This document shows, one piece after another, positions 1-64,000 of a DNA stretch of 64,000 bases. The stretch spans positions 1 to 64,000 of the forward strand of contig JASHOQ010000078.1 of assembly GCA_030041045.1 (NCBI GenBank), in the 5' to 3' direction. Both the position numbers and the translations under genes were made by a program. Position 1 is the stretch's first letter. Every line of letters begins with the position of its first letter. The notes beneath the pieces are model-generated. The model was not told the origin of the DNA and searched no databases. It was given only the letters and a program-made list of their open reading frames with translations. This stretch comes from Acidobacteriaceae bacterium. Lineage in GTDB: Bacteria > Acidobacteriota > Terriglobia > Terriglobales > Acidobacteriaceae.

Positions 1-1338
1 CCGCTAGACGCAGATGTAGTGGAGTCGCTTGCCAAGGCATACATCGCGGAAAAATACCCATCTTTTATTGGCTTTGGCGAAGCCGATACGGAAACGTTCC
101 CCCCAAAGAGATACATCGACAAACTTGTTGATGCAGTACCAGTCAACAGGTCGGCTATACCTACACGTTTCAATCTCACAAGTGCAGCGCCGTTGCCGCA
201 GAAATACCAAAAAGCAAAACCGAAGGAGCTAGTGTTTAAGCTGGCGTCGGAGATCCCAATGGAGAGACTGGAGTGGTTGTTTGAAGGCTATCTTGCTAAA
301 CGCAAGCTGTCATTGTTGGCGGGGTATGGCGGAATTGGGAAGAGTTCAATCGCGCTGCTATGGGCTGCTATTGTGAGCAATGGCGCTACGTTTCCAGACG
401 GCACACCTGTAGTTGAAGGCAAAGTCATCATCTGGTCAGCGGAGGACACGGCGTCAGATACCATCGTTCCGCGTTTGGTTGCAGCGGGAGCGAAACTTGA
501 GAACATTCTCATTATCAGGGGAACTAGAGACGCAGACACAGGAGAAGGTATTCCATTCGACCCCGCGACAGACATTCCAATCATTGTCAAGGCGATGGAT
601 GCAACTGGATTCAAACTTTCCATCGGGCTTGTGATTATTGATCCCATCGTCTCAGCCGTTGCAGGAGACTCGCATCAGGGCAATCAGGTCAGACGCTCAT
701 TGCAGCCGATTGTGGACCTTGCTGACAGCATGAATTGCGCCGTTCTCGGCTTAACGCATTTCAGGAAGGATTCAGTTGGACAGCGGACGGATGAACGTGT
801 CCTTGGGTCTATTCAATTCGTCAATCTCGCACGCTGTGTTATTGCTGCTTCAAAGAACAAATCCACCGGGCGCTGCGTAATCGTACCCACAAAATACAAC
901 AACGCAGATGATTCCAACCGGGGCTACGAATACCACATCGAAGCCGCTAGCCTCCCAGCGCCGGATCATGGCCAGCCAATCAAAACCAGCAAGATTGTAT
1001 GGGGCGAATCCATCGAGGGAACAGCGGATGAAATTCTGGCCAGTGTTGAAGTCGCACCTGAAAAAGACGGGGATACTGGCTTTAGGCTGGACTCGAAGGC
1101 GTTTGAAGCCGCAACCTTCTTGAAGTTCATGCTGCATCATGGCCCCAAACCGGTCACTGAAATTGAGGACATTGCGAGAACCTACGCGATGTTGAGCAAG
1201 ACAACGATTGTGCGTGCATTCAAGGCGTTGAACGGAATCGTTGACAGGCAGGGATTCCAAGGAAAGGTTTGCTGGCGTCTGCCACAGCAGTTTCTTATTG
1301 ATGCTTCCGACATTCCTCCCGTTCAAAAATCATCGTAG
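1..1338 (+). CDS. P-loop ATPase of a mobile element (RepA/DnaB-like, AAA_25 type), 5' partial
   Basis: The frame is open from base 1, so the true N-terminus lies outside the window; a GTG at 19 is only an internal candidate start. The protein has a P-loop NTPase fold with Walker A GYGGIGKSS about 110 residues into the visible part and a Walker B-like strand GLVIIDP. This is the layout of RepA/DnaB-type replication ATPases that often sit next to or are fused to a primase in plasmids, phages and integrative elements; the missing part may carry the primase. The C-terminal 100 residues look like a winged-helix region (CLVR-type motif not assignable). Its neighbour is an integrase, and its codon use is more AT-rich than the rest of the window, so it is probably element cargo. 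The replication role is inferred. Confidence 0.75.
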   Translation, partial: PLDADVVESLAKAYIAEKYPSFIGFGEADTETFPPKRYIDKLVDAVPVNRSAIPTRFNLTSAAPLPQKYQKAKPKELVFKLASEIPMERLEWLFEGYLAKRKLSLLAGYGGIGKSSIALLWAAIVSNGATFPDGTPVVEGKVIIWSAEDTASDTIVPRLVAAGAKLENILIIRGTRDADTGEGIPFDPATDIPIIVKAMDATGFKLSIGLVIIDPIVSAVAGDSHQGNQVRRSLQPIVDLADSMNCAVLGLTHFRKDSVGQRTDERVLGSIQFVNLARCVIAASKNKSTGRCVIVPTKYNNADDSNRGYEYHIEAASLPAPDHGQPIKTSKIVWGESIEGTADEILASVEVAPEKDGDTGFRLDSKAFEAATFLKFMLHHGPKPVTEIEDIARTYAMLSKTTIVRAFKALNGIVDRQGFQGKVCWRLPQQFLIDASDIPPVQKSS

Positions 1339-1736
1339 AAGTCTCGACCTTGACGCAACTTTTATGATTTGTATGAGGGACATTGGGGCAGTATGGGAAA
1401 CGGTCTACATACCTCTCCATACAAATCAAGAATTGACCGTCAAGGTCGCAAAAACTGCATCGTCTAATGTGGGCAAGACATTGTTGAGCGACTTGAATTG
1501 AGTGTCAAAATCTGTCAGAGGCGATTTGCGGGAGGGAAGGTGGTAGACACTTCACGCTTACGCGGTGTTTTGCGCCGGGCAAAATTTTCAATAGCTCCGT
1601 TGTTAGAGACAATGAAAAGCCAGCGCCCGGAACTGCAACGCTGGCTTCAATTCGGTACATTTGCAGGTACGCTTCAGCAGCCGTAACAATCAAGCGATGG
1701 ACAACAGGACACTTCCACGCCAAGTAGTAATTCCAA
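1339..1736. other. Intergenic stretch of the integrative element, no gene recognised
   Basis: About 400 bases between the ATPase and the convergent integrase. Short open frames exist here but have no ribosome binding site or recognisable product. The only clear structure is the stem-loop at 1617-1647, annotated separately. Confidence 0.5.
1617..1647 (-). terminator. Rho-independent terminator downstream of the integrase
   Basis: Perfect 9-bp stem AAGCCAGCG (1617-1625) with CGCTGGCTT (1639-1647). On the minus strand the stem is followed by TTTTCATTG. It lies about 90 bases past the integrase stop; with the weaker tail on the plus strand it may also stop readthrough from the ATPase gene. Confidence 0.65.
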
Positions 1737-2930
1737 TCAAGAATTGATTGGTGCTTTCCATTGCTGCTCCAAGTAGTCTGCCCACTCTTGCATCATTGTT
1801 GCGCGCGGCTCCAAGTAGAGAGCATGGTTGTACGCTGCGCTGACAGCATTGCGCTGCGCGTGTGCAAGCTGCAATTCGATGTGGGCATGTTCATAGCCCT
1901 TTTCATGCAGGATCGTGCTTGCCAATCCCCTGAAGCCGTGTCCTGTCATGCGTCCCTTGTAGCCAATGCGTTCAATGGCCTTCAGGATCGTGTTGTTGCT
2001 CATTGGCTGCTCTTTGTTGCGGTCACCGGGCAGCAGCCATTTCGTGTGACCTGTGAGCCTGTGGAGCGTTTGAAGCGTCTCTACAGCCTGTTTGGACAAC
2101 GGCACGATATGCGGTGTTCTCATCTTCATGCGCTCCGCTGGAATATCCCAACGCGCATTGTCCAAGTCAAACTCTGACCATGGTGCGCCGATCAATTCGC
2201 TGGTGCGCACAAACGTCAGCGCCATTAGCCAGATTGCAAGGCGCGTTACGTGAGTACCGGGATACACTTCCAACGCTTTCAAGAACTCCGGTAGCTGCTT
2301 TGCATCAATGCGCGCGTAATTGGTTTCCTGTCCAGCCTTGAGAACGTCGCTAGGTTTGAAGTCAGCAGTTGGACTCCGTTTCGTATAGCCATGAGCAACG
2401 GCATAGCGGAATATCTGACCTGTTGTTTCGTATGCGCGCTTCGCAATGTTCCGCACTCCACGATCCTGAATCGCCTTGAGCATTGCCACTACTTCAGGCG
2501 CTTCAATATCGGCAATGGAACGCTCACCAATGCGAGGGAGAATGTCAGCCTTCACCCGGCGTTCAACATAGTCAGCATGGCGCTCTGACTTCCCTTCACG
2601 CCAGTGGTCAAGCCAGAGTTGGAACACATCCGCAAAGGTGGTCTGTTTCGCGTCCTGAGCCTGCTTGCGGGCCTTACGGTCGGCCATTGGGTCAATGCCG
2701 TCAGCGAGCAGCTTACGGGCCTTGTCATGGCGCTCTCTGGCTTGTGCAAGCGACACATCGGGATAACCGCCCAATGCCATCAGCTTTGGCTTCCCCTCGA
2801 AACGGTACTGGTAGCGCCAGAGCCGTCCCCCTGTAGGCGCGACATGAAGGTACAGCCCGCGCGCGTCTGTCAGCTTCACCGGCTTAGGCCCCGGCTTGGC
2901 CTTCTTCACTGCTGTATCGGTCAAATTCAT
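1737..2930 (-). CDS. int: Tyrosine recombinase/integrase, DUF4102 N-terminus (P4-type)
   Basis: A 397-residue site-specific recombinase of the P4-integrase family. The N-terminal DUF4102 (Arm-DNA-binding) domain covers about residues 1-85, the core-binding domain 95-195, and the catalytic domain 205-385. All catalytic positions can be placed: R242 (FVRTSEL), H331 and R334 (HGFR), H357 (LAHAQ) and the nucleophile Y367 (AAYNH). Length is normal for the family. The start is the ATG at 2930 with an AGGTA element about 8 nt upstream. The gene begins about 170 bases from the 3' end of a tRNA-Ser gene and is transcribed away from it, as is usual for elements inserted at the 3' end of a tRNA. It should catalyse integration and excision of the element. 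Confidence 0.93.
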   Translation of the reverse strand: MNLTDTAVKKAKPGPKPVKLTDARGLYLHVAPTGGRLWRYQYRFEGKPKLMALGGYPDVSLAQARERHDKARKLLADGIDPMADRKARKQAQDAKQTTFADVFQLWLDHWREGKSERHADYVERRVKADILPRIGERSIADIEAPEVVAMLKAIQDRGVRNIAKRAYETTGQIFRYAVAHGYTKRSPTADFKPSDVLKAGQETNYARIDAKQLPEFLKALEVYPGTHVTRLAIWLMALTFVRTSELIGAPWSEFDLDNARWDIPAERMKMRTPHIVPLSKQAVETLQTLHRLTGHTKWLLPGDRNKEQPMSNNTILKAIERIGYKGRMTGHGFRGLASTILHEKGYEHAHIELQLAHAQRNAVSAAYNHALYLEPRATMMQEWADYLEQQWKAPINS

Positions 2931-2934
2931 AAAT

Positions 2935-2977
2935 ATACCTACACTCCCAGAACAGAGTACCGTAGAAAATACCTACA
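2935..2977. repeat. Direct repeats upstream of int, possible recombinase arm or Xis sites
   Basis: The 9-mer ATACCTACA occurs at 2935-2943 and 2969-2977, 34 bases apart, between the integrase start and the tRNA attachment site. A related AGGTAGA occurs at about 2994-3000 in the other orientation. Repeats in this position are typical of arm-type integrase or excisionase binding sites; that role is inferred from position only. Confidence 0.4.
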
Positions 2978-3101
2978 GTAAAACGGCGCTTCAGGTAGAC
3001 GCAGGGAGATGAGTGAAGGCGGGAATCTCTCGTATATCGCTTATTCTAAATGACTAATGTAGACAATGGGAGACGAGAAGAGACGGCTGGAGACTGTATC
3101 G

Positions 3102-3191
3102 TGGCGGAGGGAGAGGGATTCGAACCCCCGGTACCCTTTCAGGCACAACGGTTTTCAAGACCGCCGGTATCAACCGCTCACCCATCCCTCC
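3102..3191 (-). tRNA. tRNA-Ser (anticodon UGA), integration site of the element
   Basis: Read on the minus strand, the acceptor GGAGGGA (from 3191) pairs with TCCCTCC, followed by discriminator G and an encoded CCA at 3104-3102. The anticodon loop is CTTGAAA with anticodon TGA, the T-loop is TTCGAAT, and there is a long class II variable arm. Length is 90 nt with CCA. The 3' end faces the integrase gene, which fits use of this tRNA as attB. The other attachment copy would lie upstream of base 1. Confidence 0.95.
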
Positions 3192-3253
3192 GCGCGCAGC
3201 GCAAGCGACGACTGCTTCTTAGTTTACTGCAACTGCGTTGATTGCCGTGCGCA

Positions 3254-3790
3254 CTAAAGCCCCTCCAGCACATCGGCCACGAGCTGCCGCGCGAACTCGC
3301 GCGAAAGCCGCTGGACGGCGGCCGGATCCTCCTCGAGAAACGTGGGCAGATCGATGGTGGACTGATATTGCTGGCGGTAGGTGTAGTTATTGTTCTGGTA
3401 GAGCACGCGTCCGTCGCGGTCCTTCAGCGTGACCGAGACGATGATGGTAATGAGAAAGCTCGAAGACTGCTGCGTGGCGGAGTTGTAAGTCAGCGGCGTA
3501 ACCACTTCCTTGAGGACGGTCCCGTGGAGCACGGCGTCCGCGTCCCCGCTTGCGGAGGGCGTAACCCGGAAGCGTGTGCGCGCAGCGAACTCGCGGATGA
3601 CCGCCTCGGTCATGGCTGACTCGGTGCCGTAAAGCTCCGTGCGCGTCTCGAAAACGGGCACGGAAAGCGTGTGCACATCGGGAGGCAGGTGCGCGGCCGC
3701 GCCCAGCGTGTGATAGCCGCATCCGCTCAGGCCGGCGAGGAAAGCGAACGTCAGCGCTGGAAGCGGGAGCCGGATGCCAAGCGGACGCAT
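3254..3790 (-). CDS. lptE: LPS-assembly lipoprotein LptE family
   Basis: A 178-residue lipoprotein with a type II signal sequence ending in lipobox LSGC (Cys at about residue 24), then the LptE signature region: GYHTLG, an N-terminal strand with SVPVF, and a long amphipathic helix with EAVIREFAARTRFRV. LptE plugs the LptD barrel and guides lipopolysaccharide to the outer membrane surface. Acidobacterial LptE proteins are divergent, so the call rests on the GYH-PP-VP-F pattern and the size. The ATG at 3790 has no Shine-Dalgarno, but TAAGAT ends exactly 6 nt upstream (minus strand), suggesting a leaderless transcript. No lptD is nearby. Confidence 0.78.
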   Translation of the reverse strand: MRPLGIRLPLPALTFAFLAGLSGCGYHTLGAAAHLPPDVHTLSVPVFETRTELYGTESAMTEAVIREFAARTRFRVTPSASGDADAVLHGTVLKEVVTPLTYNSATQQSSSFLITIIVSVTLKDRDGRVLYQNNNYTYRQQYQSTIDLPTFLEEDPAAVQRLSREFARQLVADVLEGL

Positions 3791-3809
3791 GATGCCATCT
3801 TAATCTTCC

Positions 3810-4649
3810 TCACCGCCACGCCGTTGCCATCATTCCCAAGCCCGGTGTCGCCAGTTGCAGGCCATCCGCGCGGGTTGTGAAGTAGAGCGCGTTGAGCTGC
3901 TCGCTGCCGCGCAGCTCGATGCAGCTGAAACCAGCCGCTCTCAGCTCCAGTTCCAGAGTCTGCGGCGTAAAGAACAGCCGGAAGGGTTCGCCGGCCCGAG
4001 CCACGCGCGCCGCCAGCCAATGAAAGGCCAGCCGTTGCGTGAGCTTCAGCGCCTCCGGCGCAAACGCAAAGTCGAAGACCACGCCGCTTCCTGCAGGCAG
4101 CCGGGCAACGGTTTCGAGCGTGGCGCGGAAGGCTTCGAGAGTAAGGTACGGCGCCACGCCCAGCCAGCCGAAGAAGGCGGGCTGCGCGAAATCGACTCCG
4201 CCTTCCTCAAGCCCCTCGGCAAGCGCCTTGCGCTCGAAGTCGAGGGGAACGTAGCGCACATTGGCCGGCGGCGCGATGCCGGCCTCGGCCAGCAGTGTCC
4301 GCTTCCACGCCTGCGTTGAGGGAAAATCCACCTCAAATACACGCAACTGCGGAAATGGATTGCGGTAGGCGAAGGTGTCGAGTCCCGCACCGAGAAGCAC
4401 GTACTGACTAACTCCCTGCGCAGTCGCCAGGGCGAGCTGGTCCTCCGCGAAGCGGCTGCGCGCGGCCATGTACGCGCGGAAGGCCCGTGCGACCGGATGC
4501 ATTTCGCGCTTCGGATCGAAGACAAACTGCGCCCCCAGCAACGGAACCGCGACGGGATCGTCGAGAACCGGCGGTTGGTCGAGCACCTGGTGAACGGCGC
4601 GACGCTGGGCCACGCGAAACGCAGTCGTGCTGGCGCGGCCAGCCTCCAT
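3810..4649 (-). CDS. SAM-dependent methyltransferase, TIGR00027 (leucine carboxyl methyltransferase-like) family
   Basis: The product has the fold of the PPM1/TIGR00027 class I methyltransferases: an N-terminal helix (ASTTAFRVAQRRA), the LDQPPVLDDP element, and the SAM-binding loop VLLGAGLDTFAYR followed by the acidic strand VFEVDFP. The natural substrate of this family in non-actinobacteria is unknown. I prefer the ATG at 4649 because family members begin near this residue and a TACACT hexamer lies exactly 6 nt upstream on the minus strand; an in-frame ATG at 4727 would add 26 unconserved residues and place the start 6 bases from the divergent gene. The start is uncertain; the family is not. 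Confidence 0.85.
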   Translation of the reverse strand: MEAGRASTTAFRVAQRRAVHQVLDQPPVLDDPVAVPLLGAQFVFDPKREMHPVARAFRAYMAARSRFAEDQLALATAQGVSQYVLLGAGLDTFAYRNPFPQLRVFEVDFPSTQAWKRTLLAEAGIAPPANVRYVPLDFERKALAEGLEEGGVDFAQPAFFGWLGVAPYLTLEAFRATLETVARLPAGSGVVFDFAFAPEALKLTQRLAFHWLAARVARAGEPFRLFFTPQTLELELRAAGFSCIELRGSEQLNALYFTTRADGLQLATPGLGMMATAWR

Positions 4650-4733
4650 TTCTGGAGTGTACCAACGCGGCTCCGGGGCCCATCTCTGCGGCATCCCGAC
4701 ACGCGTATCCGCACGCGGGCGTAGCATGTTGCC

Positions 4734-5189
4734 ATGAACTGGAGCACAAGCTGGAACGCGAGCTGGATTGGATGGGCTCTGCTGTCAGCCCTTTTTGCCG
4801 CAGCCACGGCGCTGCTGGCCAAAGTCGGCGTGGAGCACGTCGACTCCAACCTGGCTACGGCGCTGCGCACCACGGTTGTCGTCTTCTTTACCTGGGGCAT
4901 CGCACTCGCCCTGGGCAAGCATGGCGAGATCCGCTCGCTTTTCCAACCTGTTGACCGGCGCACGCTCGTCTATCTCGGACTTTCGGGAGTGGCCACGGGG
5001 CTTTCCTGGCTTTGCTACTTCCGCGCCCTCCAGCTCGGTCCGGCCTCGCGCGTGGCCCCGCTGGACAAGCTCTCCGTTCCTCTGGTCATGCTCCTGGCCT
5101 GGCTGCTGCTGGGCGAGAAGATGAATGCCGCCGCGGTGATTGGAGGGGCGCTCATCACCGCCGGCGCCGTGGTCATGGTATTGAGCTGA
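4734..5189 (+). CDS. Single-domain EamA-type membrane transporter
   Basis: A 151-residue membrane protein with about five hydrophobic segments, consistent with one EamA domain (five helices) rather than the usual two. Motifs such as LSGVATGLSWLCYFRALQLGPASRVAPLDKLSVP and LLGEKM (the latter typical near the last helix of an EamA repeat) support the assignment. Such half-size proteins normally act as dimers; the substrate is unknown. The ATG at 4734 lacks a Shine-Dalgarno, and a TAGCAT hexamer (4722-4727) ends 6 nt upstream, suggesting leaderless expression. It is divergent from the methyltransferase and followed closely by aroK. Confidence 0.85.
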   Translation: MNWSTSWNASWIGWALLSALFAAATALLAKVGVEHVDSNLATALRTTVVVFFTWGIALALGKHGEIRSLFQPVDRRTLVYLGLSGVATGLSWLCYFRALQLGPASRVAPLDKLSVPLVMLLAWLLLGEKMNAAAVIGGALITAGAVVMVLS

Positions 5190-5208
5190 GATCCCTATAC
5201 TGGAGTCA

Positions 5209-5784
5209 GTGACCACGGTGGTGAAAACTTCGAATACCCGAGCCGGTGCGCACCACCGCATCGTCCTGACCGGCTTCATGGGCTCGGGGAAAAGCACCGT
5301 GGGTCCGATGGTGGCCGGGAAGCTCGGCTGGCGGTTCGTTGACGCCGACGATGTGATCGAAGCCGAGTCCGGCTGCAGCATCGCCGAGATCTTTGCCCGC
5401 CACGGCGAAGCCGCCTTCCGCGAGCGCGAGCGCGCCGTCATTGCCCGGCTGGCCGAGGTGGATGGCCTGGTGCTGGCCCTCGGCGGCGGAGCGATTGAGC
5501 ATGCCGAGACGCGCGCGCTGCTGCTCTCCGCGCCCGGCACGCTGCTCGTCCATCTTGAAGTCCAGCTTGAAACCACGCTCAAGCGCTGCCGGGGCACCGA
5601 GGGTACGCGGCCGATTCTTGCCGACCGCGCCAACCTGGAACGGCGCTACGCCCGCCGCCTGCCGCTTTACCGTGCGGCGCACATTTCCATTGCCGTGGAT
5701 GCGCTCACGCCGGATGAAGTGGCGCGGGCGGTGGTGAAAGCCGCGTTGTCGAGCCTTCGCCCGGCTCGGTCGCACGCATCGTAA
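5209..5784 (+). CDS. aroK: Shikimate kinase
   Basis: Phosphorylates shikimate with ATP in the chorismate pathway for aromatic amino acids. The 191-residue cytosolic protein has Walker A GFMGSGKST near the N-terminus, the shikimate-binding DADD (following WRFVDADDVIE), the Arg-containing FRERE segment, and the GGG loop (LALGGGA). The lid RGTEGTRPIL is also present. Length is slightly above the usual 170-175 owing to short extensions at both ends. The start is GTG at 5209; TATACT (5196-5201) ends 7 nt upstream and GGAG is only 3 nt from the start, so the mRNA is either leaderless or has a very short leader. It lies 19 bases behind the EamA gene. Confidence 0.93.
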   Translation: MTTVVKTSNTRAGAHHRIVLTGFMGSGKSTVGPMVAGKLGWRFVDADDVIEAESGCSIAEIFARHGEAAFRERERAVIARLAEVDGLVLALGGGAIEHAETRALLLSAPGTLLVHLEVQLETTLKRCRGTEGTRPILADRANLERRYARRLPLYRAAHISIAVDALTPDEVARAVVKAALSSLRPARSHAS

Positions 5785-5869
5785 GACCTGCGCCGAAACC
5801 GCGGAACGGCCGATTTTTGAGTCAATGCCTGCAGCGCAGAGCTGTGTGCCGCGTGAGGTGCAGCCGCTT

Positions 5870-6652
5870 TCAGCCGCCGCGCCGCGCCTTGCCATTCCCG
5901 GAAGAGATACTCTGCCCGGCACGCACCAGCAGGCAGGTGACGTTGTCCTGGCCGCCGGCCTGGTTGGCCGCGCCCACCAGCCGGGCGCAGAGGGCATCGA
6001 GGGGAAGACCGAGGCGGAGGATGGACTCAAGAAGCGGATCGGAGAGCTCGCGGGTGAGGCCATCGGAACAGAGGAGAAAAAGATCGCCGGGCTCGGTCTC
6101 GAGTTCGAAGACATCGGGCGTGACCTGGCTCTGCGTGCCCAGCGCGCGTGTAATCACATTGCGCAGCGGAGAACGCTCGGCCTCAGCGCGGCTCATGCGT
6201 CCGGCGCGCACCTGCTCTTCCACGTGCGAGTGATCCACCGTGATCTGTTCCAGGCGATCCTGGCGCAGGCGGTAGCCGCGGCTGTCGCCGACGTTCAAAA
6301 ACCAGGCGCGGCGATCGTCGGTGAGAAGAAGCACCATGGTGGTGCCCATGCCGCTCAGTTTGTGATTGCGCCGGGCGCGGGAAAAGATGGCCTGATTGGC
6401 CGCATCGATGGCGCGCTCGGCTTCTTCGCGCGTGGGTCCTCGAGAGGCGCTGCCGGCAAGCAGGCGCATCAGTTCATCCACGGCCAGGGAGCTGGCGACC
6501 TCGCCGGCGGCTGCGCCGCCCATTCCGTCGCAGACCACGTAGACACCGCGCTCGACGGAGTAACCGAACGCGTCTTCGTTGGAAGAACGTTTGCGGCCCA
6601 GATCGCTTTCTGCCGCGGCCGAGTAAGCAACCGCGGTCTTCTCCGAAATCAT
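5870..6652 (-). CDS. PP2C-type Ser/Thr protein phosphatase (Stp1/PrpC-like)
   Basis: A metal-dependent phosphatase of the bacterial PP2C family that would dephosphorylate Ser/Thr residues modified by Hanks-type kinases. The conserved blocks are visible in order: RSSNEDAF, VVCDGMGG (metal-binding Asp), SGMGTTMV, NVGDSRGYR, DHSHVEEQ, CSDGLTR and AGGQDNVT. Length of 260 residues is typical. The start at 6652 is chosen because AGAGGT lies 6 nt upstream; a longer frame to 6748 has no such site and no family similarity. It is the last gene in the direction of the mre cluster, but no kinase is nearby. Confidence 0.92.
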   Translation of the reverse strand: MISEKTAVAYSAAAESDLGRKRSSNEDAFGYSVERGVYVVCDGMGGAAAGEVASSLAVDELMRLLAGSASRGPTREEAERAIDAANQAIFSRARRNHKLSGMGTTMVLLLTDDRRAWFLNVGDSRGYRLRQDRLEQITVDHSHVEEQVRAGRMSRAEAERSPLRNVITRALGTQSQVTPDVFELETEPGDLFLLCSDGLTRELSDPLLESILRLGLPLDALCARLVGAANQAGGQDNVTCLLVRAGQSISSGNGKARRGG

Positions 6653-6789
6653 GTGACCTCTTTGTCTTGCCTTCTGCCTCAAGGCGCCGGCGGCTTCTCT
6701 TGTGAGGCCGCCGCGGGCAGTGCGGGGCGCTCCGGCTCCTACGGGCAAGTTTACACAGAGACCCCGAGGCGCGGCCGCAGCCGATGCGC

Positions 6790-8205
6790 TTACTTACCCG
6801 CCGGTAACGGCAGCGGCAGGGCCTCCGGCAGCTCAAACACTTGGATGGCTCCGGCATTGAGAACGGCCACGCGCCGCCCGGAAGGGGAGATGGCCACGTT
6901 TCCTCCGGCGTCGAGCGCCGGGCTGGCCGGGGTTTCCAGTGCCAGGTCGCCGGTGGCGGCATCGTAGACGCTCACCCATTGGCCTTTGATGTCATCCGTG
7001 TCGAGAGGGGCATAGGTGTTGACGGAATGGGTAACGCCGAGCGTTTCGCGGGCGATGCGCAGTCCGCCGGACGCTACCGTAATTTCCGGCCAGATGGCGA
7101 CGGAAGGGATCTGGTCCGCCCAAAGACTGCGCCCGGAAGTGGTCATGGCCAGAACGGTTTCGCTGCCGTCGGAGGCGCACGTGGTCACCAGGAACTCGCT
7201 CTGGGAGACAAAGTCTTCCGTGGGATCGCAGTGGGAATCGACGCTGCCCATGATTTTTGCGCCGCCATTGAAGTAGCTCAGGTTCAGATTCCAGTTCCAG
7301 CCCTCGCTGCGCAGGTCTTCAATGTAGCCCTCGGAGTTGATGGGAAGATCCACGAGGGAGTGAGTTCGGGAGACCAGGATCACGTTGCCGGAGTCGCGGC
7401 GCAGAATGCGCACCACGGTGTCGGAGGTGCCGGCAGATCCGCCCGGATCTGACTGCGCGTCATCGCCGGAGGTGGAGGTGGAGGCGTCGGCGGAGGCGTC
7501 AGCGGCAGGAGCTTTGGCGTTCAGACTCGGGATATCGGCCGGCTTCGCCGTGGTTTTTTCCGGCTCGTGCGAGTTGGTGACGATATACTGCTCGGCCGGA
7601 TCCAGCGAGAGAGTGAGCAGGGGCCCTGGAAACTGCAGAAACGGCTTGAGTTCAAGATTCTCGTCGCCCACCTCCAGGTTGTTGCGGTCGCGCAGCAGGA
7701 AGTGGCTGTCGTTGAGCATCCACAGGTAGCGCGTGCGGTCGTGGAGGGTCCAGACCGTTTCCGCTTGGACGTTTCCCTGCGGAAGACCGAGGACTACGGC
7801 GCGAATCTGGCGCTCGTCGGTGGAGTTGCCGTTGGCCGGTTCGCGGTGGAGCAGCCCGGGCACGCGGAAGGTGAACAGCAGCTTGTCTTCGCCGATGAAG
7901 TCGAGCGATGCCAGGGTGTTGCGCGCGCCCAGATAGAGTGGGCCGGGCGGGGAGAATCCGAGAGGATCGACGGGGATCGACCAGGTGGGGGGAAGGGAAG
8001 GATCGGGCAGGAAACGATCGGGAATGAGCCGCGCTTTGATGGGCCTTTGCCGGCCATGATCCGTCTGCGCCGGCGCCTGGGCCAGGCCGCATGCCGCCAG
8101 CCACAAGGCCGCGATCAAGGTCATGCCCGCGCGCCAGGTCATGCCCGCGCGCCAGGTCAGGCCCGCGCGCCAGCCCGGGCCCGCTGCTGGTTTACGCCAC
8201 TCCAT
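6790..8205 (-). CDS. Predicted lipoprotein with propeller-like repeats, downstream of mreD
   Basis: A 471-residue exported protein of unknown function. The N-terminus contains MEWRKPAAGPGWR, then a WRAG(L/M)T motif repeated about three times, a hydrophobic segment and a lipobox LAAC, so it is probably a lipoprotein. The rest is a series of beta-rich blades (LASLDFIGEDKLLFTF, VWTLHDRTRYLWML, AVLNAGAIQVFELP) like WD40/PQQ-type propellers, with a low-complexity Ala/Ser/Asp linker around residue 240. The ATG at 8205 is preceded by AGGGAA with good spacing. It lies about 100 bases behind mreD on the same strand, which suggests co-transcription and a possible cell-envelope role; this is inference. 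Confidence 0.7.
   Translation of the reverse strand: MEWRKPAAGPGWRAGLTWRAGMTWRAGMTLIAALWLAACGLAQAPAQTDHGRQRPIKARLIPDRFLPDPSLPPTWSIPVDPLGFSPPGPLYLGARNTLASLDFIGEDKLLFTFRVPGLLHREPANGNSTDERQIRAVVLGLPQGNVQAETVWTLHDRTRYLWMLNDSHFLLRDRNNLEVGDENLELKPFLQFPGPLLTLSLDPAEQYIVTNSHEPEKTTAKPADIPSLNAKAPAADASADASTSTSGDDAQSDPGGSAGTSDTVVRILRRDSGNVILVSRTHSLVDLPINSEGYIEDLRSEGWNWNLNLSYFNGGAKIMGSVDSHCDPTEDFVSQSEFLVTTCASDGSETVLAMTTSGRSLWADQIPSVAIWPEITVASGGLRIARETLGVTHSVNTYAPLDTDDIKGQWVSVYDAATGDLALETPASPALDAGGNVAISPSGRRVAVLNAGAIQVFELPEALPLPLPAGK
8118..8171 (-). repeat. Three 18-bp tandem repeats inside the lipoprotein signal region
   Basis: The unit AGGTCATGCCCGCGCGCC (plus strand) occurs at 8118-8135, 8136-8153 and, with one change, 8154-8171. 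It encodes WRAG(L/M)T repeats in the n-region of the signal peptide. The unit is a multiple of three, so copy number can change without shifting frame. Confidence 0.85.
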
Positions 8206-8303
8206 CAGTTCCCTATTTTCGCGCAAGGCGGTGGTTTTGGGCAGGGCGGGCAATCCTAAGGGCGGGGCCTCGTTGAAACAGGGCGCCGGCTGCGCTGCAG
8301 CGC

Positions 8304-8825
8304 TCAGTCGCGCAATTGGAACCGGTCGAGCACGGGAAAGAGCACCAGGGCAATGATCGAGTTGCCGATGGCGATATAGAGCTGCAGCAGCCAGCTCCAC
8401 TCAAGCTCGACGCCCAGCAGCACGCGATAGACGAAGAGAAAGATTGCGCTCGAAAGCAGAGACAGCAGGAAATTGAGCAAAAGTCGGATGGTAAAGTTTT
8501 CCACGTCGAGGCGCACGCCCACGGAAGCGGCGAGATAGCCCACACAGGATTTGGCGATGCCATTCAAACCGATGGCGTGGTGGGAGAGCGCATCTTCAAA
8601 GACGCCCAAGGCTGCACCCATCAGCGTGCCCTGGATGGGGCTGCGCCGGCCGAGAGCGAAGTAAATGGTGACCACCAGCGGCAGGTCAAACCAGGAAAAA
8701 CGGCCCAGCACACGCGGCAGCCACGCCTGCAGGACAAGCGACGCAAGAGGAACCAGGAGATAAACCACCAGCGGATAGCGATGAATCTCCAGGTCGCGCC
8801 GGGTGTCGGCGCTGAGCAGGGCCAT
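8304..8825 (-). CDS. mreD: Rod-shape-determining protein MreD
   Basis: A 173-residue integral membrane protein with about five hydrophobic segments, in the position expected for mreD directly behind mreC. Features typical of MreD include the polar segment with FSWFDLPLVVTIYFALGRRSP and GTLMGAALGVFEDALSH. MreD works with MreB and MreC in the elongasome to organise lateral cell wall synthesis. Its start lies 3 bases after the mreC stop, indicating translational coupling. Confidence 0.88.
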   Translation of the reverse strand: MALLSADTRRDLEIHRYPLVVYLLVPLASLVLQAWLPRVLGRFSWFDLPLVVTIYFALGRRSPIQGTLMGAALGVFEDALSHHAIGLNGIAKSCVGYLAASVGVRLDVENFTIRLLLNFLLSLLSSAIFLFVYRVLLGVELEWSWLLQLYIAIGNSIIALVLFPVLDRFQLRD

Positions 8826-8828
8826 GGC

Positions 8829-10061
8829 TTACGGGTTCCTCCCCGTTCCGCTCTGGGACCCGCTCTGGGATCCACTCTGGGATCCGCTCTGGGATCCAGG
8901 TTGCGCGGGATTGGCTTGGGTCTTGGGCGGGGCGCTCGAGTCAGGCTGGCCCGGTGCGGGGCTGGAGCCCGGCGGTGTGGGCGCGGCGCCGGGCGAGAAG
9001 CGGTCGGGATGAAGCGTGGGCAGCAGCTTGGGCGCGGGCGGCGCCGCCGCGGGATTGGCCGCATTTTGCCCTGGTGTTGCATTGCCGTTGTCGAGGCCGG
9101 GAAGCTTTTCCGCGTTGATCTGGGAGGCTTTCAGCTGCTCCTCAATGGATTCGGCGTCGGACTGGCTGGTGTCGATGTCTTTCTGCTCCTGGGGCGAGAA
9201 GCGCGGCTCGGTGGAACTGATGACGAGCACCTCATCGAGCCGGTCAAGATGGGCTGCAGGGGTGACCATCACGTCAATGAAAGCGTCGCGGTCGGGGTCG
9301 CGCACAACCTTCTGCACCACGCCCACGGGAAGGCCGCGGGGAAAAATCAGATCGCCCCCGGCGGTGAGCACCACTTCGCCGGGCTTGATGCGCTCGTCGG
9401 CCAGAATGCCCACGATCATGAGCTGCCCGTCGGCATTGCCGCGCAGAATGCCGCGGATGCGCGTGGTTTCGAGAATCACGCCGGCTCCGCTGGTCTGATC
9501 GTTGACCGCCAGCACCTGGGCGGAGTCGGGAAAGACGTCGCGCACCTTGCCCACGATGCCGTCGCCGGTGATCACAGCCATGTCCGGCTTAAGCCCGTCT
9601 TTCGAGCCCTTGTCGATATAAAACACCCGCGATTGCTCGCTGCCGCTGGAGCCGATGACCTGGGCAGCGACCGTGGTGTAAATATACTTTTCGCGGAAGC
9701 CAAGCAGCGCCTGCAGCCGCTGCCCTTGCCGGGCGTCCTCGAGCAGCGCCGCCTGCTCCAGACGCAGCCGGTCGATGGTCTGCTCGAGTTCGCGGTTCTG
9801 CTTGCGCACCTGGCGCAGGTCGAAGTAGTTGGTCCACAGGTAGAAGATGGCCAGCCGGGAATTGTGAATGGCCCGCTCCGGCGGTGAAACCAGCCCGTCG
9901 GCCCAGAGGCGGATGAGGCGCACGCCGGAATCGTCGTTGGGATCGAGGCTGTAGCGGCCAGTGCTCACGCGCCGCACCTGCACCGCCAGGCCCACGATCT
10001 GCACCAGCAGAATGGCCAGCAGCACCAGCAGGTTTCGATAGCGGACGAAGAAGGAATCCAT
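8829..10061 (-). CDS. mreC: Rod-shape-determining protein MreC with long disordered C-terminal tail
   Basis: A 410-residue MreC: one N-terminal membrane helix (LLVLLAILLVQIVGLAVQV), a periplasmic coiled coil (about residues 75-115, QVRKQNRELEQTIDRLRLEQ) and the paired beta-barrel domain containing VIGDG-type loops and GDLIFPRGLPVGVV. MreC scaffolds the elongasome in the periplasm. Typical MreC ends near residue 300; here about 110 residues of Pro/Ala/Gln/Ser-rich sequence follow and end in a GSQS repeat. The gene lies between mreB and mreD, separated from mreB by a repeat-rich hairpin region. Confidence 0.93.
   Translation of the reverse strand: MDSFFVRYRNLLVLLAILLVQIVGLAVQVRRVSTGRYSLDPNDDSGVRLIRLWADGLVSPPERAIHNSRLAIFYLWTNYFDLRQVRKQNRELEQTIDRLRLEQAALLEDARQGQRLQALLGFREKYIYTTVAAQVIGSSGSEQSRVFYIDKGSKDGLKPDMAVITGDGIVGKVRDVFPDSAQVLAVNDQTSGAGVILETTRIRGILRGNADGQLMIVGILADERIKPGEVVLTAGGDLIFPRGLPVGVVQKVVRDPDRDAFIDVMVTPAAHLDRLDEVLVISSTEPRFSPQEQKDIDTSQSDAESIEEQLKASQINAEKLPGLDNGNATPGQNAANPAAAPPAPKLLPTLHPDRFSPGAAPTPPGSSPAPGQPDSSAPPKTQANPAQPGSQSGSQSGSQSGSQSGTGRNP
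8849..8896 (-). repeat. Four 12-bp tandem repeats encoding the GSQS tail of MreC
   Basis: Four consecutive 12-base units with core CTCTGGGATC cover 8849-8896 and encode (GSQS)n at the MreC C-terminus. In-frame copy-number change is possible without disrupting the reading frame. Confidence 0.85.
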
Positions 10062-10066
10062 AGAAG

Positions 10067-10160
10067 CAGGGTTCAGGTTTCAGGTATCAGGGGTCAGATG
10101 CGGAACTCTTCGGATGCAGCGGATTCATCCTGAACCCTGAAACCTGATCCCTGACCCCTG
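10067..10160. repeat. Inverted pair of heptamer-period repeats between mreB and mreC
   Basis: Left arm (10067-10097) consists of TCAGGNN-type 7-nt units; right arm (10129-10160) of CCTGANN-type 7-nt units, in inverted orientation, about 30 bases apart. The register allows long imperfect pairing (for example ACCTGAAACCTGA core), so the mreB-mreC transcript would carry a long hairpin. The same words occur at 26498-26586. Confidence 0.8.
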
Positions 10161-10161
10161 T

Positions 10162-11232
<1,071 letters not shown>

Positions 11233-11404
11233 CTAGGTTTCTACCTCGAATATCTATTGTACGGCCAATGAGGCTGCGGCTCCATGGCGGGTTTGGGGAA
11301 GGTGGAAAACCGGCGGCAAAAGAGGTAGACGCGGGCCGGTTGACGCCCAATCCGGGAGTTCGCCCGCGCGCGCTACCATGAACTTCGTTGCTTCCCGAGG
11401 ATTT

Positions 11405-12895
11405 ATGAGCCATCCCACCTATCACAACTTCATCGCCGGGGAGTGGGTCCCCGCCGCCGGTGGCAAGACCCTGCTGAATCTAAACCCAGCCGACCACTCC
11501 GACGTGATCGGCGCGTTTCCCGCCTCCGGTGCCGCCGATGTGGATTCCGCCGTAGCCGCAGCCAAAAAGGCCTTCGCAACCTGGCGGCTGGTTCCCGCGC
11601 CCAAGCGGGCTGAGATTCTGCTGCGCACCGGCGCGCTGCTCCAGGAGCGCAAGGAAAAATATGCGCGGGAGATGACCCGCGAGATGGGCAAGGTGCTGGC
11701 CGAGACGCGCGGCGACGTGCAGGAGGCGATTGACGAAGCATTTTACGTGGCCGGCGAGGGCAGAAGACTTTACGGCGTGACCACCCCCAGCGAGCTCCAG
11801 AACAAATTTGCCATGAGCGTGCGCATGCCCGTGGGCGTGGTGGGGCTGATCACGCCGTGGAACTTTCCCATGGCCATTCCCAGCTGGAAGCTGTTTCCCG
11901 CGCTGGTGGCCGGCAACACCTGCGTGATCAAGCCGGCCGAAGATACGCCGCTTTCCACCTATAACCTGGTGGAGACGCTCATGGATTCGGGGCTGCCGCC
12001 GGGGGTGGTCAACATTGTCTCGGGTGACGGGCCCGGAGCCGGCGCGCCGCTGGTGGAGCACGCGCAAGTGCGCGCCATCAGCTTTACCGGCTCCAGTGAG
12101 GTGGGATCGCTTATCGCCCAGCGCGCCGCCGCCACCTTCAAGCAGGTTTCCCTCGAGATGGGCGGCAAGAACGCCATGATCGTGCTCGACGACGCCAATC
12201 TCGACCTGGCGCTCGACGGCGCGCTCTGGGGCGCGTTCGGGACCACGGGGCAGCGATGCACCGCGACCAGCCGGATTCTGTTGCAGCGCGGCATTGCGGC
12301 CGAATTTACGGAGCGGTTTGTCGCGCGGGCGCGGAAACTGCGCGTGGGCAATGGCCTCGATGAGAACGTGGAAGTGGGCCCGCAAATCAACCGGCAGCAG
12401 ATTGAGACTTCGACGAGGTATGTCGAGATCGCTCAGCGCGAAGGGGCAAAGCTCGTTTGCGGCGGCCGCGCGCTCACCGATGAACCCTATGCCAAAGGAA
12501 CCTTCTTTGCGCCGACGGTCTTTGCCGGCATTACGCCGCAGATGCGCATCGCGCGCGAAGAGGTCTTTGGTCCGGTGGTCTCGCTGCTCGCGTTCGACAC
12601 CTTCGAGGAGGCCATCGCGATAGCCAACTCCATCGACTACGGTCTTTCGACGGCGCTCTACACGCGCGACGTAAACCGCGCCTTTACCGCCATGCGCGAC
12701 CTCGAAGCCGGCATCACCTACATCAACGCGCCCACCATCGGCGCCGAGGTGCATCTGCCCTTCGGCGGCGTGAAGCAGACCGGCAACGGCCATCGCGAAG
12801 GCCTGGGCGCGCTCGAGTTCTTCACCACCTGGAAAGCGGTGTACGTGGATTACTCCGACAAGCTGCAGCGCGCGCAGATCGACAATGCGGAGTAA
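11405..12895 (+). CDS. NAD(P)-dependent aldehyde dehydrogenase (ketoglutarate-semialdehyde dehydrogenase-like)
   Basis: Oxidises an aldehyde to an acid with NAD(P). The ALDH superfamily core is complete: PWNFP, the cofactor region [16 protein letters not shown], the general base Glu in [11 protein letters not shown], and the catalytic Cys in [10 protein letters not shown]. The pattern [10 protein letters not shown] near the N-terminus and the MGGKN/GQRCTAT motifs resemble 2,5-dioxovalerate (alpha-ketoglutaric semialdehyde) dehydrogenases, but the substrate cannot be fixed from sequence. I chose ATG 11405 because GAGGA lies 5 nt upstream; an in-frame ATG at 11378 would add nine residues. No operon partner is evident. 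Confidence 0.9.
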
Positions 12896-12925
12896 GCAGA
12901 ATCACCCGAAGCAGCGCCGCAAAGA

Positions 12926-13029
12926 GTCCCGGAGGGACCAAGGAGAATAGCCCCGGGTGAAGTCCGAAGGACGCAACCCGGGGAAAGCAACACCATGTGC
13001 CCATTAGCCCCGTAGGGGCGACAGAACTA
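12926..13029. repeat. Composite intergenic palindromic element (three GC-rich hairpins)
   Basis: Three short palindromes in a row: GTCCCGGAGGGAC (12926-12938); CCCCGGGT/ACCCGGGG (12951-12958 and 12976-12983) enclosing GTCCGAAGGAC (12962-12972); and GCCCCGTAGGGGC (13017-13029). It lies between the dehydrogenase stop and the toxin-antitoxin promoter. It looks like a REP-type interspersed element; genome copy number is unknown here. Confidence 0.75.
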
Positions 13030-13094
13030 CTCAGATCAAACATTACGTCGATAACCGGGGCGAGGGGAAACTGAAATCGCGCTACAATTTTCCC

Positions 13095-13328
13095 ATGAGC
13101 CCCGACGCGCAAAGGCTTCTCGATCAGGCCCGGCAGCTCCCTCCGGAAGAACGGGAGTGGTTGGCGGAATGCCTCCTGATCCGCGATGAGGAAGGCTCCG
13201 CGGCGGAAATTGACGCCGCTTGGAAGGCCGAGGTGGAGCGGCGAGTCGCCGAGGATGACCAAGGAGCAGGAAAAACCTGTTCCTGGGAAGATATCGAAGC
13301 CTCATTGCGGACCCGGCAGACGAAGTGA
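13095..13328 (+). CDS. Antitoxin, putative addiction module component family
   Basis: A 77-residue acidic protein starting MSPDAQRLLDQARQLPPEER, the pattern of the addiction module component antitoxins (PF09720-like) that pair with RelE/ParE toxins. The C-terminal half (DAAWKAEVERRV) is typical of this family and should wrap the toxin. The gene overlaps the following toxin by 4 bases (GTGA). TACAAT (13083-13088) ends 6 nt before the ATG and no Shine-Dalgarno is present, so the mRNA may be leaderless. The upstream 16 bases are nearly identical to those of the second antitoxin at 13651. Confidence 0.85.
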   Translation: MSPDAQRLLDQARQLPPEEREWLAECLLIRDEEGSAAEIDAAWKAEVERRVAEDDQGAGKTCSWEDIEASLRTRQTK

Positions 13329-13624
13329 CACAGAGGCGCCTGCGATTCCGCTTCGAGGCTCGGGCAGAAATCGATGCGGCATTCGAGTGGTACTCTGACC
13401 GGAATCCGATGGCGGCGGATGCGTTCCTCGCGGAGCTCGGAAATGCGCTGGAACAAATCGTTGCTCATCCGAAACTCCATCCATCGTACACAAGAAACAC
13501 CCGGAAGAAGAGCTTGAAGAAGTTTCCCTACGCGGTAGTTTTCCGTGAGAAGAAGGACACGATCCTTATCGTCGCCGTGGCCCACGCCAAGCGCCGCCCT
13601 GGCTACTGGGCCAAGCGGCTCTAA
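13325..13624 (+). CDS. RelE/ParE-superfamily toxin
   Basis: A 99-residue basic protein with the RelE/ParE fold pattern: EARAEIDAAFEWYSDRNPMAADAF at the N-terminus and KKFPYAVVFREKKDTILIVAVAHAKRRPGYW at the C-terminus, the usual partner of the addiction module component antitoxin. It should inhibit translation or gyrase unless neutralised; which activity cannot be read from the sequence. It starts with GTG at 13325 inside the antitoxin stop (GTGA). The stop overlaps the region just before the second module. Confidence 0.88.
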   Translation: MTQRRLRFRFEARAEIDAAFEWYSDRNPMAADAFLAELGNALEQIVAHPKLHPSYTRNTRKKSLKKFPYAVVFREKKDTILIVAVAHAKRRPGYWAKRL

Positions 13625-13650
13625 TGTCCGTTTGGCGCTACAATCTTGCC

Positions 13651-13938
13651 ATGAGCCCCGACGCGCAAAAAATCCTCGAACAGGCCCGGCAGCTCCCTCC
13701 GGACGAGAGAGACTGGCTGGCCGAGCAGCTGCTCATCGGAGCAAACGAGGAGGCATTCTCGGCTCTGGAGAAGGAGTACGGCAAACCCGAGCCCGGCTAC
13801 GAAGAGTGGTTCCGCGCCGGAGTGGAAGAGGCGCTGGCCGATGATTCCCCCGGTACGCCTCACGAAGAAGTGATGCGGGATATCGCAGAGATCCTTCGCT
13901 CTGCGCGAGAGGCTCAGAAACTTAAAGAAAGCGCATGA
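13651..13938 (+). CDS. Second antitoxin with a related N-terminus and a different C-terminus
   Basis: A 95-residue antitoxin. Its first 30 residues (MSPDAQKILEQARQLPPDER) match the first module closely, while the C-terminal half diverges and ends in a PHEEVMRDI motif typical of antitoxins paired with MKLIW-type ParE toxins. The ATG at 13651 is favoured over an in-frame GTG/ATG further upstream because TACAAT (13639-13644) ends 6 nt before it, as in the first module. It overlaps the following toxin frame by 4 bases (ATGA). Confidence 0.8.
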   Translation: MSPDAQKILEQARQLPPDERDWLAEQLLIGANEEAFSALEKEYGKPEPGYEEWFRAGVEEALADDSPGTPHEEVMRDIAEILRSAREAQKLKESA

Positions 13939-14221
13939 AGCTGATCTGGGCGACCGCGCAAAACGCGACTTCCGCGAGCTGGTCTTCTACATCGCCGAGG
14001 GAAGTGTTCAAGCCGCCGAACTCGTCGCCAATCGCATCGACCAAGCGGCCGAAATGTTAGTCCTCATGCCGCGAATGGGCCGCAAAGGTCGTGTTGCCGG
14101 GACGTATGAGCTCGTTGTGCCGCGGACCCCTTATATCCTTGCTTATCGCCTTCAGCCTGACGCCGTGCGCATACTTCGCGTAATGCGCGGTGCGCGCCGT
14201 TGGCCCTCCCGGTTCGATTGA
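13935..14221 (+). pseudogene. ParE-type toxin gene with a 5' frameshift
   Basis: Starting at the ATG overlapping the antitoxin stop, the frame reads MKLIWATAQ and soon runs into a stop. From about 13958 the -1 frame encodes a clear ParE protein: AKRDFRELVFYIAEGS, then GRVAGTYELVVPRTPYILAYR and VRILRVMRGARRWP to the stop at 14219-14221. MKLIW is the normal ParE start, so the two parts belong together with one base missing between 13950 and 13958. The productive frame has no ATG, GTG or TTG of its own upstream after the stop at 13871. Unless the base is a sequencing error, or frameshifting at the AAAA run (13960-13963) restores it, the toxin is inactive. Confidence 0.75.
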
Positions 14222-14236
14222 TAGGATTCAGGTGTT

Positions 14237-15295
14237 ATGGAAACCGCCTACGTTCCCGCTCCCAATCGCTACGACCACGCAAAATTCCGCCGCTGCGGCC
14301 GCTCCGGGTTGGTGCTGCCGGCCATCACCCTCGGCCTGTGGCAGAACTTCGGCGGCGCCGACGTCTTTGAGACCGGCCGCGCCATGATCCGCCGCGCCTT
14401 TGACCGCGGCGTGACCCACTTCGACCTCGCCAATAACTACGGCCCGCCCTACGGCTCGGCCGAGGAAAACTTCGGCGCGATTCTCAGGAAGGACTTCGGC
14501 CTGCGCAAGCACGCAAGCGGCCTGCGCAACGAACTCCTCATTTCTACCAAGGCCGGATGGGACATGTGGCCGGGGCCGTACGGCATCGGCGCTTCGCGCA
14601 AATATTTGCTGGCTTCGCTCGACGACAGCCTGAAGCGCATGGGCCTGGAGTACGTGGACATCTTCTACGCGCACCGGCCGTGGGCCAATTGCCCGCTCGA
14701 GGAGACCATGGGCGCGCTCGTCACTGCGGTGCACCAGGGCAAAGCGCTTTATGTGGGCATCTCCTCTTACAGCCCGGAGCGCACGCGCGAAGCGGCGCAG
14801 ATTTTAAAGAGCATGGGAGTCCCGCTCTTGATTCATCAGCCGTCCTATTCCATGCTGAACCGCTGGATCGAGAAGGGACTGCTGGCCACTCTGGACGAAA
14901 TCGGCGCGGGATGCATTGCGTTTTCGCCGCTGGCGCAGGGATTGCTTACGGGAAAATATCTCGACGGCGTGCCCAAAGAATCGCGCGCGACAGCGGAGAA
15001 TTCCTCGCTGCTCAAGGATTTTCTCAACGAAGAGAACATCCAGCGGGCGCGCGCTCTCAATGAAATCGCCAAGCGCCGCGGGCAGACGCTGGCGCAGATG
15101 GCCATTGCCTGGGTGCTGCGCGATCAACGCGTGACCTCGGCGCTCATCGGCGCGCGCACCGTGGAGCAGCTCGACGATTCTCTCCATGCGAGAAAGAACC
15201 TCGAGTTTACCGGCGCAGAACTGGCCGAGATCGATCGCTATGCCGTGGATAGCGGCATCGATTTGTGGCGCGGTGCGCGCGAAACCATGGCGTAG
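14237..15295 (+). CDS. Aldo/keto reductase, YghZ (L-glyceraldehyde 3-phosphate reductase)-like
   Basis: A 352-residue NADPH-dependent reductase with the AKR (TIM-barrel) fold. It has the YghZ/Gpr-like N-terminus YDHAKFRRCGRSGLVLPAITLGLWQNFGG, the catalytic region DLANNYGPPYGSAEENFG (Asp/Tyr), Lys in STKAG and His in YAHRPW. The cofactor-binding SALIGARTVEQLDD is near the C-terminus. Related enzymes detoxify L-glyceraldehyde 3-phosphate and methylglyoxal. It lies directly behind the toxin-antitoxin modules and before ald, with no sign of coupling. Confidence 0.9.
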   Translation: METAYVPAPNRYDHAKFRRCGRSGLVLPAITLGLWQNFGGADVFETGRAMIRRAFDRGVTHFDLANNYGPPYGSAEENFGAILRKDFGLRKHASGLRNELLISTKAGWDMWPGPYGIGASRKYLLASLDDSLKRMGLEYVDIFYAHRPWANCPLEETMGALVTAVHQGKALYVGISSYSPERTREAAQILKSMGVPLLIHQPSYSMLNRWIEKGLLATLDEIGAGCIAFSPLAQGLLTGKYLDGVPKESRATAENSSLLKDFLNEENIQRARALNEIAKRRGQTLAQMAIAWVLRDQRVTSALIGARTVEQLDDSLHARKNLEFTGAELAEIDRYAVDSGIDLWRGARETMA

Positions 15296-15355
15296 GATGG
15301 AGTTTTCGAGCCCGGAATTGAGCGATCTGCATCCAAGTCCGCGAGGAGACCGGCG

Positions 15356-16471
15356 ATGATCATCGGGGTTCCCAGGGAGATCAAGGACAACGAAGCGCGC
15401 GTGGGTGTAACGCCCGCGGGCGTGAAGGCGCTCACCGAGGCCGGGCACAAGGTGCTGGTGGAAACCCAGGCAGGCGCGCAGTCAGGATTTCCCGACGAGG
15501 AATACCAGAACGCCGGCGCGGAGATGGTGGGTGAAGCGGGCTACGTGTGGGGCAAGACGGAAATGGTGGTCAAGGTGAAGGAGCCCACGGAAAGCGAATA
15601 TGCATTTTTTCGCGAGGGGCTGGTTCTATTCACGTTTCTGCATCTGGCGCCCCTGCCCGCGCTCACCAACAAGCTGCTCGAAGCAAAGATGATCGGCATT
15701 GCCTACGAGACGGTGCGCGACCGGCGCGGCGCCCTGCCGTTGCTGATGCCGATGAGCGAAGTGGCGGGGCGCATGAGCGTGCAGGTGGGCGCAAGTTATC
15801 TCGAGAAGGAGCGCGGCGGGCGCGGCATCCTGCTGGGCGGCGTGCCGGGCGTGCCGCCGGCGCACGTCACCATTCTCGGGGGCGGCATTGTGGGCACCAA
15901 CGCGGCGCGCATCGCGCTGGGCTTCGGCGCCAAGACCACGTTGATCGACGTCAACCTCGACCGGCTGCGCGAGCTCGAAGACATTTTCGGCGGACGGCTC
16001 TACACGCTGGCTTCGAACAGCTACAACATTGCCCAAACCACGCGCGAAGCGGATCTGGTGATCGGCGGCGTGCTGATTCCGGGAGCCACGGCGCCCAAGC
16101 TGGTCACGCGCGCCATGGTCTCGCGCATGAAAAAGGGCGCGGTGATTGTGGACGTAGCCATCGACCAGGGCGGATGCGTGGAGACGGCGCGGCCCACGTC
16201 GCACTCCAACCCCAGCTTCACCGTGGATGGCGTGGTGCACTACTGTGTGACCAACATGCCGGGCGCTGTGCCGCATACCTCCACACTGGCGCTCACCAAC
16301 TCAACCTTTCCTTACGTTCTGCGCCTCGCCAATCAGAGTGCGCGCGAAGCACTCAAGCAGGATTCCGGCCTGGCCGAGGGGCTGAACACCTGGATGGGCA
16401 CACTCACCCATCGCGGCGTAGCCGAAAGCCAGCAGCGCGCGTGGACGGCCGCGGCGAAGGCAATGGCGTAG
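15356..16471 (+). CDS. ald: Alanine dehydrogenase
   Basis: A 371-residue NAD-dependent alanine dehydrogenase that interconverts L-alanine and pyruvate plus ammonia. It begins [20 protein letters not shown], with R15-type and K-type substrate residues, His in LFTFLHLA, and the Rossmann motif [21 protein letters not shown] ribosome binding site lies before the ATG at 15356. It stands alone between the aldo/keto reductase and a surface protein. Confidence 0.95.
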
Positions 16472-16577
16472 AAATGCTGCGCGTGCGTTCGATCGCGGCT
16501 CTGATCTTCACTTGACTTGCTTCAGCCCGCAAGCTACTTTCAATGGCAGCAGGCCCGGTAAGAGAGGAGTTGCGGCG

Positions 16578-17228
16578 ATGCAGAGAGTCCGCCTTCCGAT
16601 CCGGTTCCTATCCATTTTTGTGCTCGCTTCCGGCATGGGCGCGGCGCAAACGCCGAGCTTCACCATTTCCGCCAGCAACGCGATCATGCCGCCCGATGTC
16701 ACCACGTGCAGCCTCGGAGTCTGCTCCATGCACTTGGGCGGGAGCACGGCCACACTCACTTCGCTCAGTGGTTATGCAGGCAGCGTGCTCATCCGCTGCG
16801 GGCCCGCGAACGCTCAACCGGGTGGAAATCTGCCCTATTGCATTCTGGTTGGACCGGGCGAGGTCTCGCTCGCCGCGAACCAGAAGATCACTGTGCCGCT
16901 CAACCTCTCTTGGCAGCCCATCCCGGCTGCGGTAACCCACCCGTTGCATCACGGAAATGGGGGAAAGCCTGCGTGGCCGGCGCTGGCAGGGGTGCTGCTG
17001 TTTGGCCTCGGATTTCGCCGCCGCGCCGCGCGCCCGCTTTTGCTGCTGGTCTTCGCGTTTGGCACGCTGGCCGCTATGGCATCCATCTCCGCCTGTAGCG
17101 CCGGCCACAATCCCGCGACCTCGAAATCTTATACCTATCAGGTCACGGCCACGGAGTATCCCAGCTTGTCCGCATCCGCCAGCACCACCTTCGTCTTGAC
17201 TATTCCCTACGCGCCTCAAAATCCTTAG
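16578..17228 (+). CDS. Small secreted Ig-like protein ending in a split-Ig membrane-hairpin module
   Basis: A 216-residue exported protein. A signal peptide (RFLSIFVLASGMGAAQ) leads into a single beta-rich Ig-like domain with two Cys pairs (about residues 25-115). It is followed by a two-helix module (16974-17228): a hydrophobic segment (ALAGVLLFGLGF), an RRRAAR loop, a second hydrophobic segment ending SISAC (lipobox-like), and a tail YTYQVTATEY that matches the last hairpin of an Ig-like domain. The same module ends the proteins at 42577-45513 and 53662-57057. The start at 16578 is chosen because GAGGAG lies 9 nt upstream. Function unknown; probably cell-surface. Confidence 0.72.
   Translation: MQRVRLPIRFLSIFVLASGMGAAQTPSFTISASNAIMPPDVTTCSLGVCSMHLGGSTATLTSLSGYAGSVLIRCGPANAQPGGNLPYCILVGPGEVSLAANQKITVPLNLSWQPIPAAVTHPLHHGNGGKPAWPALAGVLLFGLGFRRRAARPLLLLVFAFGTLAAMASISACSAGHNPATSKSYTYQVTATEYPSLSASASTTFVLTIPYAPQNP
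16974..17228 (+). other. Split-Ig membrane-hairpin module, copy A
   Basis: Last 84 residues of the 16578 protein: hydrophobic segment (ALAGVLLFGLGF), RRRAAR, second hydrophobic segment (LLLLVFAFGTLAAM), ISAC, linker and tail YTYQVTATEYPS. Confidence 0.7.
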
Positions 17229-17318
17229 AAAGCGCCCTGGCCGATTCGACCCATATTGATTCAGGTGGGCGGCTCGCGTTGTCTGCTCTCGTAGAATGGT
17301 CCTTTCACGGAGGACAAC

Positions 17319-18107
17319 ATGGAACGCCGCCAGTTTCTTTCCGCATCTCTTGCGACTTCCGCTTTTGCCCTCACCGGCGCGAGCGGCGCGCAGCCGGCCG
17401 CGACGCCCATGCGCCAGTTCTACCTGATTCGCCGCTACAACCTGCGCAGCGGTCCCGAGCTCAAGCTGACGGAGGATTTTTTTGCGCAGGCGCTGATTCC
17501 GGCGATCGGGCGCATGGGATTTGGGCCAGTGGGCGCGCTTCGGCTTGATTTTGGATCGGAGACGCCGGCCTATTACCTTATCGTTCCCGGCCCCACAACA
17601 GACGATCTTGCCATGCTCGACGTGAAGCTGGCAGCCGACCAGAGCTTTCTTGAGGTCGCGGCGCCGTTCTGGAATGCGACCGCAGCCGCACCGGCCTTCG
17701 AGCGCGTGGAGTCGTGGCTGCTCCAGGCCTTTGCCGGATGGCGCAGAATCACGCCTCCGGCAGACACAAAGGAAAAACGCATCTTTCAACTGCGCACCTA
17801 CGAGAGCCCATCGAACGGCGAGCACGCGCGCAAGGTGGAGATGTTCCACTCCGGCGAATTCGAAATCTTCCTGAAGGCCGGTTTTCACCCCGTGTTCTTC
17901 GCCGACACGCTGGTCGGCTCGCGCATGCCCAGCCTGACTTACATGCTGAGTTTTGCCGGCATGGCCGAACTGGAAGCGAAGTGGGATGTGTTCCGCAACC
18001 ATCCGGAATGGAAGAAGCTCTCCGCGAACCCGCGCTTTGCCTTCGACCCCATCGTAAGCAACATCAGCAACCTGCTGCTGAGCCCGCTGGATTGCTCGCA
18101 AATCTGA
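17319..18107 (+). CDS. NIPSNAP family protein, exported
   Basis: A 262-residue protein with a twin-arginine-like start (MERRQFLSASLATSAFALTGASG) and two NIPSNAP-type ferredoxin-like domains: the first with QFYLIRRYNLRSG, the second with IFQLRTYESPS followed by FLKAGFHPVFF and NPEWKK-type (HPEWKKL) ending. NIPSNAP proteins are widespread in acidobacteria but their biochemical role is unknown. GGAGGA lies upstream of the ATG and a TAGAAT hexamer about 20 bases further. It stands alone before the sensor kinase. Confidence 0.88.
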   Translation: MERRQFLSASLATSAFALTGASGAQPAATPMRQFYLIRRYNLRSGPELKLTEDFFAQALIPAIGRMGFGPVGALRLDFGSETPAYYLIVPGPTTDDLAMLDVKLAADQSFLEVAAPFWNATAAAPAFERVESWLLQAFAGWRRITPPADTKEKRIFQLRTYESPSNGEHARKVEMFHSGEFEIFLKAGFHPVFFADTLVGSRMPSLTYMLSFAGMAELEAKWDVFRNHPEWKKLSANPRFAFDPIVSNISNLLLSPLDCSQI

Positions 18108-18209
18108 AGGGTGCGATCCTGGCTTGGGAGGCCTGAGGATTGGCAATCCATGCGCGCACTCCGCATCCATCGGATGGCGGCATTTTGTGCGCGGAACTAT
18201 AATCGCGGC

Positions 18210-20492
18210 ATGCGCTTTCTGAGCGAGCCGAGGCGGCGTTCGGTGGCCTTCCTGGCGGCAGGCGTGCTCCTGTTCCTCGGGCTTCTGGGTGCGCTCCAGG
18301 CCTTCAATACTTCGAGCATCCGCTTCCTGAATCCGGAAACGTCGGGCGAAACGCTGGCCTTCACGGTCATCATTCTGCTGATGTTTCTGCTGGTGATCGT
18401 CGGCCTGATGCTCCTGCTCAGGAACATCCTCAAGCTCTATGCGGACCAGAGCAGCAACGCGCTGGGAGCGCGGCTGCGCACGCGCATGGTGGTGGGCGCG
18501 GCGCTGATCGCGCTCACGCCCGCCGTCTTCATGTTCCTGTTCAGCTTCCAGTTGATGAACCGCTCGATCGACCGCTGGTTTTCGCCGAATACTTCCGAGC
18601 TGCGCGAGGATTCGACGCAGGTGGTGCGGCAGCTGGCGCAATACGTCACCAGCAACGCGCGCGTGGAGGCGGAGTCGATTGCGGCTTCCGGCGCACCGGA
18701 CCAGGATCTGCCTGAGCTCGAGGACGTGCTGGTCTCGCACCGCATCACACTGGCCGGCGGTTTTGTCCTGGTCTACAGCAGGGATTCCCATCTGCTGGCC
18801 GGTTTTCAGGCGCCGGCGGAATCAAGCCAGGCCAGCCTTTCGACGTGGTTGAATGAGGACGGCAAAGGCACGCCGGCAGCGCTGCGTGGGCCGCTCTCCG
18901 GCGCGCTGCTGAACGCGGCGCAGCGCAACGACGAACCGATTGTGCGCGTGGCCGGACAGGAGTACGCGCTGGGCATGGCGGTCACCGGGTCGGGGAAGGC
19001 CGTGGTGGTTGCCCTGCCCATGCCGCAGGGCCTGAGCCAGACAGCGGCGCAGATTCGCTCCAGCGCCGCCGAGTATTGGCAGCTCTTCCGCACCCGCAAC
19101 CGGCTGCGCACCACGTTCTTCCTCATGCTCCTGTTGATTACGGTGTTCGTCTTCTTTTCGAGTGTGTGGCTGGCCTTGTTTCTTTCCAAGCAGATCACCC
19201 GGCCCGTGGAGGCGCTGGCCGATGCTATGGACGAGATCGCAGCGGGGAAATACGAGCAGCGCGTTGAGACCGTGGCCACGGGCGAAATGGGTGACCTGGT
19301 GCGCTCGTTCAACCACATGGCCTCCGATCTCGAAGCCAGCCGCAAGCTGGCGGAGAGCTCGTCGGCGCAATTGACGGCGGCCAATCAGGCCATCGAAGAG
19401 CGGCGGCGCGAGCTGGAGACCATCGTCGAGACCATTCCGTCGGGGGTGGTCACGCTCGATGGCTTCGGCGTGGTGCTGCAGTCGAACCGCGCCTTTGCGG
19501 CCCTGATGGGCCTGCGCGAAGACGGCGATTTTAAGGGCGAGCGGATCGACAATCTCGTACCGCCGGAATGCCTGGAAGATCTAGCGGGGGTGATCCGGCG
19601 CGGGCTGCGCATGGGCGCTGCGTCAACGGAAACCGAGTTTCGTGCACGCGGGCGCAGCAGTCATCTGGCCATCACCAGCGCGCGTCTGGAGCTTGCCAAC
19701 GGGCGCGCGGGCAGCGTGCTTGTGGTCGAAGACACCACCGAGCTGCTGCGCGCGCAAAGGCAACTGGCGTGGAAGGAAGTGGCGCAGCGGGTGGCGCACG
19801 AAATCAAGAATCCGCTCACGCCCATCGCGCTTTCCGCCGAGCGCATCGCGCGCCATCTCGACCGCGGCCACACTGATTCTTCGAGCATCATCCGCAAGTG
19901 CAGCGAGGTAATCCTGGGTTGCGTGGGCACGCTGCGCACGCTGGTGGATCAGTTCTCCGCATTGGCGCAGTTCCCCGCTCCGCAGCCGCGCGCGTGCGAT
20001 CTGAACCAGGTGGCCGATGAGGCTCTGGCGCTGTTCTCGGGGCGTCTGCAGGGCATCACCGTGCAGCGCGATCTGGAGCCCGGACTGCCGCTGGTGCTGG
20101 CCGATCCGGAGGCCATCCGCCGCGCTCTGGCCAATCTCATCGACAATGCCGCCGAGGCCATGCAGGGCAGCCTGCTGCGCCTCCTCGGCATTCACACCGC
20201 GCTCAGCGAGGACGGCGCGGCGGTGGAAGTGGCCGTCTCCGATACCGGGCACGGGCTTACCGACGAGATTCGCGAGCGGCTGTTTCTCCCCTTCTACTCC
20301 ACCAAGCATCGCGGCACCGGGCTGGGCCTCTCGATCGCGGCCAAAATTGTACAGGAACATGGCGGCTCCATCCGCGCTGAATCGAACAGCCCCAAAGGCG
20401 CGCGCTTTCTGCTGCGCCTGCCGCTGATGGAGCCGGTCGGGCCTGCCGTGCTGGAGGGCAGCCACGAGACCGTGGTCAAGGGGCTGCCTTAG
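18210..20492 (+). CDS. ntrY: NtrY-like sensor histidine kinase
   Basis: A 760-residue membrane-bound sensor kinase. Two N-terminal membrane segments (VAFLAAGVLLFLGLLGAL and FTVIILLMFLLVIVGLML) and a third before the periplasmic loop are followed by a second membrane span near residue 310, a HAMP domain (ARPVEALADAMDEIA region), a PAS domain (about 400-500), the HisKA helix with phosphoacceptor H530 (VAHEIKNPL) and an HATPase_c domain with N, G1 (DTGHGL) and G2 (GTGLGLS) boxes. This order matches NtrY. TATAAT (18198-18203) ends 6 nt before the ATG, so the transcript is probably leaderless. The stop TAG is formed by a transposable element insertion (20492-20798) that separates it from its response regulator. 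Confidence 0.85.
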   Translation: MRFLSEPRRRSVAFLAAGVLLFLGLLGALQAFNTSSIRFLNPETSGETLAFTVIILLMFLLVIVGLMLLLRNILKLYADQSSNALGARLRTRMVVGAALIALTPAVFMFLFSFQLMNRSIDRWFSPNTSELREDSTQVVRQLAQYVTSNARVEAESIAASGAPDQDLPELEDVLVSHRITLAGGFVLVYSRDSHLLAGFQAPAESSQASLSTWLNEDGKGTPAALRGPLSGALLNAAQRNDEPIVRVAGQEYALGMAVTGSGKAVVVALPMPQGLSQTAAQIRSSAAEYWQLFRTRNRLRTTFFLMLLLITVFVFFSSVWLALFLSKQITRPVEALADAMDEIAAGKYEQRVETVATGEMGDLVRSFNHMASDLEASRKLAESSSAQLTAANQAIEERRRELETIVETIPSGVVTLDGFGVVLQSNRAFAALMGLREDGDFKGERIDNLVPPECLEDLAGVIRRGLRMGAASTETEFRARGRSSHLAITSARLELANGRAGSVLVVEDTTELLRAQRQLAWKEVAQRVAHEIKNPLTPIALSAERIARHLDRGHTDSSSIIRKCSEVILGCVGTLRTLVDQFSALAQFPAPQPRACDLNQVADEALALFSGRLQGITVQRDLEPGLPLVLADPEAIRRALANLIDNAAEAMQGSLLRLLGIHTALSEDGAAVEVAVSDTGHGLTDEIRERLFLPFYSTKHRGTGLGLSIAAKIVQEHGGSIRAESNSPKGARFLLRLPLMEPVGPAVLEGSHETVVKGLP

Positions 20493-20798
20493 GGCCTGTT
20501 AACACTATTAGGACGGCAGCGACGGGAGCGGATTTTTTTGAGTGCGCGAAGCGAGGAGTGGCAAATGTTGAAACATTTTAGCGACGAGCGACAAAGCAAT
20601 CGGGAAAATCCGCCCCGTCCCTTCGGGCTGCGGGGAAAATCGGGCCATACTTTGTTGTCGGCCTTGACTGGGGTCCTGCCACAGCCTGCGGCCTCCGCCT
20701 GGTCTCCACCCCACGGAACAGCTGTTCCGTGGGGACCCCGGTCGTCTAGCCCGATTTTCCCTTGCAGCGCTGTTCGCCCTAATAGTGTTAACAGGCCC
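20492..20798. mobile_element. MITE-like element (307 bp) with 21-bp terminal inverted repeats and TA target duplication
   Basis: The ends are perfect inverted repeats of 21 bases beginning GGGCCTGTTAACACTATTAG, followed by one mismatch. TA flanks both sides (20490-20491 and 20799-20800), consistent with a 2-bp target duplication as made by IS630/Tc1-mariner and some IS5-family transposases. It has no open frame with a transposase, so it is non-autonomous. Internal structure includes a perfect 26-bp palindrome (20709-20734) and a second inverted pair (ggaaaatcgggc near 20634 with gcccgattttcc near 20749). It sits in the ntrY stop codon and just upstream of the ntrX start. Confidence 0.88.
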
Positions 20799-20801
20799 TA
20801 A

Positions 20802-22172
20802 ATGGATCACATCCTGGTGGTGGACGACGAAGCGGAGATACGCAGCTCGCTTGAGGAGATTCTGCGCGAAGAGGGCTACGGCGTGGCCGGCGCAGCCACG
20901 GCGGCCGAGGCCGCGGTGCTGCTGCAGGATGCGCCTTATGACGTGGTTCTGCTCGACATCTGGCTTCCCGACCGCGACGGACTCGACGTGCTCGCCGATG
21001 TGCGCAAGCTGGCTGCAGAGAGCCGCCCTGAGGTGGTCATCATCAGCGGCCACGGCACCATTGAATCCGCGGTGAAGGCCACCAAGCTGGGCGCGTACGA
21101 CTTTCTGGAGAAGCCGCTCTCGCTCGAGCGTACGCTGATCGTGCTCAAGAACGCCGTGGAGGCGCGGCGGCTGCGCACGGAGAATGAGGAGTTCAAGCGG
21201 CAGTTCAGCGTGGGCTCCGTGCTCACGGGCGAGAGCGTGCCGGTAAAAGCGCTGCGCCAGCAGATCCGGCTGATGGCGCCCACCAACGGCCGCGTTCTCA
21301 TCTACGGCGAATCGGGCACGGGCAAGGAGCTGATCGCCCGCGCCATTCATGCCGAGAGCCTGCGCCGCGACCGCCTCTTCGTAGAGCTGAACTGCGCCGC
21401 GATTCCCGAGGCGCACATCGAGGCCGAGCTTTTCGGGGTGCGTCACGGCGCCCAGCCGGGCGGGCCGCCTGAGCAGCGAATTCTCGACCAGCGTGGCACG
21501 CTGGAGCGGGCCGATTCCGGAACTTTATTTCTGGACGAAGTGGGCGACATGAGCCTGAAGACGCAGGCCAAGATGCTGAGCGCGCTGGACGAGCAGCTGT
21601 TCACGCCGGTGGGCGGCACGCAGCCGCTGCGCGTGGATGTGCGCCTGATCGCGTCCACGAACAAGGATCTCGAAGAAGAGATTGCCAAGGGAAATTTTCG
21701 CGAAGATTTGTTCTACCGGCTTAACGTGGTTCCCTTTTTCGTGCCGCCGCTGCGCGAGCGCAAGCAGGATATTCCCCTGCTGGTGCGCGAGTTTCTGGCC
21801 GAGTTCGGCCGCCAGTACGGGCGGCCGCGGATGGAGATCGGCGAAGAGGCGCTGGCCGTCCTGGCCGCATACCACTGGCCGGGCAACGTGCGCGAACTCA
21901 AGAACGTGATCGAGCGGGTGCTCATTCTCAATCCGCGCGTGCTGCGCATCGAGCGCAAGCACCTGCCGCCGCTCACGCACAAGGCCGGCTCGCGTTCCAC
22001 GGAAGAGTTTTCCACACTGCAACAGGCGCGCGATGCCTACGAGCGCGAGTACATCCAGAAGAAGATTGAAGAAGCGCGCAACAACATCAGCCACGCCGCG
22101 GAGCTGCTGGGCCTGGAACGCAGCCATCTTTACCGCAAAATGAAGGCGCTGGGAATCTCGGTGCGCGAATAA
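20802..22172 (+). CDS. ntrX: NtrX-like response regulator with AAA+ domain lacking the GAFTGA motif
   Basis: A 456-residue NtrC-family regulator: receiver domain with phosphorylated Asp52 (LLDIW) and acidic pair DD8-9; AAA+ domain with Walker A GESGTGKE (about 168), Walker B TLFLDEVGDM and the arginine finger region; C-terminal Fis-type helix-turn-helix (ISHAAELLGLERSHLYRKMKAL). The loop that normally carries GAFTGA, needed to contact sigma-54, instead reads FGVRHGAQPGGPPEQ. NtrX proteins that lack this motif do not activate sigma-54 in the usual way, so this one may act on ordinary promoters. ATG immediately follows the repaired TAA of the MITE target. Confidence 0.88.
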   Translation: MDHILVVDDEAEIRSSLEEILREEGYGVAGAATAAEAAVLLQDAPYDVVLLDIWLPDRDGLDVLADVRKLAAESRPEVVIISGHGTIESAVKATKLGAYDFLEKPLSLERTLIVLKNAVEARRLRTENEEFKRQFSVGSVLTGESVPVKALRQQIRLMAPTNGRVLIYGESGTGKELIARAIHAESLRRDRLFVELNCAAIPEAHIEAELFGVRHGAQPGGPPEQRILDQRGTLERADSGTLFLDEVGDMSLKTQAKMLSALDEQLFTPVGGTQPLRVDVRLIASTNKDLEEEIAKGNFREDLFYRLNVVPFFVPPLRERKQDIPLLVREFLAEFGRQYGRPRMEIGEEALAVLAAYHWPGNVRELKNVIERVLILNPRVLRIERKHLPPLTHKAGSRSTEEFSTLQQARDAYEREYIQKKIEEARNNISHAAELLGLERSHLYRKMKALGISVRE

Positions 22173-22199
22173 ACGGCGCGCGGGGACGCGAATTATCTT

Positions 22200-22973
22200 T
22201 CAGTCGCCGGCGCGCCGGCCGCGGGAGCTGTTGCGCCGGTCCAGCGAGTTCATGCGGCGGTCGAGCGTAAGCACGCTGCATTCCTCCGCGAAGGCCCGCG
22301 CCTCGACGGAATTAGCGTGGCCGTTGCGGCTAAGGTCGCTCCAATCGAGGGGCCGTTCGGCAGGTCTCGTGAGAATGGCTGCCTCGGCGTCAAATCCCGG
22401 CGACTGCCGCGGGCGCGCAGTGGCTGTCACTGTGGTCTCCGAGCCGCTGGTGAGCAGCTTGTTCAGGATGGGCAGATGGGCGCGTTGCGTCTCCACAAAA
22501 TCCACCCCCTCGGCCGTGAGCGTGAACTCGGAGTTGTCGGCGCGGGTGACGTAGCCCTTCTTCACCAGGTACCAGGTGGTGAAATCGAGATAGTCGCGGG
22601 GAAAGCCCATGCGCGATTCGATCTCGGCCAGCGCGACTTCCGGCATGCTGGGATGGGTGCGGCGCCGGTAATAGAGAACTGCCAGCACAGCCAGGCGGCG
22701 ATTCAGCTCGCCGTCCAGCGTATCCATGAAGTCGATAGACGTGGACAAGGGTGCAATGTGCACCGGCTCCCTTGTGCGCGTGGTATCGTACTCCGCCCGG
22801 CGCTCAGGATTGGAGAGGACGTCGTAGGCAGTCTTCAGTTGATGAAACATCTCCGCATCGCCGGACTGGGGATTATCGGGATGCAGGCGCGTGGCGAGAA
22901 ATCGATAGACGCGGTGAATGGTTTCCGAATCGGCATTGGGGCTAATCTGCAAAAACTCATAGTAATCTGGCAT
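22200..22973 (-). CDS. J-domain (DnaJ-like) protein with a C-terminal helical domain
   Basis: A 257-residue protein with an N-terminal J domain (YYEFLQISPNADSETIHRVYRFLATRLHPD) carrying the HPD motif that stimulates DnaK ATPase. No Gly/Phe region or zinc domain follows, so it is a class C J-protein. The remainder has a winged-helix-like segment (GFPRDYLDFTTWYLVKKGYV, ADNSEFTLTAEGVDF) and a low-complexity C-terminus. It may be a specific co-chaperone; its client is unknown. A perfect inverted repeat ATCTCGA/TCGAGAT overlaps its start codon. Confidence 0.85.
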   Translation of the reverse strand: MPDYYEFLQISPNADSETIHRVYRFLATRLHPDNPQSGDAEMFHQLKTAYDVLSNPERRAEYDTTRTREPVHIAPLSTSIDFMDTLDGELNRRLAVLAVLYYRRRTHPSMPEVALAEIESRMGFPRDYLDFTTWYLVKKGYVTRADNSEFTLTAEGVDFVETQRAHLPILNKLLTSGSETTVTATARPRQSPGFDAEAAILTRPAERPLDWSDLSRNGHANSVEARAFAEECSVLTLDRRMNSLDRRNSSRGRRAGD

Positions 22974-22986
22974 CTCGATTCGAGAT
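22972..22986. promoter_or_regulatory. Perfect inverted repeat over the J-domain gene start
   Basis: ATCTCGA (22972-22978), T, TCGAGAT (22980-22986): a 15-base perfect inverted repeat overlapping the start codon of the J-domain gene on the minus strand. It could be an operator or a hairpin that limits translation; the role is inferred from position. Confidence 0.35.
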
Positions 22987-23217
22987 CCTTTTTTAGTTAT
23001 GGATACTCCCTGATTCTATCTCCCTCGTTCGGGGGAGCAAATAGTCCGATGGAGTCGAAACCGAAGTTACCTTGGTGCAAGAAATCACGTTGTCCACAAG
23101 CGGACGACGGTTTGCAAAACCGGACAGGCCATGAGCGCCGGGCCGCGGCCCATAACGCAGACCGCGCTTGGAGTGCAACGGGTTGGGAAGCAAAGTCCGG
23201 TGCCGGCGATTGGCAGT

Positions 23218-23246
23218 CTGATTGCTCTGTCCCCAGCAGCAATCAG
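23218..23246 (+). promoter_or_regulatory. 5' hairpin before the ribosome binding site of the 23262 gene
   Basis: CTGATTGCT (23218-23226) pairs perfectly with AGCAATCAG (23238-23246) around an 11-base loop, five bases before the GGAGG ribosome binding site. There is no U-tract, so it is not a terminator; it could modulate translation or stability. Confidence 0.4.
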
Positions 23247-23261
23247 GCTTGGAGGCAAAAG

Positions 23262-23717
23262 ATGGCCTACTTTGAGCGGATTCGCGACGTGATCTCCGGC
23301 CCCTTCAGCCCGGAGGTGATCCGGCAGCGAACGGCGGCCGGATGGCAGATGGTTTCCATCGAGTGGCGGCGCGAGCTGCCGGACGCCGAAGCGCCCTCCG
23401 AGGGCGTCTTCGACGAGGATATTCCCTACGGGCTGCGCATCTCCGACGACTGCGCGCGGCTCGAAGCCCATCCCGCCGAGCACCAGGTGCTGATGGAGAT
23501 GATGGAGATGCTGGCGCAGGATTTCTCTTACTCGAGCATCGTGAGCAGCCTGAACGAGAAAGGCCATCGCATGCGCGACGGACGGCCCTGGAACCGCATC
23601 GCGGTCTTCAAGATGATTCCGCGGCTGATCGAGGTGGGGCCGCGCTTCTTCAACTCCGACGAGTGGGAGCTGCGGCGGCAGCGGTTCCTGCGCGCCCGGC
23701 CGCCGGAAACCTACTGA
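23262..23717 (+). CDS. Conserved hypothetical protein with recombinase-type helix-turn-helix
   Basis: A 151-residue cytosolic protein not assigned to a characterised family. The central part (FSYSSIVSSLNEKGHRMRDGRPWNRIAVFKMIPRLIE) resembles the recombinase domain helix region of serine integrases (pattern IAxxLNxxGxxTRxGxPWxxxxVxxxL), but there is no resolvase catalytic domain. The N-terminus (MAYFERIRDVISGPFSPEVIRQRTAAGWQMVSIEW) looks like a small alpha/beta domain. GGAGG lies 6 nt before the ATG at 23262. Possibly a DNA-binding remnant adopted for another role; this is inference. Confidence 0.6.
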   Translation: MAYFERIRDVISGPFSPEVIRQRTAAGWQMVSIEWRRELPDAEAPSEGVFDEDIPYGLRISDDCARLEAHPAEHQVLMEMMEMLAQDFSYSSIVSSLNEKGHRMRDGRPWNRIAVFKMIPRLIEVGPRFFNSDEWELRRQRFLRARPPETY

Positions 23718-23759
23718 GCGCGACAGGCGAGTTTTCCCTGGTGGAGATCAGCCCGCGGC

Positions 23760-25148
23760 TTATTCCATTTCGGCCGTCGCGGACCTGGCTTCTTCCCGCC
23801 CGGCCGAACCGCGCGCCCCGCGCGTCGCGTAAAGATACCAGCCCACCCAGGCAGGAACCGTCCACAGATACCAGGGCGAGATGATGTTTACCTGCGCGTA
23901 GGCCTCCACAATCGCAGCTGCGTCGATCACCGCAAGGGGCAGCCACGAGCGCTTGCTCTCAGCGGCGCAATAGAGCCCGGCCAGCACAAAAGGAAGCAGG
24001 ATGCATTCGTCGGTGAAGTAGCCGTAAGGCGCGCAGACGTCGGAGACGACCAGCAGGATCAATCCCTGATCCGTCCAATCCCAGCGATTCCTGCGCGTCC
24101 AGAAGTACCAGAGCGCCCAGAGGCTCCCCATGGCGAGGGGCGTCCATTGCCATCCCGCCGCACGGCGATCGATCAGATAGCGGAGAGCTGCGCCGAAAGT
24201 GGGAATGAACACCTGCATGACCTGGGTTTGGCGCATCATGGCCAGGTACTGCGGCCAGGCGTGCGGATCAAAGCAGAGGGTAAGGGCGCAACTCGAGGTG
24301 AACGCGGCGGCGAATCCAGCGAGAAGGCGAAACGCCCTCCGGTGAACCGCCCACAGCAGAAGCACAAGAGCGAAGACCAGAAACAGGTGCGGCTTGAGGG
24401 CGCAGGGCAGGAGAGCCGCGCCGGCCAGCGTGGGCCGCGACCGGTGCAGGAAGAGAAACAGCACGATGCCGGTGAGGAGAAAGACGCTCAACTGGCCGGA
24501 GACGACGCAGACAATCACCGGTGCAAAGACAAGGCCGAAGAGGTGCAGGCGATTGTCCGGCCGGCCGTGCATGCGCCAGAGCAGCCAGAGTGAGAGAGCC
24601 AGGCAGCCCATGATCGCCAGGAACCACGCAATCCTGCCCGTCTTCGGCCGCATCAGCCCGAGCGGCAGCATGGGAAACAGGACCGCCGGTGGGCTGAGGG
24701 AGATGCGGGGCTGGTTGGCGCCGAGGCCTGCGCTCTGCTCGAGCCGCACGATGGCGGGCACGTCGTAGGGATTGGCGTGGTGCGCGAGCTGCTGGCCGAT
24801 GGCCCAGAATTCAATGAAATCCCGCTCCGTAGCCTGCTCGTCGGTCTGGGTCGCGAACTGAACGCCGGCCACGAAGGCGGCGCCGGCGGCGACGATGAGC
24901 GCGGCGGCGAGAATGCGCCAGGGATTTCGCTTCGCCGGTTGGCTCTCGGTCGCGGGCAGAGTGGGCTCCTTGAAGTCAGGCAGGCCGGGAACCGGCTGTC
25001 TACCTTCCCTCGATTTTCGCCTTCCGGGCTGGTTACCGGAAGCCTGGTGCGTTCGCGCGGTACATGCGGAGTCAAGGCGCGCGCAAAAGTCGCTCCGGCA
25101 GGGCATTCTTTCCACAGGCTGAAGGGTTCCGCGGAGGGGCGATTTCAT
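23760..25148 (-). CDS. Multi-pass membrane glycosyltransferase-like protein (GT87/DUF2029)
   Basis: A membrane protein with about 9-10 hydrophobic segments and a catalytic-loop-like region ERDFIEFWAIGQQLAHHANPYDVP after the first helix, then LSPPAVLFPML; this is the pattern of polyprenol-phosphate-mannose-dependent GT87 (DUF2029) mannosyltransferases, which add sugars outside the membrane. The substrate is unknown. The start is uncertain: the ATG at 25148 has no convincing ribosome binding site and the first 60 residues (rich in Arg and Cys) look unlike coding sequence; a start nearer 24980, just before the first helix, is possible. Confidence 0.65.
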   Translation of the reverse strand: MKSPLRGTLQPVERMPCRSDFCARLDSACTARTHQASGNQPGRRKSREGRQPVPGLPDFKEPTLPATESQPAKRNPWRILAAALIVAAGAAFVAGVQFATQTDEQATERDFIEFWAIGQQLAHHANPYDVPAIVRLEQSAGLGANQPRISLSPPAVLFPMLPLGLMRPKTGRIAWFLAIMGCLALSLWLLWRMHGRPDNRLHLFGLVFAPVIVCVVSGQLSVFLLTGIVLFLFLHRSRPTLAGAALLPCALKPHLFLVFALVLLLWAVHRRAFRLLAGFAAAFTSSCALTLCFDPHAWPQYLAMMRQTQVMQVFIPTFGAALRYLIDRRAAGWQWTPLAMGSLWALWYFWTRRNRWDWTDQGLILLVVSDVCAPYGYFTDECILLPFVLAGLYCAAESKRSWLPLAVIDAAAIVEAYAQVNIISPWYLWTVPAWVGWYLYATRGARGSAGREEARSATAEME

Positions 25149-25534
25149 TGACGCAAGGCCGGTTTTCAAGTATTCTGAAGACCTTGCGCGGTGTTGCGCC
25201 TGGGGTCTGTGTGGATCAAGAAACCGGACCCGGCCGGTGGATTCCCTTCGAGGGTTTGCCAGCGACAGGCCACCGGCTGCTGGACTCGGGATGGGTTCAG
25301 CCAAGCCAGAGCCCGAAGCCGGGCTAGCTCCCCGCAATCCTCACCCGAACAGGTTTGTTTGGCAGTGGGTAGAACTTGAGGCCCGTGCTTTGCGCGTGCC
25401 CCAAGAACCGGTATCGGCCGCGAGTATCGACCGCTTTGCGCGGGAAGCGCGCCGGGACACGAGAGTTTGGATTTTTCTTTAGGCCGCTGGCCGGTGGAAA
25501 TGCGCCGGGCGGCCGGTACTTGAGGGAAGAAGCA
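25149..25534. other. Leader/intergenic region before rplM
   Basis: About 385 bases between the divergent membrane-protein gene and rplM. No recognisable gene. It probably contains the promoter and 5' leader of the rplM-rpsI operon. No autoregulatory L13 leader motif could be recognised by eye. Confidence 0.4.
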
Positions 25535-25960
25535 ATGTCGACCTTTGTTCCGAGCGGCAAGGAGATCAGCCGCAAGTGGTATGTGATCGATGCGGCGGGC
25601 GCGACTCTGGGCCGGCTGGCTACCCGGGCTGCCAGCGTGCTGAGCGGCAAGCTGAACCCGCAGTACGTGCCCTACCTCGACATGGGCGACCACGTGATCG
25701 TGATCAACGCCGAAAAGGTGCGCCTTACCGGGTTGAAGGGCCAGAAGAAGGTTTACCGGCGCTACACCGGATTTCCCGGCGGGCTGCGCGCGGAGTCGTT
25801 CACGCGCCTCGTCAGCCGCCGGCCGGAAAAGGTGCTGGAGGAAGCCATCAAGGGCATGCTGCCCAAGAACAAACTGGGGCGCGCGATGGGCACCAAGCTG
25901 AAGGTCTATCGCGGCGACAAGCATCCGCACCAGGCCCAGCAGCCGGTGGAATTGAAATAA
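25535..25960 (+). CDS. rplM: 50S ribosomal protein L13
   Basis: A 141-residue L13 with the family signature [10 protein letters not shown] and the C-terminal [13 protein letters not shown]. It is an early-assembly large-subunit protein. GAGGGAAGAAG precedes the ATG at 25535. It is followed by rpsI after a 130-base spacer, the conserved L13-S9 order; that spacer contains inverted heptamer repeats. Confidence 0.97.
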
Positions 25961-25964
25961 AGCA

Positions 25965-26085
25965 GCCGTTAGCTGCTAGCTTCTAGCTCCTAGCCTTTTC
26001 TTGGAGGGGCGATCGTACGAGGTCGAAGAACAATTCGGACTCGGCACGGAAAGAGCTAGAAGCTAGAGGCTAGAAGCTAGGAGCT
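25965..26085. repeat. Inverted heptamer repeats between rplM and rpsI, covering the rpsI ribosome binding site
   Basis: Left arm (25965-25995) and right arm (26054-26085) are built of AGCTAGA/GCTAGGA-type 7-nt units in opposite orientation. AGCTCCTAGC (25985-25994) is the exact complement of GCTAGGAGCT (26076-26085), which contains the AGGAG that precedes the rpsI ATG by 10 bases. The hairpin could therefore mask translation initiation of rpsI. Confidence 0.78.
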
Positions 26086-26093
26086 GAAATCGA

Positions 26094-26489
26094 ATGGCGG
26101 ATCTGGTTCAGTATTACGGCACGGGGCGGCGCAAGGCAGCCATCGCGCGGGTTTTCCTGCGTCCCGGCACCGGCGAGTGGAAGGTGAACGGCAAGGCGTT
26201 CGACGCCTATTTCGTCACCGAGCAGCAGCGGGTCTCAGCCAAGCGCACGCTGGTTGTGGCCGAACTGGCATCGAGCTTCGACGTGGTGACCACGGTAAGC
26301 GGCGGCGGCGTGGCCGCACAGGCCGACGCGGTAAAGATGGGCGTGGCCCGCGCGCTGGTCTCGTTCAACCCCGAACTGCGCAAGACCCTCAAGGGCGAAG
26401 GGCTGCTTACGCGCGATGCCCGCGTGAAGGAACGCAAGAAGTACGGGCAGAAGGGCGCGAGAAAGAGGTTCCAGTTCAGCAAGCGCTAA
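26094..26489 (+). CDS. rpsI: 30S ribosomal protein S9
   Basis: A 131-residue S9 with [19 protein letters not shown], the [21 protein letters not shown] core and the conserved C-terminus [11 protein letters not shown] whose last Arg reaches the P-site tRNA. The ribosome binding site AGGAG (26079-26083) is part of the right heptamer repeat arm. A hairpin with T-tract follows the stop. Confidence 0.97.
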
Positions 26490-26497
26490 TGCGCTTG

Positions 26498-26592
26498 CAG
26501 TGGTCAGTGAACAGTGGTCAGTGGTCAGCGCTTATGCTGTCGTGGCACGGACAAACTGATCACTGACCCCTGATCCCTGAACCCTGTTTTTT
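26498..26592 (+). terminator. Probable terminator built from inverted heptamer repeats, after rpsI
   Basis: Left arm (26498-26529) of CAGTGGT/CAGTGAA-type 7-nt units and right arm (26555-26586) of CACTGACC/CCTGATC-type units can pair; CAGTGGTCAGTG matches the complement of CACTGACCCCTG at 11 of 12 positions. Six T follow at 26587-26592. The layout fits a Rho-independent terminator made from repeat sequence. Confidence 0.65.
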
Positions 26593-26657
26593 CACTTTCC
26601 CCGCAAGGGGCATCAATCCCGGCCGGAGCCGGCGATGCAATTCAACAAGGAGGACCA

Positions 26658-27521
<864 letters not shown>

Positions 27522-27552
27522 CCGAATCGTGCGCGCGAGCGCACGCAAAAAC

Positions 27553-27590
27553 AAGCGTGGCCGCTCGGGCGTTTGCCACGCTTTTCTTTT
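27553..27590 (+). terminator. Terminator or attenuator between rpsB and tsf
   Basis: AAGCGTGGC (27553-27561) pairs with GCCACGCTT (27575-27583) around a 13-base loop, followed by a T-rich tail TTTTCTTTT. It lies in the 143-base rpsB-tsf gap and could lower tsf expression relative to rpsB. Confidence 0.7.
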
Positions 27591-27664
27591 GCCGCCCGCG
27601 TCCGCGGCCCGAGTGGATGCCTGCGACCCACACTTTGAAGGAACCAACCGATCGATAAGGCTGA

Positions 27665-28342
27665 ATGTCAGCCGGGAAACGAGAGATGACGACAGTGAGC
27701 GAAAAGATCGCACCCAGCCTGGTGAAGGAATTACGCGAGAAGTCCGGCGCGCCCATGGGAGACTGCCTGAAAGCTCTGCAGGAGGTCAAGGGCGACCTCG
27801 AAGAGGCCTTCGTGGTGCTGCGCAAGCGCGGCATGGCCTCAGCGCAGAAGAAGGCCGCGCGCACCACCAACGAAGGCCTGGTGGGCACCTACATTCATGC
27901 CGGCGGCAAGATCGGCGTGCTGGTGGAGCTGAACTGCGAGAGCGATTTCGTGGCCCGGACGGCGGATTTCCAGGAGCTGCTCAAGGAGATCGCCATGCAC
28001 ATTGCCGCCAGCGACCCGCGCTACGTGAAGCGCGAGGACGTGACCGCTGCCGATCTCGAGCGCGAAAAGGACATCTACCGCGCGCAGGCCGCCTCCACCG
28101 GCAAACCGGAAAAGGTGATCGCGCAGATCGTCGAAGGCAAAATGACGAAGTTCTACGAGGAAGTCTGCCTGCTGGAGCAGCCCTTCATCAAGGACCAGGC
28201 GGTGACCATCAAGGAGCTGATCGCGCAGAAGGTGGCCAAGCTGGGCGAAAACATCACCGTGCGCCGCTTTGCGCGCTTCAAGGTGGGCGCGCCGGACTGG
28301 ACGGTGGCGCAGACCAAGGCCATGGAAGGCCAGGCCGAGTAG
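27665..28342 (+). CDS. tsf: Elongation factor Ts
   Basis: A 225-residue EF-Ts, the guanine nucleotide exchange factor of EF-Tu. The N-terminal UBA-like domain (VKELREKSGAPMGDCLKALQE) and the TDFVA-type motif (NCESDFVAR) are clear. It is shorter than the E. coli protein (283) and resembles the short Thermus type. ATG 27665 has AAGG upstream; an in-frame ATG at 27686 is an alternative. Confidence 0.95.
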   Translation: MSAGKREMTTVSEKIAPSLVKELREKSGAPMGDCLKALQEVKGDLEEAFVVLRKRGMASAQKKAARTTNEGLVGTYIHAGGKIGVLVELNCESDFVARTADFQELLKEIAMHIAASDPRYVKREDVTAADLEREKDIYRAQAASTGKPEKVIAQIVEGKMTKFYEEVCLLEQPFIKDQAVTIKELIAQKVAKLGENITVRRFARFKVGAPDWTVAQTKAMEGQAE

Positions 28343-28365
28343 AAGCCGCAGCCAACAGCATTAGG

Positions 28366-28398
28366 AGCCCTCCGGTCAGCCGGAGGGCTTTTTCTTTT
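28366..28398 (+). terminator. Rho-independent terminator after tsf
   Basis: Perfect 10-bp stem AGCCCTCCGG (28366-28375) with CCGGAGGGCT (28380-28389), tetraloop TCAG, followed by TTTTCTTTT. A strong canonical terminator 23 bases past the tsf stop. Confidence 0.92.
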
Positions 28399-28535
28399 GG
28401 CCGCGTTTTGCCGACTATTTCCCCTCCAAAGCGCATAATGGTTGCAGTGCAAAATTTCGCCCGGCCTCGCCCCTCGCCCCATCCTTTCGCGATCTCTGTG
28501 AAAGCGTGGGAAGGCGCCGCTCTTGGCGCCGGCAC

Positions 28536-28596
28536 GCTGACTCGCCAACTCGCCCGCTTGCCGAATCGCGAACTCGCCAGCTCGCGAACTCGCCAA
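28536..28596. repeat. Octamer-period repeat tract
   Basis: Seven degenerate 8-nt units of type (G/A)ACTCGCC in a row (for example GACTCGCC, AACTCGCC, AGCTCGCG). It has the same orientation as the second tract at 28803-28841 and shares the word CGCTGACTCGCC with it. Confidence 0.75.
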
Positions 28597-28770
28597 CCGT
28601 TGCCGATGGAAGAATTTAAGCATTATCCCCTTTAGAATCAGGATTTTAGCGCAAATAACTCCTCCCTAACCCATTCTCTATCAGGAATTTAGCCCCAAAG
28701 ACCGGGGGAGGGGGGTACCATGTGCCGGTTACCTGCACCGCGTTCTTGAGGCTCCCAGTCCGGCATGACC

Positions 28771-28802
28771 AAAAACGGAAGGGCAGCCCGGTTAGGCTGC
28801 CC
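28771..28802 (-). terminator. Terminator downstream of the porin
   Basis: GGGCAGCC (28781-28788) pairs with GGCTGCCC (28795-28802); on the minus strand the stem is followed by TTCCGTTTTT. It lies about 40 bases past the porin stop. Confidence 0.7.
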
Positions 28803-28841
28803 CTCGCTGACTTGCTGACTCGCTGTCTCGCTGACTCGCCG
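28803..28841. repeat. Octamer-period repeat tract at the porin 3' end
   Basis: Five 8-nt units of type CTCGCTGA directly follow the porin stop codon (minus strand). The same word, in the opposite orientation, forms the tract at 49862-49884. Confidence 0.75.
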
Positions 28842-28843
28842 CC

Positions 28844-30718
28844 CTACGGCAGGTAGTATCGGAACGAGGTGAACACCATGTTGTCGTCGCCATGCGCGCC
28901 GCTCGAGGGGTTCAGCGTGCCGCCCGCACCCGACCAGAGGTCGCGGCGGATCAGGCTGTACTGCAGGCCCTGGCGCAGACGGCCCTTGGGGCCGGCGACG
29001 ATGTTGTACCACCACCCGGCCGTGAACTCCTGCACGTCCTTGTTGTTGCCTTTGCAGCCGTTTGTCGAGTTGCCCGGCGTGGTTGGATCGGAGGTCGGGA
29101 AGGAAGTAGTGGACGCGGGCTCGATTTCGCAGCCCGACATATCGGCGTTGTAGGCGCCGTAGCCCACGGTCTTGCCGAAGAGAGTGTCGCCCGTAACCGT
29201 GTCCACCTGCCAATCGCGTGCCACGTAGTCGCCGCCGTAGTTGAAGTATGTCGTCAGGCGGCTGGTGGGGTTCACTTCCAGCGTGCCCAGAGCGGAGAAT
29301 GCGTGAATGGGCGAAATGACCCCGTCGGGACGAAGCGTGACGTCGGTGATGGTCGAGGAGCCATAGCGGCCCACGCCCGCACCCCACAGGCCCTTCAGCC
29401 CGATGGTGATCTTCTTGGTGCCCAGCGGTGCGCGGAAGCCGCCGCCCAGGCCGCCGCTCCACACCGTGTTGTTGCAGGGCGTGGTGGTGCTGCCGCAGAC
29501 TGCCTGGCTGGCGATGGCGGTCGCCGAGGGATAGATGCGATCGCGGAAGGAGCGCCCGATGCCGAAGACCTCCCAGTGGCCCCAGCCCGGTTCCACCGCG
29601 ATCTTGGCGATGAAGTCCGGCGTCAGGTTAAAGGAGTAGTTGACCAGGTTCGCCCCGGCGGCGCTCTCTGCAGCGTTGTACAGGCCGCCGTTGGTGCCCG
29701 CCGAGCCCAGCAGGATGTTGGTGGGCAGGTTCTGCCCGCCCGGGTTCAGGGTCTCCGCGTTCTCCGCCGAAATGCCGAGGAAGAAGGCCTTGCCAAAATC
29801 CTTGCTCACGCGGAAGCTCTCCTGCCGCGTCCACACGAAGCCGGCTTCGTACTGTGCGTCGATGGTCGCCGGCAGAATCTCCGTGCCGCGCGTGAGCCCC
29901 TGCGTGGTCTCCGTGGCCAATGACCATCCCTGGCCGCCGGAGAAATCCCAGCCGCTGGCGGTCTTGGCGTCTGCCCACAACTGGCGCTGGCGCATGGTGT
30001 AGCTGTTCGACTGGTTGTTGTTCGAGGTGGTGCCGGAGCTCAGCCAGTCAGCCTCGTAGTAGCCACTCAAGGTCACGCTGGGCAGCTTGCCTGTAGCTTT
30101 CAAAGCGGCGCGCGACTGGCGGCCGCTGGCGAAGAACTCGCTCAGGTTGTAAGCCTCGGAATTTGCAAGCGGAACACCCGTAAACGCGGTGTTGATGTCG
30201 CCGGCGGTAGCGGCGCTGCGCCACACCGTTTCACCCGCCAGGAAGCTGCCCGCCGGCGAGAGCGTAATTCCCTTGTAGTAGAGCGCATCGGGATTGGTGA
30301 TCTGAGTCTTGATGGAGTTGGTTTCCTCGGTGAGCGAAGAAACCACGGCCGCGTTGGCCGACTTCATGTCGTTCACCGTGGTCTGGAGCGTGGAGACCGC
30401 GGTCTGATTCTCAGTGAAAGCCTGCTGCTGCGCATCCACCGCAGCCTGGGCTTTGGCCGCCGCCGCCTGCGCATCCGTTGCGGCCTGCTGCGCCTGCTGC
30501 AGCTGCGCGTCCTTGTCGGCCAGGCTTTGCTTGAGCGCGTCAATCTGGCTCTGCATCTGCTGGCGCAGCTGGTCGATCTGCTCCTGCACGGAAGGCCCTG
30601 GAGGCGCGGCTTCCACGTGGTGCTTCCTTGGCGGGGGTGCGTCCTGGGCGTGGATGCAGGAAACAACGAGACCGGCTGCAAGCATTGCCGCGGCAGCCGC
30701 ATGGAGTTTGAATTTCAT
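28844..30718 (-). CDS. Outer-membrane porin with N-terminal coiled coil
   Basis: A 624-residue exported protein: signal peptide ending near AQDAPPP, then a coiled coil (about residues 45-120, QLRQQMQSQIDALKQSLADKDAQLQQ) and a long beta-barrel region with alternating aromatic strands, ending in YYLP, close to the aromatic C-terminal signature of outer-membrane barrels. This coiled-coil plus barrel arrangement resembles trimeric porins in which the coiled coil anchors to peptidoglycan; the substrate is unknown. The ATG at 30718 has AGAGG 5 nt upstream. It has its own terminator. Confidence 0.82.
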   Translation of the reverse strand: MKFKLHAAAAAMLAAGLVVSCIHAQDAPPPRKHHVEAAPPGPSVQEQIDQLRQQMQSQIDALKQSLADKDAQLQQAQQAATDAQAAAAKAQAAVDAQQQAFTENQTAVSTLQTTVNDMKSANAAVVSSLTEETNSIKTQITNPDALYYKGITLSPAGSFLAGETVWRSAATAGDINTAFTGVPLANSEAYNLSEFFASGRQSRAALKATGKLPSVTLSGYYEADWLSSGTTSNNNQSNSYTMRQRQLWADAKTASGWDFSGGQGWSLATETTQGLTRGTEILPATIDAQYEAGFVWTRQESFRVSKDFGKAFFLGISAENAETLNPGGQNLPTNILLGSAGTNGGLYNAAESAAGANLVNYSFNLTPDFIAKIAVEPGWGHWEVFGIGRSFRDRIYPSATAIASQAVCGSTTTPCNNTVWSGGLGGGFRAPLGTKKITIGLKGLWGAGVGRYGSSTITDVTLRPDGVISPIHAFSALGTLEVNPTSRLTTYFNYGGDYVARDWQVDTVTGDTLFGKTVGYGAYNADMSGCEIEPASTTSFPTSDPTTPGNSTNGCKGNNKDVQEFTAGWWYNIVAGPKGRLRQGLQYSLIRRDLWSGAGGTLNPSSGAHGDDNMVFTSFRYYLP

Positions 30719-31177
30719 CGGGCCTCTCTTTCCTCTCAGGTCAGTTTGTTGGCGCAAAACCAATTGCTGCGGTGCATGCGAGCATTCGCGTCCGTACTTC
30801 GGCAAGGCATGCTCCGCACGGGCTTTTCCACGGCTCCGCCCACAGTGTTTCCGTTCATGCGATCGCTGTTCCATGCCGATCGAACACCGGGCAACATCCA
30901 TGTTGGAAAGCAGTAAAAAATGGAATGCGGAAAAACTCCGTGCGGACTTCCAACGTGAAAGCAATGGGGAGTGCTTCGAGCTGGTGAAGCGTTGCCTTGC
31001 CGCTTCCGAATCCAAGACTCGCAGAGCAAGATTAAGATTTGACGAATTCACATATTTTTCACAATGCAAGCCGCGCGCACAGAGGCGTCTGCGCGCGTGC
31101 TGAAATTCATTTTGCTTTAACGGGAATCAAGCGCTCGCGCAGTTTTAGGGCGCAAGCAGCCTCAGGTGAGGCGCCAG
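30719..31177. other. Promoter-containing intergenic region, no gene recognised
   Basis: About 460 bases upstream of the porin and downstream of the PIG-L gene (both minus strand). It should hold the porin promoter. No convincing coding frame, tRNA or riboswitch was seen. Confidence 0.4.
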
Positions 31178-34054
31178 TCAGCGGCGCTCCGGTTCTTTGC
31201 CCGCGCTCAGCAGATTCGCAAGAATGCGGTACGCGCCCGGGACGAGCTCAGGGAACTGGCGATAGAGAGCGAAGGCCACATAAATGTACGTCCCCTTTCC
31301 CGGATGAGCCATCAGCAGGCCGCCGCGCTGGGGATCTTGGCCGGGATCGGCAGTTTCAGTGAGAGCGGTGTAGCCGGGATCCCAACTGTCGAGGAAAGAA
31401 TGGCCGCGCTCCTCGAACCATCCGTCGAAATCGGCCTCGGTGATCGTGTTGGGCCAGGAGAGCAGCGGGTTCGCAGCATCGAGGAGCTTGACCGGCGCGC
31501 GCTCGTCGACCACGCGCTCGGCCATGCGCCCCATGGAAAGCGGCAGCGGGGCGGGAAAGTTGCCGCTCTGGTATTCGACCACCATGGTGCCGCCCTGGCG
31601 GACGAACTCCTCGAGCCGCGGTTGCGCTGCGCCGAGCGCGGGACGCGTGGAGTAGGCGCGAATGCCCACAACGAGCACGTTCCACTGGGAGAGATCGCCG
31701 GATGCGAGCTCCTCGTCGGAGAGAAGGTGCGGCTCGGCGCCCAGGGCCGCGATGGCGTCTGGCACCGTGTCGCCGGTTCCCATGATGTAGCCGATGCGCA
31801 GGCCGGGCGCGAGCTTTACGTCGATCTTGCGCGTTCTGAGCGTGGCCGGCTTGTACTGGTTGTACGGGCGCAGGCCGGGATAGCTCACGTTATGCCAGCC
31901 GGCCGAGTAGTCGTGCCCGCCGGCGTGCGCAACGGCGCGGATGGTATAGGCGCCGGGGCCGACATGGGGTGCGGTGACTTCAAAGGCAAGCGGCATGGAA
32001 TCGCCCGCGCTCGTGAAATGGAACGCGCGCTCGGCGGGATCGGAGCGCCAGCCCTGGGGAAGCTCGAGGGTGACGGTCCCTTCGGCCGCGCTCTGCGCGT
32101 GGAGGATGACGTTGACGGGCAGAGGAGAACCGTCCAGCGGAAGAATGCGCGCCTCGGGCTGGACGGTGACGCCGATCTTCGGCGTGACCACCAGCGGCTC
32201 GTAGACGCCGCCGACGCCGGTGACGCGCTGGAGCGTCTGCACCACCTTGCCCAGGCGGATGGGCACGCCATCGAAGGTGAACTCGACCCACGCAGCCAGC
32301 GGATAGGGCGCGAACGACCGCTCACGCCAGGCTTCGTTGGCGATGTCATAGTAAGGCTGCTCGGTCGTCGGCCGCGTGAAAAAAGGCTGCGTGGGCTGCG
32401 CGTCCGCGGGCACGCGCAGATGGAAGGTTGCGTCCGTCGTCGGGCCGTTCGCCTGCGCCGATTCGGGCCCTCCCTGTTTCCACGGCTCGCTCGTCTGGCT
32501 CTCAAACCAGGTCTTCAGCACGCGCACCTGATCGGTAGCGCTGTAGGTGTGCATGCGCACGGCAAACTCCTCACCGGGAGAAACGCTGCGCTGTGTCTCG
32601 TCAGCCGTTCCACCGCGGCCGGAACCGCCGGATTGGCCTCCTCCGGAGCGCGTGGTGAAGGCGATCATATCGAACCCCAGCAGATCGGCGAGGGCGCGTT
32701 GAAACTGATCGATCTTAGCGCCCAGTTCGAGCTCGAGGCCTGCCTTCGACTCGGCGTCAAGATCGCCGGCGGCGATGCGCGCATAAAGGTCGAGGGTCTG
32801 GCGATAAATCGGGGCCAGCTTGTGAGCACCCTCTACGCCGGACTGATTTTTGCAGTCGTCAGCAAATGCGTTCACGCCGCTCTGAATTTTTCGCAGGCCG
32901 TCGGTCAGCCACGTGGGGGCGGCCGGACCCGCGATGCGCGCCAGACCCGCAAGACGCGTGTCGATGCTCACCAGCGGGTTCGAGAAAAGGCCGCCGGGTT
33001 CCCCGTGGATGTTAGGAGATTGCTGCGCCTCAGGCACAACCGCCCACAGGTGATACTCGGTCGTGTCCGGGCCGGCGAGCGCGGGGCTTGCGCCGCCATA
33101 TTGCGATTTCTGCTCACCCCACCCTTCGCGCGCAATCTGCACATAGGTGCGGCCGAGCACCGGGTCCCATGCGCCGTCGGACATGGATGCATCCGCGGAA
33201 AGGCTGCTGCTCGACTCCCCGGTGACGTAGTTTTGAAATTTTGCCGGCGCCCATTTGCCGGTTGCGTAATCGAAGATGCCCTTGTCCGTCACCGGCGCAA
33301 ACGGCATGCGCGAGTAAACCGCGAGCGGCTGCCAGGGCTCGATTCCGTTCCTGAGCTGCTCAGGAAAAACCTTGGGATCGCCGGCAGCCTTGAAGGCCTC
33401 CTGCGCAATTTCGCCGGAGACCTGGTGATGTCCATGGCCGTCAGAGACGCCACCGACAAAGGTGGAGATGATCACCTGCGGCCGCACCATGCGCACGGCC
33501 AGTACCGCGTCATAGAGCACGCGGTCGTGGCCCCATTGCGCGAACGACTCTTCCTGCGTTTTGGAAAAGCCGAAGTCGGCCTCCGTGCCCCAGAGCTGCG
33601 TAGCGCCGTAGTATTCGTCGGCCTTGAGCAGCTCGTTGGTGCGGATCAGCCCCAGGGCGTCGTACTCCTCGGCCGACATCGCGTTCTGGCCGCCCTCGCC
33701 GCGCGTGAGCGTGAGCAGCGAAACACGCACACCCATGCCGCGCGAGAGATACGTCATCAACGATCCGTCTTCATCGTCGGGATGGGCCACGATCACAAGC
33801 ACGCTGGCCGTCGTGCCCAGCCGCTTGAGCGTCTGCTCTAGATCGGCCTGGCCGCGGTCCATCGCCAGAGGGAGAGCCTCGGTCTGCGGCTCGGGCAGCG
33901 CCACCTGGGAAAGCTCGTTCTCCGCGGTCGTGGGCGCGGCCTGCTGCGCACCCAGTTGCTGCGCACCCAGTTGCTGCGCACTTTGCCCCGAGTAGAGCGG
34001 AACGGCCAGAGCCGCGCAGGCGATGACAGAGTGCAGTCGAATGGGAGGGACCAT
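31178..34054 (-). CDS. Large exported PIG-L (LmbE-like) deacetylase with C-terminal domains
   Basis: A 958-residue protein. After a signal peptide (SVIACAALAVPLYSGQS) comes a PIG-L/LmbE domain with the zinc site HPDDE (H91-E95, VIVAHPDDEDGS), RTNEL and the later HGHHQ motif; this family hydrolyses N-acetyl groups on GlcNAc-type sugars. The C-terminal half contains a NEW3-like beta region and a ThuA-like segment (VLVVGIRAYSTRPALGAAQPRLEEFVRQGGTMVVEYQSG). The protein thus probably acts on an extracytoplasmic glycan. The start at 34054 has GGAG close by and TACACT upstream. A (QQLGA) repeat lies behind the signal peptide. Confidence 0.82.
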   Translation of the reverse strand: MVPPIRLHSVIACAALAVPLYSGQSAQQLGAQQLGAQQAAPTTAENELSQVALPEPQTEALPLAMDRGQADLEQTLKRLGTTASVLVIVAHPDDEDGSLMTYLSRGMGVRVSLLTLTRGEGGQNAMSAEEYDALGLIRTNELLKADEYYGATQLWGTEADFGFSKTQEESFAQWGHDRVLYDAVLAVRMVRPQVIISTFVGGVSDGHGHHQVSGEIAQEAFKAAGDPKVFPEQLRNGIEPWQPLAVYSRMPFAPVTDKGIFDYATGKWAPAKFQNYVTGESSSSLSADASMSDGAWDPVLGRTYVQIAREGWGEQKSQYGGASPALAGPDTTEYHLWAVVPEAQQSPNIHGEPGGLFSNPLVSIDTRLAGLARIAGPAAPTWLTDGLRKIQSGVNAFADDCKNQSGVEGAHKLAPIYRQTLDLYARIAAGDLDAESKAGLELELGAKIDQFQRALADLLGFDMIAFTTRSGGGQSGGSGRGGTADETQRSVSPGEEFAVRMHTYSATDQVRVLKTWFESQTSEPWKQGGPESAQANGPTTDATFHLRVPADAQPTQPFFTRPTTEQPYYDIANEAWRERSFAPYPLAAWVEFTFDGVPIRLGKVVQTLQRVTGVGGVYEPLVVTPKIGVTVQPEARILPLDGSPLPVNVILHAQSAAEGTVTLELPQGWRSDPAERAFHFTSAGDSMPLAFEVTAPHVGPGAYTIRAVAHAGGHDYSAGWHNVSYPGLRPYNQYKPATLRTRKIDVKLAPGLRIGYIMGTGDTVPDAIAALGAEPHLLSDEELASGDLSQWNVLVVGIRAYSTRPALGAAQPRLEEFVRQGGTMVVEYQSGNFPAPLPLSMGRMAERVVDERAPVKLLDAANPLLSWPNTITEADFDGWFEERGHSFLDSWDPGYTALTETADPGQDPQRGGLLMAHPGKGTYIYVAFALYRQFPELVPGAYRILANLLSAGKEPERR
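33941..33984 (-). repeat. 15-bp tandem repeat after the PIG-L signal peptide
   Basis: The unit TTGCTGCGCACCCAG (plus strand) occurs at 33941-33955 (first base differs) and 33956-33970, with a partial third copy to about 33980. It encodes (QQLGA) repeats behind the signal peptide. In-frame copy change is possible. Confidence 0.75.
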
Positions 34055-34064
34055 GCTCCAAGCC

Positions 34065-34074
34065 AGTGTACAAT
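34065..34074. promoter_or_regulatory. Overlapping divergent -10 hexamers between the PIG-L and APC genes
   Basis: AGTGTACAAT holds TACACT on the minus strand (34070-34065) and TACAAT on the plus strand (34069-34074), sharing two bases. The PIG-L start lies 11 bases to the left and the permease start 21 bases to the right, so the two genes appear to share a very compact bidirectional promoter. -35 elements are weak. Confidence 0.5.
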
Positions 34075-34094
34075 CCGTTGAGCGTAACGGCTTC

Positions 34095-35522
34095 ATGGCC
34101 ATCCTTCCGCCCACATCCGCGAGCCGCGATCCTCTCGCCCGGCGCATTGGCCTGCGCTCGGCGGTGCTGTTCAACATGCTGGAGATGATCGGCGTGGGCC
34201 CGTTCATCACCATGCCGCTGGTGATTGCCGCAGCGGGCTTCCGGCTCTCCGTGTGGGCGTGGGTGCTGGGCGCGGGCCTGGCCGTTGCCGACGGCCTGGT
34301 GTGGGCGGAGCTGGGCGCGGCTCTCCCGCGCGCCGGCGGATCGTACGCGTATCTGCGCGAGATCTACGGGCCGCGCGGAGCAGGCAACTGGCTGAGTTTT
34401 CTTTATGTGTGGCAGGTGAGCTTTACCGCGCCGCTCTCCATCGCTTCGGGCTGCATTGGACTTTCGGGCTTTCTTGCCGTTTTCTGGCCCGGTCTGGACA
34501 GCGCGCCGTTTGCCGCGTGGCCCGCGCTGCACTATGCGAACTTTGCCGCGGCGGGGGCGTGCGTGTTTGTGACCGCGCTGCTCTACCGCAACCTGGGTTC
34601 CATCGTGCGCCTGGCCTGGGTGCTCTTTGCCGGGGTGATGGCGGCGCTGGCCGGCGTAATCGTCTCCGGCTTTGCGCACGCGGCGCAAACCGGAGGCTGG
34701 CACATGCCCGCGGCGCCGCCCCTCGGCTTCATCGCGGCGCGCAACGGGCTCGCGCAGGCGACGCTGCTGGCCACTTACTGCTACTGGGGCTACTACAACA
34801 TCAGCTTTCTGGGCAGCGAGGTGCGCCGGCCGGAGAAGACCATTCCGCGCGCCATCCTGGTCTCCGTGCTGCTGGTGGCGGCTTTCTACGTAACCATGAA
34901 TCTGGCCGTGCTGCCCTCGCTGCATGACGCCGCGGCCCACGCGGCTGAAAGTGCGGCTCTGCGCGTGCAGCTTGTGGCCGACATTGCGCGGTCGGCCTTT
35001 GGGCGATGGGCTGGGTACACCATTGCCGCGCTCATTGTGTGGACCGCGTTCGCGTCGGTGTTTTCGCTGCTGCTCGGCTACTCGCGCGTGCCTTACGCGG
35101 CGGCGCGCGACGGCAATTTTTTCCGCTTTTTGGACAAGATTCATCCTCAGCACGGAATCCCCCACCGCTCCCTGGTGTCGCTGGGCGCGATGGGATTTGT
35201 CTTCTGCTTTTTCTCGCTCCAGCAAGTGATCACGCTGCTGGTGATCACGCGCATCGTGCTGCAGTTTTCACTGCAACAGGCGGGCGTGATGCTGCTGCGC
35301 GTGCAGCGGCCGGAGCTGGAGCGGCCGTTTCGCATGCCGCTTTATCCCCTGCCGCCGCTAGCGGCCATGGCCGGCTTCCTTTTTCTTCTCGTCTATCGGC
35401 AGCACGCGCTGTGGGGGTTGGCGGTCGCGGCGGGCATCGGGGCCGCGGGAACGGCGATCTACCTTGTGCGCGCGTGGCAGCTCAGGGAGTGGCCGTTTGC
35501 GGCGCGTTCGTCGCCGGGTTGA
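34095..35522 (+). CDS. APC-superfamily amino acid permease
   Basis: A 475-residue membrane protein with about 12 helices. The APC signature at helix 1 (LFNMLEMIGVGPFITMP) and GSYAYLREIYG match amino acid/polyamine antiporters. It imports an amino acid by cation coupling; substrate not predictable. Start ATG 34095 follows the TACAAT at 34069-34074 by about 20 bases; an upstream ATG at 34053 would fall before the predicted transcription start. Divergent from the PIG-L deacetylase. Confidence 0.88.
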   Translation: MAILPPTSASRDPLARRIGLRSAVLFNMLEMIGVGPFITMPLVIAAAGFRLSVWAWVLGAGLAVADGLVWAELGAALPRAGGSYAYLREIYGPRGAGNWLSFLYVWQVSFTAPLSIASGCIGLSGFLAVFWPGLDSAPFAAWPALHYANFAAAGACVFVTALLYRNLGSIVRLAWVLFAGVMAALAGVIVSGFAHAAQTGGWHMPAAPPLGFIAARNGLAQATLLATYCYWGYYNISFLGSEVRRPEKTIPRAILVSVLLVAAFYVTMNLAVLPSLHDAAAHAAESAALRVQLVADIARSAFGRWAGYTIAALIVWTAFASVFSLLLGYSRVPYAAARDGNFFRFLDKIHPQHGIPHRSLVSLGAMGFVFCFFSLQQVITLLVITRIVLQFSLQQAGVMLLRVQRPELERPFRMPLYPLPPLAAMAGFLFLLVYRQHALWGLAVAAGIGAAGTAIYLVRAWQLREWPFAARSSPG

Positions 35523-35663
35523 GGCGAGGAGTCGGTTCCCCTGGCGCGGATGCGCACGCCACTGCAGGTAGCCCTGCTGCACAAACAATCCGGCGCGCGT
35601 CTGTAACTTCGCTGCCCTTCCAGGTGTCTAATACTTGTAGCGCTCCCATGCGCGAGGTCGCCT

Positions 35664-36644
35664 ATGCTGATCGGCAAGCCGCCTGACATTCCGTCCTCCG
35701 AAATTACGCCCCCAAGCGCCTATCGCGAGTTCATGAACCGGCGCCGATTCCTGAAGGGCGCTGCCGCCGCGGGCGCAGCGGCGCTGGCGGCCGACCGCGT
35801 GGCCCGGCTGATTGAGCCGGGCAGAGTGGCCTTTGCTGAAACCAAGCTGCAGACCGTGCCGAGTCCGCTGACGACGACCGGAGAACAGCTGACCAGCTTC
35901 GAAGACATCACGCACTACAACAACTTTTACGAGTTCGGCGTGGACAAGGGCGATCCGGCGAAGAATGCCGGCGGGCTGCCCACGCGCCCGTGGACCGTGA
36001 AGGTGGAAGGCAAAGTGGCCAAACCGCTCACCTTCTCCATCGACGATCTGCTCAAGCTGCGTCCCCTCGAGGATCGCGTGTACCGGCACCGGTGCGTGGA
36101 AGCGTGGAGCATGGTGATTCCCTGGGTGGGCTACTCGCTTTCGGAGTTCATCAAGCAATGCGATCCGCTGCCCAGCGCCAAGTACGTGCAGTTCCTCTCC
36201 TATTTCGACCGCCATGTGGAGAAATGGTCGGGCGAATCGACCATCTTCTGGCCGTACAGCGAAGGCCTGCGCATGGATGAGGCCATGAATCCGCTCACGC
36301 TGCTCACCTTCGGGCTCTATGGCGACACGCTGCCCAACCAGGATGGCGCGCCGGTGCGCGTCGTGGTGCCGTGGAAGTACGGCTTCAAATCCGCCAAATC
36401 CGTCGTGACCGTCCGCTTCGTCGATAAACAGCCGTCCACCACCTGGAACGACATGGCCCCGAACGAATATGGCTTTTATTCGAACGTGAATCCGAGCGTC
36501 GATCATCCCCGCTGGAGCCAGAAGCGGGAGCGGCGCATCGGCCTGCCCTTTTACGCGCAGTGGCGCGACACGCTCATGTTCAATGGCTATGGAGACCAGG
36601 TAGCCTCGATGTATGCGGGCATGAACCTGCGCAGAGACTATTGA
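35664..36644 (+). CDS. msrP: Protein-methionine-sulfoxide reductase catalytic subunit MsrP
   Basis: Periplasmic molybdopterin enzyme that repairs oxidised methionine in envelope proteins. A twin-arginine signal ([20 protein letters not shown]) is followed by the sulfite-oxidase-type domain with the molybdenum-ligating Cys144 (YRHRCVEAW), HYNNFYEFG near the cofactor, and [16 protein letters not shown] precedes the ATG at 35664. MsrQ, its membrane haem partner, follows about 75 bases downstream on the same strand. Confidence 0.95.
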
Positions 36645-36720
36645 CGGCGCCGATGCCAGCCAGTCACACCTCCGGGACAAGCGGCCAGAGCGTGCGTCAT
36701 TCCTCTCGGGCCGGACGGTT

Positions 36721-37338
36721 ATGAAGCGCTCAACCCTGATCGCACTGAAGACCGTTGTCTGGATCGCCTGCCTGGTCCCATTCGGCTTTCTGGTCTGGGG
36801 CGCCGTCACCAACAACCTCGGCCCCGATGCAACGGCGGAAATTGCCAACACCACAGGCCTTAGCGCGCTGTGGATGCTGGCGATTACGCTGGCTATCTCG
36901 CCGGTGCGCAGGCTTTCAGTTCATCTGGCGTGGCTCATCCGCTTCCGGCGGCTGATGGGTTTATTTGTCTTCTACTATGCTTCGCTGCACGTGCTCACGT
37001 GGTTGGCGCTCTACAACAACTTCAGCATCCGCTCCATGCTGGACGATGTAACCAAGCGGCGATTCGTCATGGCGGGCATGGGAACGTACCTGCTGCTGCT
37101 GCCGCTCGCCCTGACTTCGACCAACTGGGCCATCCGCAAGCTGGGCGGGAAGAACTGGACCCGGCTGCATTGGCTGATCTATCCGGCAGCCATCTGCGCC
37201 ACCATCCACTATTGGTGGAAGGTGAAGACCGGCGTCCTCGAGCCGGCGCCGTACACGCTTGTGCTGCTGGTGCTCTTGCTGGCGCGGCCGGTGATGGCGT
37301 GGAGCAAACGGCGCAGAGCGCGAGCGGTTTCAGTGTAA
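36721..37338 (+). CDS. msrQ: Haem-binding membrane subunit MsrQ
   Basis: A 205-residue membrane protein with about five or six helices carrying histidines (LRFFVFYYASLHVLTW, TSTNWAIRKLGGKNWTRLHWLIYPAAICATIHYWW) that bind haem b; it passes electrons from the respiratory chain to MsrP. Length matches YedZ/MsrQ. Genetic order msrP-msrQ is conserved. Confidence 0.93.
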   Translation: MKRSTLIALKTVVWIACLVPFGFLVWGAVTNNLGPDATAEIANTTGLSALWMLAITLAISPVRRLSVHLAWLIRFRRLMGLFVFYYASLHVLTWLALYNNFSIRSMLDDVTKRRFVMAGMGTYLLLLPLALTSTNWAIRKLGGKNWTRLHWLIYPAAICATIHYWWKVKTGVLEPAPYTLVLLVLLLARPVMAWSKRRRARAVSV

Positions 37339-37369
37339 GCGAATCTTCCCGCAGATGGGCGAGCAGATT

Positions 37370-38074
37370 TCACGCTGCGCCCGGCTTTTCCATTTCCAGG
37401 GTGTCGATGGCGATGGTTTCCAGCGCAGTTTCGAGCGCGGCATGGCTCGAGAAGTTAAGCATCATCTGCACCACCGGCCGGTAGCTCTTGCGATGCAGCG
37501 GCGTGGGGCCGAGTCGCGCCAGCGCATCCAGATGCTCAAGGGAACAGTAGCCCTTGTGGTGCGCGAGGCCGTAGCCGGGATATTCGCGATCGAGCTCCAC
37601 CAGCATGCGGTCGCGGTGCACCTTGGCCAGCACGCTGGCAGCGGCAATGGAAAGGCTGGTGGCGTCGCCCTGCACCACGGCCTGCTGCGGACAGGGCCAG
37701 TCGATGGTGTCGAGGCCGTCGATGAGAAGGTAATCGGGGCTGAGTGCGAGCTGCTCGACGGCGCGGCGCATGGCGAGCAAGGATGCATTGCGGATATTGA
37801 TGCGGTCGATGGTCTCCACATCGACGGCGGCAATGGCCCAGGCAATGGCGTTGGCGCGAATCTCGCCATCGAACTGGTTGCGCGCTTTTTCCGTGAGCTT
37901 CTTGGAATCGTTCAGACCGTCGAGCGGGCAGCCCTTGGGAAGGATGACTGCAGCCGCCACGACCGGCCCGAACATGGGACCGCGGCCGACTTCGTCCAGA
38001 CCCGCGATGCGCAGCGCCCCCTGGCGGCGCGCCGCACGCTCGAGCTTCCAACCGCACACCGGGGCCCTGGCCAT
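37370..38074 (-). CDS. rnhB: Ribonuclease HII
   Basis: A 234-residue enzyme that removes ribonucleotides and RNA primers from DNA. The catalytic acidic residues are in AGLDEVGRGP (Asp, Glu), with LLIDGLD and the KVHRDRMLVELDREYPGYGLAHHKGY region typical of RNase HII. The ATG at 38074 has no ribosome binding site; TATACT (38087-38082 on the minus strand) ends 7 nt before it, suggesting a leaderless mRNA. It converges on msrQ. Confidence 0.95.
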   Translation of the reverse strand: MARAPVCGWKLERAARRQGALRIAGLDEVGRGPMFGPVVAAAVILPKGCPLDGLNDSKKLTEKARNQFDGEIRANAIAWAIAAVDVETIDRINIRNASLLAMRRAVEQLALSPDYLLIDGLDTIDWPCPQQAVVQGDATSLSIAAASVLAKVHRDRMLVELDREYPGYGLAHHKGYCSLEHLDALARLGPTPLHRKSYRPVVQMMLNFSSHAALETALETIAIDTLEMEKPGAA

Positions 38075-38234
38075 GTCTTCGAGTATAAGAACAGCTCGGC
38101 GACTCCGAGCCGTCTATCGCGACGAAACCCTCGGAAATCCGGCTCCTAATTTGAAGGAGGATTTGAGGCCGAATTCATTTGCGCTATCGCAGACTTTCAG
38201 GTGTAAGATCACTCAATCGCAGACAATTGCGCCT

Positions 38235-38403
38235 GGAGGGTATTACCAGTCGGTACTGGGCGCCGTCTGCGAAACCGTCGAGTGGCCTTATCAGCCATTA
38301 GGGTTCAACTCCCTTGCCCTCCGTAGGATACTCGGCCACAGGATTTGACCGGCAATTGCCGGTGTGATAAGCTGTTTGTAGTTTCGCAGACGGCTTCCAG
38401 TAC
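38235..38403 (+). other. Structured intergenic element: tRNA-like unit with an inverted partial copy
   Basis: 38235-38322 (88 nt) mimics a class II tRNA: acceptor GGAGGGT/GCCCTCC, T-arm AGGG-TTCAACT-CCCT, variable-arm hairpin TGGC-CTTATCA-GCCA, and an anticodon-like arm GCCGT-CTGCGAA-ACCGT with a C-C mismatch. The D-arm is out of register and there is no CCA, so it is not a functional tRNA. GTACTGG..GCCGTCTGCGAAAC (38253-38275) recurs inverted at 38381-38403, and CTTATCA (38287-38293) recurs inverted at 38365-38371, making a nested hairpin of about 150 nt. It could be a small RNA or a remnant element. Confidence 0.4.
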
Positions 38404-38420
38404 TCTGGAATCCCTGAAAT

Positions 38421-38455
38421 GCAAAGGCCCCGGACTGATAACCCGGGGCCTTTGC
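38421..38455. terminator. Strong GC-rich hairpin downstream of the tRNA-like element
   Basis: Perfect 13-bp stem GCAAAGGCCCCGG (38421-38433) with CCGGGGCCTTTGC (38443-38455) and a 9-base loop. The T-tracts on both sides are weak (CCGTTTAG / ATTTCAGG), so it may be an imperfect bidirectional terminator or the end of the structured RNA at 38235-38403. Confidence 0.5.
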
Positions 38456-38537
38456 CCGTTTAGATATTTCCTCGTTTGCGTTGGTCCGTAAACGAGATCC
38501 CTCTGCAAAGCAGAAACATTTCCTATGCACGAACGAA

Positions 38538-38563
38538 AACCCTCAGTGCGCGTGCTGAGGGTT
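38538..38563 (-). terminator. Terminator after rplS
   Basis: AACCCTCAG (38538-38546) pairs with CTGAGGGTT (38555-38563); on the minus strand a TTTTCGTT tail follows. It lies about 28 bases past the rplS stop. Confidence 0.8.
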
Positions 38564-38591
38564 CTGTTGAAATCGCGGAAAAATCAGCCGC

Positions 38592-38963
38592 TCAGGCGCG
38601 GACTTTGCCGGACTCGCGATCGATTTCTTTAAGGCGCGCTGCCTTGCCGCGCAGCCCGCGAATGTAAAACAGCTTGGAGCGCCGCACCTTGTAGCTGCGG
38701 ATCTTTTCGATCTTGTCGATGACCTTGGAGTTGAAAGGAAAGATGCGCTCGACGCCCTGGCCGAAGCTCATCTTGCGCACGGTGAAGGTGCCCTGCGGGC
38801 CGTTGTTGATGGCGATCACCAGGCCTTCGAAGGCCTGCAAACGCTCCTTGTCGCCCTCCTTGATCTTCACCTGAACGCGGATCTGGTCGCCGGGAACGAA
38901 CTCCGGCAAATCGGTGCGCTTGAGCTTCTCAGCCAGGCGCTGCATAACGGGATGGATGGACAT
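38592..38963 (-). CDS. rplS: 50S ribosomal protein L19
   Basis: A 123-residue L19 with [27 protein letters not shown] and the conserved [15 protein letters not shown] block. It sits at the 30S-50S interface. It stands apart from the rpsP-trmD operon usual elsewhere and has its own terminator. Confidence 0.97.
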
Positions 38964-39094
38964 GGTAACTTCCTGCGAGTGGTCTTCAGAACCTTTAGTT
39001 TATCAGAGATGCGGCCGTTGGGCCTAACCGGCGGAGGCGGGGATTTCCCCGTCTCCGGTCTCGAACCGATTTGTCCGCAACCCGCGAAAACAGG

Positions 39095-39499
39095 CTATTG
39101 CGGCGGCGCAGCCGGGGTGGCGGAAGCATCTCCGCGCTTGGCCGTGAACTGTTGCGGCGGACGATCGCCGGCGGCGCCGAACTGACGGGTGAAATCGATG
39201 GTGTCCCCATTGGCCTTGCCGGTGTAGGAGATGGTAATCGAGTTGCCGTTGAAGTTGAGCACCTGGTCGAAGGTGATGGTGTCGCCGTCGACCTTGCCGT
39301 TGGAGATGTCGGTGTCGCCGCGCGGCGTGGTGATCTTGCCGGTGAGGGTTGCGCCGTCGACGTGGAAGTCGAAGACCAGCGTCTGCGTGCCATTGCGTCC
39401 CTGCACCTGTGCATTCCATTTGCCGTTGAAGTCCGCGGCCAGCGCGGCCACGGAGCCGACGGCAAAGATTAAAACAGTGAGCCCCAATTTGCGCATCAT
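39095..39499 (-). CDS. Small exported beta-rich protein, function unknown
   Basis: A 134-residue protein with a signal peptide (LGLTVLIFAVGSVAALA) and a repeating beta-strand region: FNGKWNAQVQGRNG, QTLVFDFHVDGATLTGKI, ISNGKVDGDTITFDQV. The F-x-G-x-W start resembles lipocalin-like or CTD-type small barrels found in many acidobacterial exported proteins. Function unknown. GAGGAA precedes the start. Confidence 0.72.
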   Translation of the reverse strand: MMRKLGLTVLIFAVGSVAALAADFNGKWNAQVQGRNGTQTLVFDFHVDGATLTGKITTPRGDTDISNGKVDGDTITFDQVLNFNGNSITISYTGKANGDTIDFTRQFGAAGDRPPQQFTAKRGDASATPAAPPQ

Positions 39500-39642
39500 G
39501 CCAAGTTCCTCTCAAAGATCGTTGCGATTCCGGCGTGGTCTTCCGAGGCCTGCCGGAACCTGTGAAGAGGGACGGATCGACTCCCGGATAAGACTCAGAA
39601 TGCGGGGAAAAATGAGAGCTGCGCCCTGGAGCTGCGCCCGGA

Positions 39643-40410
39643 TTACTTGACCAGCGTGGCGCGCTGGATGGGCTCGACCTCTCTGCCGTAGCGGCCGCGC
39701 AGAGCGTTCCAGCGCACGATGGCGATGTCCTGAAGCATGCGCATGCCGTCTTTGAGATAGCTGATGCGCGTGCGCTCGTCGTGCGCCCAGCTCACGGGCA
39801 CTTCTTCGATGCGGTAGCCGCGCTTGAGCGCGATGAAGAGAATTTCGGGATCGAAGCCCCAGCGATCGATGGTTTGCAACTGGCAGACGGTTTGCGCCGC
39901 GGCGCGCGTGAAGGCTTTGAATCCGCACTGCGTATCGGCGAAAGGAAGTCCCATGATGGCGCGGGTAACGGCGTTGAAACATCGGCCGAAGAAGCGGCGA
40001 TAAAGAGGCTGACGGATGGTTTGGCGGCTACGCTCAAGCCAGCGCGAGCCGATGGCGATGTCGGCGCCGCGGGTGATGGCATCGAAAAGGCCCTGTGCCT
40101 CTTCAATGGGCGCGGAGAGATCGGCGTCGGTGAACATCACCGTCTCGCCAACGGCGCAGAGCAGGCCGTTACGCACGCTGTAGCCCTTGCCGCGATTGCT
40201 GGGGTTCTCCACCAGGCGGACTTCAGGATTCTTGGCGGCGAAGGCGCGGACGACTTCGGCCGTTCGATCGCGCGAACCGTCATTGACCACGATGATCTCC
40301 GCTGCCCAGCCGCGGCTGCGGACACAGGCAACCACCGCCCGCAGCGTGCGGGGGATGCGCGCGGCCTCATTGTAGGCGGGAATCACGATGCTAAATTGCG
40401 GATAGGACAT
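39643..40410 (-). CDS. Family 2 glycosyltransferase, dolichyl-phosphate glucose synthase type
   Basis: A 255-residue GT2 enzyme. SIVIPAYNEAARIP and the metal-binding FTDADLSAPIEEA (DxD-like) are typical of the polyprenyl-phosphate sugar transferase (DPG_synthase) group, which transfers glucose or mannose to an undecaprenyl-phosphate carrier. No membrane helix is obvious. Followed by a small exported protein; no carbohydrate cluster around it. Confidence 0.9.
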   Translation of the reverse strand: MSYPQFSIVIPAYNEAARIPRTLRAVVACVRSRGWAAEIIVVNDGSRDRTAEVVRAFAAKNPEVRLVENPSNRGKGYSVRNGLLCAVGETVMFTDADLSAPIEEAQGLFDAITRGADIAIGSRWLERSRQTIRQPLYRRFFGRCFNAVTRAIMGLPFADTQCGFKAFTRAAAQTVCQLQTIDRWGFDPEILFIALKRGYRIEEVPVSWAHDERTRISYLKDGMRMLQDIAIVRWNALRGRYGREVEPIQRATLVK

Positions 40411-40652
40411 CGTTTACACGATTCCACGGCGGGTGCGTGCCCAGCCACAGCACCAGTGTCGGGAGCGTGCCAGGGCCGGCCGGATTCAAGCCATGATAGC
40501 GCACTGGGCCCCGCGACGATTTCCTGCGGCGTGCGGGGGTGGCGAGGCGGGCAAATCGCTGATGCGCAAAGGCTAATTTGCAGGGGGGACTTGCTTTTTT
40601 CGCCCGTTCGTGGGCAGAATCCCTTTATGCTGAGAGCGGAGGTCTTTGAGAC

Positions 40653-40952
40653 ATGACAAAAGCAGACCTGGTGGAGAAGGTAACCGCGTTGGGCGACCTC
40701 ACTCGCCGCGACGGCGAAGTAATCGTGGAAACCATCTTCTCCTCTGTTATCGGTGCTTTGCAGAGCGGCGACAAGATTGAGATTCGCGGGTTCGGCTCGT
40801 TCCGCATCCGCCAGCGCAATCCGCGCATCGGTCGCAATCCAAAGACCGGCGAGCGCGTGGAAGTTCCCGCCAAGAAAGTGCCCTACTTCAAGCCATCCAA
40901 GGAGTTGCGCGACCTCGTGAATCCCGGCGAAGCGGCCAAAGCTGTTTCCTGA
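40653..40952 (+). CDS. HU/IHF-family DNA-binding protein
   Basis: A 99-residue nucleoid protein with the IHF/HU signature KIEIRGFGSFRIRQRNPRIGRNPKTGE and Pro in the DNA-intercalating arm; the IRGFGSF motif and length favour the IHF subunit branch over HU. GGAGGT precedes the ATG. It bends DNA and may take part in site-specific recombination and transcription. Confidence 0.92.
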   Translation: MTKADLVEKVTALGDLTRRDGEVIVETIFSSVIGALQSGDKIEIRGFGSFRIRQRNPRIGRNPKTGERVEVPAKKVPYFKPSKELRDLVNPGEAAKAVS

Positions 40953-41033
40953 GATTCTCCCCATGCGTGTTTGAGCGTGCGCCCGGTGCCGGCACCGCTT
41001 TCCGCATCCAGATTCAACCTCAAGCCCTTGCTC

Positions 41034-41966
41034 TCACCTTCGCGTGGCGCCTTTGCTGGCGCGAATGCCAATCACTGCCATCATGCGCCCGGTGCGGCCG
41101 CCTGAGCCGCGATGAGAAAAAAACAGATCCGGATGGCACTGAGTGCAACCACCCGTAATCTGAATCGCGTTTGCGGGGATTCCGGACTCGAGCAGCTGGC
41201 GCCGATTGGCTTCAATCAAATCGACGTGAAGAGCAGCACCGGCATGTGCGTGGCCGGGGGCGCGCTGGTTCATGAACAACAGGGGGTAACGCTGCCGCAG
41301 CTGGTCTGAATCGTAGACCTCGTGAAACAGTTCGCGTGCGTACGCAAACTGCGATTCGAACCCCGAGAGCACCTCTTCGCCTACGGCATAGCAACAGGGA
41401 CCGATGCCGGGCCCGATGGCGGCGATGAGGTCCGCAGGCCGGGAGCCGAATTCGAGGCGCATGCGCCCAATGCCGTTTTCGACGATGCGTTTGACGATGC
41501 CGCGCCAACCGGCATGGAAAGCGCCGACCACCTGCTGCCTGCGGTCGGCCACCAGTACAGGAACACAGTCCGCGGTTTGCACACCGACGAGCACTCCCGG
41601 CTGCGCGCAGAGAAGGCCGTCCGCCCTGTGCGGGCGCTCGCGCGCGGCGTCGCCAGGAATTGCAACCACAACCAGATTCGAATGGAATTGCCGGACGGTT
41701 ATGAGCGGAGTGGCGGGATTGCCGGTGACGGCTTGAGCCAGAAGCCGACGATTGCGGATGACAGTCTCCCTTGGATCCTCGGGCGTGAAGCCGAGGTTGA
41801 GCTCTGATGGCGCTTCTTCACCGCAATACGCGCGGCTCAGACCGCCCAGCCTGGTGCTGAACCCGCTCCACAGCCAGGAATTGTCCCAGCCTGCAACGGG
41901 CAACCAGCGGACGCCGTTCGGCGCCACAAGCGGAATGGGCGCCGTATGGGCCAACTCCGCGCGCAT
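41034..41966 (-). CDS. pgeF: Polyphenol oxidase/laccase-domain protein (PgeF, YfiH family)
   Basis: A 310-residue protein of the laccase-domain (LACC1/YfiH) family; members act as purine nucleoside enzymes and in E. coli remove misincorporated L-Ser from peptidoglycan precursors. Conserved blocks STRLGGLSRA, QFHSNLVVV, TADCVPVLVAD, FHAGWRGIVKRIVENGI and GPCCYAVGEEV are present. I chose ATG 41966 because GGAG precedes it at 7 nt; an in-frame ATG at 42122 would add 52 Arg-rich residues and lies behind a TACAAT at 42148-42143 (minus strand). Confidence 0.85.
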   Translation of the reverse strand: MRAELAHTAPIPLVAPNGVRWLPVAGWDNSWLWSGFSTRLGGLSRAYCGEEAPSELNLGFTPEDPRETVIRNRRLLAQAVTGNPATPLITVRQFHSNLVVVAIPGDAARERPHRADGLLCAQPGVLVGVQTADCVPVLVADRRQQVVGAFHAGWRGIVKRIVENGIGRMRLEFGSRPADLIAAIGPGIGPCCYAVGEEVLSGFESQFAYARELFHEVYDSDQLRQRYPLLFMNQRAPGHAHAGAALHVDLIEANRRQLLESGIPANAIQITGGCTQCHPDLFFSHRGSGGRTGRMMAVIGIRASKGATRR

Positions 41967-42576
41967 TGAGGGCTCCAGGCGCCGGGGGCGGGCGAGGCGG
42001 AGATTCTTTCGGTGGCTCCGAGTCAACCCGGTTTCTTCGCCGGCATCTTCGAAAGCCGCATCGGAAAGACGGCCGGCGCGATCATGTGGGGACGTTGAAG
42101 CGGAGCGGCGAGGAGGCGGCATAACGAGGTGGATAACCCTCGATTGTAGCGGGATGAATCTGCTCGAAGAGAATCGGCGGCAGGGAGCTTGGTTCAGGGC
42201 GAAGTGGCCGAGACGTAAGTTGGGCCTGCCTTCCGGCAGGCCCATTTGAGAGGCAAGTAAGGGAGGGAATCCAGGGGGGTGTTTGGGAAGAGGTCCGAAT
42301 GGACCCTCAAAAAGGAGTTGAAACCTTTCTTCGGTAGGACATCTTGGGGAAGCCTCTGCTTGTTACTCTTACAGATGCGAATTGCGGGAAAAGGTTGCAC
42401 CCCGGAAATATGCACAGGAAAGAAAACTTTTCCACATGGCATGCAGGTGTGGAAATCCCACATTTGGAGGAGCTGCCTGGGGTAATTCCGGGCAAGCTTC
42501 GCCTTCTGTTTGCCAGGTTTTGCCGATCTAGGAGAAAGGGGTCCGTTGCCGGCAGCTCTCCGAACCCCCGTCCTCG
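41967..42576. other. Intergenic region, no gene recognised
   Basis: About 610 bases between pgeF and the convergent Ig-repeat protein. It holds the pgeF promoter region (TACAAT, minus strand, 42148-42143) and the weak terminator at 42535-42568. Short frames here have no support. Confidence 0.4.
42535..42568 (-). terminator. Weak terminator after the Ig-repeat protein
   Basis: On the minus strand GGGGTTCG (42568-42561) pairs with CGGACCCC (42545-42538) with one wobble pair, followed by TTTCTCC. Modest stem and tail. Confidence 0.4.
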
Positions 42577-42825
42577 CTATTCGATGGTCAGGGAGACCGT
42601 GCCGACGTTAGCGGTGGTCGAGCCGGAGGTACCGGTTACGGTGACGGTGTACGGACCGGGGGTGGTTCCTGGTCCTCCGCTCTTGCCGCCACAGCCGAGC
42701 ACCGAGAGGGAAACGGCCAGCGCCAGGAACGCGACCATAGCGAGCCAGTTCCGGCGACGCCGGGGAACGAAGACTAACAGAACCACGGCGAGCGCGGTTC
42801 CTCCAGCCGAGGGCCAGATGAGGTT
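42577..42825 (-). other. Split-Ig membrane-hairpin module, copy B
   Basis: Last 82 residues of the GH113-like protein: hydrophobic helix (TALAVVLLVFV), PRRRR, second helix (MVAFLALAVSLSV), LGC, Gly/Pro linker and tail VTVTGTSGST. The tail matches the last beta hairpin of the preceding Ig repeats (TVTGTSGS), so the membrane hairpin sits inside the last Ig domain. Confidence 0.75.
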
Positions 42826-45513
42826 CTTCGGCTCGCTCCTGGCGCTGCCTGGTGCATTGGCGCTGCCTGGCGCAGCGCTGACGATGGTAAGCAAGGAAGC
42901 GGCGGCTGTATTCCCGCTGATGGCCACTGCGGCGGGCGAAAGCGTGCATGAGGGACCGTCGGCCACCACCGGCGTGATGGCGCAGGTGAGGTTGACGGTT
43001 CCGGTAAATCCATTCGTCCCAATGACGGCGATCGTCGCGGTGTTGCCCGAGGTCGCCCCGGGTTCAATCGAAATCGACGCGTCGGGGTTGCCGCTATAGG
43101 TGAAGCCGGGAGCTCCGGTTACGGAGAGCGCGATCGTGACCTCCTGAACGCTGCTGCCGGAAGTGCCGGTCACGGTGATGTTGATCGGCCCCTGGATTGT
43201 GGCGGTTGCCGAGGCGGTGAGAGTGAGCGTGGTGGAGGCACTGCTGGTGGGATTGGGGCTGAAGCTGCCGGTCACGCCGCTCGGCACACCGGTCACGGTG
43301 AATGTGACGCTGCCGTTGAAGTCGCCCAGATCAGTGATGGCGACAGGGATGGTCGTGTTTTCGCCCTCGGCGACAGAATAGGCCTGGTTCTGCGTGGACA
43401 GCGTGAAACTGGGCGGGACCTCGACACTGACCTGAATGGTGGTGGAGTCACTCAGGCTTCCGCTGGTTCCGGTCACAGTTACGGTCACCGGACCACCGAG
43501 TGAGGCTGAGCTGGCTGCGGTGAGGGTAAGCTCGCTTGAGCCGGTGGTGGGATTGGGGCTGAAGGATGCCGTGACTCCGGAAGGAAGCCCGGACGCGGAG
43601 AGCGTCACACTGCCGCTGAATCCGTTGGCTTCAGTCACCGTTACGGTCTCAGAGTTGGCGCTGCCCTGGGCTACATCCAGCGTGGGCAGCCCGGCCGCGA
43701 CGGTAAAGTTGGGCGGACCGATGGTGAGCTCGATGGTCGCACTGGCGGTGAGAGTCTGCGAGCCGGAAGTACCGGTTCCGGTGATGGTCACCGCGGCGCT
43801 TCCCGTCGGCGTGGAATCGCCGATATTCAGGGTGATGACTTGCGTGCCTGTGGCGCTGCCGGCTCCGAAAGATGCGGTGACGCCGCTGGGCAGGTTCGTG
43901 GCAGCCAGCGTGACCGCGCCGGTGAATCCGCCAATATCGGTGACCGTGATGGTGCTGGTGGCTGTGCCGCCCTGGCCCACGGACAAGCTGACGGGCGAGG
44001 CGCTGAGTTTAAAGCCCGGCGGGAGGGCAACCACCGTGAGCGCGATGGTGGTGGTTGCGGTCAGGCTGCCGGAGGTTCCCGTAATGGTGACCGTTACCGG
44101 ATTCCCCGCCGCAGCCGTGCTGCCGGCAGCCAGTGCAAGGATCTGCGTGTTGGCCGCGCTGCCCGCGGTAAAGGACGCAGTAACGCCGGTGGGCAAGCCG
44201 GAGGCGGCCAAAGTGACAGTTCCGTTGAACCCGTCAAGCGGCGTGATGGAGATGAGGGTGGAGGTGTTCGAGCTCTGGCTCAAAGTGAGCGCGGAGTTGG
44301 CGGGCGCAAGCGTGAAACCCTGCGTTTGCGAGCCGAACCATTCGGGGAGCGTGGTGTCTCCGGCGGTCTTGTTCTGCGGCGAGTAGCCGGTGTCATTGGC
44401 CGCAGGCGGCGAAACCATCCACGTCCACCAGAAAACGCCTTTCATCCAGGAGGTCTGCTGGCTGAACACCTCGAAAAATGCTTCGTAGCAGTTGGCCTGC
44501 TCGGCTTCATCGTACGCACCGGTGGGTGTGTAGTTGTACGGGGCCGCGTTCGAGCCGGTCGCGCTGGGATAGCCGATCTCGGTAAAGATGAGCGGCTTGC
44601 CGGGATAGGCGCTGGAGAGATTTTCAAGCGCGGCCACGGCGTTGAAATCACCGGCACAGGGGTTGTCGGTCCAGCCGCTCTCAAGCTCCGCCAGCGTAGG
44701 ATCGGGAGGCGTGCTGGTGTTGCAGTCGGCCGAGTTGTCGATGGGGAAATAGCCGTCGACGCCGATGATGTCGACGTCATTCCAGAAGGAGACGGTGGTG
44801 AACTCGTCGCCGGCGCTGGTGGCGTTGGCGCCGTAAACCAGGGTGAGATCGGGATACTGCTGGCGCAGCGGAGTGATGACGTATTGCTCCCAGTACGATT
44901 CACAAGTGCCGGCGCAGGTGTTGCCGGTGAGCATGGTGAACTCCGTGCCGATGACGAGAATGCCCACGCCGTTCTGCGACGCGATCTGCGCGTAATGCAG
45001 GATGAAAGACTGGTAGCTGGTGAACCACGCCGTGAGCCATGCCTGCTGCTCGGCAGTGGTGGTGTCCGTCGTAGGCCAGGTGAAGTCGCCGCGCCAGGTT
45101 CCGTCAATCGAGTCTACGTGCGGCTTGAGCGCGACCGTGACGCCCTGTGCCTGCAAAGCCTGGATGGCCGCGATCACGGCGGCGTCAGCGGGCGATAGCG
45201 GATCGGTGCTGGCATCGTAGCCAGGAGACGAAGTGGTCTCCGGTGCAATGGAGTTCGAATCGTAGGTCTGCACGTACCAGGTGGCCACCACGGCGGTATA
45301 GTTGGCGCTGGTTTCGCGGATGGTTTGCGCAGCCTCCGAGCTCGAGAGATAGCCGTCCTGGGTGTAGTCGGTGAAATCGATTCCGTTGTATTGGAAGCCT
45401 GACTGGCTTTGAGCCGCGGCTCTGTGCGAGCCGGCGAAGGTAGTCAGCACGGCCAGCAGGATTCGAGCAACGGAGCGCAGGGCGCGGGGGGAGAACGCGT
45501 GCGCACGCTTCAT
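42577..45513 (-). CDS. Exported GH113-like TIM-barrel glycosidase with five Ig-like repeats and split-Ig membrane module
   Basis: A 978-residue protein. Signal peptide (residues 10-35), then a TIM-barrel resembling GH113 beta-mannanases with acid/base candidate E191 (VIGTEF) and nucleophile candidate E312 (FTEIGYP). After residue 400 come five Ig-like repeats of about 95 residues, each starting FTL/FKL and ending TSGSxxxxxTIxLxV. The fifth is interrupted by the membrane hairpin with RRRR loop and VLGC, after which its final hairpin follows. GGGGGTGA precedes the ATG, which overlaps the ankyrin stop (ATGA), so they are one operon. Confidence 0.78.
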   Translation of the reverse strand: MKRAHAFSPRALRSVARILLAVLTTFAGSHRAAAQSQSGFQYNGIDFTDYTQDGYLSSSEAAQTIRETSANYTAVVATWYVQTYDSNSIAPETTSSPGYDASTDPLSPADAAVIAAIQALQAQGVTVALKPHVDSIDGTWRGDFTWPTTDTTTAEQQAWLTAWFTSYQSFILHYAQIASQNGVGILVIGTEFTMLTGNTCAGTCESYWEQYVITPLRQQYPDLTLVYGANATSAGDEFTTVSFWNDVDIIGVDGYFPIDNSADCNTSTPPDPTLAELESGWTDNPCAGDFNAVAALENLSSAYPGKPLIFTEIGYPSATGSNAAPYNYTPTGAYDEAEQANCYEAFFEVFSQQTSWMKGVFWWTWMVSPPAANDTGYSPQNKTAGDTTLPEWFGSQTQGFTLAPANSALTLSQSSNTSTLISITPLDGFNGTVTLAASGLPTGVTASFTAGSAANTQILALAAGSTAAAGNPVTVTITGTSGSLTATTTIALTVVALPPGFKLSASPVSLSVGQGGTATSTITVTDIGGFTGAVTLAATNLPSGVTASFGAGSATGTQVITLNIGDSTPTGSAAVTITGTGTSGSQTLTASATIELTIGPPNFTVAAGLPTLDVAQGSANSETVTVTEANGFSGSVTLSASGLPSGVTASFSPNPTTGSSELTLTAASSASLGGPVTVTVTGTSGSLSDSTTIQVSVEVPPSFTLSTQNQAYSVAEGENTTIPVAITDLGDFNGSVTFTVTGVPSGVTGSFSPNPTSSASTTLTLTASATATIQGPINITVTGTSGSSVQEVTIALSVTGAPGFTYSGNPDASISIEPGATSGNTATIAVIGTNGFTGTVNLTCAITPVVADGPSCTLSPAAVAISGNTAAASLLTIVSAAPGSANAPGSARSEPKNLIWPSAGGTALAVVLLVFVPRRRRNWLAMVAFLALAVSLSVLGCGGKSGGPGTTPGPYTVTVTGTSGSTTANVGTVSLTIE

Positions 45514-46214
45514 GGCTTCACCCCCGTCTGCGTCAGGCACCAGCTGGGGACGGCGATGCGGTCGCCGGGTTGAACGCCGTTGCTGCCGCCGACCAGCCTG
45601 GCCGCGGAGCACTCGGCTCGCGCCTGGCAGCCCCCGGCGCAGCCAACAAGTTTTGTGATTTCGATCTCGACCGAGCGCGGATTGAACGAGCGCACCGTAC
45701 CGCAGAAGCCGTCGCCTGCCCAGGGCCGGACGCAAACGCTATCGCCCACAGATTTGCCGGTGGAGTGCGCGCCCGACTGGAGAAGGAGCGCGGCAATCTG
45801 CGCCTGGCCGGTGTTTTCCGCGACATTCAGCGCCGTGCCCGTGCCGCGCGAAGACCAATCGAGACTGGCGCCGGCGGCAATAAGCGCCGCAACGGCATCG
45901 ATCTTGCCGCTCTCGGCGGCGGCGATGAGCGCGGTGCGGCCGTCAGCCGCGGTCGCGTTCACGCCTGCTCCTGCGGCGAGCAGCGACTTGACGCGTGCGG
46001 TATCGCCCTCGGACGCGGCGGACACGAGCGGAGTGAGGCCCTGCGCATCGCGGGCGTCAAAACTCGGGGCTCCGAGTGCCGCGTTATGTGAAGCGCCTTG
46101 AGCGAAGGCGCAGCCCGGGAAAAAGCTCAGCGCCAGAATCAGGAGTGCGCGCGGAAGGCGCGCCGATGGCCGAGGAAGATGCGGCCGGCCCGGGGGATGC
46201 AGAGACAAATGCAT
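45510..46214 (-). CDS. Exported ankyrin-repeat protein
   Basis: A 234-residue exported protein (signal peptide ALLILALSFFPGCAFA) with three ankyrin repeats (DAQGLTPLVSAASEGDTARVKSLLAAGAGVNA and two more). The C-terminal 80 residues are Cys-rich (six Cys) and beta-like. Ankyrin repeats bind proteins; the partner is unknown. It overlaps the GH113-like gene by 4 bases (ATGA), so the two are translated together. Confidence 0.85.
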   Translation of the reverse strand: MHLSLHPPGRPHLPRPSARLPRALLILALSFFPGCAFAQGASHNAALGAPSFDARDAQGLTPLVSAASEGDTARVKSLLAAGAGVNATAADGRTALIAAAESGKIDAVAALIAAGASLDWSSRGTGTALNVAENTGQAQIAALLLQSGAHSTGKSVGDSVCVRPWAGDGFCGTVRSFNPRSVEIEITKLVGCAGGCQARAECSAARLVGGSNGVQPGDRIAVPSWCLTQTGVKP

Positions 46215-46438
46215 GATTGCCTCTCGCGGAATCGGCTGGATTCCGAATGGGGTGACCGTTCACTGCGAATCGACGGTAACAAAACCTTTGGGATACTGTC
46301 TTCACAATAACCGCAAAGTAACGCCTGCCAACACCTTACTTTGGTGCATGTCCGCTTTGGGAAAAAGTGCGGAAGATGCTCCCAGAGCCGATAAGGAATC
46401 CTGAAATCTCAGTATTTTCTTGCGGAGAAGCTTTGGCG

Positions 46439-47050
46439 ATGGCGATTGCAGCTTTATCTACGGCGGGATTTTCCCAGTACATTGCCCTCACCAGCAACGT
46501 GGGTGGGGCACAGCAGGCGTGGCAGTCGCTCCAGCAGAACCTGGCCGCGGGCAACCTGAGCGCAGCGCAAACCGCATTCAACTCTTACCAGAAGCTGAGC
46601 CAGAACTCCGCTTCGAGCAACTCCGGCTCCAATTCGCAGCTTTCGAGCGACATGACAGCGCTGGGCAATGCGCTCAGCGCGGGCAATCTCTCTGACGCAC
46701 AGCAGGCATTCGCCACCGTCCAGAACGATCTCAAGAGTCAGCCGCCGATCGCCGTCGAGAACGCCGAGAGCGCCGTGGCGCAGACGGTTGATGAGGTGGA
46801 CGAGCTGCTGGATTTTCCCGATGCGGGAGCGTCGTCTTCAACCACGGCCGATCCTACGACCACAATCCTCGACAGCGCTTACGGACTCGACCCGTCTTCG
46901 AGCGCAACCGATCCCGATCTGGCCATGCTGGAGGCGAATTACGGGTCAACGGCAACTGCCGCGACCGACGGCAGTTCTTCCTCTTCGTCGACCGCCGCGC
47001 CGAGCGCAGGCAATGCCGGCAGCGGAGCAAGCGTCAACGTGTACGCCTGA
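46439..47050 (+). CDS. Hypothetical protein with two AGNLS repeats, Ser-rich tail
   Basis: A 203-residue protein of unknown function. Two related helical segments, LQQNLAAGNLSAAQTAF and LGNALSAGNLSDAQQAF, about 70 residues apart, are followed by an acidic region and a Ser/Ala/Gly-rich tail. No signal peptide or membrane span. Similar small AGNLSxAQ proteins occur in many acidobacteria without known function. GGAGAAG lies about 10 nt before the ATG at 46439. Confidence 0.6.
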   Translation: MAIAALSTAGFSQYIALTSNVGGAQQAWQSLQQNLAAGNLSAAQTAFNSYQKLSQNSASSNSGSNSQLSSDMTALGNALSAGNLSDAQQAFATVQNDLKSQPPIAVENAESAVAQTVDEVDELLDFPDAGASSSTTADPTTTILDSAYGLDPSSSATDPDLAMLEANYGSTATAATDGSSSSSSTAAPSAGNAGSGASVNVYA

Positions 47051-47088
47051 AGCAGCCCGAAAAGCCCGGCGTCAACCGGGGGCGCACC

Positions 47089-47889
47089 TTAATCCAGTTC
47101 TCTCACCCAGATGTTTCTGAAGCTGATGGGCGCGCTCTTGTCGCCGTGCGCCTGCAGCTTGATGGGCGCAGCGTCGTACGCCTTGTAGAACGGCTGGCCG
47201 ATGTAAAGCGTCTGCCCCGTGAGCGCGAAATGGTTCTGCACCAGAACGCCGTTGAAGAAAACGGTGACGAAGGCGGGCGTTTGCAGCGAACCATCCGGAT
47301 TGAATCTTGGCGCGATCCAGATCACGTCGTAGGTTTGCCACCGGCCGGGCGGGCGATCCGGGTTGACTAAAGGAGCGCTCTGCTTGTAGATGCTGCCGGC
47401 CTGGCCGTTGACATAGGTCGAGTTGTTGTATGAGTCGAGCACCTGCAGCTCATAGCCCGCATCGCCGGGACCAGTGGAAGCCAGAAAGACGCCGCTGTTG
47501 CCGCGCGATTGTCCACTGCCGGTGATGTCTTCAGGAATCTTCCACTCGATGTGGAGTTGATAATCCTTGAATCTGCGCCTGGTTTCAATGTTGCCCACAT
47601 CGGGCGCCTTGTTTACGGTAAGCACGCCATGGTGCACGAACCACCGCGCCGGCGTATGGTCCTGCGCCGAGACCCACTCATCCTCGTTTTTCCCGTTGAA
47701 GAGAACAATCGCATCGGAGGGTGGAGCGGCGTCAGTGGCGCCAGGGGTGACGATTTTGGGAACCGGCTGCCAGACCTCAGTGTCTTCCGGTTTTGGCTGC
47801 GCTGGCTGCTGCGCGCACCAGGATGCGGCGACGGAACAAACAGTGCATAGCGCAAAGAATTGCGCGATCGGCAGAAAACCCGGTCTCAT
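47089..47889 (-). CDS. 3-keto-disaccharide hydrolase (DUF1080) domain protein
   Basis: A 266-residue exported protein. After a signal peptide (FFALCTVCSVAASWCAQ) follows the DUF1080 concanavalin-like domain: LFNGKNEDEWVS, LHIEWKIPE, NSGVFLAS, YELQVLDSY and the end RNIWVREL. Characterised members hydrolyse 3-keto-glucosides; acidobacteria have many paralogues. Start 47889 is favoured by the signal peptide. It probably works in the periplasm. Confidence 0.9.
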   Translation of the reverse strand: MRPGFLPIAQFFALCTVCSVAASWCAQQPAQPKPEDTEVWQPVPKIVTPGATDAAPPSDAIVLFNGKNEDEWVSAQDHTPARWFVHHGVLTVNKAPDVGNIETRRRFKDYQLHIEWKIPEDITGSGQSRGNSGVFLASTGPGDAGYELQVLDSYNNSTYVNGQAGSIYKQSAPLVNPDRPPGRWQTYDVIWIAPRFNPDGSLQTPAFVTVFFNGVLVQNHFALTGQTLYIGQPFYKAYDAAPIKLQAHGDKSAPISFRNIWVRELD

Positions 47890-47955
47890 GGGAGGAATTC
47901 CTTTCGCAGGCCTTTTTACATCACGCCGGCAAGGCGCTGGCAAGGGGCGCAACAT

Positions 47956-48759
47956 TTACCGGGCAGGGTCCGGCTTGGGCCGCGCCATTCTGTCAACCAC
48001 GCGCGTGATCAGGCGCACGGGAACAAACCGCACCAGGAAGGCGGCGAAGCGCCGGTCGAGCCTGGGAATAAGAAGGCGCTTGCCGCGGACGAGCGCATCG
48101 ACGCCGCGACGGGCGACCTCTTCGGCCGATTGGAGATCGCGGCCCTTGAATCTCTGCGCGCCGGCCACATCGAAGAATTCGCTCTCCGTGGTCCCGGGAC
48201 AAAGCGCGGTGACTCTCACGCCGAAGCGCGCCACCTCTTCTGCCAGGCCGAGGGCAAAGAAACGATCGAATACTTTTGTGGCTGCGTAGGTGGAAATGTA
48301 GGGAACCGGCTGAAAGCTTGCGGTGGAGGCCACGATGAGCACCCAGCCGCGCCGGCGCTCGACCATGAGCGGAACGAAATGCCGCGCGAGGCGCACCACG
48401 GCCTCGCAGTTGACGCGGACCTGGCTGAACTCCTGTTCGGGCTCGGTGAGGTAGAACTCGCCGTAATGGCCGAGGCCGGCATTGTTGACGAGAATGTCGA
48501 CGGCGAGACCGGCGCCGGCAGTGGCATCAAAGATCTGCTGCGGCGCAGCGGCGTCGTTGAGATCCGCCACCACGATGCGGGTTTCAATTCCCCTCCCTGC
48601 AAGTTCGGCCTGCAGGGCTTCAAGCCGCTCGCGGCGGCGCGCGCTGAGAATCAGTTTCGCGCCGCGGCCCGCAAGCTCGCGGGCCAGCGCGGCGCCAATG
48701 CCCGCGCTCGCGCCCGTCACCAGAGCCCATCGCCCCTGAAATTCCTGTCCGCTCGCCAT
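47956..48759 (-). CDS. Short-chain dehydrogenase/reductase
   Basis: A 267-residue SDR with cofactor motif TGASAGIGAALA, NNAGLGHYGEF, and the catalytic YxxxK region (YISTYAATK). Substrate unknown. It starts 12 bases behind the stop of the reductase-like gene at 48771-49412, so the two are probably co-transcribed. Confidence 0.9.
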   Translation of the reverse strand: MASGQEFQGRWALVTGASAGIGAALARELAGRGAKLILSARRRERLEALQAELAGRGIETRIVVADLNDAAAPQQIFDATAGAGLAVDILVNNAGLGHYGEFYLTEPEQEFSQVRVNCEAVVRLARHFVPLMVERRRGWVLIVASTASFQPVPYISTYAATKVFDRFFALGLAEEVARFGVRVTALCPGTTESEFFDVAGAQRFKGRDLQSAEEVARRGVDALVRGKRLLIPRLDRRFAAFLVRFVPVRLITRVVDRMARPKPDPAR

Positions 48760-48770
48760 TGGCTTCCGTT

Positions 48771-49412
48771 TCAGCTCCTCAGCAATTTGAAGGCATGCGT
48801 CCACTCGTTGCGCAAAAAGCCGGGAATGCACCACAGTATGCAAAGCGGCTCGATAGCGCGCGCAGCTTCGGCGCCGCCCATGTCCGCGACTTCCCATCCA
48901 AATTGCTCCACGATGCCGCCGACCGCTTTCTTCGCGACCTCATGATTGCCGCAAATGAACATTGTGGGCTTGCCCGCGGCGTAATGCGGATCGACCATGC
49001 GCGGGGCGCCGACGGAGTTGAAGGCCTTGACGAAATGCGATTCGGGAAACTCGCTCTGCAACTGCTCCATGAGCGACTGGTTGAGCCCGGTAAAGAGTTG
49101 AAGCACGCCGTGCACGGGCGGAGCGTCGGCAATGGGGTTGCAAGCGTCGGCCACCGGTTTGCCGGCCAGGTCTTTCGCGCCGGCCAGGCGGAGTGCGTTC
49201 GCGGCCACGTTGCCTTTGACGGCGAGAAACACCAGGTCGCCGAATTCCGCCGCCTCCGCAAACGTCCCGGTTGCGACTTTGGGGTTCTGCGCCGCCCATT
49301 CGCCCAGTTTTTCCGGCGAACGGCTGCCGATTTTTACCTGATGCCCATGCTTTGCCAAACCGGCGGCCAGTGTTTGCGCCACATCCCCTGATCCGAGAAC
49401 TCCGACTTTCAT
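48771..49412 (-). CDS. NADPH-dependent F420-type reductase (NADP oxidoreductase, coenzyme F420-dependent family)
   Basis: A 213-residue protein with Rossmann motif GVLGSGDVAQTLAAGL and the NADPH-specific SRSPEK, followed by AVKGNVAANAL and SHFVKAFNSVGAPRMVDP. This family includes F420-dependent NADP reductases, but most bacterial members use other substrates. GGAGG precedes the ATG at 49412. It leads into the SDR gene. Confidence 0.87.
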   Translation of the reverse strand: MKVGVLGSGDVAQTLAAGLAKHGHQVKIGSRSPEKLGEWAAQNPKVATGTFAEAAEFGDLVFLAVKGNVAANALRLAGAKDLAGKPVADACNPIADAPPVHGVLQLFTGLNQSLMEQLQSEFPESHFVKAFNSVGAPRMVDPHYAAGKPTMFICGNHEVAKKAVGGIVEQFGWEVADMGGAEAARAIEPLCILWCIPGFLRNEWTHAFKLLRS

Positions 49413-49455
49413 ATCTGCCTCCTTGCGGGAAAGTTTCGCTGCGTACAAAAACAAT

Positions 49456-49851
49456 TCAGTTGGAGTTTCGCTTCCTGCCGGACGGAGAATCCTTTGTCCG
49501 TCTTGCGGGAGCGGCGGCCTTTTTGCGCGATTCCCTGTTCTTTTCGACGCGCAGCTTCCACGCCGTGTGCAGGGCGCCGCGAAGGGAGTCTTCGTCAGCC
49601 TCGGCGAGGCGGATGTGAGTCATGCCCATGCGTCCCCACCCGCCGTGGATGGGTAGATACAAATCAGGGCGCTCGGCGATGAATGCAGCCTGCAGCTCGG
49701 GCGTGATCATGAGATTGCCGTAGCCCTCTTTCACCGAGGCCAGCGTGGCGAAGATGCGGCCGCCGACGCGAAAGTCGACGGCGCCCATGTGGGAGCCTTC
49801 CTCGGCGCCTTCCAGGCTAAGGGCAATGCGGCGAAAATCATTGGCAGTCAT
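49456..49851 (-). CDS. MmcQ/YjbR-family protein
   Basis: A 131-residue protein of the YjbR/MmcQ (cyaY-like fold) family: FRRIALSLEGAEEGSHMGAVDFRVGGRIFATL and GWGRMGMTHIRL. Function unknown; implicated in DNA binding from its fold. ATG 49851 is assumed; a TTG at 49860 inside the octamer repeat is an alternative start. The C-terminus is Lys/Arg-rich. Its upstream region is the octamer repeat that ends the peptidase gene. Confidence 0.85.
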   Translation of the reverse strand: MTANDFRRIALSLEGAEEGSHMGAVDFRVGGRIFATLASVKEGYGNLMITPELQAAFIAERPDLYLPIHGGWGRMGMTHIRLAEADEDSLRGALHTAWKLRVEKNRESRKKAAAPARRTKDSPSGRKRNSN

Positions 49852-49859
49852 TTTGAGCA

Positions 49860-49884
49860 AGTCAGCGAGTCAGCAAGTCAGCGG
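49860..49884. repeat. Octamer repeat at the junction of the M3 peptidase and the YjbR gene
   Basis: Three 8-nt units of type AGTCAGC(G/A) (plus strand), the inverse of the unit at 28803-28841. It supplies the last codons and stop of the peptidase and lies just upstream of the YjbR start. Confidence 0.7.
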
Positions 49885-52009
49885 GACGGCCGTTTGAGTT
49901 TTGCGGTTCAAACTCCTCATTCAGCCAGCGCGTGAAGGCGGCAAATTCCTCGTCACGGCCGAGGAAGTCGCGCACCATTTCGCGTCCCGGTTTCGAGCCG
50001 CCCTGCTCGAGCACGGTCTTGCGGTAGCGCGCGCCGGCCTCGCAACCGAGCAGGTTGCCGGGATCGAACTGACCGAAGAAATCCAGAGCGATCACCTTGT
50101 CGAAGGCGTAGGTGTAGTAATTCGACGAATAGCCCGTAAGATGGCCGAAGCTCGCATACATGTGGTTGCCTTCGATCCAGGTCCACGGCTGCAGCGATTG
50201 GTAGAGACTCTTGGTGATCGCATCGAGGTCAATACCGGCAGGTTCCCGGTCGTGCAAGTCGAGCGAGAGCATGGTGTAGTAAAGCTGGGCGCGCATCCAG
50301 TCGGCGCGGCCGAACGCGCTCGCGCGCTTGAGGTCCTGGATGAGTTTTGCGGAAAGGGCCGCGCCGGTCTCGTAGTGCCGGGCAAAGGACACCAGCAGCT
50401 CTTCATCGCGAAAGAACTCCTCGAGCATCTGCGAGGGAACTTCAATGAAGTCGCCCTCGGTGGCAAATCCTGAAAGCCCCACCCACTCGGTGTGGCCGCC
50501 GAGAATGGCGTGCATGAGATGGCCGAACTCGTGGAAGAACGTAACCACATCAGAGTATTGCAACAGGCCGGGATCGCGGGGCACGGGCTTTTTGTATTCG
50601 CGCTCCTGTTGTGCGGCTCGGGCTTCGAGCTCGTGCTGTTGCTGGGGAATGTGCTCCGGCTCTCCGGAGAGCGCATCGAGCGGCTGCGGCGCAAGCAGGG
50701 CCGGCTCGTCGTCGCCGCCGGGGAAATTGCAGATTAACGCCGCTTCAGGCAAGACGCGCCCGCGCACACCTGTAACCACGGGCGCCGCGGAAAACCACTT
50801 GTCCTTGCCCTCGCGCGGATGCATGTCGAGATAAAACCGACCGAGATGCCGGTCACCGTCGAAGACGTCGAAGACTGTGACCGAGCGATGCCACGCGGAC
50901 GCGGGCGAGGGGCGGAACTCAACCTGGAAGAGACGCGCCGCCGTCTGCAGCACGCCGGCTTCGACGCACGCGTAAGGAAAATAAGGGCGCACGGATTGCG
51001 AGTCGAAGTCGAAGGCCGAGCGGCGAAACTGCTCGTACCAATAACTGCGGCTGGCAATGTCGATGGCCTCCAGGCCGGGCTGGCGCTCGCGCGCAAAATC
51101 GAGCACCAGTTTGTGCTCGTTGCGCGCGCCGTCGCGGCTGGCTTCGTCGAGTTTGGCCAGAAACTCACGCGCATTTTTCGCCGAACCCATCATCTGGTCA
51201 GCGGTAGCCAGATCGGCCCAGTTCGCAAACCCGAGCACGCTCGAAATTTCCTGGCGCGTGGCCAGCAGGTCAAGGAGAATCTTGCGGTTCACCGGATAGG
51301 CGCGCGTGTTGTAGGCGAGAAACATGCGCTCGCGCAGCGCCGCACTGGAAGCGAAGGTCATCACCGGCTGCATGTCCGGCGGGTCAGTGGAGAGAACCAC
51401 GTTGCCGTCTTCGTTGAAGGGGTGGCGAGCAAGATAATCGGCGGGAAGTCCGTCGAGCTCGTCTCCCGAGGCTGCGATGGTCTTCGCGCCCTCCTGAATG
51501 TTGCGGCTGAATTCGAGCGAGAGCCGCGTGGCTTTTTCGTGCAGCGCCTGGAGACGGAGGCGGGTTTCGCGGTCCTTGTCCACGCCGGCCAGGCGATAAC
51601 TGAGCAGCGTACGCTCGATATAGTGCCTGGTCGCCGCGGTCGCGCCTTCCAGGTTGATGGCACTCAGGGCTTCGTATACTTCGCGATTGAGACTCAGCGC
51701 ACTGGCGGCAACCGATACGCGCTGGGCCTCAGTTTGGGCCTGGTCGCGCACCGCCTTATCTGCGGCGACCGAATTGAGAATCCCGGCCTGGGCGCCGGCC
51801 AGGCTCAACTGCTCAATGGCCGCGTCGTACTCGCGCAGCGAATTCGCAGGCGTCCGCTCGCCTTCCACGGCGAGCAAACGGGCGATGGCGGCTTCGTGCT
51901 CAGCCAGGCGCGCACTCACCCAGGCCGAGAGCGCGTCGGCTGAAGCCGCGCCGCCTCCGTCCCAAACGTGGAGGCGAGCGTTGGCGGCGGAGGGCGACTC
52001 GATAGGCAT
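49862..52009 (-). CDS. M3-family oligopeptidase (thimet/oligopeptidase A-like)
   Basis: A 715-residue zinc metallopeptidase with the HExxH site in TFFHEFGHLMHAILGG and the downstream Glu of family M3. It degrades short peptides in the cytoplasm. No signal peptide. The last residues (ADLLTR-stop) are encoded by an octamer repeat (CTGACTTGCTGACTCG on the minus strand), so the C-terminus was shaped by that repeat. Start 52009 has GGAGGATT upstream. Confidence 0.92.
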   Translation of the reverse strand: MPIESPSAANARLHVWDGGGAASADALSAWVSARLAEHEAAIARLLAVEGERTPANSLREYDAAIEQLSLAGAQAGILNSVAADKAVRDQAQTEAQRVSVAASALSLNREVYEALSAINLEGATAATRHYIERTLLSYRLAGVDKDRETRLRLQALHEKATRLSLEFSRNIQEGAKTIAASGDELDGLPADYLARHPFNEDGNVVLSTDPPDMQPVMTFASSAALRERMFLAYNTRAYPVNRKILLDLLATRQEISSVLGFANWADLATADQMMGSAKNAREFLAKLDEASRDGARNEHKLVLDFARERQPGLEAIDIASRSYWYEQFRRSAFDFDSQSVRPYFPYACVEAGVLQTAARLFQVEFRPSPASAWHRSVTVFDVFDGDRHLGRFYLDMHPREGKDKWFSAAPVVTGVRGRVLPEAALICNFPGGDDEPALLAPQPLDALSGEPEHIPQQQHELEARAAQQEREYKKPVPRDPGLLQYSDVVTFFHEFGHLMHAILGGHTEWVGLSGFATEGDFIEVPSQMLEEFFRDEELLVSFARHYETGAALSAKLIQDLKRASAFGRADWMRAQLYYTMLSLDLHDREPAGIDLDAITKSLYQSLQPWTWIEGNHMYASFGHLTGYSSNYYTYAFDKVIALDFFGQFDPGNLLGCEAGARYRKTVLEQGGSKPGREMVRDFLGRDEEFAAFTRWLNEEFEPQNSNGRPADLLTR

Positions 52010-52132
52010 GTAAGAAGAATCCTCCAACCTTCTAGGTTGCCACACCGGGGGGCTCCGGTGCTCGATCGCTCCAGTCCGGATGGTTTGCGGGGCGACCCGG
52101 ATTCGACGGCAAACAGACCCGATTCCGGGTGC

Positions 52133-53299
52133 CTATTGGTCTTGATCCTGAATGCGAAAGATTCCGGTAACGACGGCGCTGTCTTTCTTGCCCTGCGCTG
52201 AGGCATAGGCTTTCACCGTGAGCTCGGTTCCCTTCACCATGATGGGCGCCGTGTAGACTGGCGAACGGTCGAGCGGCTGCGAATTATCCACGGTGAAGTG
52301 CATGGTGGCGCCGGGCGTGGCGCAGCGCAAAGTCACGGCGGTGTCGCCCAGGAATACGCCGGGACGGGGCGAGAATGCCGGCTCGGCGGTTACCTCCAAT
52401 GCAGAGGACGATGCGCCGGCAAGCGCCACCGCGACCGGTGCGGCGGCACGCTGCGGCCGGATGTTGAGCACGAGCGATTCGAGATAAGCCCACTGAAATT
52501 CATGAATGGGCCAGCCCTGATAATCGATATTCCAATCGCCCAAAAGCGCAGAGGCGCGCTGAAACGGCCCGGCGATGCTCACCGAGTCCGCGGCGCGGAT
52601 CGCGGCAACGAAAAGATCGATGCGGGGAACGTTGCGGTCGTCGGTGATGCGCAAATCGTAGAGTCCGGCGCCAGGCAGCGCGAGCATAAGGGAGCGCCCG
52701 CCTTTTTCGAGCGCGCGATGGAACTCCGCCGGAACGATGCGATCGACGGGCAGCAGATCGTACGTGTAGCGGCCATTCGGCAAGTCCGCGGCGAGCCCGG
52801 CGACCTGGACGCGGCTACCGGCGCCGATGACGGCGACCACCTCATCGCGAGGCAGGGGGCGCACCTCTCCGCGTGCGGCGGGCGAATAATTGTCATGCGC
52901 ACACGCGGCACGAATGCGCGCCAGCATTTCCACGGCAAAGGGATCGGGCCTGCGGTAGAGCGGGGGCACGCGGAAGCCGTGTGCGCAATCGGCCGGGGCG
53001 AAGCATTCGTAAAAAATGCGCTGCCCATCAGGAAGAAAAATGTGGATGGCGTGACTGCCTGCCTCATCGCCCGGCTGCAGAAGAGCCGCAGGCGGAATCG
53101 CATCGCCACTGAGAAGAGACGCATTGCTTCCGGCGACATGCCACTGCCCGCGCACCTCCCAGGCAATGCCAAGCGGCGCCTGCGCGGCCTGTTGCGCCAG
53201 CGTAGTACCGGACACGGGCAGAAGCGCGATTAACGGAAGAGAGCCCAGGACTATGCGCGGGAGCAGCGCAGAGCCGCGCGCGCGACGGGGAGCGATCAT
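52133..53299 (-). CDS. Exported protein with C-terminal chitobiase-type (CHB_HEX_C) domain
   Basis: A 388-residue exported protein of unknown function. N-terminal signal peptide (PLIALLPVSGTTLAQ). The middle part is unassigned; the last 80 residues (FSPRPGVFLGDTAVTLRCATPGATMHFTVDNSQPL) match the small beta domain seen at the end of chitobiases and repeated in the proteins at 53662 and 58040. Start is uncertain: ATG 53299 is used; a GTG at 53332 is also possible. Confidence 0.65.
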   Translation of the reverse strand: MIAPRRARGSALLPRIVLGSLPLIALLPVSGTTLAQQAAQAPLGIAWEVRGQWHVAGSNASLLSGDAIPPAALLQPGDEAGSHAIHIFLPDGQRIFYECFAPADCAHGFRVPPLYRRPDPFAVEMLARIRAACAHDNYSPAARGEVRPLPRDEVVAVIGAGSRVQVAGLAADLPNGRYTYDLLPVDRIVPAEFHRALEKGGRSLMLALPGAGLYDLRITDDRNVPRIDLFVAAIRAADSVSIAGPFQRASALLGDWNIDYQGWPIHEFQWAYLESLVLNIRPQRAAAPVAVALAGASSSALEVTAEPAFSPRPGVFLGDTAVTLRCATPGATMHFTVDNSQPLDRSPVYTAPIMVKGTELTVKAYASAQGKKDSAVVTGIFRIQDQDQ

Positions 53300-53538
53300 G
53301 TTGCCCGGCATGTTCGCATGCATTGCCAACACTTTGATGCGTCATATGGCGAAAACGGATTACCCGGGATTGAAGCAACCGCAGCCAGCCCGGAGGTCAT
53401 CCAAATAGTCGCTTCCGAAGCTGTGCGGAGCGTTCGCAATCGAAAGATTCCTATTGTTACATCGTTGTTGCGCTCGTAAACGACCAGGGTCCTTTTGCCG
53501 AAGGGAGTTTGCCGTACTGGCGTGTCCGTGTGTTCCCG

Positions 53539-53560
53539 GAAAGAACCCTTGAGTTCTTTC
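53539..53560. repeat. Inverted repeat upstream of the large surface protein
   Basis: GAAAGAAC (53539-53546) and GTTCTTTC (53553-53560) around a 6-base loop, about 100 bases upstream of the 53662 start. Could be an operator or 5' hairpin. No gene is recognised in 53300-53661. Confidence 0.4.
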
Positions 53561-53661
53561 GTGAGGGTGGGTGCGCACTTCGATGCGTGTGTTCGTGCCA
53601 GGCGGCTCCGACTTCTTCAAGCGCGGGCCTCAAATCCCTAACTTGGCGAAGGTAGAAGCGC

Positions 53662-56600
53662 ATGTTTACACATTTCCCGTTCCCCCAGGGTGCAAGTTTT
53701 GATTTGAATTCCGCCAGGACCAAAACACTGAGAAAACTCGCCACGCTTTGCCCGTTGGCACTGTGCGCACTCTGCATGACCAGACCGAGCCTGCCGGCGC
53801 AGACGCCAACACCCGTGCCGGTTCTCACCTGGCGTTACGATCTGACGCACGCCGGGCAAAACACCGATGAGACCGCACTGACGCCGCAGAACGTGAATGT
53901 AAATTCATTCGGCAAACTGTTCGCGATGCCCGTGGACAGCACGGTATACGCGCAGCCGCTCTATGTGCCCAACATCACCATGAGCGACGGAAATGTGCAC
54001 AACGTGCTTTTTGTCTGCACGGAGAACGATTCGATCTACGCTTTCGACGCCGATTCGAATGGCGGCGCGGATGCAAATCCGATCTGGCAGGTCAGCCTGC
54101 TCACGTCAGCGCATGGAGCGAGTGCGGGCGCGACCGCCGTGCCATGGAGCGACACCGATTCGCCGGATGTGGCTCCGACCGTCGGTATCACGGGCACGCC
54201 CACGATCAATCCCGCCGCCAACATCATGTACGTGGTGGCTGCGACCAAGGAGAATGGCACGTATTACTCGCGTCTCCATGCCATCAACATCGTCACCGGC
54301 GCGGAGGAGCCGGGCAGCCCCGTGGTGGTGACGGCGACGGTTGCCGGAACCGGCAACGGCAGCTCCGGCGGGCAGTTGACGTTCAGCCCGCTCTGGGAGA
54401 ACCAGCGTACCGCGCTCGACTACTACAACGGATATGTCTACTTCGGTTACGCGGCGCACGGCGACAACGGCCCCTGGCATGGTTGGGTGTTCGCCTACAA
54501 CGCCACCACGCTTGCACAAAGCGCGGTCCTGTGTCTTTCCCCAAATGGAGACGGCGCCGGCGTGTGGGCCGCGGGAGCGGGCATGCCCATTGACGACGAC
54601 GCAACCGGCGGGCGCATGTTTCTGGTCACGGGAAATGGAACCAACACCACGTATCCGCCGTTCAACGCCAGCAGCGAGCTGGGCGAGAGTGTTGTCGACA
54701 TCAGCCTTGCCAACGGCGGGCTTACGCCCACAGATGCTTTTACCCCCTTCAACTACGAGACTTTGAACAGCCACGACTGGGATCTAGGCTCGGGCGGGAT
54801 TCTCATGGTGCCCGACCAGCAGGGAGCCTATCCGCACATCCTGGTGGAAGGGGGAAAAGAGGGACGCATCACGGTTCTCAACCGCGACAATCTCGGGGGC
54901 AATAACGGAAGCGCGTCGTCCGATGCCACTGCGCTCCAGGAGATTACAGGCATCACGCCGGAGGGCGAGGGATTCTGGAATACCGCGGCTTACTGGAACG
55001 GCAATGTCTATCTCTGGCCGGAGTTCGGCTCACCGATGCTGTTCCTGATGAACAGCGGTGTGATGAGCACCACGGCATCGAGCACGGATACGACGATCAC
55101 GTCCAACTTTCCCAGCCCGTCGTTCTCCATCTCTTCCAACGGCACCGCGGACGGCGTCGCCTGGGCAGTGCGCTCAGACCAATTCAACACCGATGGGCCC
55201 GCCGTGCTTTACGCGTGGGATGCCAATGAGCTCACCAGCACCATTTACGAAAGCGACACCAATTCCACGCGCGATGCAGCCGGACCGGCAAACAAGTTTT
55301 CCATCCCCATTGTGACCAACGGCAAGGTGTACGTGGCGGCGAATGGGGAAGTGGACGTGTACGGCCTGCTCAACGGTGAGCCGAGCGCGGCTGCACCCAC
55401 CATTACTCCGAATGGCGGCACGTTCGCCTCGACAGCCACGGTGACGCTTGCCACAACGACGGCGGATGCAAACATCTACTACACGCTGAACGGAACCGCG
55501 CCCACGCCCGCATCGACGCAGTACACAGGACCGATCACCGTGACCACGGATACGACTTTGGAAGCGATAGCCAGCGCGGCCGGCTACCTCCAGAGCGGAG
55601 TAAACACGGCGACGTTCACCTTCTCCGACCAAACGCCGCTCCTGACTTTCTCGCCGGCCGCGGGAACTTACCTGAATGCGCAGTCGGTGACGATCACCGA
55701 TGCCGATGCTAACGCGAAGATTTACTACACCACCAACGGCACTACGCCGTCGGCCTCGTCGACCCCGTATACGGGCGCGATCGCCGTCGCGGCCTCGATG
55801 ACGATAGAAGCCATCGCCATCGACCCCAGCCTCGAAAACAGCGACGTGGGAACGGCGGCATACGTGATTCAGAACGGAGGCACTTCAATCAACTTCAGCA
55901 CGGGCTTTTCTTCAACCGCCGGGCTCACCTTGAATGGCAGCGCCGTGGCCGATGACGACACCCGTCTGCAGTTGACCGACGGCCAATTGTGGCAGGCTGG
56001 CAGCGTCTTCTGGGACGCGCCCATCAATATCACGACGTTCACCACCAATTTCGAGTTCCAGCTCTCGAACGCGGAAGGCAACGGCATTACGTTCACGATT
56101 CAGAATATGGGAGCGAACGCCCTTGGCGGCGACTCGGCCGGACTCGGCTACCAGGGCATTCAGCAGAGCGTCGCGGTCAAGTTCAACTTCTACAATTACG
56201 AGAACGAAGGGAGCGACTCGACCGGCTTCTACACAGATGGAGAACCGCCGGTGAGCCCGACTATCGACATCAGCCCCAGCGGGATCGAGCTGGGCAGCGG
56301 CGATGGCATTCAGGCGCAGCTCACGTACGATGGCACCACGCTGACCCTGAACTTGAGCGATCCTGTAACCGGCGACACCTTTACCACCTCGCAGGCAATC
56401 AACATTCCGCAGATCGTGGGCGGCAATATGGCGTATGTCGGATTTACGGGAGGAACGGGCGGACTTACAGCAAGCCAGAAGATCCTCACCTGGACGTACA
56501 CAACGTCCGCGCTGACGGGCACGACAGGACCGACAACCTTCGCACTGAGCGCCTCGCCTGCGGCGTCCATTCCGCAGGGCGGCTCGGCGACTTCAACCAT

Positions 56601-57057
56601 TACCATCACACCGAGCGGCGGCTTCACGGGCACGGTAGCGCTTGCTTGCGCGGTAACCTCCGCCCCTGCGGGAGCCGTGGATTTGCCCACCTGCTCCGTG
56701 ACCCAGCCCGCGGCCATCGCCTCGGGCGCGGTCACCGCCACGCTCACGGTGAACAGCACTGCGCCCGCCAACACGGCATCGAACACCGCGGTTCCCCAAT
56801 TATTTGTGGCTGGCGGGGGCGCCAGCCTTGCTACCCTGCTCTTTTTCTGTCTGCCCATTCGGCGGCGCAGGTGGAGAACGTTCTTCAGCCTGATCGTGTT
56901 CGCGATTCTCACGGCCGCAGCCAGCGGGTGCGTCAGCTCCGATGGAATCGGCGCTCAAAGCAGTTCCGGAACAACTGCGGGCGCCTATACCATCACGGTG
57001 AGCGGAATCAGCGGATCGACGATGGTGAGTACCTCGGTGGCGATCACGGTGCAATAA
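53662..57057 (+). CDS. Large secreted propeller-lectin protein with split-Ig membrane module
   Basis: A 1131-residue exported protein. After a signal peptide (ATLCPLALCALC region) comes a PQQ/WD-like beta-propeller (about 40-570), two chitobiase-C-terminal-type beta domains (573-655 and 659-735), an L-type-lectin-like (concanavalin) domain (739-950, with GNGITFTIQNMGANALGG and VAVKFNFYNY), and an Ig-like domain interrupted by the membrane hairpin (RRRRWR loop, ASGC) before its last hairpin YTITVSGISGST. Domain content suggests polysaccharide binding at the cell surface. It ends in a strong terminator. Confidence 0.8.
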   Translation: MFTHFPFPQGASFDLNSARTKTLRKLATLCPLALCALCMTRPSLPAQTPTPVPVLTWRYDLTHAGQNTDETALTPQNVNVNSFGKLFAMPVDSTVYAQPLYVPNITMSDGNVHNVLFVCTENDSIYAFDADSNGGADANPIWQVSLLTSAHGASAGATAVPWSDTDSPDVAPTVGITGTPTINPAANIMYVVAATKENGTYYSRLHAINIVTGAEEPGSPVVVTATVAGTGNGSSGGQLTFSPLWENQRTALDYYNGYVYFGYAAHGDNGPWHGWVFAYNATTLAQSAVLCLSPNGDGAGVWAAGAGMPIDDDATGGRMFLVTGNGTNTTYPPFNASSELGESVVDISLANGGLTPTDAFTPFNYETLNSHDWDLGSGGILMVPDQQGAYPHILVEGGKEGRITVLNRDNLGGNNGSASSDATALQEITGITPEGEGFWNTAAYWNGNVYLWPEFGSPMLFLMNSGVMSTTASSTDTTITSNFPSPSFSISSNGTADGVAWAVRSDQFNTDGPAVLYAWDANELTSTIYESDTNSTRDAAGPANKFSIPIVTNGKVYVAANGEVDVYGLLNGEPSAAAPTITPNGGTFASTATVTLATTTADANIYYTLNGTAPTPASTQYTGPITVTTDTTLEAIASAAGYLQSGVNTATFTFSDQTPLLTFSPAAGTYLNAQSVTITDADANAKIYYTTNGTTPSASSTPYTGAIAVAASMTIEAIAIDPSLENSDVGTAAYVIQNGGTSINFSTGFSSTAGLTLNGSAVADDDTRLQLTDGQLWQAGSVFWDAPINITTFTTNFEFQLSNAEGNGITFTIQNMGANALGGDSAGLGYQGIQQSVAVKFNFYNYENEGSDSTGFYTDGEPPVSPTIDISPSGIELGSGDGIQAQLTYDGTTLTLNLSDPVTGDTFTTSQAINIPQIVGGNMAYVGFTGGTGGLTASQKILTWTYTTSALTGTTGPTTFALSASPAASIPQGGSATSTITITPSGGFTGTVALACAVTSAPAGAVDLPTCSVTQPAAIASGAVTATLTVNSTAPANTASNTAVPQLFVAGGGASLATLLFFCLPIRRRRWRTFFSLIVFAILTAAASGCVSSDGIGAQSSSGTTAGAYTITVSGISGSTMVSTSVAITVQ
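56800..57057 (+). other. Split-Ig membrane-hairpin module, copy C
   Basis: Last 85 residues of the 53662 protein: hydrophobic segment (GGASLATLLFFCLPI), RRRRWR, second segment (FFSLIVFAILTAA), ASGC, Ser/Gly linker, and the tail YTITVSGISGST which completes the interrupted Ig domain. Confidence 0.75.
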
Positions 57058-57092
57058 GACCGACCACAAGCGAACGATACGCAACCCAACAG

Positions 57093-57145
57093 ACCCTGCC
57101 GGCTGCTGCCTCGTAAAAGCGAGCGGTGGCCGGCAGGGTTTTTCT
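57093..57145 (+). terminator. Strong terminator after the 53662 gene
   Basis: ACCCTGCCGGC (57093-57103) pairs with GCCGGCAGGGT (57129-57139), enclosing a small CTCG/CGAG hairpin, followed by TTTTCTTT. Lies about 35 bases past the stop. Confidence 0.9.
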
Positions 57146-57416
57146 TTGTTGCGCTTTCATTCGATCCCGATATTCGGTTGAGCCCCCGGCCCGACGATTG
57201 GCAAAGCGAAGACCGGCAAACCTGTTTCGGAAGGCCACGCCTGCAGGCGGCTCGCAGTAAAAATGGGAGCGGCGCGTGAGTGGGTGTCTTCCGTTTGACC
57301 TTCATCAGTCGCTATCGCCGGACAAATGCGCGTGGACCCTTGAAGCAGGAAAGATGGCGAATGCAAATTACCGCGCCTGACTCCATCGAGGGATGTATCT
57401 CCCCTGAAAGTTCTAG

Positions 57417-57444
57417 TTGACACCCCTAAGTTACCGCCTATACT
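57417..57444 (+). promoter_or_regulatory. Consensus-like sigma-70 promoter
   Basis: TTGACA (57417-57422), 16-base spacer, TATACT (57439-57444). A very good match to sigma-70, about 600 bases upstream of the nearest downstream gene on the same strand, with no recognised coding sequence in between. Confidence 0.55.
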
Positions 57445-58024
57445 CGTTACCAAAGAACCCTCTATTGACACCGAGCCAGCTTCGATGGGCGTTTGTCTGC
57501 CCCGCGGGTGTAGGGTCCTTGCGCAAGATGCCAGTTGTTTGGCGACTCTGGAAGGACGCATTCGCGGCTCGGCCTATGATCTCAACCGTAATTCATGGGA
57601 GCAAGACCGACCCTGCCCGGAACGATTTCCGGATATCGGGGATTTCTGCCGCGCTTGCGCACGTGACCGCTTTGCGTGGAGATGAATGTTTCTCCAGAAA
57701 AAGCGGCGAGGGAAATTTGCGGGCGTAATCCGGGCGGGATCGTTCCTCTCCGTGGCCGCATGGCGAAGGCGCAAAGCAAGTAGCCCTAAAGCGCCCGATC
57801 ACGCTTCCGCATTCTCCTCTTCCAGGTCCTTCCTGCAGCCGGCAGCGCGCAGGGCGCAGCAGTTTTGCGTCCACTGACTCTCTGGGCAATTTCAATCCGG
57901 TCCTGCAAGGCGAATGGCAACGATGCGAGCCGCGCAAGGCAAGATACGAGGTTTGGTCAACATGCTGTTCCCACCGAAGGCACCGGCTGCAGCCGCAAGA
58001 GATACCAGCGCACGCGCTCATCAT

Positions 58025-58036
58025 CTGAGTGCACTC
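58025..58036. promoter_or_regulatory. 12-bp perfect palindrome before the 58040 gene
   Basis: TGAGTGCACTCA (58025-58036) is a perfect palindrome ending 3 bases before the ATG. No ribosome binding site is obvious, so it may be an operator or a translational hairpin. Confidence 0.4.
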
Positions 58037-58039
58037 ATC

Positions 58040-59590
58040 ATGAAAATTCTTTCTTGTGCCGCCTTGGCGCTTACGGCGTGCACAATGCCGACTTTGTCCG
58101 CCATCTCAACGGCATCTGCGGCCACGGCAACATCCGCCATCACCGTGACCACTCCCGCAAACGGAGCCCAGGTCACATCGCCCTTCACCCTGACTGCCAG
58201 CACAACCACGTGCGCCTCCAAGCCCGCGGTCTCCATGGGTTATTCGCTCGATGACGGGCAGGCGATCATCGAGCCGACTTCTTTCACCGCCTCGGTTACG
58301 GCGAGCGAGGGCGCGCACGTTTTGCATGTGAAGTGCTGGGGACAGGATGTCAACTCCGAGGTCTCGCTGAATATCACGGTGGTTGCGCCTCCGGTGTCGA
58401 ATATTACGGTAACCACGCCCGAAAACGGGGCTCAGGTGGCTTCGCCCTTCGCGCTTGTCGCCAGCGTAACCACGTGCGCTTCAGCGCCCGCGGTGTCGAT
58501 GGGTTACTCGCTCGACGATGGACAGGCGGTCATCGAGCCCACTTCGTTCAGCGTATCCGTCACGGCGAGCGAAGGCGCGCACGTTTTGCACGTGAAGTGC
58601 TGGGGCCAGCAGACCAGCGATCAAGTGCTGCTGAATATCACCGTGACTCCGGCAACGGCGGCGACGCCGACGTTTTCGCCTGCGCCCGGAACCTATACCA
58701 GCAAGCAATCTGTGACCTTGTCCACGACCACTCCGGGATCGACGATCTACTACACCACCGACGGCTCCTCGCCCACGACCTCTTCGGCGCAGTATTCCGG
58801 GCCCATCGCGGTGAACGGTTCGGAGGTGATCGAAGCCGTCGCGGTCGCGCAAGGATATACCAGCAGCGGAATGGCGCGCGGCGATTACGTGATCTCGTTG
58901 CCGGCAGCGGGACCGACCATTCCTTCCGATGCAATCAGCGTGACGCAAATCCAGACATTCCCCAACTGGCAGATGGACCACGATCCAGGCACGCCGGGAA
59001 CTGCTGTCGGCTCGATGAGCCTGGTCGGCGATCCCTCGCTGAGCGGCGAAGCGGCTGAGTTCAACACTGCATTCACCGACTGGGGCGGCGAGCTCTACTC
59101 GGTTTCTTACGCGAACGACTCCAATGCGGCGAATTTTGTCTACGACGCCGAAGTGTGGATCGAGGAGGGCAGTGTTCTGGGCAACCTGGAGATGGACAAC
59201 AATCAGGTGGTCGCCAACGGAGACACCATTATTTATGCGTTCCAGTGCGCCGGCGACTCGAACACCTGGGATTACAGCGAAAATGCGGGAACACCGCAGG
59301 CGCCGGTGGTGAAGTGGGTTCAGTCCAATCAGCCCTGCAATCCGGAAAACTGGACGCCGAACACATGGCACCACGTGCAGATCAGCACTTCGCGCGACGA
59401 TTCAGGCAACGTGACCTATAACGGCGTGTGGCTCGACGGAGTGGAAGCGCCCATTAACGAAACCGTGCCCAGCGCGTTTGCTCTTGGATGGGCTGCGGGA
59501 GATTTGATGGCGAACTTCCAGATCGACGGTTCGGGCGCAAGCGGAGCCTCCACGTTGTATGTGGACAAATTCACCATGGTTCGCTGGTGA
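58040..59590 (+). CDS. Secreted carbohydrate-binding-like protein, paralogue of the 60077 gene
   Basis: A 516-residue exported protein. The N-terminus (MKILSCAALALTACTM) has a lipobox-like LTAC. Two direct repeats of about 85 residues (starting ITVTTPANGAQV and ITVTTPENGAQV, containing SMGYSLDDGQA and LHVKCWGQ) are followed by a chitobiase-C-terminal-type domain (FSPAPGTYTSKQSVTL) and a 215-residue C-terminal domain shared with the 60077 gene (FTDWGGELYS to WLDGVEAPIN). Probably a surface adhesin or glycan binder; function unproven. Confidence 0.75.
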   Translation: MKILSCAALALTACTMPTLSAISTASAATATSAITVTTPANGAQVTSPFTLTASTTTCASKPAVSMGYSLDDGQAIIEPTSFTASVTASEGAHVLHVKCWGQDVNSEVSLNITVVAPPVSNITVTTPENGAQVASPFALVASVTTCASAPAVSMGYSLDDGQAVIEPTSFSVSVTASEGAHVLHVKCWGQQTSDQVLLNITVTPATAATPTFSPAPGTYTSKQSVTLSTTTPGSTIYYTTDGSSPTTSSAQYSGPIAVNGSEVIEAVAVAQGYTSSGMARGDYVISLPAAGPTIPSDAISVTQIQTFPNWQMDHDPGTPGTAVGSMSLVGDPSLSGEAAEFNTAFTDWGGELYSVSYANDSNAANFVYDAEVWIEEGSVLGNLEMDNNQVVANGDTIIYAFQCAGDSNTWDYSENAGTPQAPVVKWVQSNQPCNPENWTPNTWHHVQISTSRDDSGNVTYNGVWLDGVEAPINETVPSAFALGWAAGDLMANFQIDGSGASGASTLYVDKFTMVRW

Positions 59591-60076
59591 ACCGCGAAGC
59601 GGGAAGCAATATAAATGCTGAGGTTTTGCTCCTGAATCCGCGTCGCTTTTTACATTTTGTTGGAGAAGTTTTTGCGCGATGCGCGTAAGAATTACGGGGA
59701 TGCCCGCGCGCCGCAATTTTTCTTGAAAAATCCGCAAAAAACGATTGCCGCGATCGACAAATTGTGTAACCATTCCCTAGAACATTCTTAAAGGTTGCCT
59801 GCGATCAATCTTGAGCGTGCGAAGCGAACGCAAAAAGTTTTTCGACCTCATGAAAACGCACGAGCGCTCGAGATTTGGATCGGAACTTTGTCCGGCGGTA
59901 GGTGGCACGATCATCGGGACCGCCGACGCAGAGATAGAGGTTGCTGAGTAGTGCGACGCCGGCGCGTGTGTTCCTGCGCCGCTCAGAACAGCCCATCAAG
60001 AACCGAGAACGGGTTCGGCTCCCGCACGAGAGCGACGGGGGAGACTGCGCCAGAAATCCGTCTTCAAAGGAATCCG
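59591..60076. other. Intergenic region, no gene recognised
   Basis: About 485 bases between the two paralogous surface-protein genes. A 64-residue minus-strand frame (59805-59999) has weak resemblance to a DUF1552 C-terminus but no start or partner; it is not annotated. The upstream region of the 60077 gene with AAGGA ribosome binding site lies at its end. Confidence 0.4.
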
Positions 60077-61096
60077 ATGAAGTTTACCCGAGCGCTTCTT
60101 GCCGCCTCCTCGCTTGCCGTCTCCGCAACCATCCCCGCAATGGCGGGAGTGACCGTCAACAGCCCAGCCAACAATGCAGATGTATCTTCGCCGTTCACGC
60201 TTTCTGCCTCTGCGTCCACGTGCTCCTCACAAAATGTAGCGTCCATGGGTTACTCGTTCGACAGCAGCTCCGACACCACCGTTTTTTATGCGCAATCGAT
60301 CGATGCCTCTGTTTCCGCCTCCAGTGGAACACATACGCTGCATGTCAAGGCTTGGGGAGACGATGGCTCTTCGTGCGTAACCGATGTCACCGTCACAGTC
60401 GAATCGACCGCCACCGCGATTATCCCGTCGACTGCCGACATCGTCAGTGCCCTGCAAGGGCTGAGCGGGTGGCAGGAAACTCATGATTCCGGCACGTCGG
60501 GCACCTCAACCGGCTACATGGCCCTGGTTACTTCGCCGACCCTCTACGGGAGTTCGCGCCAGTTTGTGACCACCTTTACCGACAACGGAGGTGAGCGCTA
60601 CTCTCTCTCCTTTTCCGACAACGTCGATGCCGAAAATTTTTTCTACGACGGCTGGGTGTATCTAACCAGTTCCGCCAGCGACCTCGCCAATCTGGAATTC
60701 GACATCAACCAGACGATGCCCAACGGTCAGACGGTGCTGACCGGCGTGCAATGCAGCGGCTGGGACGGCACGTGGCAGTACACGGCGAACGAGGGCACAG
60801 CCGAAAGTCCGAAGCCCACCTGGATCAGCGCGAGCGGAACCAGTTGCAACCCGCGCAGCTGGTCGCAGAATGCGTGGCATCACGTGCAGGCGAGCATATC
60901 GCGGGATTCCTCCGGCTCAGTCACTTATAACTCCGTGTGGCTCGATGGAGTGGAAATCCCCCTGAATGCCACAGTGTACGGAGCGGCTGATCTCGGATGG
61001 GGTCCGGTCGTCGACACCCAGTTCCAGGTGGATGGGGTTGGCTCAAGCGGCCATGTTACGGCTTACCTGGACGAGCTCCAGATTTCCATGTGGTAA
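60077..61096 (+). CDS. Secreted protein paralogous to the 58040 product, single Ig-like repeat
   Basis: A 339-residue exported protein (signal peptide AASSLAVSATIPAMA). One copy of the Ig-like repeat (VNSPANNADVSSPFTLSASAS, SMGYSFDSSS, LHVKAWGDDG) is followed by the same C-terminal domain as in the 58040 product (FTDNGGERYS, WHHVQASISRDSSG, WLDGVEIPLN). Likely a surface glycan-binding protein. AAGGA precedes the ATG. Confidence 0.78.
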   Translation: MKFTRALLAASSLAVSATIPAMAGVTVNSPANNADVSSPFTLSASASTCSSQNVASMGYSFDSSSDTTVFYAQSIDASVSASSGTHTLHVKAWGDDGSSCVTDVTVTVESTATAIIPSTADIVSALQGLSGWQETHDSGTSGTSTGYMALVTSPTLYGSSRQFVTTFTDNGGERYSLSFSDNVDAENFFYDGWVYLTSSASDLANLEFDINQTMPNGQTVLTGVQCSGWDGTWQYTANEGTAESPKPTWISASGTSCNPRSWSQNAWHHVQASISRDSSGSVTYNSVWLDGVEIPLNATVYGAADLGWGPVVDTQFQVDGVGSSGHVTAYLDELQISMW

Positions 61097-61312
61097 TAGA
61101 GAAAAATCGCCACAGCCGCCCGTTCCGCCGGTCACTGGATGAGCGGTTTGCCAACCGCGGGCAACAATTAATCTACCGCTCCAAAATCGAATGACCGGAT
61201 GGAATAACAGGATGGAATAAGGTGATTGCTCGTCTGCTAGCGGTCTTCGCCATCGGCGCAGAAGCACTCTCGAAGAAGGTGTGCACGGCCGTCTCCAATG
61301 CGCAATTCACCT

Positions 61313-62347
61313 CTAGGGACGCGCAGCCCAGGCGAGGCCGTCGGGACCGGCGACGTCAACGTGGCCGGCCATTTCAAGGGTGTTCAAGTCGATGACGGCG
61401 ACGTAGCCCGCAGGCGAGCAGGCCACGTAGGCGCGCGCGCCATCGGGCTGCACCAGGATGCCGCCGGTTCCGCGCACGCCGGAGAGGCGTTTCACCACCG
61501 TGCGTGTGGCCGCGTCGAGAACCACCAGTGTTCCCGCGGTGACGAGAACGCGGCGGCCGTCGGGGGTGAACTTGAGCCGGTTGGCGCCGGGCACATCGGC
61601 GTCTATGGTCTCCACCACTCGCTTTGCCGCGAGATCGATCACGGAGATAGTGCCGTCGCCCGCGTTCGCCACCCAGGCTTCTTTGCCGTCCGGCGAAACA
61701 TCGAAGCCCTCAGACCCGTGTCCCACAGGGATTACGGTTTCATTCCAGTCCCCGCCGGGAGGGCCAGGGATCGGCGGGAGTCCCGGCGGCGGAGCGGCGG
61801 GAGCGCCGGCCGGCCCCTGGGTGTGATCGAGGATCGTCACCGTCCCCGAGTTCACGTTGGTGGTGAGAATGCGCTGCGCGCCGGGGAAGACGTAGATCAT
61901 GTGGGTGCGGTTCTGGCCGGTGCCCATGATCCAGTCGATCTTCTGCGTAGCCGGGTCGTAGCTGCCGATGGCCTTGGCTGCCTCGGCTGTGAACCACACT
62001 TTGCCATCGACAAAGGCGAGACCGTGCGGCCCGCGCAGCGCACCGAGATCGATAGAGGGCAGCTGCTTTTGCGCCACCAGGTCGATGACGGCGAGCGTGT
62101 GCAATGCACCGAAGCCGTAATTGGAAACGTAAGCCGTGCGGCCGTCCGTGGAGGCGATGACTTCGTGCGGATCGTCGCCCACGGGAATCGCCGCAACAAT
62201 GCGCAGGCTCGCGGGATCGATGATCGACAGCGTGTGATCGTGCTTGGAGAGCGCGAGCAAAGCGGCTTGGTGAGTTGGCTGCGCGTTGGCGGCAACGCAA
62301 AGAGCCGCCGCGAGCGAAAGGATTCCGAATTGATGCCGAAGATGCAT
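61313..62347 (-). CDS. YVTN-family beta-propeller protein
   Basis: A 344-residue exported protein with a signal peptide (FGILSLAAALCVAANA) and seven YVTN-type blades (YVSNYGFGALHTLAVIDL, AWVANAGDGTISVIDLAAKRVVETI, and similar). Blades like these bind ligands or haem in other proteins; the function here is unknown. GGAGGA lies before the start at 62347. It is divergent from the caspase-like gene. Confidence 0.88.
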   Translation of the reverse strand: MHLRHQFGILSLAAALCVAANAQPTHQAALLALSKHDHTLSIIDPASLRIVAAIPVGDDPHEVIASTDGRTAYVSNYGFGALHTLAVIDLVAQKQLPSIDLGALRGPHGLAFVDGKVWFTAEAAKAIGSYDPATQKIDWIMGTGQNRTHMIYVFPGAQRILTTNVNSGTVTILDHTQGPAGAPAAPPPGLPPIPGPPGGDWNETVIPVGHGSEGFDVSPDGKEAWVANAGDGTISVIDLAAKRVVETIDADVPGANRLKFTPDGRRVLVTAGTLVVLDAATRTVVKRLSGVRGTGGILVQPDGARAYVACSPAGYVAVIDLNTLEMAGHVDVAGPDGLAWAARP

Positions 62348-62498
62348 GGCGCTCGTCCTCCGGGCGCAAGCAGTATAACCCTCGGCGGAGGCAGGCTTGC
62401 GCTCAGTGGCGCGCAGAAAATCCGCGCTTGCGGGCGCTCGATTGTGATAGTGTGATGCCACCGGATCCATCCCGAGTATCCAATTTCAGGAGTCGCGT

Positions 62499-64000
62499 AT
62501 GTCCGCTCGCTTTCTCAGGGCAGGCGTTCTGTTTCTCTGCGCAACCGCGGTTCTGCTCCCCGCGCAGCAGGCGGGTCCTGCCGCGCCGGCCCCGGTGCGC
62601 GGCCTTCAGCCGGAAAACAGCGAAGAACCGCCGGTCAAGAACGGCCAGCTCTACGTGGTTGCCATCGGCATCGATCACTACAAGAACTGGATGAACCTGA
62701 GCACAGCCGTGAGCGACGCCACGGGATTCGCCGATCTGCTGGTCAAGAACTTCGGCTTCCAAGAGATTGTGCCGCCGCTCACCGATAGCAATGCAACCGC
62801 GAAGGCCATCGACGAGCTCATCGAGGACGATTTGAGCTACCGCCTGCAGCCGGAAGATTCGCTGGTCTTCTTCTTCGCCGGCCACGGCACCACGCAGCCC
62901 CTCCCTGCCGGAGATCAGACGTACCACGTGGGCTACATCGTACCCTGGGACGCGCCCGCGCAGGGAGCGGGGGAAACGCACTGGAGCGAATACGTAAAAA
63001 TCGAGACGCTGCTGCTCAATCTCAGCGAGCTGAGGGCCAATCACATCCTCGTGATCCTGGACAGTTGCTACAGCGGCATGGCGCTGGGGGACAAGGTTTC
63101 CGCCTCGCGCGGCGACGTGGAACTGGAGCAGAACGTGTTGTCGAAGCGCAGCCGGCAGGTGATCTCCAGCGCCGATCGCAACCAGTCCGCGGCCGACAAG
63201 GGCCCCGTTCCCGGCCACTCCTTATTTACGGGACTGATGATGCAGGGACTCACCACGCGCAAAGCGGACCTGTCCAATCAGGGCTGGGTGAGCGGGACCA
63301 TGCTCGGGCTCTACGTGAAGACCGCGATCGGGGGCGCCAACGAATCGAAACAGATTCCGCAGTTCGGCACCTTCGGCACGGACGAGGGAGGTGAGCTGGT
63401 CATCACCATGGGCAAAGGGTCCGGCGCCGGCCCGGCGAACAAGCCGGACCCGGAGGGCACGCTCACCGACGACGAAAAGAGCGAGCTTGAAAAGGTGCGC
63501 AAGGAGGAGCACTACTGGAGTCCCGACGATCCGCTCAAGAGATTCGTGCTGGCGCGCAGCGGCTCAGTCAAACTGTGCGAGGGCGGCGACGCCTGGGGCT
63601 GCGAAGAAGCAGCGCGCAGCTTCACGCTGGGGCTTGGCGGAGCCATGGATTATGCGCGCGCCCTGCAAATGGCGCAGCAGGCATGCCAGGCGAAGCGCAC
63701 CGACGCGTGCGTTCTTCTGGCGGATCTGTACCGTCAGGGCGAAACCATCCAGCCCGACATGCAGAGCGCGGCGCGGCTGTATCAGGAATCCTGCGACCAG
63801 GGCGACCTGCACGGCTGCATCGGGCTCAGCCGCATGTACATGACCGGCGAGGGCGTGGCCAAGGATCCCGAAAAGGCGAAGAGCCTGTTCGCAAAAGCCT
63901 GCGATGGCGGCGTGATGCAGGGCTGCAACGGTCTTGGCGCCATTTACGCGTTCGCCATCGGCGTTCCGCAAAACTACGCCGAAGCACTGAGCGAGTGGCA
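62499..64000 (+). CDS. Exported caspase-like (C14) peptidase with Sel1 repeats, 3' partial
   Basis: The frame is open to the window end. After a signal peptide (FLRAGVLFLCATAVLLPA) follows a C14 peptidase domain with catalytic pair H129 (FFFAGHGTT) and C190 (LDSCYSG), then, from about residue 365, Sel1/Hcp-type repeats containing paired cysteines (for example ACDGGVMQGCNGLG) as in helicobacter cysteine-rich proteins, where they form disulfides. A periplasmic caspase with disulfide-bonded solenoid repeats; it may process envelope proteins or act in stress or death responses. AGGAG precedes the ATG at 62499. Confidence 0.82.
   Translation, partial: MSARFLRAGVLFLCATAVLLPAQQAGPAAPAPVRGLQPENSEEPPVKNGQLYVVAIGIDHYKNWMNLSTAVSDATGFADLLVKNFGFQEIVPPLTDSNATAKAIDELIEDDLSYRLQPEDSLVFFFAGHGTTQPLPAGDQTYHVGYIVPWDAPAQGAGETHWSEYVKIETLLLNLSELRANHILVILDSCYSGMALGDKVSASRGDVELEQNVLSKRSRQVISSADRNQSAADKGPVPGHSLFTGLMMQGLTTRKADLSNQGWVSGTMLGLYVKTAIGGANESKQIPQFGTFGTDEGGELVITMGKGSGAGPANKPDPEGTLTDDEKSELEKVRKEEHYWSPDDPLKRFVLARSGSVKLCEGGDAWGCEEAARSFTLGLGGAMDYARALQMAQQACQAKRTDACVLLADLYRQGETIQPDMQSAARLYQESCDQGDLHGCIGLSRMYMTGEGVAKDPEKAKSLFAKACDGGVMQGCNGLGAIYAFAIGVPQNYAEALSEW

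Follow-up and report, generated by a model that had tools for sequence, protein, structure and literature searches.

A hydrophobic hairpin with an invariant cysteine interrupts the last Ig-like domain of acidobacterial proteins and may act as an internal lipoprotein signal

What is a hydrophobic hairpin doing inside an Ig-like domain at the far end of an exported protein? The question is raised by three separate genes in the stretch of DNA analyzed here (the window; 64,000 nucleotides, positions 1 to 64,000 of contig JASHOQ010000078.1 in the Acidobacteriaceae assembly GCA_030041045.1), the products of which, P1, P2, and P3, have alike C-terminal ends. In each translation an Ig-like domain runs up to strand E and is followed by a helix, a basic loop, a second helix, a Cys preceded by Ala, Gly, or Ser (A/G/S), a linker, and strands F and G. 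An earlier note on this DNA had described one end layout shared by three exported proteins, and translation bore this out for all three; that part of its interpretation is well supported. The reading that we prefer, with a probability of about 0.6, takes the module for a C-terminal lipid anchor, in which a type II signal peptide, located internally in the E-F loop, would be lipidated and cut and the tail behind it retained.

P1 is encoded on the reverse strand by an open reading frame (ORF) at 42577-45735 with a likely Met codon at 45511-45513. Read from this likely ATG, the gene (42577..45513) specifies an N-terminus that by eye is of the Sec type, a GH113-like domain (Pfam, E = 7.7e-47), Ig repeats, and the module, which NCBIfam calls lipo-invert. 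Strands A to E, the front part of the last Ig-like domain, are at 42868..43107. Then come helix 1 at 42763..42822 (sequence LIWPSAGGTALAVVLLVFVP), proposed to be a stop-transfer segment with its N-terminus out and its C-terminus in; an RRRR loop at 42751..42762, proposed to lie in the cytoplasm as the n-region of the internal signal; helix 2 at 42694..42750, with VLG as its last residues, the proposed h-region and lipobox; the Cys codon of VLGC at 42691..42693, where lipidation and the LspA cut are proposed; and the tail with strands F and G of the split domain at 42580..42666, all on the reverse strand.

The other two genes are on the forward strand. The P3 ORF (53662-57057) contains the front part of the last Ig-like domain at 56536..56772 (located with a repeat profile), helix 1 at 56803..56859, an RRRR loop at 56860..56871, helix 2 with the lipobox ASGC at 56872..56931 (helix 56872-56928, Cys codon 56929-56931), and the tail strands at 56968..57054. 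Its passenger has a CHB_HEX_C_1 domain and a lectin-like domain, the latter below its Pfam cut-off. In the 238-amino-acid (aa) ORF of P2 (16512-17228), helix 1 is at 16968..17015, an RRRAAR loop at 17016..17033, helix 2 with the lipobox ISAC at 17034..17096 (helix 17034-17093, Cys codon 17094-17096), and the tail strands at 17121..17225. A Pfam scan found no domain above cut-off in P2, and the mature protein is hardly more than one split Ig domain. A second protein of this genome, with an open frame of 246 aa (L195, contig C36), is likewise small, roughly a signal peptide plus one split Ig domain. By eye, the N-termini of P1, P2, and P3 resemble Sec type I signals.

NCBIfam already lists the module, with a name that hints at anchoring of a lipoprotein-like kind. 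The model NF058595, "invert_tail" (113 positions, release 20.0), is described as "lipo-invert putative C-terminal anchoring domain-containing protein" and matched P1, P2, and P3 at E = 4.9e-17, 4.2e-8, and 1.2e-16. Its curated cut-off of 37 bits was exceeded by P1 (62.3) and P3 (61.1). P2 scored below it, at 33.5 bits when the protein was scanned and 35.9 when the genome was, but despite these scores it agrees with the module by layout, by masked profile, and by structural model. The masked profile was made to avoid circularity: in a 30-row alignment, eight positions around the Cys were replaced by X. It found P1, P2, and P3 at E = 2.6e-28, 5.5e-10, and 9.8e-25; because P1 and P3 are among the 30 rows, only P2 is an independent match.

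Does the hairpin really lie within a domain, as the earlier note had placed it, or does it separate two? We approached this with a profile of the Ig-like repeat. Four intact internal repeats of P1 seeded it, and a search of the retrieved loci with these added 11 rows. Of the resulting 15 rows, seven are repeats of P1 itself, counting overlapping copies, and eight come from six other proteins, so that P1 is no independent test of the profile but most members are. In P1 the match covered model positions 1 to 72 in the front part and 73 to 100 in the tail, with 67 residues between them. The two matches in P3 (2-89 and 63-100) overlapped by over-extension, and P2, which is too divergent, gave no match. 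Among 138 distinct members, a set that leaves out L007, L023-L029 (matches that lack the hairpin, among them tail-only ones), and duplicates in the last 100 residues, 120 matched in two parts at a domain E value of 0.1 or better; three matched by the tail alone, and 15 had no tail match. In the two-part members the front match ended at a median model position of 75 and the tail match started at a median of 71, around an insert of 37 to 87 residues (median, 67). Two matches that abut in the model on either side of an insert indicate that the hairpin occupies what would be the E-F loop in an uninterrupted repeat.

Structure prediction agreed with this placement. The AF2 model of the last 180 residues of P1, made with 91 other rows, had a mean pLDDT of 85.4 and a pTM of 0.68. 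It put the front strands at residues 5-80, helices at 104-116 and 120-140, and the two tail strands at 155-165 and 168-179; by block, pLDDT was 93-98 at residues 21-80, 94-96 in the tail, and 64-83 over the helices. With VIA-align the model aligned across the hairpin to the solved Ig domain 8jmw_A (Z = 11.9, rmsd 2.1, 105 aligned, chain 594-700) and to sialidase 1eut (Z = 10.8, 98 aligned, chain 404-502). The P2 model, from a 43-row alignment, had the same layout (mean pLDDT 78.5, tail strands at 160-171 and 177-186) and aligned to 2r39 (Z = 9.9, 104 positions aligned in a chain of 109 residues). The candidates came from Foldseek, whose own matches were weak and global (best, E = 1.1e-3), and VIA-align was applied to them. 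The AF2 alignments consisted of members only, and continuity of the chain may itself fold the tail back; closure of the sandwich was judged by pLDDT, DSSP, and structural alignment. No Pfam Ig family was above cut-off for the last domain of P1, P2, or P3, and on the split domain Pfam gave nothing but DUF4131/DUF7471 noise and, in P1, a FixG_C match below threshold. The models and structural alignments thus predict the tail to be the missing strands rather than a separate domain, the outcome that would have counted against the earlier note and that the P1 and P2 predictions did not give. In both proteins the front part and the tail are predicted to complete an Ig-like beta-sandwich.

Two copies in this genome depart from the usual tail. 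A pro-kumamolisin protein (L007/L182, C140:42791-43471) has an extra Ig-like stretch after the lipobox Cys and before the two strands of the tail, which means that the linker tolerates a whole domain. In another (L022/L196, C30:3171-3467) only 27 residues follow the Cys, few for two full strands; this copy is possibly a degraded or variant form.

The Cys was at the end of helix 2 in all 66 distinct members examined among those found with the masked profile, that is, without use of the Cys itself (70 loci of the class scan, 30 plus another 40 taken from the lower part of the match list, sampled down to about E = 1e-16 outside this genome, minus duplicates). The earlier reading would have failed had most homologues lacked this residue, and none of the 66 did. 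As a control, any Cys within 17 residues was found at the end of helix 1 in only 10 of 55 members, the pattern used for the control dropping the 11 of 66 that have no basic triplet. In this genome the 20 matches that cover the helices, down to E = 6.4e-8, all have the Cys (L007 by eye), and it is the sole invariant column both in the 92-row alignment that includes P1 and in the 43-row alignment. When the Cys was chosen by hydropathy alone, it fell after Arg in 2 of 66 members, both of which still have A/G/S at the end of helix 2. Since 63 of the 66 tails have no further Cys, there is no conserved disulfide partner there.

If the hairpin were an ordinary inner-membrane anchor, with the Cys kept for another purpose or as a frozen feature, its helices should be sufficient, and in the 138 members the hydropathy of both is high enough for a transmembrane span (median, 2.11 for helix 1 and 2.07 for helix 2). 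Such an anchor should tolerate loss of the Cys, however, which none of the 66 members found without use of the Cys displays. Nor would it account for position -1, which is A/G/S in 138 of 138 members (G in 60, A in 49, S in 29; for example, FAGC in L078), or for the N-terminal lipobox in the two nearest outside relatives of the GH113-like P1, described below. We consider an ordinary anchor improbable.

The surroundings of the Cys resemble a type II signal peptide in having a basic n-region, a hydrophobic h-region, and A/G/S before the Cys; they differ in that such a signal belongs at the N-terminus of a precursor and this one is internal, near the C-terminus. The Cys lies 27 to 67 residues from the C-terminus in the 51 members scored, and the tail after it has a median of about 42 residues. 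The net charge of the loop ranges from +1 to +8 (median, +4) and is at least +2 in 135 of 138 members, and a pattern for three basic residues in close succession fits 55 of the 66 masked-profile members. Thus, of the RRR(R) loop in the earlier note, the basic character is general and the exact RRR string is not, while its view that helix 2 is laid out as a type II signal peptide gains from the invariant Cys and the A/G/S at -1. A PROSITE-like lipoprotein pattern fits 105 of the 138 members, with an uncharged h-region of median length 18 in those 105; over the 36,404 residues of the protein bodies it has 54 further occurrences. The residue following the Cys is G in 108 of 138 members and never Asp. 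Position -3 is less constrained: L, V, or I in 62 of 138, and otherwise also A, M, W, Q, or T. The same loci yielded 25 N-terminal lipoprotein candidates, of which 19 have A/G/S at -1, too few for a logo. In this small and mixed set, -3 is L, V, or I in 7 of 19, so this position may be loose in this group. Some of the candidates resemble the module after the Cys (e.g., ...FFAAGCGGGSSSSSG and ...IISLAGCGSSSVSPP).

A conserved Cys combined with a loose -3 position is also what might be seen if Lgt lipidated the Cys and LspA did not cut, leaving the whole chain held by two helices plus the lipid. The internal location of the site points the same way, as a literature search turned up no earlier case of LspA working at an internal site near a C-terminus. 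It is LspA that needs A/G/S at -1, and Lgt alone would not require it; with that residue present in every one of the 138 members, lipidation without a cut seems unlikely to us.

The relatives of P1 bear on the same issue. In named records they come from two Acidobacteriaceae metagenome-assembled genomes (MAGs), a Granulicella MAG, a Verrucomicrobia-labelled MAG, and a Vicinamibacteria MAG (40%). A scan of the collection found the tail in P1 and four relatives (L197, L198, L199, and L200). The two nearest relatives outside this tail-bearing group have lipoprotein-like N-termini: L201, labelled Vicinamibacteria (40% identity), with MKRTRHGLRR...TLSVGCGGGGDSAPSPTPEP and ...TLSVGCGGGGDS, and L203, from another family of the phylum (45%), with ...LVAALPFGGCGSSATPTPPNP and ...LPFGGCGSS. 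The tail profile had no match in these two or in 28 other loci checked, and several farther relatives of P1 are also without a clear lipobox. Judged from sequence, an N-terminal lipobox in L201 and L203 versus an internal one in the P1 group would fit an equivalent role of the two within one protein family. L200 (CAJCIP010000094.1) is a P1-like protein with a lipo-invert end on a Verrucomicrobia-labelled contig; the taxon label may be wrong, or the gene may have been transferred. When the N-termini of the 19 other copies in the P1 genome were screened, a script flagged A/G/S-Cys near the chosen hydrophobic stretch in five copies. For L195 the stretch picked was the C-terminal helix, and in L181, L183, L188, and L193 an A-x-A or AQ-like end follows by eye; none of the 19 is therefore a clear N-terminal lipoprotein, L181 and L183 being arguable.

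How common is the module, and what does it carry? In this genome (5.23 Mb, 142 contigs) NF058595 gave 29 matches at E = 1e-3 or better, 18 of them over the cut-off, and the masked profile gave 22, of which 20 cover the helices, or about 20 copies. In a sample of the family Acidobacteriaceae, 96 of 100 genomes, this one included, had matches at E = 1e-6. The masked profile matched at least 93 of 151 genomes in a class sample at E = 1e-5, mostly in families f1, f4, and f6, and NF058595 matched at least 49 of 396 in a phylum sample at E = 1e-8 (44 in f1, two in f52, and one each in f28, f49, and f58); both counts are lower bounds, since at most 30 and 11 candidates per genome were scored, respectively. 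None of 14 control genomes matched at the family (E = 1e-6) or phylum (E = 1e-8) threshold. At a loose E of 1e-3, five of the 14 matched NF058595, none over the cut-off. A search for plasmid-borne copies found no match to the last 180 residues of P1 in 72,556 records.

The 19 other copies in this genome end proteins with pro-kumamolisin peptidase domains (five), a GH53 domain with a ricin-type lectin (one), RCC1, NHL, or SBBP propellers, CHB_HEX_C_1, Big_3_5 arrays, and others. Given such varied cargo, the tail appears to be a cassette on unrelated passengers. Five of the roughly 20 copies are on one 90.6-kb contig (C66), 1.7% of the assembly, and their passengers are unrelated; the genome scan placed three in the window (16926-17204, 42583-42897, and 56734-57054) and two beyond it (75793-76140 and 88684-89010).

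We infer the topology, lipidation, cut, and tail retention from the layout, and the preferred reading, an internal lipoprotein signal, would work as follows. The passenger would be exported through its own N-terminal Sec signal. An exported chain must reenter the membrane if a second signal is to have the right orientation, and helix 1 would do this by stopping transfer and bringing the chain back to the cytoplasm. The basic loop would then be the n-region, and helix 2 with A/G/S-Cys would be a correctly oriented h-region and lipobox. Lgt would add diacylglycerol to the Cys, and LspA would cut before it. The freed, lipidated tail, consisting of a flexible linker and strands F and G, would stay in the Ig sandwich, so that the passenger would be held by strand complementation with no covalent bond to the lipid. 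This genome has one LspA and four Lgt homologues (on contigs C107, C49, C25, and C72); across the other genomes that the class sample includes from this family, Lgt homologues number one to four, most often two. A dedicated Lgt was considered and rejected: the tail-rich genomes G130 (at least 10 masked-profile matches) and G193 (at least 19) have one Lgt each, so none is needed.

One step of this scheme calls for more. After the LspA cut the passenger would keep both helices, and helix 1 would hold it in the inner membrane unless it too were cut, a point that the earlier note does not take up and that makes the lipid seem redundant in the absence of a second cut. Yet if the helices sufficed, the Cys should not be invariant. 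Either an uncut hairpin plus lipid serves some purpose, or the passenger is released by a second cut. That the Cys is invariant hints that where the protein ends up depends on its lipid, and this would require helix 1 to be cut as well, either within it or ahead of it. In its fullest form, the scheme would have LspA cutting at the internal lipobox and another protease removing the hairpin, after which the passenger would reach the outer membrane or surface by the noncovalent grip of the lipidated two-strand tail, making the module a general acidobacterial display cassette for peptidases, glycoside hydrolases, and propellers. We put this forward tentatively and think it possible but doubtful.

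A cut at helix 1 could also be the main event, made before or within the helix by an intramembrane or periplasmic protease as for GlyGly-CTERM and MYXO-CTERM proteins, with helix 2 secondary. Helix 1 and the basic loop are indeed ordered like a C-terminal tripartite signal (a hydrophobic helix, then an Arg cluster), small residues such as GG are often seen by eye early in helix 1, and the genome has three rhomboids. Against this, alignments of the members contain no conserved motif before helix 1 that could mark such a cut, whether as the main or as a second one. A rhombosortase partner was looked for and rejected: the matched stretches of the two stronger rhomboids scored 34.4 and 37.1 bits versus a TIGR03902 cut-off of 84, and the third had no hit. 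No NCBIfam sorting-signal model beyond NF058595 matched P1, P2, or P3 at E = 0.1. We regard this alternative as very improbable.

Should the internal-signal reading be true, a lipoprotein signal would operate at the far end of a protein that has already been exported, and the anchor would hold its cargo by completing a fold, without a covalent bond. The module also matters for the question of how acidobacteria retain degradative enzymes at the cell. Lipo-invert has its name from NCBIfam; our search of the open-access literature, by name and by idea, found no study of the module or its mechanism, and as far as that search shows the mechanism is unpublished.

Among known systems, NF058595, compared by model, name, and description, is the same module, matching P1, P2, and P3 over the helices and the tail. 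Bacterial lipoproteins processed by Lgt and LspA share with it a basic n-region, an uncharged h-region, and A/G/S-Cys, and its Gly/Ser-rich linker is like that of some N-terminal candidates from the same loci. They differ in that the signal of the module is internal, near the C-terminus and behind a stop-transfer helix, and in that its lipidated product would be a short tail and not the passenger. The GAIN domain of adhesion receptors cleaves itself, and its fragments are held together by the last strand or strands. In the module, too, two fragments of one domain would stay joined by strand pairing, but the cut would be made by the lipoprotein signal peptidase and the small piece would bear the lipid. 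We know of no Cys lipobox, second helix, or split domain in GlyGly-CTERM proteins, the substrates of rhombosortase. Their likeness to the module is that these exported proteins end in a hydrophobic stretch and then basic residues (PMC6219818). The nearest studied idea is MYXO-CTERM with myxosortase, a C-terminal surface-sorting tag that is cut by myxosortase, has an invariant Cys predicted to be lipidated, and occurs dozens of times per genome (PMC11980579). It shares with the module that Cys, a helix, and an Arg-rich part; in MYXO-CTERM, the Cys stands before a single helix and remains with the passenger, and the protein ends in an Arg cluster (PMC11980579). MYXO-CTERM and GlyGly-CTERM signals are recognized by a motif, one helix, and an Arg-rich end, whereas the module has two helices, its Cys after the second, and a tail of 27 to 67 residues. 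Compared with MYXO-CTERM, the module would have the normal type II orientation with a lipobox, at the cost of placing the lipid on the tail.
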